A DNA stretch of 64,000 nt from Diacronema lutheri (Eukaryota; Haptophyta; Pavlovophyceae; Pavlovales; Pavlovaceae), in assembly GCA_019448385.1 (NCBI GenBank), contig JAGTXO010000060.1, forward strand, positions 1 to 64,000. Reading direction: 5' to 3'. This document shows, piece by piece, positions 1-64,000 of this stretch; position 1 is the first letter of the stretch, and each line of letters opens with the position of its first letter. The translations under genes and the position numbers were made by a program. The notes beneath the pieces were generated by a model that was given only the letters and a program-made list of their open reading frames with translations, ran no database searches and was not told the DNA's origin.

Positions 1-47
1 AACCCTAACCCTAACCCTAACCCTAACCCTAACCCTAACCCTAACCT
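1..47. repeat. Telomeric repeat, (CCCTAA)n
   Basis: Seven complete AACCCT units plus a partial one lie at the first base of the window and then break into unique sequence. This is the C-rich strand of a TTAGGG-type telomere, so the window begins at a left chromosome end. Only a short stub is present, as is usual where an assembly runs into a telomere. Confidence 0.97.
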
Positions 48-1087
48 ATACAAATCCGAGGGGGGAATTGAAAACCAGCTGCCCTAGCCCTAAGCTAGGT
101 TAGGGCAGCCCTTTTTGAAATGTGCCTTAGGGATGGCGGGCATGGCATGGAGAGCGCGTCGGCGGCGCGCTGCGGTGAGGCGGACGGGCGCCCTTGCTCG
201 GCTGAGGCGTGCGTTTGGCTGCCAACGGGCCGTGCGTGGTCTGTCCTGTGCCCTCATCACCCGCCTCCGCCCGCCAAACGCCCGCACGCCACGCGCGAGG
301 CCGCGCGTGCGGCGCCTACACCGTGCGACGCGGCGCCGCGCCGGCAGGTGCTCGTCCGGCAGATTGGCTCGTCCGAATGTCGCGAGACTTTGGCGCGTGG
401 CTCCATGCACCATGCCCATCGAATCGGCTAGGCAGGTCCGCGCACTTTCCGCCGCGATCACCCGCACGCGCGTGGTCGGCGCCGCGCGCGCCTCGTTTGG
501 CCGTCCGACACGCTCGCGCGACCGTCGCGCAAGACCCACCAAGCCAAAGTCGCTCAAAATTGGAGCCAGGTGTCCCCAAGGTCTACTTTATCGATCGGCC
601 TGGCCAGGTTTGCCGCGAACCGCTCCCTTCGCGTTCGCCCAGACTACTAACGCCTGCGCGATGAGCATACGGTCGCCGACTTCCTCGCAAACGTGTCTGC
701 CGGCGCGCCGCCCACGCCATCCGACGGGCAGGCCCCGGGCGCGCGCGGCGCACGCGTGCCGCCGACGACGCAGCCGATGACGCACGAGCCGGATCGGCTG
801 GGGAGCGCCAGGTCGCTCTTCAGGGCTGCAGGCCACGCAGACCCGCCCGCGCCACCGGCGCGGACGGAGAAGCTGCGCGCGGTGCAGCTCAAAATCGGCC
901 AGCTCCTCACGTCCCTGACGTTCATGACGAGCGCGATGAGCGAAGGCATCGCGGGCGCGCGCCGACGCGCTCCGCCGCGACGAGGGTGCGGGCTCTGCGG
1001 GATCGGACAAGCGCGCGCGCGACGGGGCGCTCGGGGCGCCTGCCAGCATTGGCCAGCCCGTTCCGTGACCTGTACAGCCACGTCACG
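48..1087. other. Subtelomeric gene-free stretch
   Basis: About 1 kb of GC-rich unique sequence between the telomere and the stop codon of the lipin-like gene. Several frames are open on both strands, but they are arginine/alanine-rich, overlap each other and show no domain. I see no subtelomeric repeat family, transposon or RNA gene. A small nested inverted repeat lies at its telomere-proximal edge. Confidence 0.6.
79..108. repeat. Nested inverted repeat with telomere-like motifs
   Basis: CTGCCCTA (79-86) pairs with TAGGGCAG (101-108). Inside the loop, CCTA and TAGG pair again around AGC. The arms contain CCCTA/TAGGG telomere-like cores facing each other, about 30 bp after the last true telomere unit. 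It could be a degenerate fold-back of telomeric sequence or chance. Confidence 0.55.
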
Positions 1088-3376
1088 TTACGACGCGTAC
1101 CGTGAAGCCCCGTTCCGCTCACATCCCTCCTCGCGCCGAGGGCCCGCCACCTGCGCCACCGCGGCGGCAGCGTCCGCCGCTGCGGACGCGGCATGGAGCA
1201 GCGCGTCGTTGGTTGAGGCCGCCTTGGTGCGCAAAAAGGGAGGTGCCGCGTCGATCGCCGCGCCGCGCAGCGAGAGCACCGGCGACGTCGTCGACGGCGT
1301 GCGCCCCAAATCCAGCGGGAGGGGCGCACCGGCCGCACTGCCGTCGGAGGCGGGCCGCGCGTGGGCTGCAGCCGCGCCGTCGGGCGCAAGCGACGCGCGC
1401 GCCGAGCGGACGAGAACGGCGCGGCGTGCCTCGCCGCTGCCCGCATGCAGCGGGAAGGCACGCACGCGCAGCGCGTGGGGCACGAGCAGCGCGTCACACA
1501 GCCGCACGTGCTCCGCCGCAGTCGTGCGAAGCGGGAAGAGCGCGTCCATCATGCCGCCCTCCCAGAACGACGCGAATGACCGCACGCGGCACGCAGCCGT
1601 GCACGCGACGGCGATCGCGGCGGGAGGCGGCGCGGGCGCGGCCGCGGCCGGCGCGCCGCCAGCGCACGGCTGCGCTGCGGCACCCGCCTGCGGGACGACA
1701 AGAACGCCGAGACCGGCCGGCGGCCGGCACGTGCGCGGCGCGAGCGGAGGCAGCCGGCTCGCGGCGAGGATTGGCCGCGTCATCGCCTCGCCGCCGCAGT
1801 CGTGCGGCCGCTCGATCGGCGGCTTTGCGGCGCGCACAGTCGCACCGACGCCTGGCCGCGCGACTGCACCGACGCCTGGCCGCGCGACTGGCCGCAACGG
1901 CGAGCGCCACCGCCCACCGGCACGCGAGTCCGGCGCGGCGCCGGGTGACGACGGCTCGGACGCGCCGTGCGCGCGCGGCTGCGGCGACGCACCGCGCGCG
2001 GGCGGCCACGTTGCACCGAGCAACGCGGCCGAGGCGGCCGGCGCCGAAGCGGCCGAGGCGGCCGGCGCCGAGGCGGCCGGGCGGAGGCACGCGAGCTCGA
2101 CGGCGGCCGGTGCACCGCGCGCGCCGCCGCGCGCGCCGTCGTCGTCGGCGCGACCACCGCTGCCGCCGCTGCTGCCGCCGCGGCCGCTACGCAACCAGCG
2201 CGACGGTGAGGCGCCCTTCGGTGCGCGCGACGGTGAGGCGCGCGCGCCCCGCCGGTTGCTCGGGCTTCCGCCGATTGGGTTGCCGCCGATTGGGTTGCCG
2301 CCGATTGGGTTGCCGCCGATAGGGCTTCCGCCGATTTGGTTGCCGCCGATTGGGCTTCCGCCGATTGGGTTGCCGCCAATTGGGCTGCCGCCGCCGCTCC
2401 CGCGCGCGGTCGGGCTGGACGCGCCCGGCTCGGCTGTGCCGCCGTCGGTGGCAACAGCTCGCACCGCTCGGCTGTGCGTGACAAGGAAGATGAAATCGTC
2501 GGCAATGCCCGCCTCGCGGTAGGCGAGCACATCGTTGAGCCGGTTTCCAAAGCCGCAGTAGAGCCCGCCACCGGCAGTTTCGTCGCCCCCCGCGCTCGAC
2601 GCGAAGAGCGCGCGGATGCGCGAGAGCGTTGCGACCTTGCGCCAGCGCGCCTCGCCCAACAGCTCGTCGCGCAGCGCGCCGAGCGTTCCGAGCGCGCTCG
2701 TGAAGATCGGGCCAGCGGGCGGGCGGCAGGCGAATGCGGCATCCTTCGTGATCTCGAAGAGTAAATGCCGCGTCCGGTCGATGCCCACCGCGCCCGTCAG
2801 CGGCCTCGCCGTCACATAGCAAATGCCGTAGCCGCGCGCGCTCAGCGCCGAGAGCAGCGCGCACACGCCGGCGTGCGCGTACGAGAAGTGCGCAAAGGAG
2901 GAGACGTGCCCGCCAAGATCGGAGCGCGTGATCGTGCCGTCAATGTCGCACACGCACACCGGCACCGACGCCGCCCACACGTGCACGCCGCACACGATCG
3001 AGCCGCGCAGCCCGCTGTCGCCCGGCGACGGCGGCTGCGCAGGCGCATACTCGAGCTCCGAGCGGCCGCCGATGAGCAGCCCGGCGTGCCAGCAGCGCGC
3101 GAGCAGCGCGGGTGGTGGACAGAGTCCGCCAACGCCGCCCGCCGCCGCTCCATCGGTGAAGCGCGCCGGCTCGCCCTCCGTGTGCACGCGCATCAGCCGA
3201 CGGCCGAGCAGCGTGCGCGTCGCCGACACGCCCGCGCCCATGCGCACGTAAACGTCGACGTCGCCCGTGCCGGCCGTCCAGGTCGCATACCACTCGGTCG
3301 CGCCTATCGAGTCGTCCGCGTGCCGCACGACGAGCACGTCCAGCGCCGAGCCGCCTCCCGCGCCGCGCGCAAACAT
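1088..3376 (-). CDS. Lipin-type phosphatidate phosphatase (N-LIP-like + LNS2)
   Basis: Single-exon gene, 762 aa, ATG at 3376. Residues 11-70 resemble the lipin N-LIP fold (LDVLVVRHADDSIGATEWY). Residues 140-300 form an LNS2 HAD phosphatase domain with the catalytic DxDGT motif as DIDGTITRSD (144-153), then a GFGNRLNDVLAYREAGI segment typical of lipins. The family dephosphorylates phosphatidate to diacylglycerol in a Mg2+-dependent step of glycerolipid synthesis, at the ER/nuclear membrane. Unlike animal and yeast lipins, the two conserved domains lie close together at the N-terminus and are followed by a 450-residue low-complexity tail. The tail begins with 5-residue repeats of the NPIGG/SPIGG type (DNA 2266-2392). 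Some tail segments (around LRTTAAEHVRLCDALLVPHA) look like folded protein. It is the most telomere-proximal gene and shares a 232-bp upstream region with the Tim44-like gene. A PITP-like LNS2 protein is the alternative, but the catalytic Asp pair favours an active phosphatase. Confidence 0.8.
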   Translation of the reverse strand: MFARGAGGGSALDVLVVRHADDSIGATEWYATWTAGTGDVDVYVRMGAGVSATRTLLGRRLMRVHTEGEPARFTDGAAAGGVGGLCPPPALLARCWHAGLLIGGRSELEYAPAQPPSPGDSGLRGSIVCGVHVWAASVPVCVCDIDGTITRSDLGGHVSSFAHFSYAHAGVCALLSALSARGYGICYVTARPLTGAVGIDRTRHLLFEITKDAAFACRPPAGPIFTSALGTLGALRDELLGEARWRKVATLSRIRALFASSAGGDETAGGGLYCGFGNRLNDVLAYREAGIADDFIFLVTHSRAVRAVATDGGTAEPGASSPTARGSGGGSPIGGNPIGGSPIGGNQIGGSPIGGNPIGGNPIGGNPIGGSPSNRRGARASPSRAPKGASPSRWLRSGRGGSSGGSGGRADDDGARGGARGAPAAVELACLRPAASAPAASAASAPAASAALLGATWPPARGASPQPRAHGASEPSSPGAAPDSRAGGRWRSPLRPVARPGVGAVARPGVGATVRAAKPPIERPHDCGGEAMTRPILAASRLPPLAPRTCRPPAGLGVLVVPQAGAAAQPCAGGAPAAAAPAPPPAAIAVACTAACRVRSFASFWEGGMMDALFPLRTTAAEHVRLCDALLVPHALRVRAFPLHAGSGEARRAVLVRSARASLAPDGAAAAHARPASDGSAAGAPLPLDLGRTPSTTSPVLSLRGAAIDAAPPFLRTKAASTNDALLHAASAAADAAAAVAQVAGPRREEGCERNGASRYAS
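2266..2392. repeat. Coding minisatellite (NPIGG/SPIGG)
   Basis: About eight 15-bp units of the type CCGATTGGGTTGCCG in tandem inside the lipin-like reading frame. The unit length is a multiple of three, so copy-number change keeps the frame. Confidence 0.85.
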
Positions 3377-3608
3377 GCCGCCTCAAGTCCACGCCGGCAT
3401 CTCCGCGCTTTCTTGCAGCTGAGTCATGAAGCTTTGGAGCTTTCCACCTGCACAGTCTCATAGTGGGGGTTCCACATAATCATAATACTAACGACGCTTA
3501 CAGGCGGGTCAGCAGGAGGGGCGCGCACGGGGCCGAGGCTGGACAAACGGAGCGAGCGAAAGGGCGCACGCAACATCAGGCCGAAATCAGGGCGTCGACA
3601 TAATCATA
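3377..3608. promoter_or_regulatory. Shared divergent upstream region lipin-like / Tim44-like
   Basis: 232 bp between two divergent start codons. It is much less GC-rich than its surroundings. It carries direct repeats of ATAATCATAAT (near 3477 and 3600), two similar CTTTCCAC...CAGTCTC blocks, and the 59-bp dispersed repeat described separately. A bidirectional promoter is inferred from position and base composition only. Confidence 0.5.
3485..3543 (+). repeat. 59-bp dispersed repeat, copy 1
   Basis: Identical over 59 bp to the reverse complement of 32672-32730. It reads TACTAACGACGCTTACAG and continues into a GC-rich stretch ending in GAGGCTGGA. The first part has a textbook branch point (TACTAAC) followed by an acceptor-like TTACAG. 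It sits upstream of the Tim44-like gene in the same orientation as the gene. Confidence 0.9.
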
Positions 3609-4490
3609 ATGGGGTTTCCCACTTTCCACAGTCTCCAGTTTCCACGTTTTCTCCTCGCCATGCTCGCGCGCGCGTGCAGGCCGCTGCCCCGCGGCGCGCT
3701 CGTCGGGGCGACGCACAGGCAGCTGTGTGCATCGCCGCGCGCATCCAGCTCGAGCCACTCGCTCGAGACACTGACCGCCTGGCGCGCAGACGGTCTCGTC
3801 GACCGCGGCCTCTCGTGGCCGAGCCAGGCCCTTCTGATGGGCAAGCTCGCGCTCATGCCGCAGCCGCTCGACCTGCCCGCCTTTCTCGAGGGCGCGCGCG
3901 GCGCGTACGTTGCCGTCTCGCGCCTGCTCTATGAGCGCCGCTTTGCCGAGCTCCGCCCGCTCGTCTCGGCCGCGTGCTTGAGCGCGATGGAGCAGGCTAT
4001 GCTCGATTTTGGCGGCGCCGCGCTGCGCGTCGTCACGCAGCCCGAGGGCGGCGACTTTGAAGAGACAGTCAAGGTGCGCCAGGCCGTGCTTCACCACCTC
4101 GCCCTCCTCGACGGCCCTACCGTCGACGGCCGCGCGGACGGTGCGGATGGCGCGGGCAGCGCGGGCAGCAACACCGGCGCACGCGGCGAGCGCGCGGCGG
4201 TCGGCGACGGCGCGCTGGGAGAGGGCGTGTGGGTGCGGCTCGACGTGCGCTTCGAGGTGGACGAGTCTTTCGAGCTGCGCGACGAGAGCACTGGCCTACC
4301 CGCCAATACTGGCCTACCCGCCAATACTGGCGGCGCAGGTGCCGGTGGCGGAGGCGCGGGCGGCGCGGGCGACGACGGCGCGCCGGCCGGCGCGGGCGGC
4401 GCCGTCATGCGCGTGCAGCGGAGCGTTTGGAGCTTCGAGGGCAAGCTCGGCAGCGACGACCTCGCCTGGCGCGTCGTCTCCATATACTGA
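3609..4490 (+). CDS. Tim44-like domain protein, probably mitochondrial
   Basis: Single-exon gene, 293 aa from the ATG at 3609, or 276 aa from the ATG at 3660, which begins MLARACRPLPRGALVG. The second start gives a better arginine-rich amphipathic mitochondrial presequence. The segment FLEGARGAYVAVSRLLYERR and the C-terminal beta part (WVRLDVRFEVDESFELRD, then WSFEGKLGSDDLAWRVVSIY) match the Tim44-like fold shared by Tim44, Mba1 and ribosomal protein mL45. These act at the mitochondrial inner membrane in protein import or in membrane anchoring of the mitoribosome. An alanine/glycine-rich insert with a duplicated GLPANT unit interrupts the domain. Which member of the superfamily it is cannot be told here; the short C-terminal layout is closer to mL45/Mba1 than to full Tim44. 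Confidence 0.65.
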   Translation: MGFPTFHSLQFPRFLLAMLARACRPLPRGALVGATHRQLCASPRASSSSHSLETLTAWRADGLVDRGLSWPSQALLMGKLALMPQPLDLPAFLEGARGAYVAVSRLLYERRFAELRPLVSAACLSAMEQAMLDFGGAALRVVTQPEGGDFEETVKVRQAVLHHLALLDGPTVDGRADGADGAGSAGSNTGARGERAAVGDGALGEGVWVRLDVRFEVDESFELRDESTGLPANTGLPANTGGAGAGGGGAGGAGDDGAPAGAGGAVMRVQRSVWSFEGKLGSDDLAWRVVSIY

Positions 4491-4504
4491 GCCTCCCCCG
4501 GGGA

Positions 4505-4507
<3 letters not shown>

Positions 4508-4557
<50 letters not shown>
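4508..4557. repeat. Intergenic poly-G tract
   Basis: About 50 consecutive G residues between the Tim44-like stop codon and the CNNM-like start. It is one of many long G/C homopolymers in the window but one of the few outside an intron. Confidence 0.9.
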
Positions 4558-4558
<1 letters not shown>

Positions 4559-4739
4559 TGGTGTCTAGGCTCTTCGGAGGACAATTGGCAGCTGGCAACG
4601 AGGCACGGCACTGGGCATGGCCTGCCTGCCCTCTCCCTTCCGAGTCGGCCCTCTCCCTTCCGACTTCCGAGTCTCCCTCCGGAAAACGGAGAAAAGCCTG
4701 AGAGGTTCGGTGACGCATTTTTTGACAACCGCGCCGGCC

Positions 4740-5665
4740 ATGGTCGAGGCGCATATTGTGCCGAGCGCGGCGACGGCGGAGCTGGAGATGGCGCTCTCGC
4801 TGCTCGCCGTCGTCTTGTGCGTGATCATCGGGGGGCTCATGTCGGGCCTCACTGTCGGCCTTCTCTCACTCGACCCGCTCAATCTCAAGGTGCGCGGCGC
4901 GCGCCCAGCGCGCGCGCCACACGCCGCCAGCCGCCACGTCGTGCGCGCGTGGCCCGCGGTGCCGCACGGCGTCGCGGAGCACGAGGCGCGCGCGCGTATG
5001 CCACGCAGAGCGTTGTTACGTGCTGACACGGCCGGCGCGCTCCGCGCTCGCGCCGTCGCGCCTTGTGGCCACCGCCCATTCGCCTGCCCGCGCGCGGACA
5101 GGTGATTGAGCAGAACGGCTCGCCGCAGGACAAGGCGAATGCGGCCAAGGTGCGACCGCTGATCGAGCAGCACCACCTGCTGCTCGTCACACTGCTGCTG
5201 ACCAACGCCACTGCAATGGAGTCGCTCCCGCTCTTCCTCGATCGGCTCGTGCCGCAGTGGGCCGCCGTCGCCCTGTCCGTCACACTTGTCCTCCTCTTCG
5301 GTAGCCGCGCCGCTGCCGCACCCGCCCCCGCGCTGCCGCTGCCGCTGCCGCGCGGCCATTGCATGCGCCGCGCTCACGCGCACGCCGCGCGCGCACGGCA
5401 TCGGCCTCTCAGGCGAGGTGATCCCGCAGGCGATCTGCACGGGGCCCAATCGGCTGGCAATTGGAGCGGCACTTGTGCCGCTCGTGCGTGCGTGCATCCT
5501 CATCACGGCCATCGTCTCGTACCCGCTCGCAAAGGTGTGCGCACGCTATGCCGCCCTCGCGCCAGCTCGCATCTGCCCCCATACGGGTTGCCCGCCAGAG
5601 TGCGCCAGCTCGCACGCTGCCCGCCGCCTGAGCCGCGGCTGTGCATCCGTAACGTGCACACCCAG

Positions 5666-5700
<35 letters not shown>

Positions 5701-8700
5701 AATGGCTCCCCGCCCCTTGACCGCCCATCCTCACGGCGCAGCTGCTCGACTGCGCGCTGGGCGACGAGCACGGCGGCAAGCTGTACGCGCGCGGCGAGCT
5801 CAAGGCGCTCATCGGCCTGCACGTCTCGCACGGCGCGCCCGGCGGCGGCGGCGGCGGCGGGCCGGCGGGGCAGCGCGCAGCTCGTGGCCGCACAGGCAGC
5901 GCCCAGCATGGCGGCACCGGCGGCGAAGGGGGTGGCGGCGCATTGGCCGACGCCGAGCGCGGCGAGGGCTCGACGGGCAGAGCGCACTGCGCGCGCCAAT
6001 CGTCCGCTGCCCGGCCCGGCGCACACACCGCGCACTCAACCACCGGTGACGGTGGTGACGGTGACGCTGCCACTTTGGGCGCGGCGCGCGCTGAGCCGCT
6101 GAGAGACGGCGCGCGTGGTGCCGACTCTGAGGGCGCGCACGCGCCACGCCGCTCGTCGCTTGCGCAGCCGTCGCGCGATGGTGCGGATGGTGCGGATGTT
6201 GGTGGGCAGCTCGAGGCAGCGGGGGGCCTGCTGCCCGAGGAGGCGACCATCATCTCGCAGGCACGCACAGCCCGCCGCCATTTCTCCCCGCGCAGCGCTG
6301 CGCAGCGCTGTGAGCTCACCCCCGCCCCCCCCCCCCCCCCCCCAAAAAAAAAAATCCTCGTGTCCGGTGTCCGCGCAGGTGCTCGACGCGCCGTACAAGT
6401 TTGCGCACGATGCGATGGTGCTGTGGGAGGACGCGGTGCTCATCGAGAACAACGCAGCCCTCGACGCCGCGATGCTCACGCGCGTCGTGCGCTCGGGACG
6501 CTCGCGGCTGCCCGTGTACGCGCCGCCGCACCGCCCCCCCCTCCCCCCCCCCCCCTCCCCCGTGTACGCACCCCCCCCCCCCCCCCTCCCCCGTGTACGC
6601 GCCGCCGCACCGCCCCCCCCTCCCCCCCCCCCCCCCTCCCCCGTGTACGCACCGCCCCCCCTCCCCCCCCCCTCCCCCGTGTACGCGCGGCCGCACCGCC
6701 CCCCCCTCCCCCCCCCCCCCCCCCCCCTCCCCCGTGTACGCACCGCCCCCCCTCCCCCCCCCCCTCCCCCGTGTACGCGCGGCCGCACCGCCCCTCCCTC
6801 CCCCCCCTCCCCCCCTGCCCCGTGTACGCGCGGCCGCACCGCCGCTTCGCGCCGCGCCGCGCGCTGCCTCTGCCGACCGACCGTCCCCCCCCCCTCCCTT
6901 TCCCCCCTGCCCCCCCTCCCCCTGCCCCCCTGGGCGGTCCCCCCCCCCCCCCTCCCCTCCCCCCTCTCCCCCCTCCACGGCGGCAGCTTCGAAGCTCCGG
7001 ACGTGAACGACATCCGCGGGCTGCTGCTGGTGAACCACCTCGTCGAGTTGAACGGCGCGGAGTGCCGGCCGCTCTCGTCGCTGCCCCTCGTGCGGCCGGT
7101 GATCGTCTCGCCGTACACGCCACTTTTTGCGCTGCTCGACGAGTTTCAAAAGGGGCGCTGCCACATGGCGTTGGTCACCGAGCAGTGGCAGCTCGCGCGC
7201 GCGTGCATCGACGCTCGGCTCGGCCACTTGCCGCCGGGCGCGGGCGCGGACGCGCGCGATGGTGGCGCCGATGGCCTCGCCGAGCGGCTGCGACAGAGCG
7301 GCCGTTGGATGGATCCGGCCGTCTGCTTTCTCGGCCTCGTGACAATCGAGGATGTGCTCGAGGAGCTGATCGGCGAGGAGATTGAGGACGAAGCTGACCT
7401 GGCGAGGCGCGCGGCCGGCGGCACCGCGTCTGGCGCCAGCACGCCGCGCTCGCCGGGCGGGCGCGCGTCTGGCGACGGCAACACGGTCGTCGCGGGGCAC
7501 TCGAGCCGCGAGCTGCTCTCCACCCGCCAGCTGCGCGTGCATTACGCGCAGACGCAGCGCCAGCCACGGATGCACCAGCCCGCCGCCGCCCGCTCGGCCG
7601 CCGCGCCCGCGGCTGCCGCCGAGCTGCGCGCCCTCTCGCCGCACGCCCACCGCTCGGCAGTGCGCCCATTGCTCGCACTGCCGGCTGCCGACGGCACGTC
7701 GCACCTCTCCGTGCGCGTGCCCGCCCGGCGCGGCACGCGGCCCTCCAGCGCGAGCGGTGCCGGCGGTGAGAGCCCACTGAGCGTCTCCCGGACCGGCGGT
7801 GAGGCGGCCGGACTGGGCAGCGGCGCGCACAGCCCGGCGGAGCCGACGCTGCCGCTCGTTGAGACCTTCGCCGCCGCTGCTGCGGCAGAGGCCGCCGCCG
7901 CCGCCGCTGCCGCCGCGACGCCCAACCCACCGCACAGCGTGTCGGCGGGCGATGGCGGCGGCGGCGGCGCGTCTGCGCCGGTGGGCGGTGGGTTGGGCGA
8001 GGCGGCCATCGTGCGGCTCGTGCTCAAATGGGAGCGGCGGATGCGCAGGCGGCTGACGGGCGCGGCGGCTGCAGGCGTCGGCGCGCACGGCGACGGCGCG
8101 AGCAGCGAGCTCGCCGGCGGGCCGGGCGGCGCGGGCGTGCCGCCGGCGCTGGCCGCCGAGCGCGCGTTGCGCCGCGCGTCGTCGGCTCTCAACGCCGCGC
8201 GCGTGTGGCGCGCGGCGGCGGCGGCGAGCTCGGGCGTACCACCCGCGCCGCTCGGGAGCGCGGCCACCTTCACCGCGCCATCGCTCCTACCCGGCGGCGG
8301 CGTGGTGGCGGGGGCGGGCACGCTCGGAACCGCTGGCGAGCTCGCGGGCGAGGTCGCACGCACGCGCTGGCAGGCCCTCGCCGGCGGGTACGACGGCAGC
8401 TGCGCCAGTAACGGCAGTAACGGCAGCTGCGCCCTGCGGCCGAGCAGCGCGCGCGCGCTGCGCCCACCCAACGCCGGCGTCGCCGGCGGCGCGTGCACGC
8501 GCGCGCCGGAGGAGGCGGGCGCGCCCATCGCGCGCGGCCGCACGAGGCTGCTGCGCCTCGCGACGCTGCCATCGCTCTTGGCCGGTGGCGCGCCGCCGTC
8601 GCCCGCCGCCATGCTCGGCGGCGCGCTCGCACTCGTCGGCGGCGCGAGCGCGGGCGTGGGCGCGTGCGCGGGCGCGGGACTCGAGGGCGGTGAGTACGGC

Positions 8701-8838
8701 CGGCTGATCGACGAGCCGGTGAATCCAGCCGATCGTCCGGCCGCGCACGCGCCGATTGACGCGATGCGGCGCATTGAGGACGACAGCGAATTCTTCGCCG
8801 CAATGCTCAGCCGCGCCAGGGGCGGGCCTGAGCCCTGA
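4740..8838 (+). CDS. CNNM/HlyC-type DUF21-CBS membrane transporter
   Basis: Six exons: 4740-4889, 5102-5300, 5413-5534, 5742-6260, 6379-6515, 6987-8838. All phases join and give 992 aa. Exons 1-3 encode the four-helix DUF21 domain (VLCVIIGGLMSGLTVGLLSL, LLLVTLLLTNATAMESLPLF, FGEVIPQAICTGPNRLAIGA). Exon 4 carries the conserved linker LYARGELKALIGLHVSHG and LPEEATIIS. Exons 5-6 encode the CBS pair (RSGRSRLPVFEAPDVNDIRG; FLGLVTIEDVLEELIGEEIE). The family (CNNM/CorC) moves or regulates Mg2+ across membranes. The C-terminal 450 residues are Ala/Gly-rich without a visible domain. Intron 4 uses a GC donor. Intron 5 is 471 nt (157 codons), stop-free and in frame, so retaining it would add a proline-rich insert inside the first CBS motif. 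Introns 3-5 carry poly-C tracts. An upstream in-frame ATG at 4617 is possible. Confidence 0.87.
5649..5698. repeat. Poly-C tract in CNNM intron 3
   Basis: Nearly 50 C residues, ending about 43 nt before the acceptor. It takes the place of the usual polypyrimidine tract. Confidence 0.85.
6509..6840 (+). repeat. Tandem array of exon tail + 5' splice site + poly-C
   Basis: The exon 5 end and donor (CCCGT|GTACGC) recur eight times counting the authentic one, near 6514, 6560, 6591, 6641, 6678, 6732, 6770 and 6820. Each is followed by (G)CGGCCGCACCG-type sequence and a C/T-rich tract. The genuine donor is taken to be the first copy because CCC GT + C gives the CBS motif RLPVFEAP. Confidence 0.9.
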
Positions 8839-8954
8839 GCGCGCGGTGATGGGTCGGATGGCGCACGCCGAAGAGGCAAGAGCGTCGGACGTCGAGCGCG
8901 TGTCTGGTGTCAGTCACTGTGACTGTGAGTCTGTGACGAAAAGTGCGCCATTGC

Positions 8955-9775
8955 ATGCCGGACGCGGCCGGCCGCAAGGCCGACGCGAGCACGTCGCCGC
9001 GCCGCCCGCTTGAATGGCGGATGACGCCGAATGGCGGGGCGAAGGGTGGCTCGGGTGGCCACGCGCCGCGGCCGCCGTCCGGTGCGGCCAAGCCTCTTCT
9101 CGCTCGCGAGGATGGGCAGGGCACGAGCGCGCAGCGCGCGGGGCTGCGGGCCTCCGACCTGCTCGCTGGTGTGATGCTGCCCGCGACGCCGCTCGGCGCG
9201 GTCTCCGCCGAAGCGGAGCCCCTCGTCGCGCCGCGCAGGCAGCACTCCGCTTCGACGCGCGAGCGCGTCGGGGCCGCGGGCAGCTCGCACGCGCCGAGCC
9301 CGCGGCGCGCGCGGCCGCACTCGCCTACGAGCTGCATCAGCTCGAGGACGCGGCGCCGCCCTCGCTCGCGTACGAGCGCGCCCGTGCGCGCTACGCGCGC
9401 GGCTGGGCTCCCGTGTGCGCGTGGCTGCTCGCGCTCGCGCTTCTGCCGCGCCCCCGCGCGCCGGACACCGAGCGCACCGACGGCGGGCTCGGCTCTGCGC
9501 TGCGCGCGCTGCTCGGCAGCGCGCGGCTGCTTGCCGAGCACGGCGTGGCCCTCTCGCCACCGCTTTGGGCGTTGGGCCTGCTTTCGACGCGCAGCCGCGA
9601 CCGGCGCGCGCGCCGGCTCGGCCTCGTCTCGCTCGCGCATGCCGTGCTCTCTGCTCTGGCGCTCTGCGCGCTCGCGCTCGCCGCGCAACTCGAGGCGCAC
9701 CTCACGGCCGAGCTGGGGCGCGCCATGCGCGATGGTGCGGCCCCAGAGGCTGGCGGCGGCAGTCCCGCCGGATAG
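8955..9775 (+). CDS. Hypothetical small membrane protein (two-exon model)
   Basis: No family recognised. The 3' part (9243-9775) encodes YELHQLEDAAPPSLAYERAR and two hydrophobic segments (WAPVCAWLLALALL and LVSLAHAVLSALALCALALA), then a stop at 9773-9775. The most protein-like upstream frame (ATG 8955 or 9021; ...RASDLLA) joins it if 9169-9242 is removed as a GT-AG intron, phase 1. The alternative is an uninterrupted frame from an ATG at 9014, giving 253 aa with a more arginine-rich N-terminus. It lies in the gap between the CNNM gene and the convergent kinase gene. The coding call rests on frame openness and the hydrophobic segments only. Confidence 0.35.
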
Positions 9776-9958
9776 CTTCAATTCGACACGGGTTTTTCTC
9801 TCACAGTGCACGGATGTTGGGACTTGTGAGCCATGCCACCACCCCCAGTACATATCCCCACCCCCCCCCTCTCTCGGGCGCGGCGCACGCGCCGCTGCGC
9901 TCGCAGCCGCGCGGCGGGCGGCTCCGCGGGCGCTGACGCCTTGCCGGCCATACTCCGC

Positions 9959-11990
9959 TCACCACCCCTCCCAGTAGCCCTCATCGCTCGGCGTGTAGGC
10001 GCGGATCGGGTTTTTCTTGCCCGCGCCGCGGCTCTGCGGCACCGACGAGCGCGGCTTGAAGGGCGGCTCGAGCCGCTTGTCGTAGAGCGCGTCCCAGTCG
10101 AAGCCGAGGAAGAAGGGGTGCATCTTGACATCGTCCGCATCGTTCTGCAGGTTGCCCAGCCGCTTCGCCGCCTTCGGGTGGAGCAGCGCAGCGATGAGCG
10201 ACTGGGCGTGCTGCGTGAACACCTCGGGGAAGACGACCTCGTTCTTGAGGATTTTGACGTACCTGCCCCCTCCCCGGCAAAGGTTTCGAGTAGAAACATG
10301 CAAGGGGCAGGGCAGACCGGTGAGCACGGCTCGCGCTCGACGCGTCGCACCCGATACGCGCGCCGCCCAAGGGGGGGGGGGGGGGGGGGGGGCGGCCCGG
10401 CTCTCGCGCGGGTGCGGTGCGCGCGCACATGGCCTGCACGTTGTGGTCGCTCGTCTCGAAGGGCGTGCGGCCGGTGAGCAGCTCGTAGAGCAGCACGCCG
10501 CAGCACCACCAGTCGACGGCAAAGTCGTAGGCGAGGTGCTGGATGATCTCGGGCGAGAAGTAGCACGGCGTGCCGCACTGCGTGAAGGTCTTGGTGCCCA
10601 CCTGCAGCCGCTTGGCGAGGCCCAAGTCGACGACCTTGATGAAGCCAGCGCCGTCGACAAGGACGTTCTCCGGCTGGCGAGGCGAGACGCGCGGCCAAGC
10701 CAAGGCGAGGTGGCAGAAGCGTGACGGCCGCAGGTGAGCGCGCGCCGGCGGCCGCGCGCACGCGCGCGCGCGCGCGTGGGCGTGCCTTCAGGTCTCGGTA
10801 GATGACGTGCTGCTTGTGCATGTGCTCGAGCGCGAGTACCACCCCCGCGATGTAGAAGCGCGCCTGCTCCTCGTTGAACGAGCCGCCAATGTCGTCCTGC
10901 ACGTCGAAGAGGTCGCCGCCGGGCAGGTACTCGATGAGCATGTACACCCACTCGTGATCCTGGTAGGTGTTGAACATGCAGCAGACACACGGATGCGGCA
11001 TCATGTCCGCCATCAGGTTGCGCTCCTGGAACATGTTGTCGCGGCGCGACGCGATCTTCTTCTGCGCCTTGAGCGCATACCTCTCCTTGGAGACGTCATG
11101 CTCGACGAGGAAGACGAGACCGTACGCGCCCTTGCCCACCTGCGCGATCGTCGACAACTGCGACGCGTCGCGCGTGTCCTCGGACGAGCGGCGCCTGCGG
11201 ATGAGCTGCTGCGGCTCCTTGAGCGGCTTGATCGTCGTCACAAAGAAGGACTTTGAGAGCGAGTAGACGGACAGCGTCGCGCTCGAGCAGATCACCGTCG
11301 CCATGCGCGGCTTGTCGTCCATCAGCGCGCGCTCGCCGAAGAATGAGCCCTGCGCACGCCACGCAACGCAACGCGCGCGCGTGGTGGGTGGCGCGGCGCG
11401 GCGCGGCGCGGTCGGCACGCGCGCTCACACGCGCGCCAGAGGGGGCACAGCGAGCAGGGACAAGCTTGGGCTGCCGCCAGAGGGGGCACAGCGAGCAGGC
11501 ACAAGCTTGGGCTGCCGCCAGAGGGGGCACGGCGAGCAGGGACAAGCTTGGGCTGCCGCCAGAGGGGGCACAGCGAGCAGGGACAAGCTTGGGCTGCCGC
11601 CAGAGGGGGCACGGCGAGCAGGGACAAGCTTGGGCTGCCGCCAGAGGGGGCACAGCGAGCAGGGACAAGCTTGGGCTGCCGCCAGAGGGGGCACAGCGAG
11701 CAGGGACAAGCTTGGGCTGCCGCCAGAGGGGGCGCAGCGAGCACGCGCGCGCGGCGGCAGGCGTGTGCGCGTGCCTGGAAGAGGTGGTCGATCTGCTTGG
11801 TGCCGACCATCACGTCAACCTCGCCGTCCTTGATGATGAAGAGCTTGTTGCCCTGCTCACCCATGCGGAAGACCACGTCGCCCTTCTTGAACTTCTCCTC
11901 GACGAGGTTGTTCGCGAGCTTCTCGCGCACGCCTGCGCAGCGGCGCACGCGGCGCGCAGCGGCGCAGCGGTAAGAGGGCAGATGGGAGGG

Positions 11991-12032
<42 letters not shown>

Positions 12033-12238
12033 GGGGGAGGGGGGGGCATCTGCTCGATTGGCCCCTTACCAGCATCGAGAACTGCGAGGAGCGGAATCGA
12101 GCCAACCGCCAGTTTGTTCAGCGCGGACAGGTCGCGGTTGAGCACCTCTTTGGGCTCTCCGACGGTGAGGATGAAGTCCTGCCGCGTGATGTACGCGATC
12201 TCAACGTTCTCGCCCTTGGCAATCACCTGCGATGGCGG

Positions 12239-12277
<39 letters not shown>

Positions 12278-12335
12278 CGGTTTGCCCCACCTGATGCTCA
12301 GAGGAGGTCGCGCCGAAGAGACTCTCCTCGCCAAA

Positions 12336-12381
<46 letters not shown>

Positions 12382-14064
12382 TGGCCCCACCTGATGCTCA
12401 GAGGAGGTCGCGCCGAAGAGACTCTCCTCGCCAAAGTAGTCGCCCGGGTACTTGTGCGCCACCTCCTGCCCGCCCTTGATGAGGGACGCCTCGCCGATGC
12501 GCATGATATAAAGATGGCCGATCTTGTCGCCCGCCTTGAGGATCAGCTGCCCGTCGGTGAACTTCTCGACGGTGAGCGCAGAGGCGAGGCGCAGCCGCTC
12601 CTTTGGCGTCATGTGGTGGAAGATGGGCATCGTGCGGATCAGCTTCTCGTTCGCGCCAAACTCACGCTTCTGCGCCCACTTGAAGACGAGGTGGAAGGTT
12701 CGCTTCGTCAGCACGTACACCACCTGAGCACACGCGCAACGGTGCGCGGGCCAAGGGCAGCGGCAGGGCAGCGGCAGGGCAGCGGCGTCAGTGGCGCAGT
12801 GTCGCGCGCGCGACAAGCGGCGCGCCGCGGCGCCGCCGAGGGTGCGACTGCGCCGGACAGGGGGCCGCCCCGATCGCCCCCTCCCAAGCAGGGGCGCGCC
12901 CCATCGCCCCCACCCCCCCCCCCCCCCCCCCCCCCCACCCCCCCCCCCCTCCCCACCCCGATCGCCCCCTCCCAAGCAGGGGGGCGCCCCCATCGCCCCC
13001 TCCCAAGCAGGGCCCCCCCCCCATCGCCCCCTCCCAAGCAGGGGGGGGGGCGCCCGGAGCCTCCAACCCTCCGCCTTCGGTCGGCTGCGCGCGGTGGCGG
13101 CGCGCTCGACACGGCCGTGCAGAGGCGAGGGCGAGAGCGCGGCGGGCGGTGGTGCGCACCGCGTCGCCCTTGGTCGCCTTGAGCGTGTACATGTGCGTGT
13201 CGTCGTAGAGCAGCATCTCCTGCGCACCGGTGGGCGAGCGCGCGAGCCAAAAGCCAAACGCGGCCGCACGCGCAGGTGTGGGCGACCGACAAGCCGCGCG
13301 GCAGTGCCGACACACTGGACGGTGCATGCACCCGTCGGGCCGCCTGGCACGATGCGCCGCGCACCTCGCCATGGTGCTGGCCTGCGACGAGCGTGCGCGG
13401 CTTGTCCTTGGGGTCCTCTGAGCTGAGCGTCACGGTGCCGGCTGTGACGACAACCAGGCCGGGCGCCATTGGCCGCCCCTGCCCCTTGCCAATGTCGAGC
13501 GTCTGCGCATCGACGAACGGAGGAGGGGAGCGAAGAGCAGAGGCGGGGCCGAGTTAGGCCGGGGCGAATGGTTCAGCGCGACAGCGCACCGCGGCCGACT
13601 GCGCGCGCCTGCCAATCCGCCTGGCCGCGCGTCGACAGTGCGGCCGAGGCGCGGTGCGGTGGCCGCTGCAAAAGCGCGGGCCGCCAGCCCGTGATGGCAT
13701 GCAGCAGCGGCCACGGCCGCGTGCGCCACGGACGCGCACGCCGCTTGCGCCGTGCCGCGCGCGCCGTGGCCGCTGCCGCGCGGACCTCCATGTGGTCGAT
13801 GAGGTCGCCCATGTGCTCCGGTGACATGCGCGAGCCGACGTTGGTCTTCTCGATCGCCTTCTTGATCATCGCCGCGTCCGCGGCCGGCTTGTCGCTCTTG
13901 CGCACATCGGTCGCGTCCTTGAGGTCCTGCCCGCGCGTCGTCTCGCCCCACACGCGGCCGCGCTGCTTGTCCGACTTGATGTGCTTGGTCTCGCGGCGCT
14001 GGGACGAGCCGGGGCGCTCGGCGGACGGTTTTCCGCCGAGCATGCCCTTCACCTTGCCCAGCAT
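9959..14064 (-). CDS. cGMP-dependent-type protein kinase, three CNB domains
   Basis: Nine exons in transcript order: 14064-13786, 13502-13365, 13219-13160, 12723-12391, 12226-12070, 11932-11775, 11349-10786, 10673-10429, 10262-9959. All phases fit; 745 aa. Three cyclic-nucleotide-binding domains (about 85-160, 185-300, 310-410) precede an AGC kinase domain with GKGAYG (447-452), ALK Lys469, YRDLKPEN (Asp561) and C-terminal AGC tail FLGFDWDALYDKRLEPPFKP. PKGs of protists phosphorylate Ser/Thr targets after cGMP (or other nucleotide) binding. Only CNB-3 keeps the canonical cassette FGERALMDDKPRMATV; CNB-1 (HGEEMLLYDDTHMYTL) and CNB-2 (FGEESLFGATSSEHQV) lack the Arg. The metal-binding motif is DLG rather than DFG. 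Introns 6 and 7 have GC donors. Introns are crowded with repeats. Confidence 0.9.
11437..11738. repeat. 41-bp minisatellite in PKG intron 6
   Basis: About seven near-identical 41-bp units (AGAGGGGGCACAGCGAGCAG, then GGACAAGCTTGGGCTGCCGCC) lie between exons 6 and 7 of the kinase gene. Each unit carries an AAGCTT palindrome. The array sits well inside the intron, which has a GC donor at 11774 and a GCGCAG acceptor at 11350. Confidence 0.93.
12240..12436 (-). repeat. Duplicated exon end + donor with poly-C, PKG intron 4
   Basis: The last about 43 nt of exon 4 plus the 5' splice site (sense ...GAGCATCAG|GTGGGGC) occur at 12383-12436 and again, identical, at 12284-12336. Each copy is followed in the sense strand by a run of more than 35 C. 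The phase-correct model uses the outer copy (exon end 12391) and the acceptor at 12227. Splicing from the inner copy would repeat the exon tail. Confidence 0.92.
12870..13050. repeat. Interrupted 30-35 bp repeat and poly-C, PKG intron 3
   Basis: Four copies of a unit containing ATCGCCCCCTCCCAAGCAGG, spaced by C-rich runs. The gene is on the minus strand, so the transcript reads G-rich here, the opposite of most introns in the window. Confidence 0.8.
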
Positions 14065-14666
14065 AGAATCCGTTCTCGCAACGCGGCGGGGCGAGTGGCC
14101 CGATGCACGGTCCTGTCGGCCGCGGGCAACCCTCGGCTTTTTCACTTCTCGTGCCGTATGAGTATGGAATAATTATGGGGAATATGGAATACGGGCTTTT
14201 CGGTTCCCCACGATGCCGGGCTAAAGCCAATGGCGCACGCGAATGTTGACAGCCGTGCCCTTCAACGGGCCGGAGGGCACGATGGTGCCGAGCCCGCGAT
14301 GTGCGCTCGCAGCGGCTTCACAACGGGCAATCGTAGCGCGCGGCGATCGCTGTCTGTACGCCGTGCTGCTGTCCGCAACCGTAGCATGTGTCAGAAGTGT
14401 GAGGTGATGTGCGGAGACGCAACAACGATCAAGCATTCGCGGGGGGCGACGGGAAAAGCTGGCGCGCGCGCCCGCCCGCCCGCGCTCGCCGGTGGCTCAC
14501 GTCTCGCGCGAGCTGCAGCGTGGCTCCGCCGCTGGCTCGTCCCGAGTCGACAGACAGAGGGGTGAGTGTGACAGGCCCTATACCCAACGAACCCCCACCG
14601 AAGCTGACACGACCCCTCGTCCCCACTCGACGGGCGCGTCCATCCACGGGCGCACAGATCGAGCGG
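14065..14666. promoter_or_regulatory. Divergent upstream region PKG / AP2 gene
   Basis: 602 bp between two divergent starts. An AT-rich patch at 14155-14200 (GGAATAATTATGGGGAATA) stands out in the GC-rich surroundings. The 3' half is open in the AP2 frame from 14409, so the AP2 protein could start further upstream. No other gene is seen. Confidence 0.45.
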
Positions 14667-17286
14667 ATGCCCGCGACGGCGCCCGAGCGTGCGAGCGGGC
14701 CGCCCGCTGACGCGGCCAACGCTCCGTCGCCGTCATCGGCCGGCTCGCCACGTGCGTCGGCGCTGGCGCGCGCGCGCGCGCCGGCGATGGCGGCCGACGC
14801 TGGCCGGCGGCCTGGCCGTCAGGCGGGCAAGCCGTCGCGCTTCAACGACGAGGATCTGACGGCCGCGTTGGGCACACGCGCGCGCGCTGGCACCGCTGCG
14901 GCCGCCGGCAATGATTCTTCCGACCAGCCGTCGCCGCTCCAGCCGCCCGCGCCCGCGCGCGCTCTGCACGTGCTCGGCGCGCTCCACCCGATCTCGCACC
15001 CGGCGGCGGCGTACGAGCGCGGGCCTGGGCTGCCGTTCTTCGGCGTCTACTGCAACCGCCGTGCCAAGGCCTCCAAGTGGCGCGCGGACTGCACCGTTGG
15101 CGGGCGCAACCACTACCTCGGCGTCTACCCGTCGGCGCTCGAGGCGGCAATCGCGTACGACACGTTCGCGCGCGCGCACGGCAAGCCGCAGATCAACTTC
15201 CCGACGGGCGAGCTGCCGCGCATGCCCTCCGCCTCGAGCGTGCCGCCTCCCGCCGTCCCCGGTGGCCGGAGCGGCGGCGGCGGCTTGCAGCTCGCCGCGG
15301 CCGCCGCGCGCGCGCAGGCGCGGCTCGCCGCGACCACGCCCGCGCGCTCGGCGAGCCGGGGGCTGACGCGCGACGCGGCGAAGCCCGAGCCGCCGGAGCA
15401 GCTGGCGGAGCCTCCAGCGAGCGAGCAACCGCAGCCGCACGAGCCACAGCCGCCGCTCAAGGCCGTCGAGGCGTCGCGCGCCTCCGACGCGGAAGGCGGC
15501 GCCGCCCCCGCGGCCGACGCGGGGGCACCGCCAGGCGGCGCGACCGCGCACGGCGAGGCCGCGCCGGGCGCGGCGCCTGCGGCGGCGGCCTCCACGGCGC
15601 CCGCAGGGGCAGCGTGCATGCGCAATATCGCGGGCTCGCGCCCGCCGCCCGCGAACACGCCGCCGGCCGCGCTCGCCGCGAACGCGGCCGCGGGCGCCGC
15701 GGCGGTCGCAGCCGGCCGCTCTCAGGTACGCTCGTCGCGGTACGTGGGCGTCTCCTACGACGTGGGCAAGAGCGCGTGGGTGGCGTGCTGCTGGGCGGAG
15801 GGCAAGTCGCACTACCTCGGCAGGCACGGCTCGGAGCACGACGCTGCGCGCGCGTACAACGTGTGCGCGGCGCACTTCGGCAAGGCGCAGAACGCCGTCG
15901 AGCCGCCGACCGAGGCGGAGGCGGAGGCGGCGCAGCACGCTGTCTCGATGGCCAGCGCGGCCGTCGCCACGATTATCGCGCGCAAGCGGCCCGTCCCCGT
16001 CGCGCTCTCCTCGCGCCGGCCGCGGCACGAGCCGGGCGTGTACGCCGCAGCCGCGCACGGCTTCGCGCCGTTTGGGCAGGGCGGTGCGTACGGCTCTTCG
16101 CCGCGAACCTTCTCGCCCTACGGCGCGGGTGCGGGTGGGAGCGGCGGCGAGCCGGGCAGCGGCGGTGGCTCGCACCGGCGCACGGCGGACGGCCGGTGGG
16201 GCGGTGGGCACGTTGGATCGGACGGCGTCGAGGGGAATGGCTTCCTCGGCGTCTCCTACGCGTACGGCGAGCGGCGCATCGCCGCGGGCACGCCGTGGCG
16301 GGTCTCGTGCTTTGCGCGCGGGCAGCTGCACGACCTCGGCTGCCACCGCTCTGAGATCCTCGCTGCGCAGGTGCGCGGCGCCCTGCGCGCGCACCGCGCA
16401 CCGCGGCGCTCCGCCGCGCCGCCGCCGCACACGCCGCGCCTTCCGCCATGGGCGGATCGCCTTGCCTCGCCAGGTCTACGACGACTTTGCGCGTCTCTAT
16501 GCGCTGCCGCTCAACTTTCCAAAGGACTACGCGACCAGCGCGGACGAGACGGACGACGACGCGAATGGCCAGGGCGCCGCGACCGACGGCGCGGCCGGGA
16601 AGCGCGCCGCACGGCCTGAAAGCGCCGCACGGCCTGAAAGCGCCGCACGGCCTGAAAGCGCCGCACGGCCTGAAAGCGCCGACGACGACACGCCGCGCCA
16701 CGCCAAGCGGCCGCGCGTCGCGGACGAGCGCAAGGAGAGCGCGCACGCGCGCAGGCGCGGCGACTCGGGCGGCGCCGAGCCGGATGCGCCTGCGCGGGAC
16801 GCCAAGCGGGCAGAGCCGGATGCGCGCCCGCGCGCCAGGCCGCGCCAGATCGGTGCGAACGATTCGCCGACGCGCCGAGCGGCTGACGGCGGCGACGAGA
16901 GCGGCGACGGCGGCGACGACGATGGCGCGGACAAGGAGCGCCGTGCGCGCGGGCGTGGCCAAGATCGCGCTCGCGCGCGCACGCACGGTCGCGGGCGGTC
17001 GACGCGTGGGCGTGGGCGCGGGCGGTGGGGCCCTCACAGCACCTCGGCCGATGGCAACGAGCACAGCGACGAGCACAGCGACGAGCACAGCGATGAGCAC
17101 AGCGACGAGTGCGGCCCCGTCTCCGGCCCCGTGAGCGACGGCGACGACGAGGCCGGTGGCGACGGCGCCGTGCCGAGCCCGATGCTCGCCGCAGGCGCGC
17201 GCGCGACCTGCGCCGTGCGCACGCGTGGCGGGCGCGCACAGAGCAGCGCAAGCGAAGGCGACGGCGCAAACGACGGCGAAGGCGCA

Positions 17287-17328
<42 letters not shown>

Positions 17329-17991
17329 GTTGAGGGCGAGGGCGAGGGCGAGGGCGAGGGCGCGTCGGGCGAGGAGGAGGACGATGGCGACGACGAGGGC
17401 GACAACGTCGAGCGCGGCGCCGGCGGTGACGACGACGACGACGACGATGATGGCGTGCACAACGCTGGCGTCCACAGCGACAGCGACGGCGACGTGCTCC
17501 AAGCCCTCGCGCGGCAGCACGCGCTGCGCGCAGACCGCGAGCACGGGCCGGGCGCGCAGTGCGACACGCCGCTCGCCGGCGCGCTCGCAGACGCCTCCTT
17601 TGCGGCGCGCGCGCGCTCGCGCCCGACGCAGCGCCGCCAGGTGCCCTACTTTTGCGTGCGCTGCCATGGCCTCTTCTCGAGCACCGACTCGGTGCGCAAG
17701 CACTGCAAGCGGATGCACGGCAAGTGGCTCGCGGCTCTCGAGCAGCAGATGGGCACGTACGCACGGCCCGCCGTCCACTTTGCGACCGTGAAGATCCCGC
17801 CCGAGTACCGCGCGCCCGAGACGCTCGCCGAACTCAACCGGTTCGCGCGGCACCTCTGGTCGAGGCCCGACCTGCTCGCCGCGGCACCGGACGACGAGAC
17901 GCGCCAGCGCGTGATGACCGAGCTCGCTACGCTCCGCGCGAGTGTCGCGCGGCTAGCGGGCATCACGGACGCGGAGCCCGAGCCGTCATGA
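14667..17991 (+). CDS. AP2-domain (x3) and C2H2 zinc-finger regulator
   Basis: Two exons, 14667-16370 and 16474-17991, GTGCGC donor, phase 0; 1,073 aa. Three AP2-like DNA-binding domains: about 121-178 (FFGVYCNRRAKASKWRADC, NHYLGVYPSALEAAIAYDTF), 356-412 (RYVGVSYDVGKSAWVACCW, HYLGRHGSEHDAARAYN), and 525-590 (GFLGVSYAYGERRI; the intron falls inside this domain, joining SEILAAQ to VYDDFARLYALPLNFP). Near the C-terminus is one C2H2 finger, C-X2-C-X12-H-X4-H (YFCVRCHGLFSSTDSVRKH). The stretch between is acidic and repetitive: five ARPESA units (16610-16680), DEHS repeats (17055-17108) and runs of GDGD/GEGE. AP2 proteins of algae are transcription factors; the AP2-C2H2 combination is unusual to me. 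The start could be upstream (frame open from 14409) or at the ATG at 14787. Confidence 0.8.
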
Positions 17992-18120
17992 ATTCACCGA
18001 CGGCGACTGTCGCGCGCATTCGACCATCGTTCGCGGTTCGGTTGGCACGCGCAGGCTCGCCGCCCCAAGGCGGCCAGCCGACAGTCTGACGGAGGTTCGA
18101 CCGAGTGTGCACCGCCCCGA

Positions 18121-20400
18121 TCACTCGGCCGGCAGGTGTGCGCGCACGAGGGCGTCGAGGGCACGCGCGCTCGCGCACAGGCCGGGGCCGGCCGGGTCAA
18201 AGGCTCCCGCTGCCTCGGGCGAGTACCCATTTTTGAGCAGCACAAAGCCGAGCCCAGCGTCCACATCGGCATAGGCCACGCAGCCACCGACGCCATTGTG
18301 CCCGAGCACACACCGCCGCGCCCCGCACGCGCCGCTCTGCGGGTGCGACGGTGGCGGCAGAGCGGCGCCACCCACCCCGCCCGACGCACCCGACAGGTCA
18401 GGCGCCGAGCCCGACGCGTCCGAGCGGCTCGCGAAGCTCGCGGTCGGCGAGGCGGCCGGCTTGCGCGCGCACGCGCTGTCCGCACCAGCAGCGGCGGGCG
18501 CGCGCGCGCGCAGCTCGACCGGCTGCTCGACCGGCTGCTCGACCGACGTGTGCGCGTCGACCCACTCGTCGGCGTCGCCGCTCTCGCGCGCGCGCCGCTG
18601 CGCCGCGGCGCGAAGCCCCGCCTCGACGATGGCGGGCAGGAAGGGCGAGAAGCCGCACGCGTACCGGCCGCACGGCAGCACGCGCGCAAGCGGGCCGGGC
18701 GGGGGCGCGTCGCGCCGCGCGTCCATCATGTGCGCGCAGAGCGCGGCGAGAAGCTGCGGTGAGATGACCTGCGCGCTGCCCTCGCACACGCCGCCATTGG
18801 CAAGCGCGCCGTACAGCCTGCCAAGGGGCCGTGCCGTCGCGATCAGGTTTGACGATGGCAGCGCGAGTGCGAGGAATGCGCGGCAGTTGGCCGCGCAGCA
18901 CAGGCACGCGCACTCGAGCCAGCACCACGCGCGCGCGCACACGGCGAAGAGGAGCCAGCGAGACACGCACAGCCACAGAGCCACGGGCAGCAGGCACAGC
19001 GCAAACAGCACGCGCACGCCCAGCCGCCATCGCCCTGCCGCCACCGCCCTGCCGCCATCGCCCTGCCGCCATCGCCCTGCCGCAGGCGGCCGCGCCGCCA
19101 CCGACGGCGCGGCCGCGGTGTCGCGCGCGTCGAGCCGCGCGGCGCTCAGCAGCCACGCGGCCGCGAAGCGCGCGCAGTCGGCGAAGGGCGCGCCGGGCAG
19201 CGGTGGCAGCTTATACGGGCGCAGGAGCAGCGCGATGTTGCGCTCCTCTGCGTCATGGCTGAGCCGTGCGCCGCCGCCTCCGCCCAGCGTCGCGCCGCCC
19301 ACGCCGCCGCCGGCGGCCGCGCCACTTCGCGCGCCACCTTCGCCAAAGCGCAGCTCGCCAATGCGCAGGTGCGAGGGCGGCACGCGCAGCGCGTGCGCGA
19401 GCTCGCGCACGCCGTCGCGCATGTGCGAGCGCGCGCAGCCGCCGCGCGCGGGCGGCGGGCACGGCGCGAGCCGGACGGCGGCATCCGCCGAATGCCGCAG
19501 CCTTGCGGCGAGGCCGAGGGCGAGCCACGACCAGCTCGTCGGGTGGTAGAGGGCGCGCGGCGCGGCGCGGTCGTACTGCCACGCGGGCACGGCGCTCGCG
19601 ATCCACTCCTCGCCGCACACCTCCGCCTCCGCGGCGAGCGTCGCCATGTCGGCGGCGGCGGCCGCCTCCGCGCCGCCGCTCGCGCCGAGCGCAACGTCAC
19701 ACCACGCGGCGGCCGCGGCGCCTGCTCCGCTCGGCGCGAGCGGCGGCAGGCCGAGCGCGCGCGTGACGGTGCACGCGGCGCGCGCGAGCCCTGCGCGCGC
19801 GGCGGAGACGAGCGCAGCGCCCGCGCTCGCGCAGAGCGGCGTCGCCGAGAGCGCGGCCGCGACAACCTCGACCGGCGCGACGAGCAGCGGCCGCAGCCCG
19901 GCGCGGTGCGAGAGCGCATCGCCGATCGTGACGGAAGCCTTGCCGTGCTGAGCAAACTCGGGCCACAGCGACGCCACCGGCCTGTCGTACGGGTCGGGGT
20001 AGTCATCCACCGCCGCGAGGCCACCGGGCGGTGCGCCGCGTGGCGACAGCTCGGCGTCAGGGCGCTGGAGCGCTCGCGCGATCACGGTCGCGGCGACGCC
20101 CTTGGAGACGGAGAAGCACATGAAGCGCGTCTCGGGCGTCACCGGCTCGAAGACGAGGTTGCCGCTCGCGTCGACCGGCGCATCCTGCCGTGCGTGCACG
20201 CCGGCGACCACGTCGAGCACGAGGTGGCCCCGGTGGTATGCGATCGCGTGCAGCCCGACCTCGGCGCCGCTCGCGAGCAGCGAGTCGATGAGCGCGCACG
20301 CGGCGCGGTTGAGCTCGTCGTCGATGGACGACACAGCCGGCGCCGCCGCGAGCACCTCGTGCGGTGGCGGCGCGCGCGCGCACACCGTAAAAGGGCGCAT
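18121..20400 (-). CDS. Beta-lactamase-like serine hydrolase (LACTB/EstB type)
   Basis: Single open frame, 759 aa from the ATG at 20400. The N-terminal half shows the class C beta-lactamase/esterase fold: VGLHAIAYHRGHLVLDVVAG, the nucleophile motif S-X-X-K as SVSK (97-100), and LSHRAGLRPLL. The C-terminal half has SSNLIATARPLGRLYGALAN and the HNGVGG motif near the end, followed by GLGFVLLKNGY. Relatives include bacterial esterase EstB and mitochondrial LACTB; they are serine hydrolases with varied substrates. It is about twice the usual length. A central hydrophobic stretch (VLFALCLLPVALWLCV) after short GRWRQGDGG repeats (DNA 19020-19085) could be a membrane segment or part of an unrecognised intron. 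Convergent with the AP2 gene, 129 bp apart. Confidence 0.75.
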   Translation of the reverse strand: MRPFTVCARAPPPHEVLAAAPAVSSIDDELNRAACALIDSLLASGAEVGLHAIAYHRGHLVLDVVAGVHARQDAPVDASGNLVFEPVTPETRFMCFSVSKGVAATVIARALQRPDAELSPRGAPPGGLAAVDDYPDPYDRPVASLWPEFAQHGKASVTIGDALSHRAGLRPLLVAPVEVVAAALSATPLCASAGAALVSAARAGLARAACTVTRALGLPPLAPSGAGAAAAAWCDVALGASGGAEAAAAADMATLAAEAEVCGEEWIASAVPAWQYDRAAPRALYHPTSWSWLALGLAARLRHSADAAVRLAPCPPPARGGCARSHMRDGVRELAHALRVPPSHLRIGELRFGEGGARSGAAAGGGVGGATLGGGGGARLSHDAEERNIALLLRPYKLPPLPGAPFADCARFAAAWLLSAARLDARDTAAAPSVAARPPAAGRWRQGDGGRAVAAGRWRLGVRVLFALCLLPVALWLCVSRWLLFAVCARAWCWLECACLCCAANCRAFLALALPSSNLIATARPLGRLYGALANGGVCEGSAQVISPQLLAALCAHMMDARRDAPPPGPLARVLPCGRYACGFSPFLPAIVEAGLRAAAQRRARESGDADEWVDAHTSVEQPVEQPVELRARAPAAAGADSACARKPAASPTASFASRSDASGSAPDLSGASGGVGGAALPPPSHPQSGACGARRCVLGHNGVGGCVAYADVDAGLGFVLLKNGYSPEAAGAFDPAGPGLCASARALDALVRAHLPAE

Positions 20401-20816
20401 GTCGAGGCGGGAGCGGCCAACGTGCGCGCGATGTGCCGTCGCCGTTGTCGCCGCGCCGTGGACCGACGCGTCCTCGCGCGTCCTCCAACCTCTCAAAAGT
20501 CAAAACAGCTGGGGGTTGATCCCGGATTTTGATTTTTTACTTTTTCCGATTATTTTGGGTCGTTTGACTGATTATTCGCTCACAGTGCCGCCCCCTGTGG
20601 GCGGCAAGACCGCGACTCACTCACCTCGAAGCGGCGCGAGAGCGCGCGGCTGCCGCCGCCGAAAGCCGGCAAGCGGCGAGCGCACCGCGGTGCAGGCCAC
20701 GCGACGCGCCGCGCCCGACGGCCCTCGCCTCCGGCCCGGCTGGCCTCGGCGACCGGCGGTCGCTCCGCCGGCGGCGCGCGCAGAGCGCGCGCTCGCGCCA
20801 GCGTGTGCGGGCCGCT
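20401..20816. promoter_or_regulatory. Upstream region of the hydrolase gene
   Basis: 416 bp between the hydrolase start and the RBX1 stop. It contains the most AT-rich patch nearby (20505-20600: GATTTTTTACTTTTTCCGA, TTATTTTGGG), a likely promoter for the minus-strand hydrolase. I see no further gene. Confidence 0.4.
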
Positions 20817-21257
20817 TCATCGGCCGTACTTCTGGAACTCCCAATCACGGTTGTCGAGCGGGCACACCTGGCGCGTCTTGAGCCAGCGCGAGATGCAGTG
20901 GAAGTGGAACGCGTGGTTGCACACGCCCCACGCCACCGTGCACTCCTCCGATGTTGCGCTCGCCTGATTCGCCTGGCACTCGATGCACAGGTCCATGATG
21001 TGGTTGCGGCAGATCGCGCAGTTGTCCACCACGATGTCTGCGCGTGCGGCGTGCGGGCACGGCGCGCGGCTGCCGCGTGAGCGCCGGCCGCGCGTCACGC
21101 GGCGCGCGGCGCGTGACGCGCGCGTGGCCCGCGCACCCCACGCCCACAGGCTGACGGCGGACCACTTCTTCACCACGAAGCGCTTCTCTCCCGGGTTGAG
21201 CGCGCTCGCCGACGCGCCACCCGCCGTGTCGACGTCCATCGCGTCCTCGCCCGACAT
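20817..21257 (-). CDS. RBX1: RING-box protein RBX1 (cullin-RING ligase subunit)
   Basis: Two exons, 21257-21137 and 21037-20817, joined by a GTGCGC...GCGCAG intron in phase 1; 113 aa. The protein begins [11 protein letters not shown] and continues [20 protein letters not shown]. The RING-H2 domain is virtually identical to human RBX1: [40 protein letters not shown] and the C-terminus [11 protein letters not shown]1 binds cullins and recruits the ubiquitin-charged E2, so it is the catalytic core of SCF and other cullin-RING ligases in cytosol and nucleus. It is divergent from the TPS gene with 284 bp between starts. Confidence 0.97.
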
Positions 21258-21541
21258 GTCGCGCGGCAGGCGGTGGCGGCTGCTCCGCGCCGGCGGGCAA
21301 TCGGCGAGCCGAGGCGAGGGCACGCGCTGCGCGGGCGCAAGCGCGGGGTCGCGGGCGCGGGGGCGCGGGCGCGCGCGCTCGTTGACGTCAGCCCCTGCCC
21401 GCGCCGCCACTCGCCACTCCCCTCCGCGCCGCGCCTGCCCCGGCTTGCGCGCGAGCGCCGCTCGTGGCGCGCACCCGCTGCGCTCCGTCGCGCAAAGCGA
21501 AGCTGAGTCCGGCCTACTCGGGCGGCCGCCCGCAGATTGCG

Positions 21542-23094
21542 ATGGCCTACTTCACGCGCGTGCACTTTCGTGTGGTCGCGCACACGCACCACGGCGAGGC
21601 GGTGCACGTCGTGGGCGCGAGCCCCAGTCTTGGTGCGCGTGCTGTGTGCCGTCCGCGCCGCCGCCGCGCGCGTGGCCTGCAACCGCGCGCCCACGCGCGC
21701 GCGCGCGCGTGCGCGCCGCGCCGCGCGCAGGCTGCTGGGAGCCGCTGCAGGGCGTGGCGCTCGAGACGGACGGCGAGAGCTACCCGGTGTGGCGCGCGAC
21801 GGTGTCGCTCCCCGCCGAGCAGCCGCTCGCGTACAAGCTCGTGCTCATCGATGGCGGCATGAGCGGCTACCCGCAGCTCAAGGCGTGGGAGGGCATCGCG
21901 GGCAACCGCGAGCTCTGCCCGCGCGGCGACGAGATGACGGTCGAGGTGGTGATGCACGAGCAGCCGCAGCCGCGAGCGGGCGGCCTGCTTGAAGGCACAC
22001 TGCCGCTCGCGCCGACGCACGTCGTCGACAGCTTCGCACAGCCGCCGGGCGCGCCGCCTCCGCCGCCGCTCGCGACTGCGCCTCCGCCCGCGCACGCGCA
22101 GCCGCAGCCGCCGCCGCTGCTTGGCGCGGCGTGCGACGGCGGCGGCGGCAACGGCGGCGGCGTCGCGCACGAATCGTCGCCGCACGCCCGCGCCGACACG
22201 CCGCCGCGCGAGAACGCGCCCATCCCCGCGCCGATCCCGCCGCTCGTCTCGTCCAACTCGGCCGTCACGATGCTCGGCGGCAACGGGCCTTTCGACGAGC
22301 TCGTCCACGCGTCGCGCGAGCACGAGCTTGGCGACGGTGAGCTGGACGAGAGCGACGCGGTGATGGTCGTCTCGTACGTGCTCCCGCTCACCATCTGCCG
22401 GCGCGACGGCGGTCTGGGCTGGTCCGTCGAGTGGAACCAGGACTCGATCGTCGCCAAGAAGCACCGCTCAATCACCGACGCGATGCGCGTGCTGTGGGTC
22501 GGCTGCCCGCACGTCTCGCTGCGCGAGGAGCTGAGCGGCGCGGAGAAGGAGTCTCTTGCCGACGCGCTTCGCCCCTTCCACTGCGTGCCCGTCTGGCTGG
22601 GCCCCTCGCTGCACGCGGAGGCGTACTATGGCTTCTGCCGCAAGCAGCTGTGGCCCGTGCTGCACAACTGCGTGAGCGCGTACACGCGCGCGGCCGACAC
22701 CTTCTCCACCGCGGGCTGGCGCGCGTACACGGCGGTGAACAAGCACTTCTCCGACGTGGTGACGGAGGTGTACGAGCCTGGCGACCTCGTGTGGGTGCAC
22801 GACTACCATTTGCTGCTCCTCCCATCGTTTGTGCTGCGCAAGCTGCGCACCGCGTCCGTTGGCCTTTTCCTGCACACGCCCTTCCCCTCCTCCGAGCTCT
22901 TTCGAACCATACCCGTGCGCGACGAGCTGCTGCGAGGCATGCTCAACGCCGACCTCGTCGGCTTCCACCTCTTCGAGTACGCGCCGCCATGCTGCGTTGC
23001 GTCGCCACCCCCCCCCCCCCCCCCCCGCCTCCCCCATCCCTCCCCATCCCTTCCACCTCTTCGAGTACGCGCCACCATGCTGCGTTGCGTCGCA

Positions 23095-23127
<33 letters not shown>

Positions 23128-25853
23128 CCTCCCCCATCCCTCCCCATCCCTTCCACCTCTTCGAGTACGCGCCGCCATGCTGCGTTGCGTCGCGTTCGCC
23201 CTCCCCTCCCAACCCTCTCTCCTCCCCTCTCTGGGCTCGCACCCCCCCCCCCCCCCCCCTCCCCCATCCCTCCCCATCCCTTCCCCTCTTCCCGGCCCCG
23301 CCGCGCGCGCCAACGGCGGTCCGGCCCACGCCGCGCGCGCGCCCGCCGCCCCCGCCGCGCCTCGCGGCGCGCAGGTACGCGCGTTCGTTCCTCACGTGCT
23401 GCAAGCGGATGCTCGGCCTCGAGTACGAGTTCGTGCCCGGCGGCTTCCTCGCGGTGCGCGACCAGAAGCGCGTAGTCTTTGTGCAGGCGAGCCACGTGGG
23501 CCTCGAGCCGGACAACTTGCAGCCGCACCTCCGTCCGGTGGGCGCGGCGGAGATGCCGCCGGAGCTCGCACGGTGCGACGAGCTGCGCGCCGCGCTCGGC
23601 TCGGGTCGCGCGCTCATCGGCGGCATCGACGAGTGCGAGCACCTGCGCGGTCTCACATTTAAATTGCTCGCATTCGAGGGGCTGCTCGAGCTGCACCCGG
23701 CGTGGCAGGGGAAGGTCTGCCTCGTGCAGCTCCTCGTCGGCGCGCGCAACTACCTGCCCGCCGCCGAGGGCGACTCGTCCGCCGTGCGCGCCGAGCTGCG
23801 CGCGATCGCCGCGCGCGTGAACAGCGCGCACCCTGGCTCCATTGTGCTTGTCGACCTGCCGACCGTTTCGGTTGGTGTAAGGATGGCGGTGTGGGCGTGG
23901 CTACGCGTCGCCATCTTCTCGGCGATCAAGGAGGGCGTCAACGTGTACCCGCTCGAGTATGTGTACGCGCGCTCGGGCGAGGGCGCGGGCGTCGTCGTCT
24001 TGTCGGAGACCTGCTCGTGCGCGCATGTTCTCAACGGCGCGCTGCGTGTGAACGTCTGGTCGGCCGACGAGCTCATCGCGGCGATCGTGCGCGCGCTGAC
24101 GATGGAGGCGGCCGAGCGGATCGCGCGGCAGCAGCGCGACCTGATCTTTGTCGTCTCGAACACGACGCAGTCGTGGGCCGCGCGCTTCTTTGTCGATCTG
24201 AAGGCCGTCTCGCACCGCTCGCGCAAGGAGGAGGAGCCAGCGATGGCGATTGGCTTTGGCCTCGCCTCCTTCCGCTGCGTGGGGATGGGCGGGATGCGCA
24301 CCCTCGAGGTGACCGACGTGCTTGCCGCCTACCGCAAGACGGTGCGACGCGCCATCTTCGTCGACTGGGGCGGCACGCTCGTGCCCAACGACGACAGGCC
24401 TTTGACGCCAAGCCTCGCCTCTGAGGAGTATTCGCGACGCCTGCTGCCTGGACCGACGCACCACTGCCTCGAGGAGCTCTGTCACGACCCGCGCAATTTC
24501 GTCATGGTCGTGAGCGGTCTCGCGCGCACGCAAATGGAGCAAGTCTTCGGCGGGCTCCCCGCCATCTCCCTCGCAGCAGAGCACGGCTTGCTCTACCGTG
24601 TCGGCTCAACGCCCGGCGCGCATTACCGCGGCGCGGGGCACTGGGAGCAGATCATTGAGAGCTTCAACGACGACTGGAAGGCGCGCGCCACGCGCCGCGC
24701 CGCGACGCGCGCGCCCGGCCGCACGCCGACGCGCGCGCGCACGCGCGCCGCTCGCAGGACCTGGCGCACGCGATCGTCGAGACATACGCGATGCGCACGA
24801 ACGGCTCGTACGTGCAGCGCAAAGGGTCGTCGGTCGTGTGGCGCTTCGAGGACGCGGACCTCGAGTTTGGCGCGCAGCAGGCCAAGGAGATGCGCGAGCA
24901 CCTTGACAACTTGCTGCAGGGCTATCCCGTCGATGTGCAGGTGGGCAAGGGCTACGTCGAGATCAAGCCGGCGGGCGTGGACAAGGGCGTGATCGTCTCG
25001 CTCATGCTCTCACACCTCGCCGCCTCCTCTGGCGGCGTCGACTTTGTGCTCTGCGTGGGCGATGATTCATCGGACGAGAAGATGTTTGAGGCGCTGCACA
25101 GCCGGTTGGGCGGCGGCCACTCGACGCCATTGCCCACCTCGCCCCGCGGCCTCTCCGCGGGGCAGCCGTCGGCGCACGTCTTCTGCGCGACGGTAGGGCG
25201 CAAGCCGTCGGCCGCCCCCTACTACGTGAATGACCACGAGGAGGTGCTCGAGCTGCTCCAGTCCCTCCGATTGCACTCAACACGCTCGAACCGAAACCGC
25301 TCACTGACCGACCTCAACCGCCTCGGCCACCATCCGCACCGCGCCGTGCCCGGCGGCGGGCCCGGCGGCGGCGGCGAGCGCGCCGCGCCGCACGACCGCA
25401 ACGCACCCGCGCGCTCGTCGATCGGGGGCATCGCACACGGCGCGCTCGTCGGTGCGGCCGCGGCCGCGGCCGCTGGCTCCGAATTTGGCTCCGAATTTGG
25501 GCCGAGGGTCGGCGGCGCGGTGCCGAGCGGCGCGGCGCGCACGGCGGAGCAGCTGCCCATGCACGGCGGCGGCGGCGGTGGTGGCCTCTACGGCCAGCGC
25601 GCCGCGTGGGCGGCGACGCGCTCGAGCGACGTGCTCCCCGGCTCTTCGGCGACGCCGATCCCCGCACGATACGCGCAGGTGCGCGCACGCCACGCGCGCC
25701 GCGCGCGTGGCGCCGCGCCGACCACCGCGCGCTGCGCCGCGTGTGAGCCCGTCTCACCTCGGCTCGCCCATGCGCCGCGATGGCGGCGTTGGTGCGCAGA
25801 GCGTGCTCGGCCCGGATGTTGACGGCGAGGCGCCGCCGCCACTGACAGAGTAA
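21542..25853 (+). CDS. Class II-like trehalose-6-phosphate synthase/phosphatase with CBM20
   Basis: Five exons: 21542-21632, 21731-22976, 23375-24680, 24758-25678 and probably 25800-25853; 1,205 aa. Residues 1-110 form a CBM20 starch-binding domain ([39 protein letters not shown]). Residues about 240-760 are the GT20 synthase domain ([52 protein letters not shown]). About 770-1000 is a HAD/TPP domain with [11 protein letters not shown]. Synthase makes trehalose-6-phosphate from UDP-glucose and glucose-6-phosphate. The HAD nucleophile motif reads FVDWGGT, so the second Asp of DxDGT is Gly, and the GT20 loop reads [10 protein letters not shown] where active enzymes have DxxKG. Both suggest a regulatory rather than catalytic protein, as in plant class II TPS. 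Intron 3 has a GC donor; intron 2 repeats its own donor. The last exon is the least certain. Confidence 0.88.
22955..23290 (+). repeat. Tandem array of exon tail + 5' splice site + poly-C, TPS intron 2
   Basis: The exon 2 end CTTCCACCTCTTCGA|GTACGC, plus CCRCCATGCTGCGTTGCGTC and a poly-C tract of up to about 30 nt, occurs three times (exon copy near 22963, then near 23050 and 23153). It is followed by further C-rich sequence before the acceptor at 23374. All three copies keep the same donor. The frame is resolved by GA + G TAC GCG CGT, giving the conserved FEYARSF. Confidence 0.92.
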
Positions 25854-26877
25854 CGTTTTTAGAGAGTGTTGATTTTGGGCGATGGAAGACGAGAGCGCGC
25901 CGGGCAGCACGTCCGTCGCGGTGACCAGGATGCGCCACCAGAGTATCTAGGCGCTCAAACTGGCTGGCTGTGATCAGGCGCTCGAACTGGCTGGCTGTGA
26001 TCAGGCGCTCGAACTGGCTGACTGTGGCGCATGCGCGCGCGGTGCGCGAGCGAATGCTCTCCGTGTGTGTGGACAGAAGGCGGGAATGTGCGCGCGGCAC
26101 GCCGCGCCATGCGTGCTCGAGACTGGAGCTTCGGCACGGACGGCGCGGCGCACCGCGCGGCGACTGAGGAATGGGAAACGGTCAGACGCGGAGGAAACAG
26201 GAGGCGAATAACAAGGGGAGGAGGACGGAGCATGTGCGCGGCAGCTCCGACGGAAAGGGGCCCACCGCAGGCCCGTGGGCGCGCGTATGCGCGTGCCCCT
26301 GGCGGTGTGGCTCACGCACGGCCGCAACGGCGCAAGCAGACGCCGAGTGCGGCTGTGCGTGCCCTCGACGTGCGCTCAGCCCGCACGAGCGCGAGCGCAC
26401 GGCGAACGTGCGCCTCAAAGTTGCACCGGCCAAAGTCGGGCGCACTGGCCCAAGTCGAACCGCACTGGCCAAAGTCGGGCGCGCCGCGTGGCACGACGAC
26501 GGCGGTGTCCGGCAGCGGCCGCCGGCGCGCAGGTCTTGCTTGACGCGCGGCGCACGCATGGCCGCGCGCGGCGGCCGCGGCGGTCGGGCGTCGCGCGTGC
26601 GTGTCCCGAGCGCAGGCGGCGGTCGGGCGGGTCGGGCGGGGCGTCGAGGGCATCTCTGGCGGGTCGGGCGGGGCGTCGAGGGCATCTCGGGCGGGTCGGG
26701 CGGGGTAGTCTGGCGGGTCGGGCAAGCGCTATGCGCCGGTCGTGCAAGCGCTCAGCGCGCACGGTCGCGCGTCGGCGCGCTGCCTGCCGCCGCAGCCGCG
26801 GCGCGATCGCACGTGACGCGTCGCCGCTTCGCGTCGCCCATCGCCGCACAGCCGCATCACGCGTCACGCGTCACGCG
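25854..26877. other. Convergent intergenic region with short tandem repeats
   Basis: About 1 kb between the TPS stop and the homeobox gene stop. It contains three 27-bp tandem units (25949-26026, AGGCGCTCGAACTGGCTGGC...), CACTGGCCAAAGTCGGGCG-type repeats (26410-26482), a 31-bp GCGGGTCGGGCGGGGCGTCG repeat (26623-26710), and a GCGTCACGCGTCAC triplet. Open frames here have no recognisable domain and I do not call a gene. Confidence 0.6.
25949..26026. repeat. 27-bp tandem repeat, three copies
   Basis: Three units differing at single positions, each with GGCGCTC(A/G)AACTGGCTG and a TGATCA palindrome at the first two junctions. It lies about 95 bp after the TPS stop. Confidence 0.9.
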
Positions 26878-29800
26878 TCACGCCTCGCCGCGCTGTGCGG
26901 CAGCGGCGGCCGGGCCGTCGGTGGCGGCCGCGTCGGTGCTCGCGGCGAGCTGGTGCTTGCGCTTGCCCGCGCCGCCCGCGCTGCCGAGCGGGCTCGCGTT
27001 CGGTGCGCTACGCTTCCCCTCGCGAGCGCCGCCGCCGCCGCCTCCTCCATGCTGCGCGTCACCGTCGCCCGCGGTGGTCGCCGACGAGCGCGCGGCGCCA
27101 CCCAACGCGCGCTTGGCGGAGGCGGCGGCGGGGCGCGCGCGCGAGACGGCCGCGTCGCGCGAGCAGAAGGAGGCCGTAGCCGCGCCGCTGCCGCTGCCGC
27201 CGCCAGCCGCCTCGTCGGCCGTAGCCGCCGTTGCGGCCGTTGCGCCGGTCGCGCGCGTTGCCTCCGTGTTCGACGCGCTGCCGTCGCATGGCGGCGCGAG
27301 GGACTGGAAGACGCTCACCGTCCGAAGCAACCGGCGGCGCACCTCATCGTTCTCCTCGCGACTCAGCTGCGCGCTCAGCTCGGCGCGCGCCGCGTCCGCC
27401 GCGTCCGCGTCGGGCCAGAACGGGCCGCACGCCGCCCGCCGCGTGCGCGCGTCGGCCGCGCCGCCGCACGCGCCGCACGCGCCGACGCCGGCGCGCTCGT
27501 CGGAGATGAGCGCGGTGGCGGGCTGGCTGCTGCGCGCCGCCGCGGCGAGCGTGAACGCGCGCACGCCGTCGAGCTCTGAGCGGAAGCCGCCCGCCGCGCG
27601 CGCGTCGAGGACGCGCTGCAGCGAGTGAAGCCCGCCGCGCGCGCCGACCGCCGCCACGCTCGCCGCCGCGCGCGCGAGCTCGTCGACGTGCGGCGCGCCC
27701 TTCGGCGAGCGGCAGGGCGCGAGCGCAGCCGGCAGCGGCAGCGGCGCGTCCAACTTCGGCGCGGGCGGCACCGAGCACATGGCGGGGGCAGCGACGATGG
27801 CCGCGGGCTGCTGCGCGCCACACGCGGCCATAGGCTGGCATGGCGTGCGGCCGTCGAGCGGCGGCGAACCGAGCGTGCCGCATGTCTGCACGACGCCTTG
27901 CTGCAGCCACGCAGGCTCGTCGTCCTCCTCGTCCTCGTCGTCAAATGCCGACTCGTCGGCCTCAAGCTCACCCACCCGCGCCAGCTCGCCCACCTGCGCC
28001 AGCTCGCCCACCTGCGCCAGCTCGCCCACCTGCGCCAGCTCGCCCACCTGCGCCAGCTCGCCCACCTGCGCCAGCTCGCCCACCTGCGCCAGCTCGCCCA
28101 CCCGCGCCAGCTCGCCCACCTGCGCCAGCTCGCCCACCCGCGCCAGCTCGCCCACCTGCGCCAGCTCGCCCACCCGCGCCAGCGACTTAGCCGCGCGGCT
28201 CGCGCTCGCACCGCCCGCGCCGCCCGCGCCGCCGTCCGCTGCCGCGACGAATTCGGCGGCGCGCACGACCGACGCGGCTGCTGGCGTGGCGGCAAAGGCC
28301 GCGCTGGCGGCTGTGCGTGTGGCGCCGCGTTGCGTGCCAAGCTCGCCGCCGCATGCGAGCGAAGTTTGGGCGGGCAGCGCAGCGGCCACCGGTGCGGCCG
28401 TGCGGCCGGGCAGCTCGAGCGAAGCGCACTCAACGGCCGCTGTGCCGCCCACCGCGGCGGACGCGCCCGCGCCGCTCGGTGCGACATTTGCGCGCGCGCG
28501 CGCGTTGCCGCCGGCGGCCGGCGGCACGGACGCGTCCAGTCCGGCCGGCGGCACGGACGCGTCCAGTCCGGCCGGCGCGCCCACCGGCGCGCCGGGCTCT
28601 GCGCACGCGGGCTGTGGCTGCTCGGCGCCGCCGCCGTCTCCGCCGTGCGCAGCGCCTCCGCCTCCGTGGTAGTATGCGAAGAGTGAGTCAAGCGACGTCT
28701 CGTCCCCGCGCGCGCACGATGCGTCGCACGATGCGTCGCGTGCGCGAGTCAGCTCGTCGTGCGTGCGCGAATGGCCCTTGTGCGCGCGGCTGGCGGCTGC
28801 GCGGAGCGGCGGAGCGGCGGACGGCGGACGGCGGACGGCGCGTGCACGCAGCGGTGGGCGGCCGGCGCGCGAGTGAGCGCGCGCGGACGTGTCACGCGGT
28901 GCTGCAGGCGGGCGCGAGCCAGCGCGCCCGCCCGCCCGCCGAGCGCATGCCGCGCACCAGCGCACCACCACCGCACCACCCACCGCCCCACCACCGCACC
29001 ACCCACCGCCCCACCACCGCACCACCCACCGCCCCACCACCGCACCACCCACCGCCCCACCACCGCCCCACCCACCGCCCACCACCGCACCACCCACCGC
29101 CCCACCACCGCACCACCCACCTGCCCCACCACCGCACCGCCGCCGCACCTGGGCTGCCGCCGCTGGCGCAAGCGTCGCCGCTCGCCCTGCCGCCGGCGCG
29201 CGCGCCGGCCGCCCTCGACCCACCCTTGCCGCCATCGCTTAGAGCGTCGAGTGCTCCCACGCCGCCATCGCTGGGACTGGCGCTGCCCGGGTCGGAGCGC
29301 AGGTGCGAGCCTGCCTCGGAGGGCTCGAGGGATGAGAGGTTCCACGGCCAGATCGCGCTGTCTGCCCAGCGGAGCGCGCCGGCAGTGCCACCGTCGGGCG
29401 GCGAATCGCACACAAGGTCCGCGAATGCTTCTGCCTCTGCCTCCGCCTCCGCCTCCGCCTCCGCCTCCGCCTCCGCCCCGTCGTCGCGCGCTTGCGCAGC
29501 GGCCGCGACGGCGGCTGAGGCCCCGGTCGCGCCGCGCGCGCGCACGCCGCCGCCGCCACCACCACCGCCGCCGCCTTGCCGGCTGGCGCGTGCAGCCGGC
29601 CGGTGATCGGGTGCCGCACACGCGACAGCCATCTCGAGCTCCGAGGCCGGCAGCGCGCCGCCACCCGTGTCCTCCTCTGCGCCCGCGACGGGCGTCGGCG
29701 CCGTCGCCGCCCCGCCCGAGCGCACGTTCGCCGCCCGCGCGCCGCGCGGCGCGCGCCGTCGCGGCTCGCCGCCGCCCGCGCGCGCACAGCCCGCGCGCGC

Positions 29801-30999
29801 GCCCGGCGTGGGCGGCGGCGCCCCCGACGCGAGGTGTACGGGCTGCGGCCGCATGGCGTCTGCGCCGGTGGTGACGTTCGTCGAGCCGACCACAGCGCTG
29901 CTCGCGAGCGCGTGCTCGAGCGCCGCCTGCTGCCGTTGGATCTGTAGTTGCAGCTCGTGCAGCACGCCATAGCCGCCGTCGCCACCCGCGCCGCCGCCGA
30001 GTGCGCCGCCGCCGCCGCCGCCGAGCGCGCCCGTCGCGGTCGGTCGAGCACACACGGACGCGCCGGGCGCGAGCGGTGGGCTTGGCTGCGGGCACAAGGG
30101 CGGCGAGCCGGGCACGCTCAGCGCGGACGGCAGCATTGGCCGCGGGCTCGGCCCGACCGACCGGACGGCGGCGGCGTCTGCTGTCGCGCCGTCCGCGCTC
30201 TCCAGCATGCCGTCGTGTGCTCGGTCGGGCGCGCTGCTGCTGCCGGCGCCCAGCGCCTGCGCGAGCAACGATGGCGTCGACGGCGTGCGCATCAAGCAAA
30301 GGCCACCACCGCACGCGCCCGCCGCGCTGCCGGCCGCGGCAGGCGACGTACGGCCGCTCGCCAAAGCGCATTCGGCACTGTGGCGCGCGGCGCAGGCGGC
30401 GTGCCCCGCGGCAGCGGCGCTCGCGGCGGCGTGCGAATGCGCCGCCTGTGCGTGCAGCAGCCTGAGGAGGAGGAGCTGCTGCTGCGCGTGTTGGCTCTGC
30501 TGCGCGGCCGCCTGCTGCGCGTGCACGTGGCGTTGCACGCGGTGCGCTGCCGCGTGCTGCGCGGCCATTGCTGCCCATTGCGCCTCTGCGAGCGAGCAGC
30601 TGGGCATGCAACCGCAGCTCATCCCACCTCCGCCTGCACCCACCGCGCTCATGCCCACCGCGCCCGCGCCGGGCGGCGCGGGCGGCGCGGGCGGCGCGGC
30701 CGCGGTTTCCGGGCCGCCGCCGCCGCAGCCGCCGCCGTCGCCGCCGCCGCTGCCGTCGACGCCCGCCTCGACCGACGCGGCGGCGATGCCCTCCGCCTTG
30801 ACGGGCGCAAGGTGTGCCATCTGCGAGAGACCGCCGCTGCCACCCGCAGCCGCCGCTGCCGCCGCATGCCGCTGCTGCTGCTGCGCGTGCACGATCTGCT
30901 GCTGCTGCTGCGCCTGCGCCTGCTGCTGCAGCCACGCAAAATTGAATCGCGAGAAGAGCGACCAGCTGTCGAGCGTGCAGCCGCCCCTCTCGCCGCCCA

Positions 31000-31059
<60 letters not shown>

Positions 31060-32631
31060 GGCCCGCGCCCGCCGCGCCCGCGCCCGCCGCGCCCGCCGCG
31101 CCGGCGGTGGCGGCGGCGGCGGTGGCGGCGGTGGCGGCTGCCGCGCCAACCGCTGCTCCGCTCGCGTGCGCGTGCGCGGCGAGGCTGTGCTGTACGCGCG
31201 CGTGCGTCTGCGCGGCGAGCAGCGAGAGCTGCTGCTGCTGCGCCGCCACCTGCTGCTGCACCGCCACCAGCGGCGCGCACGTCGCGTGGCCGCAGGACGC
31301 GCCCGCCGCCGCGCCGGTCGCCGCGCCAGTCGTTGCGCTCGCCACTCCGCCATGCTGCGCGGCGGCGAGCTGCGGCGACGGCGGCGCGCCGGCCGAGGCG
31401 CCCGCGCTCGGCACCGCCGGCGGCAGCGCAGCCCCGCCCGCGCCAACGCCGCCGCCAAAACGCAACGCGTCGCAGCTCGCCGGTTCGGCACCGGCTGGAG
31501 ATGGCGGCGGCGGAGGCCATGGCAAGATGCGCGCACGCCCTGCGCGCGGCGGCTGCGTGAGCTGCGCGCAGGCGTGCGGCGCGCGACTGCTGGGCGCGGC
31601 CGCGGCCGTGGCCGTGATCGCGCCGAGTAGCACAGCCGGTGGTCCCATTCGCGCAGGCGGCTGCAGCTGCGGCTGCGCGCCCGCCGGCTGCTGCGCAAGC
31701 GGAGACGCCGAACGCGGCAGGGCGGGTGGCTGAGCCGGCAGCAGCGCGGGCCGCGCGGCGCCAAGCTGCGTGGGCGTCTCGGGCGGCGGCGTGGGCGCCG
31801 CCCCGCCGAGCGCCGCCGGCTCTGGCCGCGGCTGTGACGCGGACGCGCCCGCAGCTGTCGGTCGCGCTGGCTGCGCGGGCGCGGCGGGCGGCACTGCGGC
31901 GCACGCGAGCGCGTGCGCGGGCGCATCGTGCGCGGGCATTTGTCGAGCCGGTGCTGCCGCGGGCGCGCCACTTTGCGCAGCGGCGTCAGCCACCGCGCCG
32001 ACCGTTGCGGACCGCGCGTGGCTATCGGCGCGCGGCGTGTCATCGTCGTCGTCGTCCGCTCCTGCGTCGCCCGGCCGGCCACCGCGATCGCCGCCTCCAC
32101 CCTCGCCCGTCTCGTCGTCGCTCATCAGATCGAAGAGCGCGGCGGCAATCTGCGTGGACCCTCGAATCGAGCCGCTCGCCTCGCGGGCCTTTGCGCGCTG
32201 CCGCCGGTTCTGGAACCACACCTGCACCTGCCGCCGGCTGCGCGCGCGTACGAGCGACGGCACGGCGCGCACGGTTTCGCCGCACGTGACGCAGCTCGCG
32301 GCATGTCAGGCGGCGGGCGCGGCGGCGGAGCGCGAAAAGCGTGGCGGGTGTCCCGACTGCCCGCCAGCGCCCCCTGGCGCGCCGCGCGCTCGCGCACGCA
32401 CCTGACGTCGAGGTCGGCCGCGAGCGCATCCTTTTCCGAGAGCGTCGGAAAGTTGGTCCGCTGGAAGGCGGCCTCGAGCACCTTCAGCGCGTTCGTGTTC
32501 AGACGCCAGCGCGAGGCGGGCCGTCGCTTCGCGGTGGCCAGCGAGGGCGGTGCAAGCGCCGCCTCGCCCGCCGCCGCCGGCGCCCCGGGCGGCGCGGCCC
32601 TCGCAACCATGCCTGGCACGCCAGGATGCAT
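26878..32631 (-). CDS. Giant homeodomain protein
   Basis: Three exons, 32631-32402, 32237-29149 and 28796-26878; both junctions fit in phase (GTGCGT and GTGCGG donors); 1,745 aa. The homeodomain spans about 35-94 (RWRLNTNALKVLEAAFQRTN, then VQVWFQNRRQRAK with Q50 and N51) and is split by intron 1 between ADLDV and SRRQVQ. Homeodomain proteins are nuclear DNA-binding transcription regulators. The rest is mostly Ala/Gly/Pro/Gln low complexity. It includes a cysteine/methionine-bearing segment, a Gln-rich tract (near DNA 30860-30940), an AGAGAG run (31000-31070), a VGELAQ/VGELAR repeat (27972-28182) followed by the acidic DESAFDDEDEEDDEPAWLQQ, and a Lys/Arg C-terminus (GKRKHQLAAS). Exon 3 could in principle be a separate gene, but the phase match and the absence of a start favour one protein. 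A second ATG lies at 32610. Confidence 0.75.
27970..28185. repeat. 18-bp coding repeat (VGELAQ/R)
   Basis: About twelve 18-bp units GCCCACCTGCGCCAGCTC in the third exon of the homeobox gene, encoding a predicted helical VGELAQ/VGELAR array. Some units alternate Q and R in a higher-order pattern. Confidence 0.93.
28966..29135. repeat. 23-bp tandem repeat in homeobox intron 2
   Basis: Six to seven units of ACCACCGCACCACCCACCGC plus CCC, starting 14 nt inside the donor (29148) and running towards the acceptor at 28797. The transcript strand reads GGTGGGGCGGTGGGTGGTGC. Confidence 0.9.
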
Positions 32632-32671
32632 CCTCCCCTCCGGAATCCTCCTGAAGAGGAGACTGGATTGA

Positions 32672-32730
32672 TCCAGCCTCGGCCCCGTGCGCGCCCCTCC
32701 TGCTGACCCGCCTGTAAGCGTCGTTAGTAT
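32672..32730 (-). repeat. 59-bp dispersed repeat, copy 2
   Basis: Perfect reverse-complement copy of 3485-3543. It lies 41 bp upstream of the homeobox start codon, in the same orientation relative to that gene as copy 1 has to the Tim44-like gene. In sense it reads TACTAACGACGCTTACAG, then a GC-rich block. Confidence 0.9.
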
Positions 32731-32898
32731 ATATTTGATTGCCCGGCCGGTCGTAATTAAGCCAGTCAAGCCACTCAGACACTCACAGTGAAGCTGTGCA
32801 CGTGGCGTGACGGCGAGGAAGAGGGGGGAGGGAAGGTTTTGCGGCGGGGGAGGTTGGTTGGGGGTTGCCGCCGCGTGCGCTATGTCCTACGCCGCATG

Positions 32899-34032
32899 TC
32901 ACAACTCCTGCTTGGCGTGCGCGCGCGCCTCAACCGCCGCGTCCGCGAGCTTCGCGCCGAGCGCGAGCACGTGCGGCTTGGATGACGCGGTCACGAAGGT
33001 GTGCAGCCCGTCGACGAGGCGCGCGCCGTGGCCCCGAATCACGCGCGCGAGCTCACTGTCGTCGTCCGCGTCCGCGCCACCGCCCGCGCCGCTGTCGCCG
33101 TCGCCGTCCGCGCGGCGCGCCTCCCCGTCGCCGGCGGAGGCCCCGTCGCAGCTGGCGACGAGCGCGCGCGGCGTCTCCTTGGCGGCGGCGGCGTACAGCA
33201 CGACCGCCGGAGCGCACGCCGCGTCGTCATCGCCGTCGAAGAGCGCGTCGGGCAGCGCGATCGCCGTGCGGCTCAGGTCGAGCCGCGCGCAGCTGAGCGT
33301 GCCGTTCAATGCGCCGTTCTGCCGCACGGCGCGCGCGAGGCGTTCGAAGGCCACCCACAGCGGCGCGCGCTTGTGCGCAGCCGCGCCATCTACCGTCGCG
33401 TGCACGTACACGAGCACGTCGCGCGCGCCGTCGAGCACGTGCCGCTCCCACAACGCCGCACTGCTCAGCATGGCAACCGCGCCGCCGGTGGCGCCGGCGG
33501 TCGCGCCGCCCTTCGGCGCCACCTTGGCGGCGGCGGGCTCAGCGGCGACCTCGTCGGCGGCGCGTCGCGCGCTGGCCATCGCACCCGCCATGTCCTCCGC
33601 CGTGCAGCCTCGCACCGCCGCCGCGCAAAAGGCGGCCGCCGTGCCGTCGAGCGTGGCGCGCACGAGCGCGTCCTCGCGCTCCTCGCGGATGGCCTCGCAG
33701 CGACGCACGTGGGCGGTGAGGGCGGGGAGGGCGCAAACTTTGTCCATCGCGTCCTCCACGCCCGCGTACAGGCTCGAGCCGTACTCCTGCTTGAGCCACC
33801 GCCTCGTCTGCGCCTTTTGAACGCGGCCGATGGCCTCCTCCTTGGCCTCGCGGAACTGGTCGAGCTCGGCCTTGGTCGCGGCGAGGGCGTCGGCGAGCGC
33901 GGAGGTTAGAAGCGCGCACGCCACGCAGCGCGCCGACGCCGCCGGCGGTGGCGACGCCGGCGTCTCCGCCGCGCCGCCCGCCGCGCCAAGCAGCGTGAGC
34001 ACGAGCGGCGAGAAGTTCGCGCGCGGCCCCAT
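32899..34032 (-). CDS. ER-luminal saposin/canopy-like and thioredoxin-like protein (KQEL)
   Basis: Single-exon gene, 377 aa. A signal peptide (FSPLVLTLLGAAGGAA) is followed by a helical cysteine-bearing region (CVACALLTSALADALAATKA; CALPALTAHVRRC; FCAAAVRGCTAED). The spacing recalls saposin B or canopy (DUF3456) proteins. Residues about 195-290 (RDVLVYVHATVDGAAAHKRA, LWVAFERLARAVRQNGALNG, TLSCARLDLSRTAI) look like a thioredoxin fold without a CxxC active site. The C-terminus is AHAKQEL, a KDEL-type retrieval signal, so the protein should be retained in the ER lumen. A role in oxidative folding or as a chaperone partner is inferred. No exact family is claimed. Confidence 0.65.
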   Translation of the reverse strand: MGPRANFSPLVLTLLGAAGGAAETPASPPPAASARCVACALLTSALADALAATKAELDQFREAKEEAIGRVQKAQTRRWLKQEYGSSLYAGVEDAMDKVCALPALTAHVRRCEAIREEREDALVRATLDGTAAAFCAAAVRGCTAEDMAGAMASARRAADEVAAEPAAAKVAPKGGATAGATGGAVAMLSSAALWERHVLDGARDVLVYVHATVDGAAAHKRAPLWVAFERLARAVRQNGALNGTLSCARLDLSRTAIALPDALFDGDDDAACAPAVVLYAAAAKETPRALVASCDGASAGDGEARRADGDGDSGAGGGADADDDSELARVIRGHGARLVDGLHTFVTASSKPHVLALGAKLADAAVEARAHAKQEL

Positions 34033-34252
34033 GGCGTCGCCGTCGAGACACCGGTCTCTGTCACAGACTCCGGACTGAGGAAGCTCAGCTCAACTCACTC
34101 GATCAAAACGACATTGCCAAGTATTCGCACCGGCCGGTTTGACATTTGAATGCTTTTCGGCCAGCGGGCTCGCGCGTTCGGGTGCGGCCGCACGCGCGCA
34201 GGTCGCCACGACTAGACAGCGCCCTCCATGGCGATGACCCCCTCTCTGCGCC

Positions 34253-36457
<2,205 letters not shown>

Positions 36458-36638
36458 TGTCAATCCTGTGTCGAAATGGATCCTTTGGCTGCGGTCTAGA
36501 TGAAATGAAGGCCGCTGCCGCCGAAGCCTCGTAAGCAATGGCGGAGGACCGCGATCGGGCACGGATGCTGCGCGGCGGGAACAGCCTCGACGGTCCGTGG
36601 GATGGCGTGTGCACGATGGCTAAGCAGAGGTGTGCGAT

Positions 36639-36682
<44 letters not shown>

Positions 36683-36961
36683 TAATGGCTGGCCGGGGCG
36701 ACGCGGGCATCCGAACGTCGAGTCCGATGGGCACGGCGCCAGGCGGCGGTGCGGTGGATTTGGAACAAAGAGGCAACGAGCGGAAGGACGGCGCAGGGAG
36801 CAGGGGGCAGGTGGGGGGGGGGGGGGGGGGGGGGGGGCAGGGGCAGGGGCAGGGGGGGAGGAGGCAGGCTGCTCGAGAGCAAGCGCTGACAGCTTGCCCC
36901 CCGGCATCCCCCGCAACCCCACCACCCCCTCACCCAAACCACCGAGCGCGCCGCGTGGCGC
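36458..36961. other. Convergent intergenic region with poly-G tracts
   Basis: About 500 bp between the hydrolase and MYB stop codons. It holds two homopolymer G runs (about 36640-36681 and 36812-36837). No gene is seen. Confidence 0.6.
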
Positions 36962-39900
36962 TTAGCGCGCGCCGCCTTTGGATCGCTCGCCGCCATCGTC
37001 GCCGCCATCGTCACGGCTGTCAATGGGCACGAGCTGCGGTGGGTGCGTTGGGGGCACCTGCCGCTGCTGCGCGGGCACGTGCACCCCGCAGGCGCCCTGC
37101 GCTACGCACGCGCTGGCGGGCGCCTGTCGGTGGCCAGCGCCGGCGCGTGCGGCCGTCACCGAATGCAACGCGTCACCGTCACGGCAACGTGCGCTGTTCC
37201 CCCTGTGGCTGGGCTGTGCGTCGGCCGCCGTCGTCTCGTCCGCGCCGACGAGCTCGTGCGCCGCACCGACCAGCTCGCCGCTCGCGCGGCCGCTCGGTGC
37301 GCGCGCCGGCTGAGGCGGCGGGTTGGCAAACGGCGGCATCGGCTCGTCCGTGCCGTCGACGGTGTGGTACCCGCTGCGGGCCGGCTGCGGCGGCGGGTCG
37401 GCAAACGGCAGCATCGGCTCGTCCGGCTTGGCGTCAACGGCACCGGACTCGCCACCGGACTCGCCCATGGCGGCCGCATGCGCGGGCGTCTGCGCGAGAA
37501 GCGCCTGCCGCAATTCGGAGAGGACACCCTCCACCATCTGCGTGCGCAACACGTTGACGGCGGGCAGCTCGGCGAAGACGAGGAGCTGCGCGGCAAGGCG
37601 GCAAACGGTGCCGCGCACTTCGCCGCGCGCGCTCTCGCCGCGGGACGGCGCACCGCCGCCAGCGCGCGCCGCGCCGGCCCCATCGCCGGCGGCGCGCGCG
37701 GCGCGCGCGAGGTCGACGGCCACGTTTGGCGAGTGGTGCAGTCCGTTGAGTGCGGCGGCAATGCCCGCGCGGAGTTGTTCCGCTGCCTCGGCTGCCTCGG
37801 CATGGTCATCGAGCTGCGGCTGCGGCTGCGGCTGCGGCTGCGGCGGCGGCGGCGGCAGCGGCAGCTCGTCACGCGGCGCGCGCGACTGCGTGTGCGCGCG
37901 CCGCGGCTCGCAGAATGGCACGTCACCATCGCCGCCGCCGTGGTGCGCGCGCTGCTGCACCGGCTGCCCACTGGCCGCCCAGCCGGGCGGCCCCTGCCCG
38001 TCGCCGCGCGGCAGTTCGAGCCGGCCGCGTTGCGGCAGCTCGCGGTCCGTGTGCGCGTGCGGCGGCTGCTGTGGTTGCTGCGTCTGGCCCTGGAAGGACA
38101 TCTCCACCATCTTGTCCACCGAGTTGCCGCCGCCGACGTCCGTGTGCGCGGCCGCCTGCTGCGGCGCGGCGAGCGCGCGGGGCGTCGCCGCGCTCGCCGT
38201 CGCGAGAGCGCACGCGGCCGTGCGCGTCGCGCTCGGCTCGGAGCCGGAGGTCGGTGAGCTCGAGCCATCAGCCGCGCCGCCGGGCTTGCACTCGGCGATG
38301 GCGGCGGCGGCGGCGGCGGCGGCGCCGTGCGTGCTGCCGAGCGCGGCGTGCGCGCCAAGCGGCGGCGGCTGGTGTGCGCGCGCCGCGGCCGCCATCGTGC
38401 CGCACTCTCGGCGACCGGCGGCGCAACCGGCGGCGCAGCAGCCGCCGGCGGCGGCGGCGACCGGAGCGCTGCAACAGCCGGCGGCGGCGGCGGCGAGGGG
38501 CGGCGGCAGCGCGCCGCCGTACGGCGCGGGCACGGGCGCATACGGCGCGCAGCCGTGCGTCGGCGCGGCGTGCGCGTAGGCCGCCGTCTGCACGAGCCCA
38601 CCGGTCGCGGACGCGTGCATCGCCATCATGGGCGCGGCCGCCATCATTGGCACGCAGCCGGGCGCAAACGCGCAGCCGCCGTTCCCGCCGCCGACCAGCA
38701 TGGCGCCGGTCGCATCTGCCGCGTGGTAGCCGAGGCAGCCGTGCGGTGGCGGCTGCAGCGTCGGCGGCTGCCGCGGCGTGCTGTGCGCGTGGTAGGCGCA
38801 GCAGCCGCCACTGCCGCCACCGGCGCAGCCGCAGCCGCACCGCACGTTCAGTGCGCCACCGAGCGCACCACCGTTGCCATGGAGCTCGGCATACGTGCAG
38901 CCAGCGTGTGCCACGCCGTGCGAGAGGCACTGCGCCGCCTGCTGCTGCTGCTGCGCCTGCGCCTGCGCCTGCTGCGGCTGCACCGGTTGGCACGAGTAGG
39001 CGAGAGGCGTGTAACAGCACACGCAGCCGCCATGCGTCGCGCCCGCGCCCGAGTCGGCGCCGCCAAAGCCGCCGGCGCCGACGCGTGGCTGGTGCACATG
39101 GTGGCCCATTCCCATGCACTCGCTGACGAGCGGCATCCCCGCCTGGTGCTGCCCGAGCGGCTGCGGCTGCGGCTGCATGACGAGGCTATGCCCGTGGCCC
39201 TGCCCGTGCGCGCAGCCCCCGTGCACGACGCGGCTACCCACATGGGTGCCGCTACCCACATGGCTACCCACATGGGTACCGCCGTGCGCCTGCTGCTGCA
39301 GCTGCATCGCGCCGACGCCGGGCGGTGCGTGCGACGACGCGAAGAGGCCGGTGGATTGCGACGCCGCCGCCTCCGCCGCCGCCGCCTGCGCGTTCCGTTG
39401 CATCTGCATCCGACGCGCGCCCGCCTCGGCCATTCGCTCAAGCGCCTCAGATGGCGGGTCTCCGTGGAGCTGGGCGAGTTGTCGGCAGACGGAGTGGTAC
39501 CGATTCTTGATCGCGTGGCCGGTGCGGCCGGGCAGCAGCGCTTTGATCTGGCTCCACTTCTGTGCACGCCAACGAACGCCGCGGGCGATTGCAGTACCGG
39601 CGGTCAGCCACGGTGAGCGCGCGAGCGCGCGCGGCGCCCGGGCGGGCAAGCGGAGCCGTGCGTGGAAGCGCGCGGCCAGCTCGACGCTGCCCAGCCCGAG
39701 CCGCCCATGCCGCGCGGCCAGGGCGTGCGCGAGCGGGGAAGGCGGGGGGAGGGGGGGGGGGCGATCGATCGGCGCGCGCTCACCGCGCCCATTGTCTGCA
39801 CGGCGCCGGTGATGATCTCGTCCTCCTCGGCCGACCACGCGCCCTTGCGCACCTGCGGACCGAGATGGTTATGCCACCGCTCGCGGCATTGCCAGTCCTT

Positions 39901-40270
39901 CCGGCTGCCCATGTGCTGCGCGATCCGCGCCCACTGGTGCGGTCCGTAATGCGCAACAATCTGGGGCAGGGACGCGCGTAGGGGCGGACAGGCGGGCGCG
40001 GCGCCGGGGAGAAAATTTAGCTCGACGTGGTGCGCGCGCACGCCGCGCGCCCGCCACGCCGGCGCGCGGCGCCGCACGAGCGGCGGGTGGAGGCCGGCGC
40101 TCAGGGAGGGACGGCGCCGTGGCGCGCACCTGCTGCAGCAGCTCATCCTCGGCGGAGGACCAGGTGCGGCGCGAGCCCGTGCGCGGCGCGCCGGCGCGCT
40201 CGCCCTCCTGCGGGCCGGCCGCTGGCTCGTCCTCCGACCCCGCGGGCGCCTCCGCGATTTGCGAGGCCAT
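36962..40270 (-). CDS. R2R3-type MYB transcription factor
   Basis: Three exons, 40270-40130, 39960-39784, 39559-36962; phase 0 throughout; 971 aa. Two tandem MYB repeats: RTWSSAEDELLQQIVAHYG...QWARIAQHMGSRKDWQCRER (about 36-85) and GAWSAEEDEIITGAVQTMG...KWSQIKALLPGRTGHAIKNR (about 88-137), each built on spaced tryptophans. Introns fall inside both repeats. It should bind DNA as a plant/animal-type MYB regulator. The 830-residue tail is low complexity: Gln/Ala-rich near 38945-38990, His/Gly/Cys-rich (CGCGCAGGGSGGCCAYHAH), repeated THVGS units (39236-39283) and acidic/Pro segments with a duplicated PPFANPPPQPAR-like block. Confidence 0.87.
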
Positions 40271-41557
40271 GGGCGGGGGGGCGGTGATGTCAGGCGAGTA
40301 CCCCCTACTCGCTTCAACGCAGAGATGCGCGCACCGGTGAGGGTGAGAACTTCCAAATTTTAAGTAGCTTGCCTGGATCAGTCCGGCAGCGGTGCGCACG
40401 CCGGAACGGCCGACCAAATAATAATATTTACTGCCGCGTCGCGTCGAGCCGTGGTCCGTGGTGGACGTGCGCGTCTCTGGACTCTGGCAGGTGTTTGAAG
40501 AGGAGGAGCTGGTCGCAGCGCGGTCGTCGCACGCTCGCGCGGCGTGCACATGCGACTGAGTGTGCGCTTGTGGCGCTCGCTCGCGAGCCATGTGATGCGA
40601 TTTCTCCCCTTTCGTCCTTGCAAAGGTGCTCGCGAGCAAGGCGTCACGCTCGTCGGCGGCTCACACGGCAATGAGGAGTAGGCGCTCGCACAGCGGGCGC
40701 TCGCGCGGGAAGGCACTCGTGAAGACTGAACGCGCGCTGCGCCGTGGGAGCCCCGCGTCGCTTGGATGTGGCGAGAAAGGGAGTCTGTCGTCACACTCAT
40801 CATTGGCCCGGTCGTACTTGCAAAGATTCGCCGCGTCGGCGGCGAACCTTGGAACGCCAGTTGCGACCCACGCGTGGAGGCGAACCGTCATGGAGCAGAC
40901 ACAGCTCATCACGACGTGACAGTTCCGCGCGTGCGGTCGGTGGTCGGTGGTCGCACCGGCGCGCGCGCGTATCGCGGATGAACACGTGCTGCTCTCCTTC
41001 ATCCCCACCACAGCAGTGCGATGGTCTCAACGCGGGCGTCTATGCTGTCGCTCGCGGTCGTTTTGGCTCAACGGAAACGCGTCTCGGCTCGTCGCCCTCG
41101 CGGCGCCCAGACGGCGTCATCTGCGGCGGGGAACAGCTCGTTTGCGAGCCGCGTGGGTACGGACGCGTGGAGGGCTACGTGCGCTCCCGAACCGGCGCTC
41201 GCGGCGACGCTGCATCGCCACGTGCGGCGCGAGGCGGCGCCGTCTTCCGTGCGCCGTGCGTCGCCGTGCGCGCCTGACGCCGCGCACGCGTGCGCAGAGC
41301 TTGCGCGCAGGCATGTACGCGCTGGGAACGCTGGTCAACGTTGACGTCTGCGGCGGCGCTGGCGACACCAATCGCGTCTCTGGGCGGCAAGTGAATTGCC
41401 GCTCATCGCGGTCAGCCCTGAGGATGCGATGCTAACACACCCCATAAGGGCGGGGGGCGGCTCCAGGCGGTGCGTCGCGCGCCCTGGCACTGCGCTTCGC
41501 CGATCGTGAGCCCACGTGGCCGAGTCTACGTGTCTGGGCTCGTGCTCGCGCAGTCAG
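40271..41557. other. Gene-poor stretch upstream of MYB
   Basis: About 1.3 kb from the MYB start to the sulfotransferase stop. The first 150 bp are relatively AT-rich (AATTTTAAGTAGCTTG, AATAATAATATTTACTGCC), fitting a MYB promoter. The remaining open frames are short, overlapping and without domains. No RNA gene is recognised. Confidence 0.5.
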
Positions 41558-44500
41558 TCAACCCGCTCGCCCGCTGGCTCTCACAGCAATGGGCTCCGCC
41601 GCGCGCGCCGCGCCGGGCCGGGCGTGCGCCACTGTGCGACGAGCGACGTCCACGTCGCCGCTGGCGGCCCGGACCGGCAGCGGGCCCATGCGCACGTCGC
41701 GGGCGAGCGCCGCCGGGCCGTGCCGCTCGTCTGGCGCGGCGGCTTCGCGCCGCTCGAGCCGCCTGCGCGGCAGGCCGCGACGTGCGCGCCGCGCCCCGTC
41801 GCCACGCGCGCGGCCGTCGCGCGCGTTCGCGCGCAGCACGCGCCGCACGCTCTTCGTACCGCTCGCGTCGTGGCCGCTGCCACCCTCGCCGCCGCCGCCA
41901 CTCTGCCCGCGCCTGCCGCTCTGTGGCTCGCGCGCATCGCCACGCGCCGGGTCGCTGACCTCGCGTGTGCGCGCCGGTGGCGGCGCGCCGCGCGCGCGCT
42001 CCCACGGCGTCGGCGTGGACGGCCCGGCGGGCGCGCAGCGCACCCGGCTGCATGCGTACTCGCGCGCGCCCACCGACTCGTCGCCGGATCGGCGCGCCAG
42101 TTGCGGTGGCAGGACCATGTTGAGCGCCCAGAGCCGCTCGGTGCCCGTTGGGAAGTAGATGCCGCGCAGCCGCCACTCCACCTCCGCGTCGAGCGGCACG
42201 TCGCGCGTCTTGTGGTTTGGCAGCGCGCCGCCCATCGAGCGCGCCTCGCACCGCGCGAGCAAAGAGGGCGGCAGCGCGAGCGGCAGCGACACGCCCGCGT
42301 GCGACGCGACGAGGTGGAGGAGGTCCGACGCGGCCATCGCCTTCATCGCCTCCGTCTCGAGCAGCAAAAAGCTGCACGGGGGGAGGGGGAGAGGAAGGAT
42401 GAGTAAAGGGGTAAGAGGGGGGGGGGGGGGGGGGGGGGGGTTGGGGGGGTTTGGGGCGCGGTGCGCAGCAGGCCGTGGGCGAGGTGGGAGGCGGGGGCAG
42501 ATGGGGCGGCATGGGAGGCGGGGGCAGATGGGGCGGCATGGGAGGTGGGTGCAGATGGGGCGTTCAGGGCGAGGTGGGAGGCGGGGGCAGATGGGGCGGC
42601 ATGGGAGGTGGGGGCAGATGGGGCGGCATGGGAGGCGGGGGCAGATGGGGCCGCATGGGAGGTGGGAGCAGATGGGGCGTTCAGGGCGAGGTGGGAGGCG
42701 GGGGCAGATGGGGCGGCATGGGAGGTGGGGGCAGATGGGGCGTTCAGGGCGAGGTGGGAGGCGGGGGCAGATGGGGCGGCATGGGAGGTGGGGGCAGATG
42801 GGGCGTTCAGGGCGAGGTGGGAGGCGGGGGCAGATGGGGCGGCATGGGAGGTGGGGGCAGATGGGGCGGCATGGGAGGCGGGGGCAGATGGGGCGGCATG
42901 GGAGGTGGGTGCAGATGGGGCGTTCAGGGCGAGGTGGGAGGCGGGGGCAGATGGGGCGGCATGGGAGGTGGGGGCAGATGGGGCGGCATGGGAGGCGGGG
43001 GCAGATGGGGCGGCATGGGAGGTGGGAGCAGATGGGGCGTTCAGGGCGAGGTGGGAGGTGGGGGCAGATGGGGCGGCATGGGAGGTGGGGGCAGATGGGC
43101 GTTCAGGGCGAGGTGGGAGGCAGGGGCAGATGGGGCGGCATGGGAGGTGGGGGCAGATGGGGCGTTCAGGGCGAGGTGGGAGGCGGGGGCAGATGGGGCG
43201 GCATGGGAGGTGGGAGCAGATGGGGCGTTCAGGGCGAGGTGGGAGGCGGGGGCAGATGGGGCGGCATGGGAGGTGGGGGCAGATGGGGCGTTCAGGGCGA
43301 GGTGGGAGGCGGGGTCAGATGGGGCGGCATGGGAGGTGGGGGCAGATGGGGCGTTCAGGGCGAGGTGGGAGGCGGGGGCAGATGGGGCGGCATGGGAGGT
43401 GGGGGCAGATGGGGCGGCATGGGAGGTGGGGGCAGATGGGGCGGCATGGGAGGCGGGGGCAGATGGGGCGGCATGGGAGGTGGGTGCAGATGGGGCGTTC
43501 AGGGCGAGGTGGGAGGCGGGGGCAGATGGGGCGGCATGGGAGGTGGGGGCAGATGGGGCGGCATGGGAGGCGGGGGCAGATGGGGCGGCATGGGAGGTGG
43601 GAGCAGATGGGGCGTCCAGGGCGAGGTGGGAGGCGGGGGCAGATGGGGCGGCATGGGAGGTGGGGGCAGATGGGGCGTTCAGGGCGAGGTGGGAGGCGGG
43701 GGCAGATGGGGCGGCATGGGAGGTGGGAGCAGATGGGGCGTTCAGGGCGAGGTGGGAGGCGGGGGCAGATGGGGCGGCATGGGAGGTGGGGGCAGATGGG
43801 GCGTTCAGGGCGAGGTGGGAGGCGGGGGCAGATGGGGCGGCATGGGAGGTGGGGGCAGATGGGGCGTTCAGGGCGAGGTGGGAGGCGGGGGCAGATGGGG
43901 CGGCATGGGAGGTGGGAGCAGATGGGGCGTTCAGGGCGAGGTGGGAGGCGGGGGCAGATGGGGCGGCATGGGAGGTGGGAGCAGATGGGGCGTTCAGGGC
44001 GAGGTGGGAGGCGGGGGCAGATGGGGCGGCATGGGAGGCGGGGGCAGATGGGGCGGCATGGGAGGTGGGAGCAGATGGGGCGTTCAGGGCGAGGTGGGAG
44101 GCGGGGGCAGATGGGGCGGCATGGGAGGTGGGGGCAGATGGGGCGTTCAGGGCGAGGTGGGAGGCGGGGGCAGATGGGGCGGCATGGGAGGTGGGGGCAG
44201 ATGGGGCGTTCAGGGCGAGGTGGGAGGCGGGGGCAGATGGGGCGGCATGGGAGGCGGGAGCAGATGGGGCGTTCAGGGCGAGGTGGGAGGCGGGGGCAGA
44301 TGGGGCGGCATGGGAGGTGGGAGCAGATGGGGCGTTCAGGGCGAGGTGGGAGGTGGGAGCAGATGGGGCGTTCAGGGCGAGGTGGGAGGTGGGGGCATAT
44401 GGGGCGGCGTGGCGTGCCTGCTCGGGTCGAAGGTGGCGAGCCAATTGCGCAGGTGCACGCCGTAAAGCGAATTGCTCACGTAACGGTAGTAGTCGTTCTT

Positions 44501-47500
44501 AATGCAGTCCTTCTCAACCTGTCTGAAGGTGCGCTCAGTGCACCCTCCGCCGACGAGCCCGCTGAGCGCCAACCCGCCGCTCGCGCGCACACAGCGCTCG
44601 AGCTGACGCAGCTGCTCCGACGCCGCCTTTTCAAAAGAGTGCGAGCGGTGGTGCCGACCCTTCCACGAGGAGGCCATGCTCCACTCGGAGTAGGCGCGGG
44701 CGACCGGCGCGCGCAGGAGCACGACGAGACGTAACGGCTGCCGGTCGGGGGAGGGGGGGGGGGGAGGGGGGGGGGGGGCGGCGGGACGGGAGGGCGGGGC
44801 GGGAGGGCGGGGCGGGAGGGCGGGACGGCAGCGCGGTGTGCGGCAGGAGGGCGGGGCGGGAGGGCGGGGCGGGAGGGCGGGACGGCAGCGCGGTGTGCGG
44901 CAGGAGGGCGGGGCGGGAGGGCGGGGCGGGAGGGCGGGGCGGGAGGGCGGGACGGCAGCGCGGTGTGCGGCAGGAGGGCGGGACGGGAGGGCGGGGCGGG
45001 AGGGCGGGGCGGGAGGGCGGGGCGGGAGCGCGGTGTGCGGCAGGAGGGCGGGACGGGAGGGCGGGGCGGGAGGGCGGGACGGCAGCGCGTTGTGCGGCAG
45101 GAGGGCGGGGCGGGAGGGCGGGACGGCAGGGCGGGGCGGGAGGGCGGGGCGGGAGGGCGGTGTGCGGCAGGAGGGCGGGGCGGGAGGGCGGGGCGGGAGG
45201 GCGGGGCGGCAGCGCGGTGTGCGGCAGGAGGGCGGGGCGGGAGGGCGGGGCGGGAGGGCGGGGCGGCAGCGCGGTGTGCGGCAGGAGGGCGGGGCGGGAG
45301 GGCGGGGCGGGAGGGCGGGGCGGGAGGGCGGGGCGGGAGGGCGGGGCGGGAGGGCGGGACGGCAGCGCGGTGTGCGGCAGGAGGGCGGGGCGGGAGGGCG
45401 GGACGGGAGGGCGGGGCGGGAGGGCGGTGTGCGGCAGGAGGGCGGGGCGGGAGGGCGGGACGGGAGGGCGGGACGGGAGGGCGGGACGGCAGCGCGGTGT
45501 GCGGCAGGAGGGCGGGGCGGGAGGGCGGGACGGGAGGGCGGGGCGGGAGGGCGGTGTGCGGCAGGAGGGCGGGGCGGCAGGGCGGGGCGGGAGGGCGGGG
45601 CGGGAGGGCGGGACGGCAGCGCGGTGTGCGGCAGGAGGGCGGGGCGGGAGGGCGGGGCGGGAGGGCGGGACGGGAGGGCGGGACGGCAGCGCGGTGTGCG
45701 GCAGGAGGGCGGGGCGGGAGGGCGGGGCGGGAGGGCGGGGCGGGAGGGCGGGGCGGGAGGGCGGGACGGCAGCGCGGTGTGCGGCGGGAGGGCGGGGCGG
45801 GAGGGCGGGACGGCAGCGCGGTGTGCGGCGGGAGGGCGGGGCGGCAGGGCGGGGCGGGAGGGCGGGGCGGGAGGGCGGGACGGGAGGGCGGGGCGGGAGG
45901 GCGGGGCGGGAGGGCGGGACGGCAGCGCGGTGTGCGGCAGGAGGGCGGGGCGGGAGGGCGGGGCGGGAGGGCGGGGCGGGAGGGCGGGGCGGGAGGGCGG
46001 GGCGGGAGGGCGGGGCGGGAGGGCGGGGCGGCAGGGCGGGGCGGGAGGGCGGGGCGGGAGGGCGGGGCGGGAGGGCGGGGCGGGAGGGCGGGGCGGCAGC
46101 GCGGTGTGCGGCAGGAGGGCGGGGCGGGAGGGCGGGACGGGAGGGCGGGGCGGGAGGGCGGGGCGGGAGGGCGGTGTGCGGCAGGAGGGCGGGGCGGGAG
46201 GGCGGGACGGGAGGGCGGGACGGCAGCGCGGTGTGCGGCAGGAGGGCGGGGTGGGAGGGCGGGGCGGGAGGGCGGGGCGGGAGGGCGGGGCGGGAGGGCG
46301 GGGCGGGAGGGCGGGACGGGAGGGCGGGACGGCAGCGCGGTGTGCGGCAGGAGGGCGGGGCGGGAGGGCGGGACGGGAGGGCGGGGCGGGAGGGCGGGAC
46401 GGCAGCGCGGTGTGCGGCAGGAGGGCGGGGCGGGAGGGCGGGGCGGCAGGGCGGGGCGGCAGGGCGGGGCGGGAGGGCGGGGCGGGAGGGCGGGGCGGGA
46501 GGGCGGGCGGGAGGGCGGGACGGCAGCGCGGTGTGCGGCAGGAGGGCGGGGCGGCAGGGCGGGACGGGAGGGCGGGGCGGGAGGGCGGGACGGCAGCGCG
46601 GTGTGCGGCAGGAGGGCGGGGCGGGAGGGCGGGGCGGGAGGGCGGGGCGGGAGGGCGGGACGGCAGCGCGGTGTGCGGCGGGAGGGCGGGGCGGGAGGGC
46701 GGGACGGCAGCGCGGTGTGCGGCGGGAGGGCGGGGCGGGAGGGCGGGACGGGAGGGCGGGGCGGGAGGGCGGGGCGGCAGCGCGGTGTGCAGGAGGGCGG
46801 GGCGGGAGGGCGGGGCGGGAGGGCGGGGCGGGAGGGCGGGGCGGGAGGGCGGGGCGGGAGGGCGGGGCGGGAGGGCGGGACGGCAGCGCGGTGTGCGGCG
46901 GGAGGGCGGGACGGCAGGGCGGGGCGGGAGGGCGGGGCGGGAGGGCGGGACGGGAGGGCGGGACGGGAGGGCGGGGCGGGAGGGCGGGGCGGGAGGGCGG
47001 TGTGCGGCAGGAGGGCGGGGCGGGAGGGCGGGGCGGGAGGGCGGGGCGGGAGGGCGGGGCGGCAGCGCGGGGCGGGAGGGCGGGGCGGCAGCGCGGTGTG
47101 CGGCAGGAGGGCGGGGCGGCAGGGCGGGACGGCAGCGCGGGGCGGGAGGGCGGGGCGGCAGCGCGGTGTGCGGCAGGAGGGCGGGGCGGGAGGGCGGGGC
47201 GGGAGGGCGGGGCGGGAGGGCGGGGCGGGAGGGCGGGGCGGGAGGGCGGGGCGGGAGGGCGGGACGGCAGCGCGGTGTGCGGCAGGAGGGCGGGGCGGGA
47301 GGGCGGGGCGGGAGGGCGGGGCGGGAGGGCGGGGCGGGAGGGCGGGGCGGGAGGGCGGGACGGCAGCGCGGTGTGCGGCAGGAGGGCGGGGCGGGAGGGC
47401 GGGACGGGAGGTCGGGGCGGGAGGGCGGGGCGGGAGGGCGGGGCGGGAGGGCGGGACGGCAGCGCGGTGTTGACGTCTCGAAGCGCGCGAGCGCGCGCCC

Positions 47501-49000
47501 TCAACGCGCGGGCAGAGCCGCGCGGCGAACGCGCGCGCGCACCACGCTGGGCGGCGCGATCGCGCTGAGCAGCATGGCGGCGGTCGGCTCTGCCAAGTAG
47601 TAGGGACACGCGTCCAACCCGACAATGGGCGAGCGGCCGCCGCCGCGCGCGAGGTCCGGCGACTCGGGGTCGGCCATCTCGCGCGGCAGCGTAGGGAACG
47701 CGCGCACGTCGGCGAGAAAGCTGAGCGGTGCGAGCAAGCGGCTCACGTTCATGCCGCCGCTGCCCCCGCGTGCACCCACGCCTCGCGCGCCGGCCGCGCC
47801 GCCGCCGCAGCGCGCGCCGACGAGCGCCTCGAGCGGCGGTGAGGCGTATGGCCCGCCGCCCGGCCCATGACCCACCATCGGCGCGCGCACGCCGCAGGCC
47901 TCGCCCATCCTCCTGTCAGCCGTCCGCCAGGCATGGACGGCGCCGTTTCGCGCCATCACCGGGCAGCCATCGTGACCGTTACCCGCGTGCTCTGCGCACG
48001 CGTCGAGGAGCGCGCGCACGAGCGAGTGCGCGCGCTGGGCCTCACCGCCCGCGCCCGCGTGCCGCCCGCGATGCCCCGCCGCCAGCTCCCACAGCTCAAG
48101 CGGCAGTTGCGGCCCCCGGTAATACGCTTGTCGATGGGACGCCGCCTTTGGGCCGTGGTACCTGCCGGCCGGCCGGGCGGGAGGGGACGGCGCAGGCGGC
48201 GGGTGGGAGGAGTGGCGCGCGGCGTGGGCGCAACACGTGCGCGCGGGCTTGGCGCGGCGGCGTCCTGCAGGTGCGCGGTGGTGGCGGCGGGCGCAGCGCG
48301 CGCGTGCGCAGTGCACGCACATGGCCTGCACGATGGCGTAATTCTCCTTGATGATGTTGGTGACGATGCGGCTGACGCGCGGGCGGTCCACGCTGAGCTG
48401 GTGAGTCTGCACGTGCACGCGTAGCGCGGGCAGGACGAAGCGCCGCCCCCTGCCCGCGCAGCTCGGCCCGAGCCAATCCGCCGCGCTCTCGGAGCCGCAG
48501 ACGGCGCGCGGGTGGAGCGCGGAGGCGAGGCAGTCAAAGAGGAACGTCGAGCCGCCCTTGGAAGTGCCAAGGACGAGCAGCGAGGGGAAGCCGCCCGACG
48601 GGTGCTCGACGCGCGAAGCGCTGCCCGGCTCATCACCCAGCTCCGCGGCCCACATGCGCGCGCCAAGCGAGCCGTTGCGCGCGCGGCCACGCTTGACCGC
48701 GCGCCGCGCGCGCGCTGCGGTGGGCGCGAAGCCGAACGCCTCGCGTGACGTGGCAGGCAGCGCGACCGGCCGCTCAACCACGTCCTCCTCGAGCAGCTCG
48801 AGCTGTGAGAGCGGGATCTGCTCGCCGGACGCCGCGCCGCGCGGGATTTGCCCTCGCCGCGCTACGCCAACTGGCGACACCGGAGAGCGCGCCTCGAGCG
48901 CCGACTGCGGCGCGCCAACGCCCGCGCGGCCGATCAGCAGCCCGACGAGGCACGCGGCCACCGTCAACGCGGCGGTTCGCGCCAATCCAACGACGGCCAT
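41558..49000 (-). CDS. Golgi-type sulfotransferase with minisatellite introns
   Basis: Exons 49000-48321, 48161-47543, 44737-44418, then from 42371; the first three junctions fit in phase. N-terminal signal anchor (residues 5-27). The PAPS 5'-phosphosulfate loop is LLVLGTSKGGSTFLFDCL (141-158); the 3'-phosphate motif is LVVLLRAPVARAYSEWSM. Further family features are YVSNSLYGVHLRNWLATFDP and SFLLLETEAMKA. Such enzymes transfer sulfate from PAPS to glycans in the Golgi. Introns 2 and 3 (47542-44738 and 44417-42372) are almost entirely tandem repeat; intron 3 has a GC donor. The C-terminus is uncertain: a phase-0 GTGCGC donor near 42047 suggests one more intron before the stop at 41558. Confidence 0.75.
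42476..44400. repeat. 27/36-bp minisatellite, sulfotransferase intron 3
   Basis: A mosaic of 27-bp (CAGATGGGGCGGCATGGGAG...) and 36-bp (CAGATGGGGCGTTCAGGGCG...) units, often alternating, fills 1.9 kb. Because the units are multiples of nine, frames stay open for hundreds of codons on both strands. One unit near 43097 is one base short. A poly-G run (42419-42440) lies between the array and the acceptor. Confidence 0.96.
44770..47466. repeat. 13-bp minisatellite, sulfotransferase intron 2
   Basis: About 2.7 kb of CGGGAGGGCGGGG units with G/A variation, interrupted at intervals by a longer spacer (CGGCAGCGCGGTGTGCGGCA). No stop codon occurs in several frames on either strand, although 13 is not a multiple of three. 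It occupies nearly the whole intron, ending about 33 bp before the acceptor at 44738. Confidence 0.96.
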
Positions 49001-49089
49001 CGTGGCGCGAATGTGAAAGACGGCGGCGTGGCTCTGCGGAGAACCACGGCGTGGGTCTTGCGCCGAAAGCCGAGGCGCGCGCGCGCGGC

Positions 49090-50026
49090 ATGAAGGGCGT
49101 CGACGAGGAGCTTCGGGGCATCGACCCGGCGAACGCGGCGCTGGGCTTGCTCTTCTTCGTGTTCGCGCTCTTCATCCCCGCCGGCCTCTTGCTCACCTCC
49201 GGCTCGCCCGCGCTGCTCGGCTGCTTCGTCGCGCTGACGCTCGGCGCGGTTCTCGCGATGGTCTCGCAGGGCGGCGGCAATGAGAAGGTGCGCGTGGGGC
49301 TGTCGATGGCGAACAATTGGACGGATTCGACGGCCGTGCTCATTCTCGCGATCCCGCTTACCGTCGGCCTCACCCCCTTCGTCAATTGGCTGCTCTGGTC
49401 GCGGCTCGGCCTCTGGGCGGTCGCCGCGCAGTACGCCGCGCTCTACGCGGCGTACAGCAGCGTCTACCTGCAGACCGAGGCGGCAGAGACGAGCAAGTAC
49501 GTCGACTTCAAGGACCCTGCGCTCCGCGCGCGCTGGGCCTCGCGCAAGATCCCGATCTGCATCCTGTACGAGAGCTACTGCGAGGGGAAGCTTGCCTTCA
49601 AGGCTGACCTCCTTGACACGCTCGAGCGCCACCGTAACGAGTTCATCGACTGGCGGCCGACATTCACGATCCTCCGGTTCCTCATCGTGCAGGCCTTCCC
49701 GCAGGTCTCCTCCTCCTTCAAGAGCGTCATGGCCACGCGCCACGAGATCGCAGATCACTACGACCGCGGCAACGACTTTTTCCGCGCCTTCATGGGCCCG
49801 TCGATGGTGTACACCTGCGGCATGTGCGCGGCGCGGCGAGCAGTGCGCTGGGCGAGCCGCTTCGCCGCTTGGCTGCCGCAGCGCCCTGTTTCCGCGAAAC
49901 GCCGAGCAGCGCCGCGATTCGACTCGTCTCTGCCCCGCGTTGCGCCGCAGCAGCGCCGCGGCCGCGCGCCGACGCCGCCGTGCGCCGGCCTCCGCCCTCG
50001 CGCGCCCTCGCCAACGCCCGCCGCCG

Positions 50027-50068
<42 letters not shown>

Positions 50069-50962
50069 TCCCTTTCCCCGCCCTCTTCTCGCGTGTGCAG
50101 CTTCCACGGCGCGGGGGGCACGCGCCAGTCCCTCGAGGAGGCGCAGTTCAACAAGCTCAACACGGTGTGCCACAAGCTGCTCGTCCAGCCGGGCGATACC
50201 TTCCTCGACATCGGCTGCGGCTGGGGCACGCTCGCACGGCACGCGGCCAAGCACCATGGCGCGACGGCGCACGGCATCACGCTCTCGAAGGAGGGCAAGG
50301 CGTGGTGCGAGGCGAAGAACGCCCTCGAGAAGCTGACCGACAAGGTGCAGATCCTCTTCGGCGACTACCGCGAGCTGCCGGAAAAGAATGGCGGCGCGCG
50401 GTATAAGCGCATCGCCTCCATTGAGATGGCCGAGCACGTCGGTCTCGCAAACTTCCAGACCTACCTCGCCATCGTGCGCACGCTGCTCGAGGACGATGGT
50501 GTCTTCCTCATGCAGGTGAGCGGGCTGCGCAAGGGCTCGAGCTGGCAGGACACGGCGTGGGGTCTCTTCATGTCCAAGTACATCTTCCCCGGCGCGGACG
50601 CGTCCACGCCGCTCAACTGGTACGTGCTCGAGCTCGAGCGCGCCGGCTTCGAGGTCCAGTCCGTCGAGACGATTGGGCGGCAGTACTCGCACACGTTGCG
50701 CTGCTGGTATACAAACTTTGTCGCCGAGCTGGCAAAGGGCGAGCTGGCCAAAAAGTACGCGCCGTTCCTCATCAACCTGTGGGTCTTCTTCCTCGGCTGG
50801 AGCGTCGTCGCCGCTGGCTTTGGCTCGGTGTCGTGCTACCAGATCGTCGCGCACAAGAACACGTACACCTTCCCGCGCGACGGCTTCATCAAGGCGCACG
50901 CCGGCCCGCCGCCGGCGCCGTTCTCGATGCCCGCGAACAAGGCCGATTCGTTCCCCGAGTAG
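49090..50962 (+). CDS. Sphingolipid C9-methyltransferase-like enzyme (CFA synthase family)
   Basis: Two exons, 49090-49823 and 50101-50962, phase 2; 531 aa. Two pairs of hydrophobic segments at the N-terminus (LGLLFFVFALFIPAGLLLT, LLGCFVALTLGAVLAMVS, then TAVLILAIPLTVGLTPFV, LWAVAAQYAALYAAY). These precede a cyclopropane-synthase-like methyltransferase domain: DHYDRGNDFFRAFMGPSMVY, SAM motif FLDIGCGWGTLARHAA (about 278-293), IEMAEHVGLANFQTYLAIVR and MSKYIFPGADASTPLNWYVL. Membrane segments, domain order and the last motif match fungal/algal C9-methyltransferases, which methylate the long-chain base of glucosylceramide at the ER. The intron has a 55-nt poly-C just before its acceptor. Divergent from the sulfotransferase, 89 bp apart. 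Confidence 0.88.
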
Positions 50963-51332
50963 CGGCCTCCGCGCCGCCGACGCCGTCGGCGCGCCGCCGA
51001 CGCCGTCGCCTGACGTCGCGCGCGCGCGCGCGCTCGCGCGCGGCAGAGGGCGGCAGCGCGTGGCCCCGGCGGCGGCGGCGGCGGCGGCTCGACGCGGGTC
51101 GTGCCACGGCCGCACGCGGCACGGGCACCTGTAACGGCTGCTTCCGTGGCGTCAGCGGCTCCAAAGGGTGAGGCTGTGAGGCATCGGCCTCGGCGCCCAA
51201 ACTTCGCCCGAACGTTTCAAAGTCTGACTAGTAGTCTGGACTACTAGTCTGACTTGTGTTTCGAAAGCCCTCTCAAAAGGGAGGGCTCGCCTTTTCCTCT
51301 CGGTTCCCTCTCCCGGGCGCCGCCCAGTGGTC
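50963..51332. promoter_or_regulatory. Upstream region with two hairpins
   Basis: 370 bp before the membrane-protein start. It holds the perfect 11-bp inverted repeat at 51226-51249 and a second one (AGCCCTC...GAGGGCT, 51266-51287). The first 150 bp are GCC/GCG-rich and unremarkable. Confidence 0.45.
51226..51249. repeat. Perfect 11-bp inverted repeat (GACTAGTAGTC)
   Basis: GACTAGTAGTC and GACTACTAGTC are separated by TG. It is AT-richer than its neighbourhood and lies 84 bp upstream of the membrane-protein ATG. It could be a dimer-binding site or a hairpin in the 5' leader. Confidence 0.9.
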
Positions 51333-52607
51333 ATGCTGAGGGAGGGGCCAGGCATGTCGACGGCGAGCGCGGCGGCGAGCGCAGCGGCGGCGCGGGCGTC
51401 GACGATCGCCAACGTGGCGACGCTGCCGTTGCCCGCCACCGCGCAGCAGGCGCGCAACGATCCGCGCGCCGCGCCGATCGCGATGATGGCGTCGTTCGCG
51501 GGTATGATGCTCGGCTACATCATGCACGGTGTCATGTTCTCGATCAAGGAGTCCGAGTTCGACAACCTGCCTGCGACGGCGCACCACCTGGCGACAACGA
51601 CCTTCTGGCTCGCGAGCGGCTCGCGCATGGGCGTGATCGTGCCGATGCTCGTGCCGCTCGGCTGCGCGTACTGGCTCGGGATCCCGTCCAAGAAGGCGGA
51701 GCCAAAGATGGCGCTGCACGCGACGGTCACGCTGCGCACGCGCTACCGGTATGCGCTGCGCGTGCAGGGCGCGGGCAACCTGCTCGGCTGTGTCGTGCTC
51801 AAGCTCTTCGCCGACGAGTGGCACCTGCTCAACTCGGCGGTTCCAATCCAACGGAGTAACGGCGCGTGGATGGTGTGCTGCGTCTGCTCGTCGCTCCTCT
51901 TCACATTCGGCGCCTTTTGCGTGCAGCTCTCGCGGCAGAAGCGCGCGCTGCGCTGGCTGCTGCTCGTTCCCCTCTTGCAATCCGTTTGGAGCCTCACCCA
52001 TGATTTGGAGTGGATGCTTGGATACTATGCGGGCCCCGCGCAGGACATGGCGGGCTTTGGGCTCGTGCACGCGCTGCTCGTCTGGCCGCTCCTCGCGATC
52101 CAGCTGCACCACTTCTTCGCGGCCGAGGCGACGGCGCCGGCGGAGGGCGACGAGGCGTCCGCCGCTGACGCGGATAGTCCGGTCTTTGTCCGTAAGAGGG
52201 TGCCCGCCGCCGACAGAGCCGGCGCGCGGGGGGCCCAGCCGGCGGCGGGCGGCGCGGCCGCCGGCGGCGGCGGCAGCAGCAAGGGCGCAGACACGGGCGC
52301 GTCCGCGGCGGCGCTCTCGCGGCAGGCGAGCGCGGGCGTGACCGCGCTCATGTCGCGCGCGGCGGCGAGCGCCTCGTCCGCTGCAGCCGCCGCCGCGGCC
52401 CACGCGCACAAACCGACCGGCGCGCAGCCGACGGCTGTTGCGGGCGAAGCCGGCGGTGCGCCTAACGGCAAGGCGCCGCCCGTGGCGGGCGGGCCGCCCG
52501 CGTCCGCCGCCGCGCCGCTGAACGGCGCTGCTGCCAGATCCACGGCTGGCGGCAACACGACGCCAACTGGGGGCGGGAAGCCGGGCGGCGGCGTTCCAAT
52601 GGTCTGA
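51333..52607 (+). CDS. Multipass membrane protein of unknown function
   Basis: Single-exon gene, 424 aa from the ATG at 51333; the ATG at 51354 (MSTASAAASAAA) is equally possible. About seven hydrophobic segments: MMASFAGMMLGYIMHGVMF, MGVIVPMLVPLGCAYWLGI, YALRVQGAGNLLGCVVLKLF, WMVCCVCSSLLFTFGAFCVQ, WLLLVPLLQSVWSLTHDLEW and GFGLVHALLVWPLLAIQLHH. A 170-residue Ala/Gly/Pro-rich cytosolic-type tail follows. I do not recognise the family. The 3' end faces the WD40 gene, 160 bp away. Confidence 0.65.
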   Translation: MLREGPGMSTASAAASAAAARASTIANVATLPLPATAQQARNDPRAAPIAMMASFAGMMLGYIMHGVMFSIKESEFDNLPATAHHLATTTFWLASGSRMGVIVPMLVPLGCAYWLGIPSKKAEPKMALHATVTLRTRYRYALRVQGAGNLLGCVVLKLFADEWHLLNSAVPIQRSNGAWMVCCVCSSLLFTFGAFCVQLSRQKRALRWLLLVPLLQSVWSLTHDLEWMLGYYAGPAQDMAGFGLVHALLVWPLLAIQLHHFFAAEATAPAEGDEASAADADSPVFVRKRVPAADRAGARGAQPAAGGAAAGGGGSSKGADTGASAAALSRQASAGVTALMSRAAASASSAAAAAAAHAHKPTGAQPTAVAGEAGGAPNGKAPPVAGGPPASAAAPLNGAAARSTAGGNTTPTGGGKPGGGVPMV

Positions 52608-52767
52608 TGATCGGGCAGAGGCACCGAGGCAGTGCAGTTTTCCGTGCCCGTTTTTTTGGTTCGCGCGAGGCGGCACTGCGCGGGCACAAGGCAGTCCGAG
52701 TGACGTGATGACGTCAGTGAGCCAGGGGAGTTGTACGTCATACGCACGCGTCAGCGCTCCGCTGCCG

Positions 52768-55700
52768 TCAGTGCTGCGCCCTACTCGGCAGCGGTGTCTT
52801 GAGCCGCGACTGCTTGCCCTCGTGCTCGTTGGCCGCATGCGAGTCGAGCAGCCAGCGCGCGAGGCCGGGCGCGTATTGGTCGAGTACCTTCGAGTCGATC
52901 GTCCCGGCGGGCGCCGTGTTGAGCATCCGCACGCCCGTATGCGGCTTGAGCTCGTGCTCGCGAGCCGCGTGCCGAGCCTCGCGCGCCGGATCCGAAGACG
53001 GCGCGCGCACGTCTGCGAGCGGCTGCGTGCGCAGCGCGACGGGCGCGCGCCGTCTGCCGCCGTCGGCAACGCCGGCCTTGGCCTTCTCGCGCGCGATGAG
53101 GAACGTTTCGGTCGCCGAGATCTGCAGCACGGCCGACAGCTGGGCGCCTGCGGGAAGGGGCGGGCGCCCGGCGGCGTCCAAGCGGCGCGCAGTCCGGGCG
53201 GTCCGGGCGCGGCGCCGCTCAGCGCGCGGCGCGGCGTGGCGCGCGTCGCGCGGTGCGGTGCGTGTGTTATACCGTACTCGGCGCCCGCCGCTGCGTTCTT
53301 GTTGAGCTTCTGCCGCACAGTCGCCTTGATCTCAGAGTCACGCAACCGAACCCACTCGGCATGCAACGACGCCGCCTCCGCCGCCTCCTCCTCCGACTCG
53401 GCGATGGCCGCAGCCTCGGCGGCGGCGGCGCTCGCGGCGCTCGCGGCGGCGGCAGCGCACATCTTGCCGCCAAACATCGAGCTCGCCAAGCTCGCGTGCC
53501 TGTGCTCGCGCACCGGGGGCGCGTGCCCGGCCACAACGCCCGCCACGTCCGTGCGCGCACCCACCGCACGGCGAGCGGCGGCCGCGACCTCCGCGCCGCC
53601 GGCGGCTGACGCGGCGCGGGCGCCACGCGCGACGAGGCCGGTGACGGTGTCCTGCGTCTCGTCGTCGCCACTGCACGCGCTCTCCCCGCCGCTCTCGTCG
53701 CCGCTCTCGTCGCCGCCGCTACCGCCGCCTCCGCCGCCACCAGGCGGGCGGCCGTCCTCGCGCCGCGCGGCCGCGCGCGCCGCGCGGATCTGCGCACGCT
53801 CGCGCGCGCCGACGACGCGCGCGCGCGCGGCCTCAAAGCCGCGCGCGGCCCAGAGGACGGGCATCGCAACGTCTGCGAGCAGGCCCCACTCCGCTTGGCC
53901 CGCTGAGGCGAGGACCGCAGAGCGCGGCAGCCGCAGCGGGTGGTAGGAGAACGGCCGGTGTAACCGCCATCGGTCGGCGCCGAAACAGCCGCAGTAACTG
54001 CCGCCGCACGACCAGACGCGCGCGGTACCGTCGGCAGAAACGGTCGCAATGAAGTGCGACTCGAGCTGCTCGCGCTCCGGCGCGCCGCGCGCCGCCGCCT
54101 GCCGCTCAACCGCCGCCTGCCGCAGCCGACTCAGCCCGCGGCCGAGGGCAGGGCGGCCGGGCGGCTCGCCGCCGCCGCCGCCGCCGCTACCGCCGCCGTT
54201 GCCGTCCGACGCGGCGGCGGGCGGTGCGGGCGGTGCGCCCGCACCGCCTGGTGTGCCCGCGGCGGCGGCGGCGGCGGTAGCGGCGGCGGCGGCGGCGGCG
54301 AGCGCGCTGCGCGGCGGTGCGCAGACGAAGGCCTGCGCGCTCATGATGGGACCCCAGTGCGCGCGCCAGCGGAGAAGTGGCAGCGGCTCGGGCAGTGGCT
54401 CGGAGCTGTGACGGCGCGCGTACCTGCCATCCGGGGAAGGGAAGGAGGGGGGAGAGGGGGGCACACGCGGAGAGGGCGCGGCAGCGTGATTGCATGCGAT
54501 GGCGCACGCGCGGCTCAGCATGGTGCGGCACGGCTCAGCATGGTGCGGCACGGCGGACCGGCGTGGCCACGCAGAGCGCGGCGCTCACGCTGAGAGAAAG
54601 CGCGCGAATGAGAGCACAGTCACACTGCCCGCCCCATCCCCTACGATGAGCAGCTTGAGCGGCGCGTAGAAGGAGACCGCGCTGATGGGAGCGCGTTCGA
54701 CCTCGCCCTCGCCCTGACCCTCGCCCTCCTGCCCATGCCCGCCCTCCTGCCCATGCCCGCCCTCGTGCCAACGCGGCCCGCCCTCCGCGCGAGAGCCGCC
54801 GTCCATGGCCGCGGGCATGTGCCACCAGACGAGGCGGCCAAGCGGGCACTGCCAAAGTCGCACGACGCCATCGCCCCCGCCCGTCGCGAGCAGCAGCCGG
54901 GCGGGGCGACTGCCGTGTGCGGGCGAGGCCTCGAGCATCGTCATGCATGTGACGGCTGCGTCGGGGCGGCCACCGGTGAGCGGACGCAGCAGCTGCGCGG
55001 CTGACAGCTGCTCGTCCATCGCGCGCGGCGAGGTCTCGTCGTCCTCCTCCTCCTCCTCCGACTCTGCGGACGAGGCGCCGTCCGCACCGGCGCGCGCGCC
55101 CTCCGACGCAGCCGCGCGGCCGCGCTCGGCGCCGCTCGCGCGCCGGTGCGGCCGCGCGCGCGCGAGCGGCGCGCGCGCGATGCGCTGCCCGTGCGCGATG
55201 CTCTGGCGCACGGCGCCAGACTCAATCGACAGGATGAGCACGCGCGAGTCGGCGACACCTGCCGCGATCGCGCCTGGCGGCAGGAAGGCGAGTGACGTCA
55301 CATCGGCGCCAAGGCCGCCGAACGCGCGCCACACCTCCACCCGCCCACCCGGCGCAGCCGCGCCGTCGCGCCACAGCCACAGTTCGCCTGCGCGGCGGCA
55401 CGCGCGGTCGGCGGGCGGGCGCGCGCGGCGCGGGCGAGGCGTGCGCGCGGCGGGGACGGTCGGCACGGCTGGCGTCACGGCGGGCGTCACGGCGGGCGGT
55501 CGCAGCGCGCGCGGCAGCCAGGGCGATGCATGGTGGTGGCTGGCGGCGGCAACGCAGTGCGTCAACACCCACCCGACCATCCACCAGCCACAAACGCGCT
55601 CAGGCCAGGATGGCTAATTGCGAGCACTGCGGCAATCTCGAGCGAGCCGGTCGTGGCCGAGGCGCGCGCGGCCGGCGCAGAGAGCGGCGTGGCCGATCGC

Positions 55701-58700
55701 GCAGCACTCGGCGACCGCGCAGCACTCGGCGATCGCGCAGCACTCGGCGCGCTGCCGCGCATCGCCGCGATCGCCTGCGCATCGGAGCGCCGCGACGCGC
55801 CCGCCCCGGTGCTCGCCACCGTCGCGGGTCTGCGCGCGGCGTGCGTGCCGTGCGCGTCCGCGTCGCCCGCCCAGCCCCAGCCTCTGCCCAGGAGCTGCGC
55901 GTCGTTGGCCGCCTGCCGCAGCGCGTCCGTGCGCGCGTGGTGCCGTTCGACTTCCTCGCCTGGCGCGTACGGGAACGAGAAAAGGGGCGGGGAGGGGGGG
56001 GGGGGGGGGGGGGGGGGGGGAGGGGAGAGGAGGGCAACGGGCAGCGAAGGGCGCTGTCAGCGAGCGAGGTGCGGGGGGGGGGGGGGGGGGGGGGGGGGAG
56101 AGGAGGGCAACGGGCAGCGAAGGGCGCTGTCAGCGAGCGAGGTGCGGGGGGGGGGGGGGGGGGGGGGGGGAGGGGGGGGGGAGACGAGGGCAACGGGCAG
56201 CGAAGGGCGCTGTCAGCGAGCGAGGTGCGGCGCTGGCCGGCCCGAACGTCGCAGCAGCCGATCGGAAGCGCGGCGGTGCGGGCGGTGCGCGGGGCTCGGA
56301 CCAAAAATGCCGCCCTTGCCGCGCAGGGGCGCCTCGTGCGAGCGAAGCCACAGCCGTTTCTCCACAAGCCGCAGCGCAGCCGCATGAGCGTCGACGTCGC
56401 CGTCGCCGTCGCCGCCGTCGGTGGCCGCGCGGGGTGAGCGTGCGCGATTGGGCGGGGCGGGGCGCTGGCGGTGCGCGGAGAGCGCGGCGCGGCGAGCAAG
56501 CGGGGCAGCCTCAGCCGCGGCGAGCTGCGCGCTAGCCCACCCCACCGCACGCAGGGGCGAGCCGCCGCCGCTGCGCTCGCCGTGCGCGTGGCCGACTGCG
56601 TGCGGTTGGGGCGGCGCGCATTGCGCGAGGCTCTGTCCGGATGAGTAATTGACGATAAGCAGCGAACCGTCCTGCATGGGCGGATAAGGCGGGCACAAGG
56701 CAGGGGGCAGGGCAGGGGTCAGGGGGCAGGGCAGGGGTATGTGAGCAGAGCGAAGCGGCAGCGTTGGGAGGGAGGGGGGGGGGGGGGGGGAGGGGGAAGG
56801 GCATGGGAGGGCCGATTCAAACCGCTGTGCTCAAAGTCCTCGCGCCCAGAAATGGGGAGGGGCTGGCTGGCTGATTGGCAGGTTGGCTGCCGATCACCTC
56901 CGCGCCAATCAGCAGGCGCCTGCCCGATGCGTCGAGCGCCGCAGCCGTCGGCCTCAGCTGCGCGGGCTGCGCGGGCTGCGCGGGCTGCGCGGGGTGCATG
57001 CGTTGCGCGTAAAAGGCGAATGCGAGGCCGCCCGTCGACAGCGAGAACGACTTGACGCATGCAGCTGCGTCGACCTGCAATCCCAAGGGTTGAGGGGGGG
57101 GCGGGGGGGCGGGGCAGGCAGAGGGGAAGGGTTGATCTTCGTGCTAAGTGGGTGTGTGTCGGGTGACCGCGCGCGCAACGGCAGCCCAGGCGCAGGGGGC
57201 GGCCCAGGCGCAGGGGGCAGCCCAGGCGCAGGGGGCAGCCCAGGCGCAGGGGGCGGCCCAGGCGCAGGGGGCAGCCCAGGCGCAGGGGGCAGCCCAGGCG
57301 CAGGGGGCAGCCCAGGCGCAGGGGGCAGCCCAGGCGCAGGGGGCAGCCCAGGCGCAGGGGGCGGCCCAGGCGCAGGGGGCAGCCCAGGCGCAGGGGGCAG
57401 CCCAGGCGCAGGGGGCAGCCCAGGCGCAGGGGGCGGCCCAGGCGCAGGGGGCGGCCCAGGCGCAGGGGGCAGCCCAGGCGCAGGGGGCAGCCCAGGCGCA
57501 GGGGGCAGCCCAGGCGCAGGGGGCGGCCCAGGCGCAGGGGGCAGCCCAGGCGCAGGGGGCGGCCCAGGCGCAGGGGGCAGCCCAGGCGCAGGGGGCAGCC
57601 CAGGCGCAGGGGGCAGCCCAGGCGCAGGGGGCAGCCCAGGCGCAGGGGGCGGCCCAGGCGCAGGGGGCAGCCCAGGCGCAGGGGGCAGCCCAGGCGCAGG
57701 GGGCAGCCCAGGCGCAGGGGGCGGCCCAGGCGCAGGGGGCAGCCCAGGCGCAGGGGGCAGCCCAGGCGCAGGGGGCGGCCCAGGCGCAGGGGGCAGCCCA
57801 GGCGCAGGGGGCAGCCCAGGCGCAGGGGGCAGCCCAGGCGCAGGGGGCGGCCCAGGCGCAGGGGGCGGCCCAGGCGCAGGGGGCAGCCCAGGCGCAGGGG
57901 GCAGCCCAGGCGCAGGGGGCGGCCCAGGCGCAGGGGGCAGCCCAGGCGCAGGGGGCAGCCCAGGCGCAGGGGGCAGCCCAGGCGCAGGGGGCAGCCCAGG
58001 CGCAGGGGCGGCCCAGGCGCAGGGGGCGGCCCAGGCGCAGGGGGCGGCCCAGGCGCAGGGGGCAGCCCAGAAGCAGGGGGCAGCCCAGGCGCAGGGGGCA
58101 GCCCAGGCGCAGGGGGCGGCCCAGGCGCAGGGGGCAGCCCAGGCGCAGGGGGCAGCCCAGACGCAGGGGGCAGCCCAGGCGCAGGGGGCAGCCCAAAGGC
58201 GCACAGCCCGCGGCTGCGGCTGGTCGCGACGTACTGTGACGAGCAGGCCGAGCTGATGAGCGACGGCCGCGGCGACGATGGGCTCGACGGACGCCGAGTG
58301 CGAGGGCGGCGGCTCTGTGACGAGGCGCGTGAGCGCATTGACCGCCGCTGCCGTCGCGGCCGCCTCGGCCGCCGTGACCGCCTTCTCCACGTGGCCGCCG
58401 TCGCCATCCCCGCCGGTGCTGTCAGCGGCGACCGCCTTGTCCGCGGACGACCTTCTCTCTCTCTCTCGCGTGCCTCCTGCGCTCGCGCGCTCGGCAAGGC
58501 CAAAGCGCGCCCTCAGCTCCGCAAGCAGCGGCCGGGTGAGCCACGGGTAGCCGCGCGATGGCGCGCCTGCGCCACCGCCAGTGCCCGGCGCGCTCGCACC
58601 CGCCTCCGCCGCGCCGCCTGCGCCACCGCCGTCGGCTGCCGGGCGCACGCCGTGCGCGCCGCGCGCGCTCAGACCGCCGCCACCGCCGCGCTCGCCACGG

Positions 58701-59174
58701 CTGGGCGGCGCGTGCGCCGCCGCCTCCGCCGCGTTCGCGTCCGCGCGCGCGGCCGCGGCGAGCGCGCGCGGCGGCGACGGCGGCGGTGGCGCCGTCTTCG
58801 CGACGGCGGCGAAAATGCGCGGCGCGTGCCCCACGGTGACGAGGCAGTTGGCCGTTTCATTGATCAGCATGGCCGACGTGGCCTCTCCGCGCGGCGCGTG
58901 CAGCGTCTGCCGCGGGCGCGCGCGGCGGTTGGAGCGCGCGGCGGTTGGAGCGCGCGGCGGTTGGAGCGCGCGGCGGTTGGAGCGCGCGGCGGTTGGAGCG
59001 CGCGGCGGTTGGAGCGCACGGCGCCGCGTAAGCAAAGGCCGCAGGGCGGAGGGCGGAGAGACGAGCCCAGCCGCCCTTGTCGCCCGCTCGCCGCGCCGCG
59101 CTCGCGCACCCGCGCCCCGCGCCCCGCCCCCCCCCCCCCCCCCCGCCCCGCCCCGCCCCGCCCCGCCCCGCCCG

Positions 59175-59214
<40 letters not shown>

Positions 59215-62200
59215 CCCCGGCCCGGCCCGGCCCGCCGCGCGGCGCGGCGCGGCGCCTGCGCGTGCCCACCTGCACCGCCTGGTGCGTGCGCGCGTCCCAA
59301 ATCTTGACGCAACCGTCCGCGCTCAATGAGACGAACTGCCCATTCGACTCGTCCGCGAGCACGCTGCGTACGGGAGCGGCGTGTCCGTATCTAAGCGCAG
59401 TCACGGTCGCGGTAACGGTCGCGGTAACGGTCGCGGTAACGGTCGCGGTAACGGTACGCGCAAACGCAGGCGCAGGAGCAGGCGGCGGCGTAGGCGCAGG
59501 CGCAGGCGCGCGGGTGAGGCGGACGGGGGGCTCGGCGGCGGTGCGCGCCCGTAGGGGTGGGGGGCGAGAGGGGGTTGGTTTGGGGGAAGGGGGCGGCGGG
59601 GCAGCGCACAGGGCGACGATAGGGCGGCGAATCGACGGTGCCCACAGGTGAACGTTACGGTCTCCGCCGCACGTTGCGACAACATTCTGCGATGGCGAGA
59701 AGGCAAACGCAGAGACGCCATTACCCGACGGGCTCATGATCGTCAGCCCCGTCTGCAGCGACACCCCGTCGAGCAGGCGCAGCGCGCCGTCGGACGAGGC
59801 GACGAGGAACCCGTCAAGCGACTCGGCGTACCTGACGCGCACACACAACGCGCGGCACGCCACGCGCGGCAAAGGGCACGCGTGGGGAGGCGAGGTGGGC
59901 GGTGCCCAGCGCGGTGGGCGTCAGCGGGGCCAATTGACGAGCTCGGCGCGCGCGCGCGCGGGCCCGACGCGCCGCGCGAAGCGCGCGCGCGCGCGCTCGC
60001 CCAATCTGCTCAATCCAGCCGGCGGAGGCGAGGTGTGGCCGCGAGGCGATTGGCGCGGCCGCCGCGTGCGCGCCGAGGCCGTCCCACGCGTACACGGCGA
60101 CGCCACCGCGCTGGTCGCCGACGAGCAGCCGCGCCGAGCCGCCCGCTCCGCCGCCGCCTGCCGCGAGGCCCGGCGGCGGGTGGTAGCAGAGGGCGTGCGG
60201 CACGGCGGCGAGGCGAAGTCTGCCCGCCGTGCGGAAGAAGAGAGAGTCGTAGAAGAGGAGCTCGCGGCTGTCCGTGCCGAGCACCACGCGCTTCGCAGCG
60301 CCGATGGAGAGCGCGCACGTTGGCCAGCTGCTGTCCGGCAGCGCGACTGTCCCGGAGTGGCGCAGGCTATCTTGCTGCCACGCGCGCAGCGTGCCGTCGT
60401 GTGCGATGGTCACGTACTTGCCGCGGTCGGGCAGCGCGAGGACGTGCGACGCGGGGCACTCGTGCGACGCGATGAGCGACGCGTCCGGCGGCTGCACCGC
60501 CGGCTCGGCCGCGTACCGGTTCGTCGATCCATCGTCAAGCGACGTGTCTTGGAAGAGCAGAAAAGTGGTCAGTTCCTCCCACGATACCGCGCCGTCGCAG
60601 TTGGCGTCGACCTGCACCGCGCACGCGCGGCGCGAGGGCGCGGGAGCACCCGCGCACGCGCCGTCCGGGGCCGCGCCGTCCGGGGCCGCGCCGTCCGGGG
60701 CCGCGCCGTCCGGGGCCGCGCCGTCCGGGGCCGCGCCGTCCGGGGCTCATCGCGCGACGCGTTGGCGGGCGCGCGGGCGCGCCGTCGCCGCAGGCCGCGC
60801 CGCGTGCGCGTTGCGGGGGCCAAAGGGGACCCCGAGGGGGGCGGAGGAATGGGGCAGGGGGCAAAGGCAGGCCGCGCCGCGTGCGCGTTGCGGGGGCCAA
60901 AGGGGACCCCGAGGGGGGCGGAGGAATGGGGCAGGGGGCAAAGGCAGCCTGCTGCGCGGCACGCAACAGAGCGACGGGGGCGCTGCACCGCATCGAGCGC
61001 GAGATCGCGCGACACGCGCCGCCGCACCTGCATGAAGAGCTTCGCGAGCTGCGCGTCCGTTACGCTCGCGCCAAAGACACCGCCCACGGCCGTTACGAAT
61101 TCGCCCATCTCGAGCGAACCCGACCGGTCGACGTCAGCGCGGCGCACGTGTCGCTTGAGCGCGAGCAAGTCGGTGATGCCGCCCGCGCGCGTGAGCGACG
61201 CGAGCCGCGGCACGCCATCATCGTCGTCGGCGTCGATGTCGGCGGCGGCGGCGGCGGCGGTGGCGGTGTCGGCGGCGGGCGGTTCGCGCCGCTGCGCGGC
61301 GAATGCTGCGGCCGCGCGTGCGGCGGCGAGCGTCGCGCCAAACGAGGTGGACGAGCCACACGCGCGCAGCGAGGCGATGGGACCATGCGCGCGCCGCGAC
61401 ATGGCGCGCCGCGCCGCGTGCGTGACGCCCACGGCCACGGCTACAGCGGCCGCCTCCGCCTCCGCGTCGGCGTCGGCGTCGTGCGCGCCGTCCGCGCTGT
61501 CGCCGTCGAGGGCGCTGGCGCCGTCACCGTCGGCAAGATCGTCACCCACCAACGCGCCGCCGGCCAAATGGCGCGCGCGCGGCGGGACGGGCGCATCGGC
61601 AGCGACAGCGACGACGTGCGCGTGGCGCTCAGCCGAGCGCGCGTGCTCAAGTAGGAAGGCCTGCCACGGCGCGAGCGGCTGGACGGGCGCGCCAAAGTCG
61701 TCGACGGACGCACTGCCCGCGCTCATGCGCCACGCGCGCTGCTCCGCCGCATCGGCCGGCGTCGCGGCGCGCAGGTGCCCACCGGCGAGCGGCTGGCCGC
61801 GCGCGCTGGCGGCGGCTGACCGCGCGGCTGGCTCGTCGGCGGCGGCGGAGGCGCTGTCGTCGTCGACAAGCGGGTTGTTGTCAAAGTCGGGCGTGTGGAA
61901 CTCGCCCAGCACGTTGCGCTTCAGCTCGAGCGAGACAATCCGGTTGAGCAGCAGCAGCGACCGGTTCGCCTCGATCTCCGAGTGCGACGACGACGCGGGC
62001 ACGCGCAGCGCAGCGCCGAGTGCAGCGGCGGCGGGCGCGCGGCCGACAGGCCGCCACTGCAAGCGATTGGCCAAATTGACCGGCTTGGGTCGCGGCACGT
62101 CAATCAGCGCGTGCGCCGCCTCGATCTCGGCGAGCAGCTGCGGCGCCGACTGCTTGGCGCGCAGCTGGTTGACGACGCCCGCCGTGTTTGCGCGCGCAAA

Positions 62201-62347
62201 CGGGTTGCCCGGGTCAGTCATCCACGGCGTACGGTCCACGAGGAGCGGGCGTGGTGCGGTGCGCAACGCTGGGCGCGGCGGAGCACGCGCTGGCGCGCCA
62301 CGCCCCCTTCCCGTGCGCGGAGGCCCTTCCGCGGAGGCCCTTCCCAT
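52768..62347 (-). CDS. EF-hand/WD40-repeat protein (WDR49/WDR64-like)
   Basis: Eleven exons in transcript order: 62347-61028, 60611-60001, 59831-59610, 59390-59270, 58906-58193, 57074-56898, 56671-56302, 55959-55573, 55387-54604, 54423-53273, 53147-52768. All ten junctions fit in phase; 2,078 aa. Two canonical EF-hand loops, [12 protein letters not shown] and [12 protein letters not shown] (across intron 1), are followed by WD40-type blades ([111 protein letters not shown]). EF-hand plus WD40 is the layout of WDR49/WDR64-like proteins, often linked to cilia; here it predicts a calcium-responsive scaffold. Introns 2, 5 and 9 have GC donors. The alternative start MTDPGNPF is at 62221. The C-terminal half has acidic and Ala-rich spacers. 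Confidence 0.85.
55996..56232. repeat. Poly-G/48-bp repeat, WD40 gene intron 7
   Basis: Three copies of GGCAACGGGCAGCGAAGGGC plus GCTGTCAGCGAGCGAGGTGC, each flanked by a long poly-G run (poly-C in the transcript). It lies between exons ending 56302 and starting 55959. Confidence 0.93.
57180..58192. repeat. 18-bp minisatellite containing the 5' splice-site sequence, WD40 gene intron 5
   Basis: About 56 units of CAGCCCAGGCGCAGGGGG. In the transcript the exon end and GC donor read CGCCTTTGG|GCTGCCCCC. Every repeat unit reads CGCCTGGGCTGCCCCC, so the donor neighbourhood is repeated throughout the intron. Confidence 0.94.
58926..59022. repeat. 16-bp tandem repeat, WD40 gene intron 4
   Basis: Six units of GGTTGGAGCGCGCGGC, starting about 20 nt beyond the exon 5 acceptor. 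Poly-C/CCCCG runs (59128-59230) occupy the donor half of the same intron and read as G in the transcript. Confidence 0.9.
59403..59456. repeat. 12-bp tandem repeat, WD40 gene intron 3
   Basis: Four to five units of GGTCGCGGTAAC next to the acceptor of exon 4, followed by short GCGCAGGC repeats. Confidence 0.88.
60658..60947. repeat. 15-bp and 77-bp tandem repeats, WD40 gene intron 1
   Basis: Six CCGTCCGGGGCCGCG units (60660-60748), followed by two copies of a 77-bp unit (60791-60867 and 60868-60944) containing CCAAAGGGGACCCCGAGGGG. Both lie in the intron between the two EF-hand exons. Confidence 0.9.
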
Positions 62348-62458
62348 CGTGTGGCGGTTCTGGCGCGCAACGATCACACGTAACGCTCGCCGTCACGGCG
62401 TGTCACCCCTCGTGCATTTGCCTGCCAGGGCGCTTGCGGCCCCGCAAAATCAGCAGCC

Positions 62459-63509
62459 ATGTGGGTGCCCTCTCGCGCTCCGCACGCGAGCGACGAGCGG
62501 CGCGGCCGCGGGCGTAGGCCGGTCCGGTGGCTCACGCGGGCCCTGCTTGCGCGCTGGGCGCGCTGTACGCTCGCGTCCGTGCGCTGCAGGCCTGAGAAGG
62601 CTGTCTTCAAGGGGAGCAACAATGGTCTGCTCGCCATGATCGGCGACGACGATACGATCACGGGCATGCTGCTCGCGGGCTGTGGCAACGTCGATGAGAA
62701 GCGCAACTCCAACTTCCTCGTCGTCGACGCGAGTGCGCGCGCACGCGCGCGCGCGCGCGCGTCCAGCCGCGCGCGCGAGCGAGGCCGCACAGCCTCGTTG
62801 CTGGTGCGAGGTGCGGCGCTGAAGGCCGCCGCGCGCGCCTTGCGTGGCTTCGCTTGCGCGCGGCGGCTCCGTGGGCGCGCAGAGACTTCGCACGCGCAGA
62901 TCGAGGAGGCCTTTAACAAGTTCACGAAGGACCCGCGCATCTCCATCCTCGTGATCAACCAATATGTGCGCTGCCGCGCTCCTGCGCGCGCAAGCGGCCG
63001 TGGACGGGCGCGGTGCGGCGGGCATCGCGAAATGCGCCAGGCGGAAGCCGCGGCACGTGCGCCACGGCGTGTGACGTGGCTAGCGCATGCATGGCGTGTT
63101 GTGCGCGCGTCACGCCCGCACGCCTGTGCGACACGAGCAACCCGTCGCGTGGCGCGGCGATGGGCGTGCGCACGCGCCGCACAGCCGCCGCGGCTGTGCG
63201 GTCGCTCGCACTGCCGCTCCGCCGCGCAGCGCGCGGGCCCCGCCGGCAGGCAGCCGCGCGTCGGCGTGCGCGCCATCTGACTTAGCCCTTCCCGCCCCGT
63301 CACCCCCCCCCCATCACCACCGGTGGCGGCCATGGCCGGCAACTGGCGCTCAGATTGCGCACGAGATGCGAGGCACGCTCGACAAGTGGGCCGAGCTGGG
63401 CGAGAAGAGGCCGGCCATTCTCGAGGTGCCATCCAAGGAGCACCCGTACGAAAAGGCCCTCGACCCGGTCTACCAGCGCACGAAGCTGCTTCTCGGCCTG
63501 CGCGACTGA
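62459..63509 (+). CDS. VMA7: V-type ATPase subunit F
   Basis: The model uses exons 62459-62460, 62590-62732, 62883-62965 and 63354-63509; all phases fit; 127 aa, the usual size. The sequence runs KAVFKGSNNGLLAMIGDDDT, TGMLLAGCGNVDEKRNSNFL, KTSHAQIEEAFNKFTKDPRI, SILVINQYIAHEMRG, PAILEVPSKEHPYEKALDPV. These are the hallmarks of V-ATPase F, a stalk subunit of the V1 sector that acidifies vacuoles and endomembranes. In this model intron 1 (GTGGGT...CTGCAG) splits the start codon as AT|G, giving MPEKAVFKG. Without it the ATG at 62459 reads into an arginine-rich leader (MWVPSRAPH) that the family lacks. Divergent from the WD40 gene, 111 bp apart. Confidence 0.9.
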
Positions 63510-63864
63510 GCCATACCCCGCGCGCGGCGAGCGTACACGGGCGGGCGCGCGCCGCGCTGCCGGGCTCTCGGGCGCTGGCGACGACGGCACGCCGCGCATC
63601 AGACCCGACTCTGACTCACTGCCTCGCATTGCGGCAGCGCCTGCGGCATGGCAGGCTCACGCGTCGAGTCGTCGACCAATCCGAGGCCACGGCCCACGGG
63701 TGATGGGCCGAGCCGGCCAGCTTGACCTGTCGGCTGTTGACGCTGCGACTGCCGCGTGCCAGTCGTCGGGCGGACCACGCGGTCGTGCACTGACGAATGA
63801 CGCGAGTGTCTGCTGACGGTCGCCGGTCACGCACAGACAAACCACGTTTGCGAGTTTGAACGGG
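63510..63864. other. Intergenic region
   Basis: 355 bp between the V-ATPase F stop and the next predicted start. It is slightly less GC-rich than its neighbours. No repeat or RNA gene is seen. It probably holds the promoter of the following gene. Confidence 0.5.
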
Positions 63865-64000
63865 ATGGCGCTCGAGTCCGGCACGCTCGCGAAGGAGCTT
63901 CGCCAGGAGGCCGAGCACTGGCGCTACGAGGAGGCCCGCGCGATGAGCGCGCGCCGCGTTCATCGGTCTCTCAGCGAGGTGCTCGAGCGAGCGCGCGGCG
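63865..64000 (+). CDS. Start of an unidentified gene, cut by the window edge
   Basis: ATG at 63865 opens a frame that runs to the window end (45 codons): MALESGTLAKELRQEAEHWR..., continuing as a charged helical segment (RRVHRSLSEVLERARG). No family is recognised. The balanced composition and the position after a gene-free gap support a real gene start. Confidence 0.4.
   Translation, partial: MALESGTLAKELRQEAEHWRYEEARAMSARRVHRSLSEVLERARG

Follow-up and report, generated by a model that had tools for sequence, protein, structure and literature searches.

A minisatellite in the human IFI6 gene is reportedly the subject of a 1995 study by Turri, which we know through the papers that cite it. Human introns are also said, in the title of a 2007 PNAS paper by Zhuo et al., to come from tandem arrays, and by that title the likeness to the arrays described here lies in the tie between tandem arrays and alternatively spliced introns. 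For IFI6, the accessible part of one account describes downstream tandem repeat units that act as donors (PMC4526556). In Lipomyces, the [D] stwintrons are presented, in the available text, as cases in which the functional donor of an existing intron was tandemly duplicated, with end-joining repair as the proposed route (PMC7138796). Among the matches listed by a literature search conducted mostly outside subscription papers, no haptophyte arrays of this kind appeared.

We analysed a window consisting of the first 64 kb of contig C44, within a genome of 43,492,796 bases in 103 contigs that was searched as a whole. The published assembly of D. lutheri NIVA-4/92 has, in the portion of its description available, 43,502,671 bp, 103 contigs and 73.25% GC (PMC8379373). 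Positions 1-46 are an AACCCT telomere-like repeat, and the window is a contig end. It contains a CNNM-type gene whose fifth intron begins with a tandem array of its own 5' splice site (a slash marks splice junctions throughout):

4740..8838, forward strand: CNNM-type transporter gene of six exons, spliced by hand, matching Pfam CNNM and the CBS domains of CNNM4 and CNNM2 in the PDB.
4740-4889, 5102-5300, 5413-5534, 5742-6260, 6379-6515 and 6987-8838, forward strand: the exons of this gene, placed by hand.
6516..6986, forward strand: intron 5, 471 nt, GT..AG, 69% C, with a lone AG that is the acceptor.
6510..6841, forward strand: tandem array of eight copies of CCCGTGTACGC(G/A)C with C-rich spacers, in long/short alternation.
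6842..6986, forward strand: the non-repeated rest of intron 5, a GC-rich stretch, a C-rich tract with TGCCCC motifs and the acceptor CGGCAG/C.

In its first 521 residues the predicted protein matches Pfam CNNM (E 7.4e-25), and splicing of 6515 to 6987 yields GRSRLPVFEAPDVNDIRG, with SRLPV/FEAPDVNDIRG at the protein junction. The spliced product aligns across this junction to the CBS structures of CNNM4 and CNNM2 with no large insertion and just a single-residue gap close by, which makes it very likely that the 471 nt are an intron. In other words, removal of a GT-AG segment restores a conserved protein, as expected of a spliceosomal intron. Intron 4 of the same gene (6261-6378, forward strand) is of the GC-AG type and starts CAG/GCACGC; a GC donor is possible, too, in the gene at locus L030, for which there was no Pfam match.

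The first-pass annotation of this stretch had described eight equivalent donors facing one acceptor, and this description holds. As in an array of the IFI6 type, each tandem unit carries a donor, with CGT/GTACGC at positions -3 to +6 in 8/8 copies (donors at 6516, 6564, 6595, 6645, 6681, 6736, 6773 and 6824), and the intron has no AG other than its acceptor, so that all eight donors face a single acceptor. The exon tail, donor and C-rich stretch are indeed repeated eight times, as had been claimed, with the qualification that the copied exon amounts to only about 5 nt (CCCGT), perhaps with CTGCCC in the last junction. The shared GTGTACGC starts at 6514, 6562, 6593, 6643, 6679, 6734, 6771 and 6822, all within 6514-6829. 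Units of 48, 31, 50, 36, 55, 37 and 51 nt are alternately long and short, and most of the array can be read as a long-short dimer of about 86 nt repeated about 3.7 times (TRF period 86). The long units carry GTGTACGCGCCGCCGCACCG in copies 1 and 3 and GTGTACGCGCGGCCGCACCG in copies 5, 7 and 8, while the short units (copies 2, 4 and 6) are missing the 8 nt after GTGTACGC, copy 2 additionally having C for G within the following ACCG. This dimeric higher-order structure, together with similar junction copies in three further genes, supports the earlier proposal that the intron grew by tandem duplication. Comparison of the last junction, CCCTGCCCC/GTGTACGC, with that of the exon, GGCTGCCC/GTGTACGC, suggests that the first duplication may have joined the C-rich tract of the intron to the exon via CTGCCC. 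Of the 12 occurrences of the core CCCCGTGTACGCRC in 43.5 Mb, 7 lie inside the CNNM array; the reversed control pattern is present 3 times. The array of donor copies is not a product of chance, and its core is local and not a dispersed family.

Three further genes carry arrays of this kind, two of them in the window:

22962..23193, forward strand: TPS-type array, exon tail CTTCCACCTCTTCGA with donor GTACGCGCC and poly-C in 3 copies, donors at 22977, 23065 and 23165.
22977..23374, forward strand: TPS intron holding this array, 398 nt, acceptor GCAG/GTACGCGCG, junction gapless against 5hvm.
12240..12436, reverse strand: kinase-type array, about 45 nt of exon with donor GTGGGG and poly-C in 2 copies of a 100-nt unit, donors at 12390 and 12290.
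12227..12390, reverse strand: kinase intron holding this array, 164 nt.

The genes are of the trehalose-phosphate-synthase (TPS) type (Pfam Glyco_transf_20, 2.5e-97) and the cyclic-nucleotide-dependent-kinase type (Pfam cNMP_binding, 3e-12; PDB match 5dyk). In both, the Pfam and PDB families match across the splice junction, and none of the CNNM, TPS and kinase junctions coincides with a large insertion in homologous proteins. The genome search placed the TPS unit at three places at its own locus and in a TPS paralogue, and the kinase unit at two places, both at this locus, where the exon copy is identical between the two copies. The downstream tract of the TPS intron includes CTTCCCCTCTTC, a partial match to the exon tail. 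Outside the window, a phosphoglucose-isomerase gene (Pfam PGI, 3.6e-63 across the junction) repeats a 17-nt exon tail and donor, with two identical tail copies and a donor offset of 74; it is one among five loci chosen from a genome-wide search for a poly-C pattern, whose listed matches fell at 7 distinct places. The genome thus holds at least four cases of junction-copying poly-C arrays, with eight copies in the CNNM gene, three in TPS, two in the kinase and two in the isomerase, and in 4/4 the repeated unit is without an acceptor. Further AGs lie inside the TPS and kinase arrays, and other splice patterns are possible in those two introns. At 12284-12336 (reverse strand) the copied exon piece of the kinase holds an AG (GGCGAG/GAG) and ends in its own donor, and a crude gene finder called 12326-12291 (reverse strand) an in-frame 36-nt exon repeating ESLFGATSSEHQ.

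This gene finder, which served for the wider surveys, uses codon log-odds from 1664 codons, missed the CNNM gene and split the kinase intron at the 36-nt exon, and its 353 introns (66 in the window and 287 in contig C5) are approximate. On these models, none of the 65 runs of at least 12 C or G in 264 kb falls in a predicted exon, 36 fall in predicted introns and the other 29 lie outside predicted genes, a figure that includes those of the missed CNNM gene. The absence from exons is partly circular, as the finder scores CCC and GGG codons slightly negative. Intronic runs are sense-C in 27 cases and sense-G in 9 (binomial p 0.004, a value that is too small as runs share introns), and by intron the counts are 20 and 6.

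Genome-wide, there was no enrichment of a donor motif between poly-C tracts: polyC..GTRCG..polyC gave 492 matches (365+127) versus 632 (358+274) for the reversed pattern, which is a coarse control only, as the matches overlap. Ten poly-C/G arrays were examined, five from the window, one from 200 kb of C5 and four from chosen loci. Four include the exon tail and donor, six do not demonstrably do so and the acceptor was seen in none, with the limits that the arrays at L029 and L030 run past the fetched stretch, that the one at 55983-56230 has no gene model and that one of the donor cases was picked up by a search biased towards donors. Not counted among the ten are three imperfect C tracts of two copies each in C5 (35006, 49175 and 79855 of the joined sequence), a G-rich array at L029 and the arrays at L037; L032 was without an array. 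Since the motif is not above its reversed control and 6/10 arrays are without a demonstrable donor, donor inclusion in poly-C arrays may be incidental. A claim of 5'/3' asymmetry was dropped, as two arrays have unseen 3' ends, one has no gene model and one is the donor-biased case. The array at 55983-56230 (reverse strand) consists of a poly-C-containing unit, 73-83 nt long, in three copies. That at L029 (C11:434501-438000, with matches from C11:430453) is a poly-C array of about 5 kb, its unit containing the donor-like CCGCCAAGGTACGCGG; it includes AAG/GTACGC and was counted as not demonstrably donor-including.

Among the 287 crudely predicted introns in 200 kb of C5, none was a clear junction-copy case (one weak match, 18/22, was read and not accepted), and such arrays therefore look uncommon outside the window. 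TRF arrays (unit at least 15, score at least 80) span a predicted donor in 8/62 instances in C5 and 2/30 in the window, and a predicted acceptor in 7/62 and 2/30, respectively. Seven of the eight donor-spanning arrays in C5, leaving out 27089-28558, were judged to be coding repeats or weak gene predictions, and 3/4 matches to 3' junctions look like coding Ala/Pro-rich or low-complexity repeats. Near C5 209,800 (reverse strand), a short two-copy repeat without poly-C lies over a predicted acceptor and, provided that the gene model is correct, is a possible 3' counterpart. None of the donor-including arrays found is more than 25 kb from a contig end (three on C44, one on C13), and there may be a subtelomeric bias. 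The window also holds two long adjacent G-rich arrays at 42485-47467, nearly 5 kb, built on units of about 63 nt and 13 nt.

We consider it probable that the CNNM array is a poly-C-anchored minisatellite that grew, by short-homology tandem duplication, across the 5' splice site of a spliceosomal intron already in place. Long C runs, as seen on the crude models, sit in introns or outside genes, and within introns mostly on the sense strand. To judge by the junction sequences, tandem duplication would link such a C-rich tract to a short C/T-rich match in the exon tail, CTGCCC in CNNM and CTTCC in TPS, and the resulting unit would consist of exon tail, donor and poly-C; this microhomology is short, and in the kinase it is only 1-2 nt, so that chance is possible. 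Later deletion and unequal duplication could then have produced the long/short dimer and the eight copies that are seen. We suggest that the exon-adjacent donor is normally chosen and that the duplication would be nearly neutral, because the whole array leaves with the intron when this donor is used; use of an inner donor would insert C-rich sequence and in most cases shift the frame. The exon-adjacent donor is probably the one in use, and the repeat would have covered it by happenstance. Whether the process is general is a separate matter: we advance only tentatively, with more doubt than belief, the idea that in this lineage C-rich intron tracts repeatedly capture the neighbouring exon end in an ongoing, genome-wide, poly-C-driven duplication of junctions, tolerated through reliable choice of the exon-adjacent donor. 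If that idea is true, the arrays would serve as naturally occurring assays of competition between 5' splice sites and also as feedstock for new exons, and the kinase copy could form its in-frame 36-nt exon.

We considered whether the array might instead be a splicing device, in which regulated donor use places proline-rich inserts in the CBS domain or tunes output through frameshift and decay. All eight CNNM donors are identical and share one acceptor, as such a device would have them, and downstream repeat units do act as donors in human IFI6, according to the part of the literature available (PMC4526556). The intron is also stop-free over its 471 nt in the host frame, as first annotated, and is in fact open in all three frames. 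However, 77% of 5000 base-composition shuffles of the CNNM intron are likewise open in one given frame, so the open frame carries little information and is expected from the C-rich composition. The offsets of the inner CNNM donors modulo 3 are 0, 1, 0, 0, 1, 2 and 2; 3/7 could thus act in frame as the first-pass annotation envisaged, and the other 4/7 are out of frame. None of the inner donors of the kinase, TPS and isomerase genes keeps the frame, which brings the four genes together to 3/11 in frame and 8/11 out of frame, about the expected third, and intron retention would shift the frame in all three (TPS, 398 nt; kinase, 164 nt; isomerase, 110 nt). Inserts in the CNNM protein would, in addition, land within a conserved CBS domain. 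Because most inner donors shift the frame and the open frame is expected by composition, the sequences give no sign of selection for in-frame use of inner donors; the suggested role in adding in-frame proline-rich sequence is not borne out, and we regard a splicing device as unlikely.

Slippage of reads or of the assembler in C-rich DNA, inflating the copy number, is a still weaker explanation, and we think it very unlikely. The array has C runs of up to 20 nt, and homopolymers in the window reach 51 nt, which are hard for sequencers; the exact C-run lengths are accordingly doubtful. The copies nevertheless differ in an ordered way, by substitutions and the 8-nt deletion. If the window is from NIVA-4/92, the available description of that assembly gives PacBio subreads with an N50 of 23 kb at about 315x and Illumina polishing (PMC8379373), and such subreads far exceed the 0.3-kb length of the array.

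Intron gain by tandem duplication is marginally less credible again. In its favor, exon sequence is duplicated in all four genes, and the TPS donor GTACGCGC (22977-22984) equals the start of the next exon (23375-23382), an identity that may be chance, given donor and codon bias. Against it, the acceptor lies outside the repeated unit in all four cases, and paralogues have introns that are free of junction copies. In the TPS paralogue L034 (Pfam Glyco_transf_20, 4e-32), the identical site is occupied by a 180-nt intron, with donor GTGATC, without poly-C and with a short GTGGC repeat near its acceptor, in which no copy of its own 5' junction was found at 16/22 or better. In the CNNM paralogue L037 (Pfam CNNM, 1.4e-10), a GT-AG intron of 147 nt precedes the V of IPVYRG, 2 nt away from the position of intron 5; it contains a C run, and no copy of its own 5' junction was found in it. 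The L037 intron is in phase 0 versus phase 2 for CNNM intron 5, which leaves it likely, though not certain, that the two positions are homologous. Since the paralogues have introns without junction copies at the same site or 2 nt off, the introns probably predate the arrays, in which case the introns grew and were not gained; for TPS, the paralogue largely refutes gain, and in neither gene does the comparison point to an intron that was absent before the duplication. L037 has two more long tandem arrays in non-conserved stretches, and arrays within genes are therefore not confined to the window.

Least credible of all is the insertion of an introner-like mobile element where exon and intron meet: C-rich arrays that resemble these are present in further introns of the genome, but the non-C part of the three window units is gene-specific and copied from the local exon, so that the three genes have locus-specific cores and not the same element at unrelated loci.

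A minisatellite grown over the donor of an existing intron would have implications for how splice signals are chosen and how introns lengthen. To our knowledge, choice among identical 5' splice sites has mostly been studied with engineered constructs. Natural genes in which 2, 2, 3 and 8 donors, identical or nearly so, precede one acceptor offer a test of this choice, in a host whose genome is small and long-read-sequenced and for which RNA-seq has been made; the NIVA-4/92 publication describes three strand-specific libraries (PMC8379373). The loci also show a route by which an intron lengthens and an exon end is duplicated without a new intron, a step that is easily missed because the arrays resemble low-complexity sequence.

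By analogy, the closest known relative of the CNNM array is the IFI6 minisatellite, which, in the accounts available, is likewise a tandem repeat at an exon end whose units carry donors competing for the next acceptor; the algal arrays differ in being C-rich and in occurring in four unrelated genes with candidate inner donors. The [D] stwintrons share with them the tandem duplication of the donor of an existing intron (PMC7138796). In the available text of that work, 4-7 nt are duplicated and new 3' sites then give a nested intron, whereas here the copies number up to eight and their units measure 31-100 nt, and the CNNM intron, whose lone AG is its acceptor, has no internal AG to delimit an internal intron. 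Intron gain by tandem duplication (2016, PMC4974935; review, PMC3443670), as far as the available portions describe it, likewise involves duplication of an exon-intron boundary that supplies splice sites, but there a new intron arises, whereas here the intron probably predates the array.
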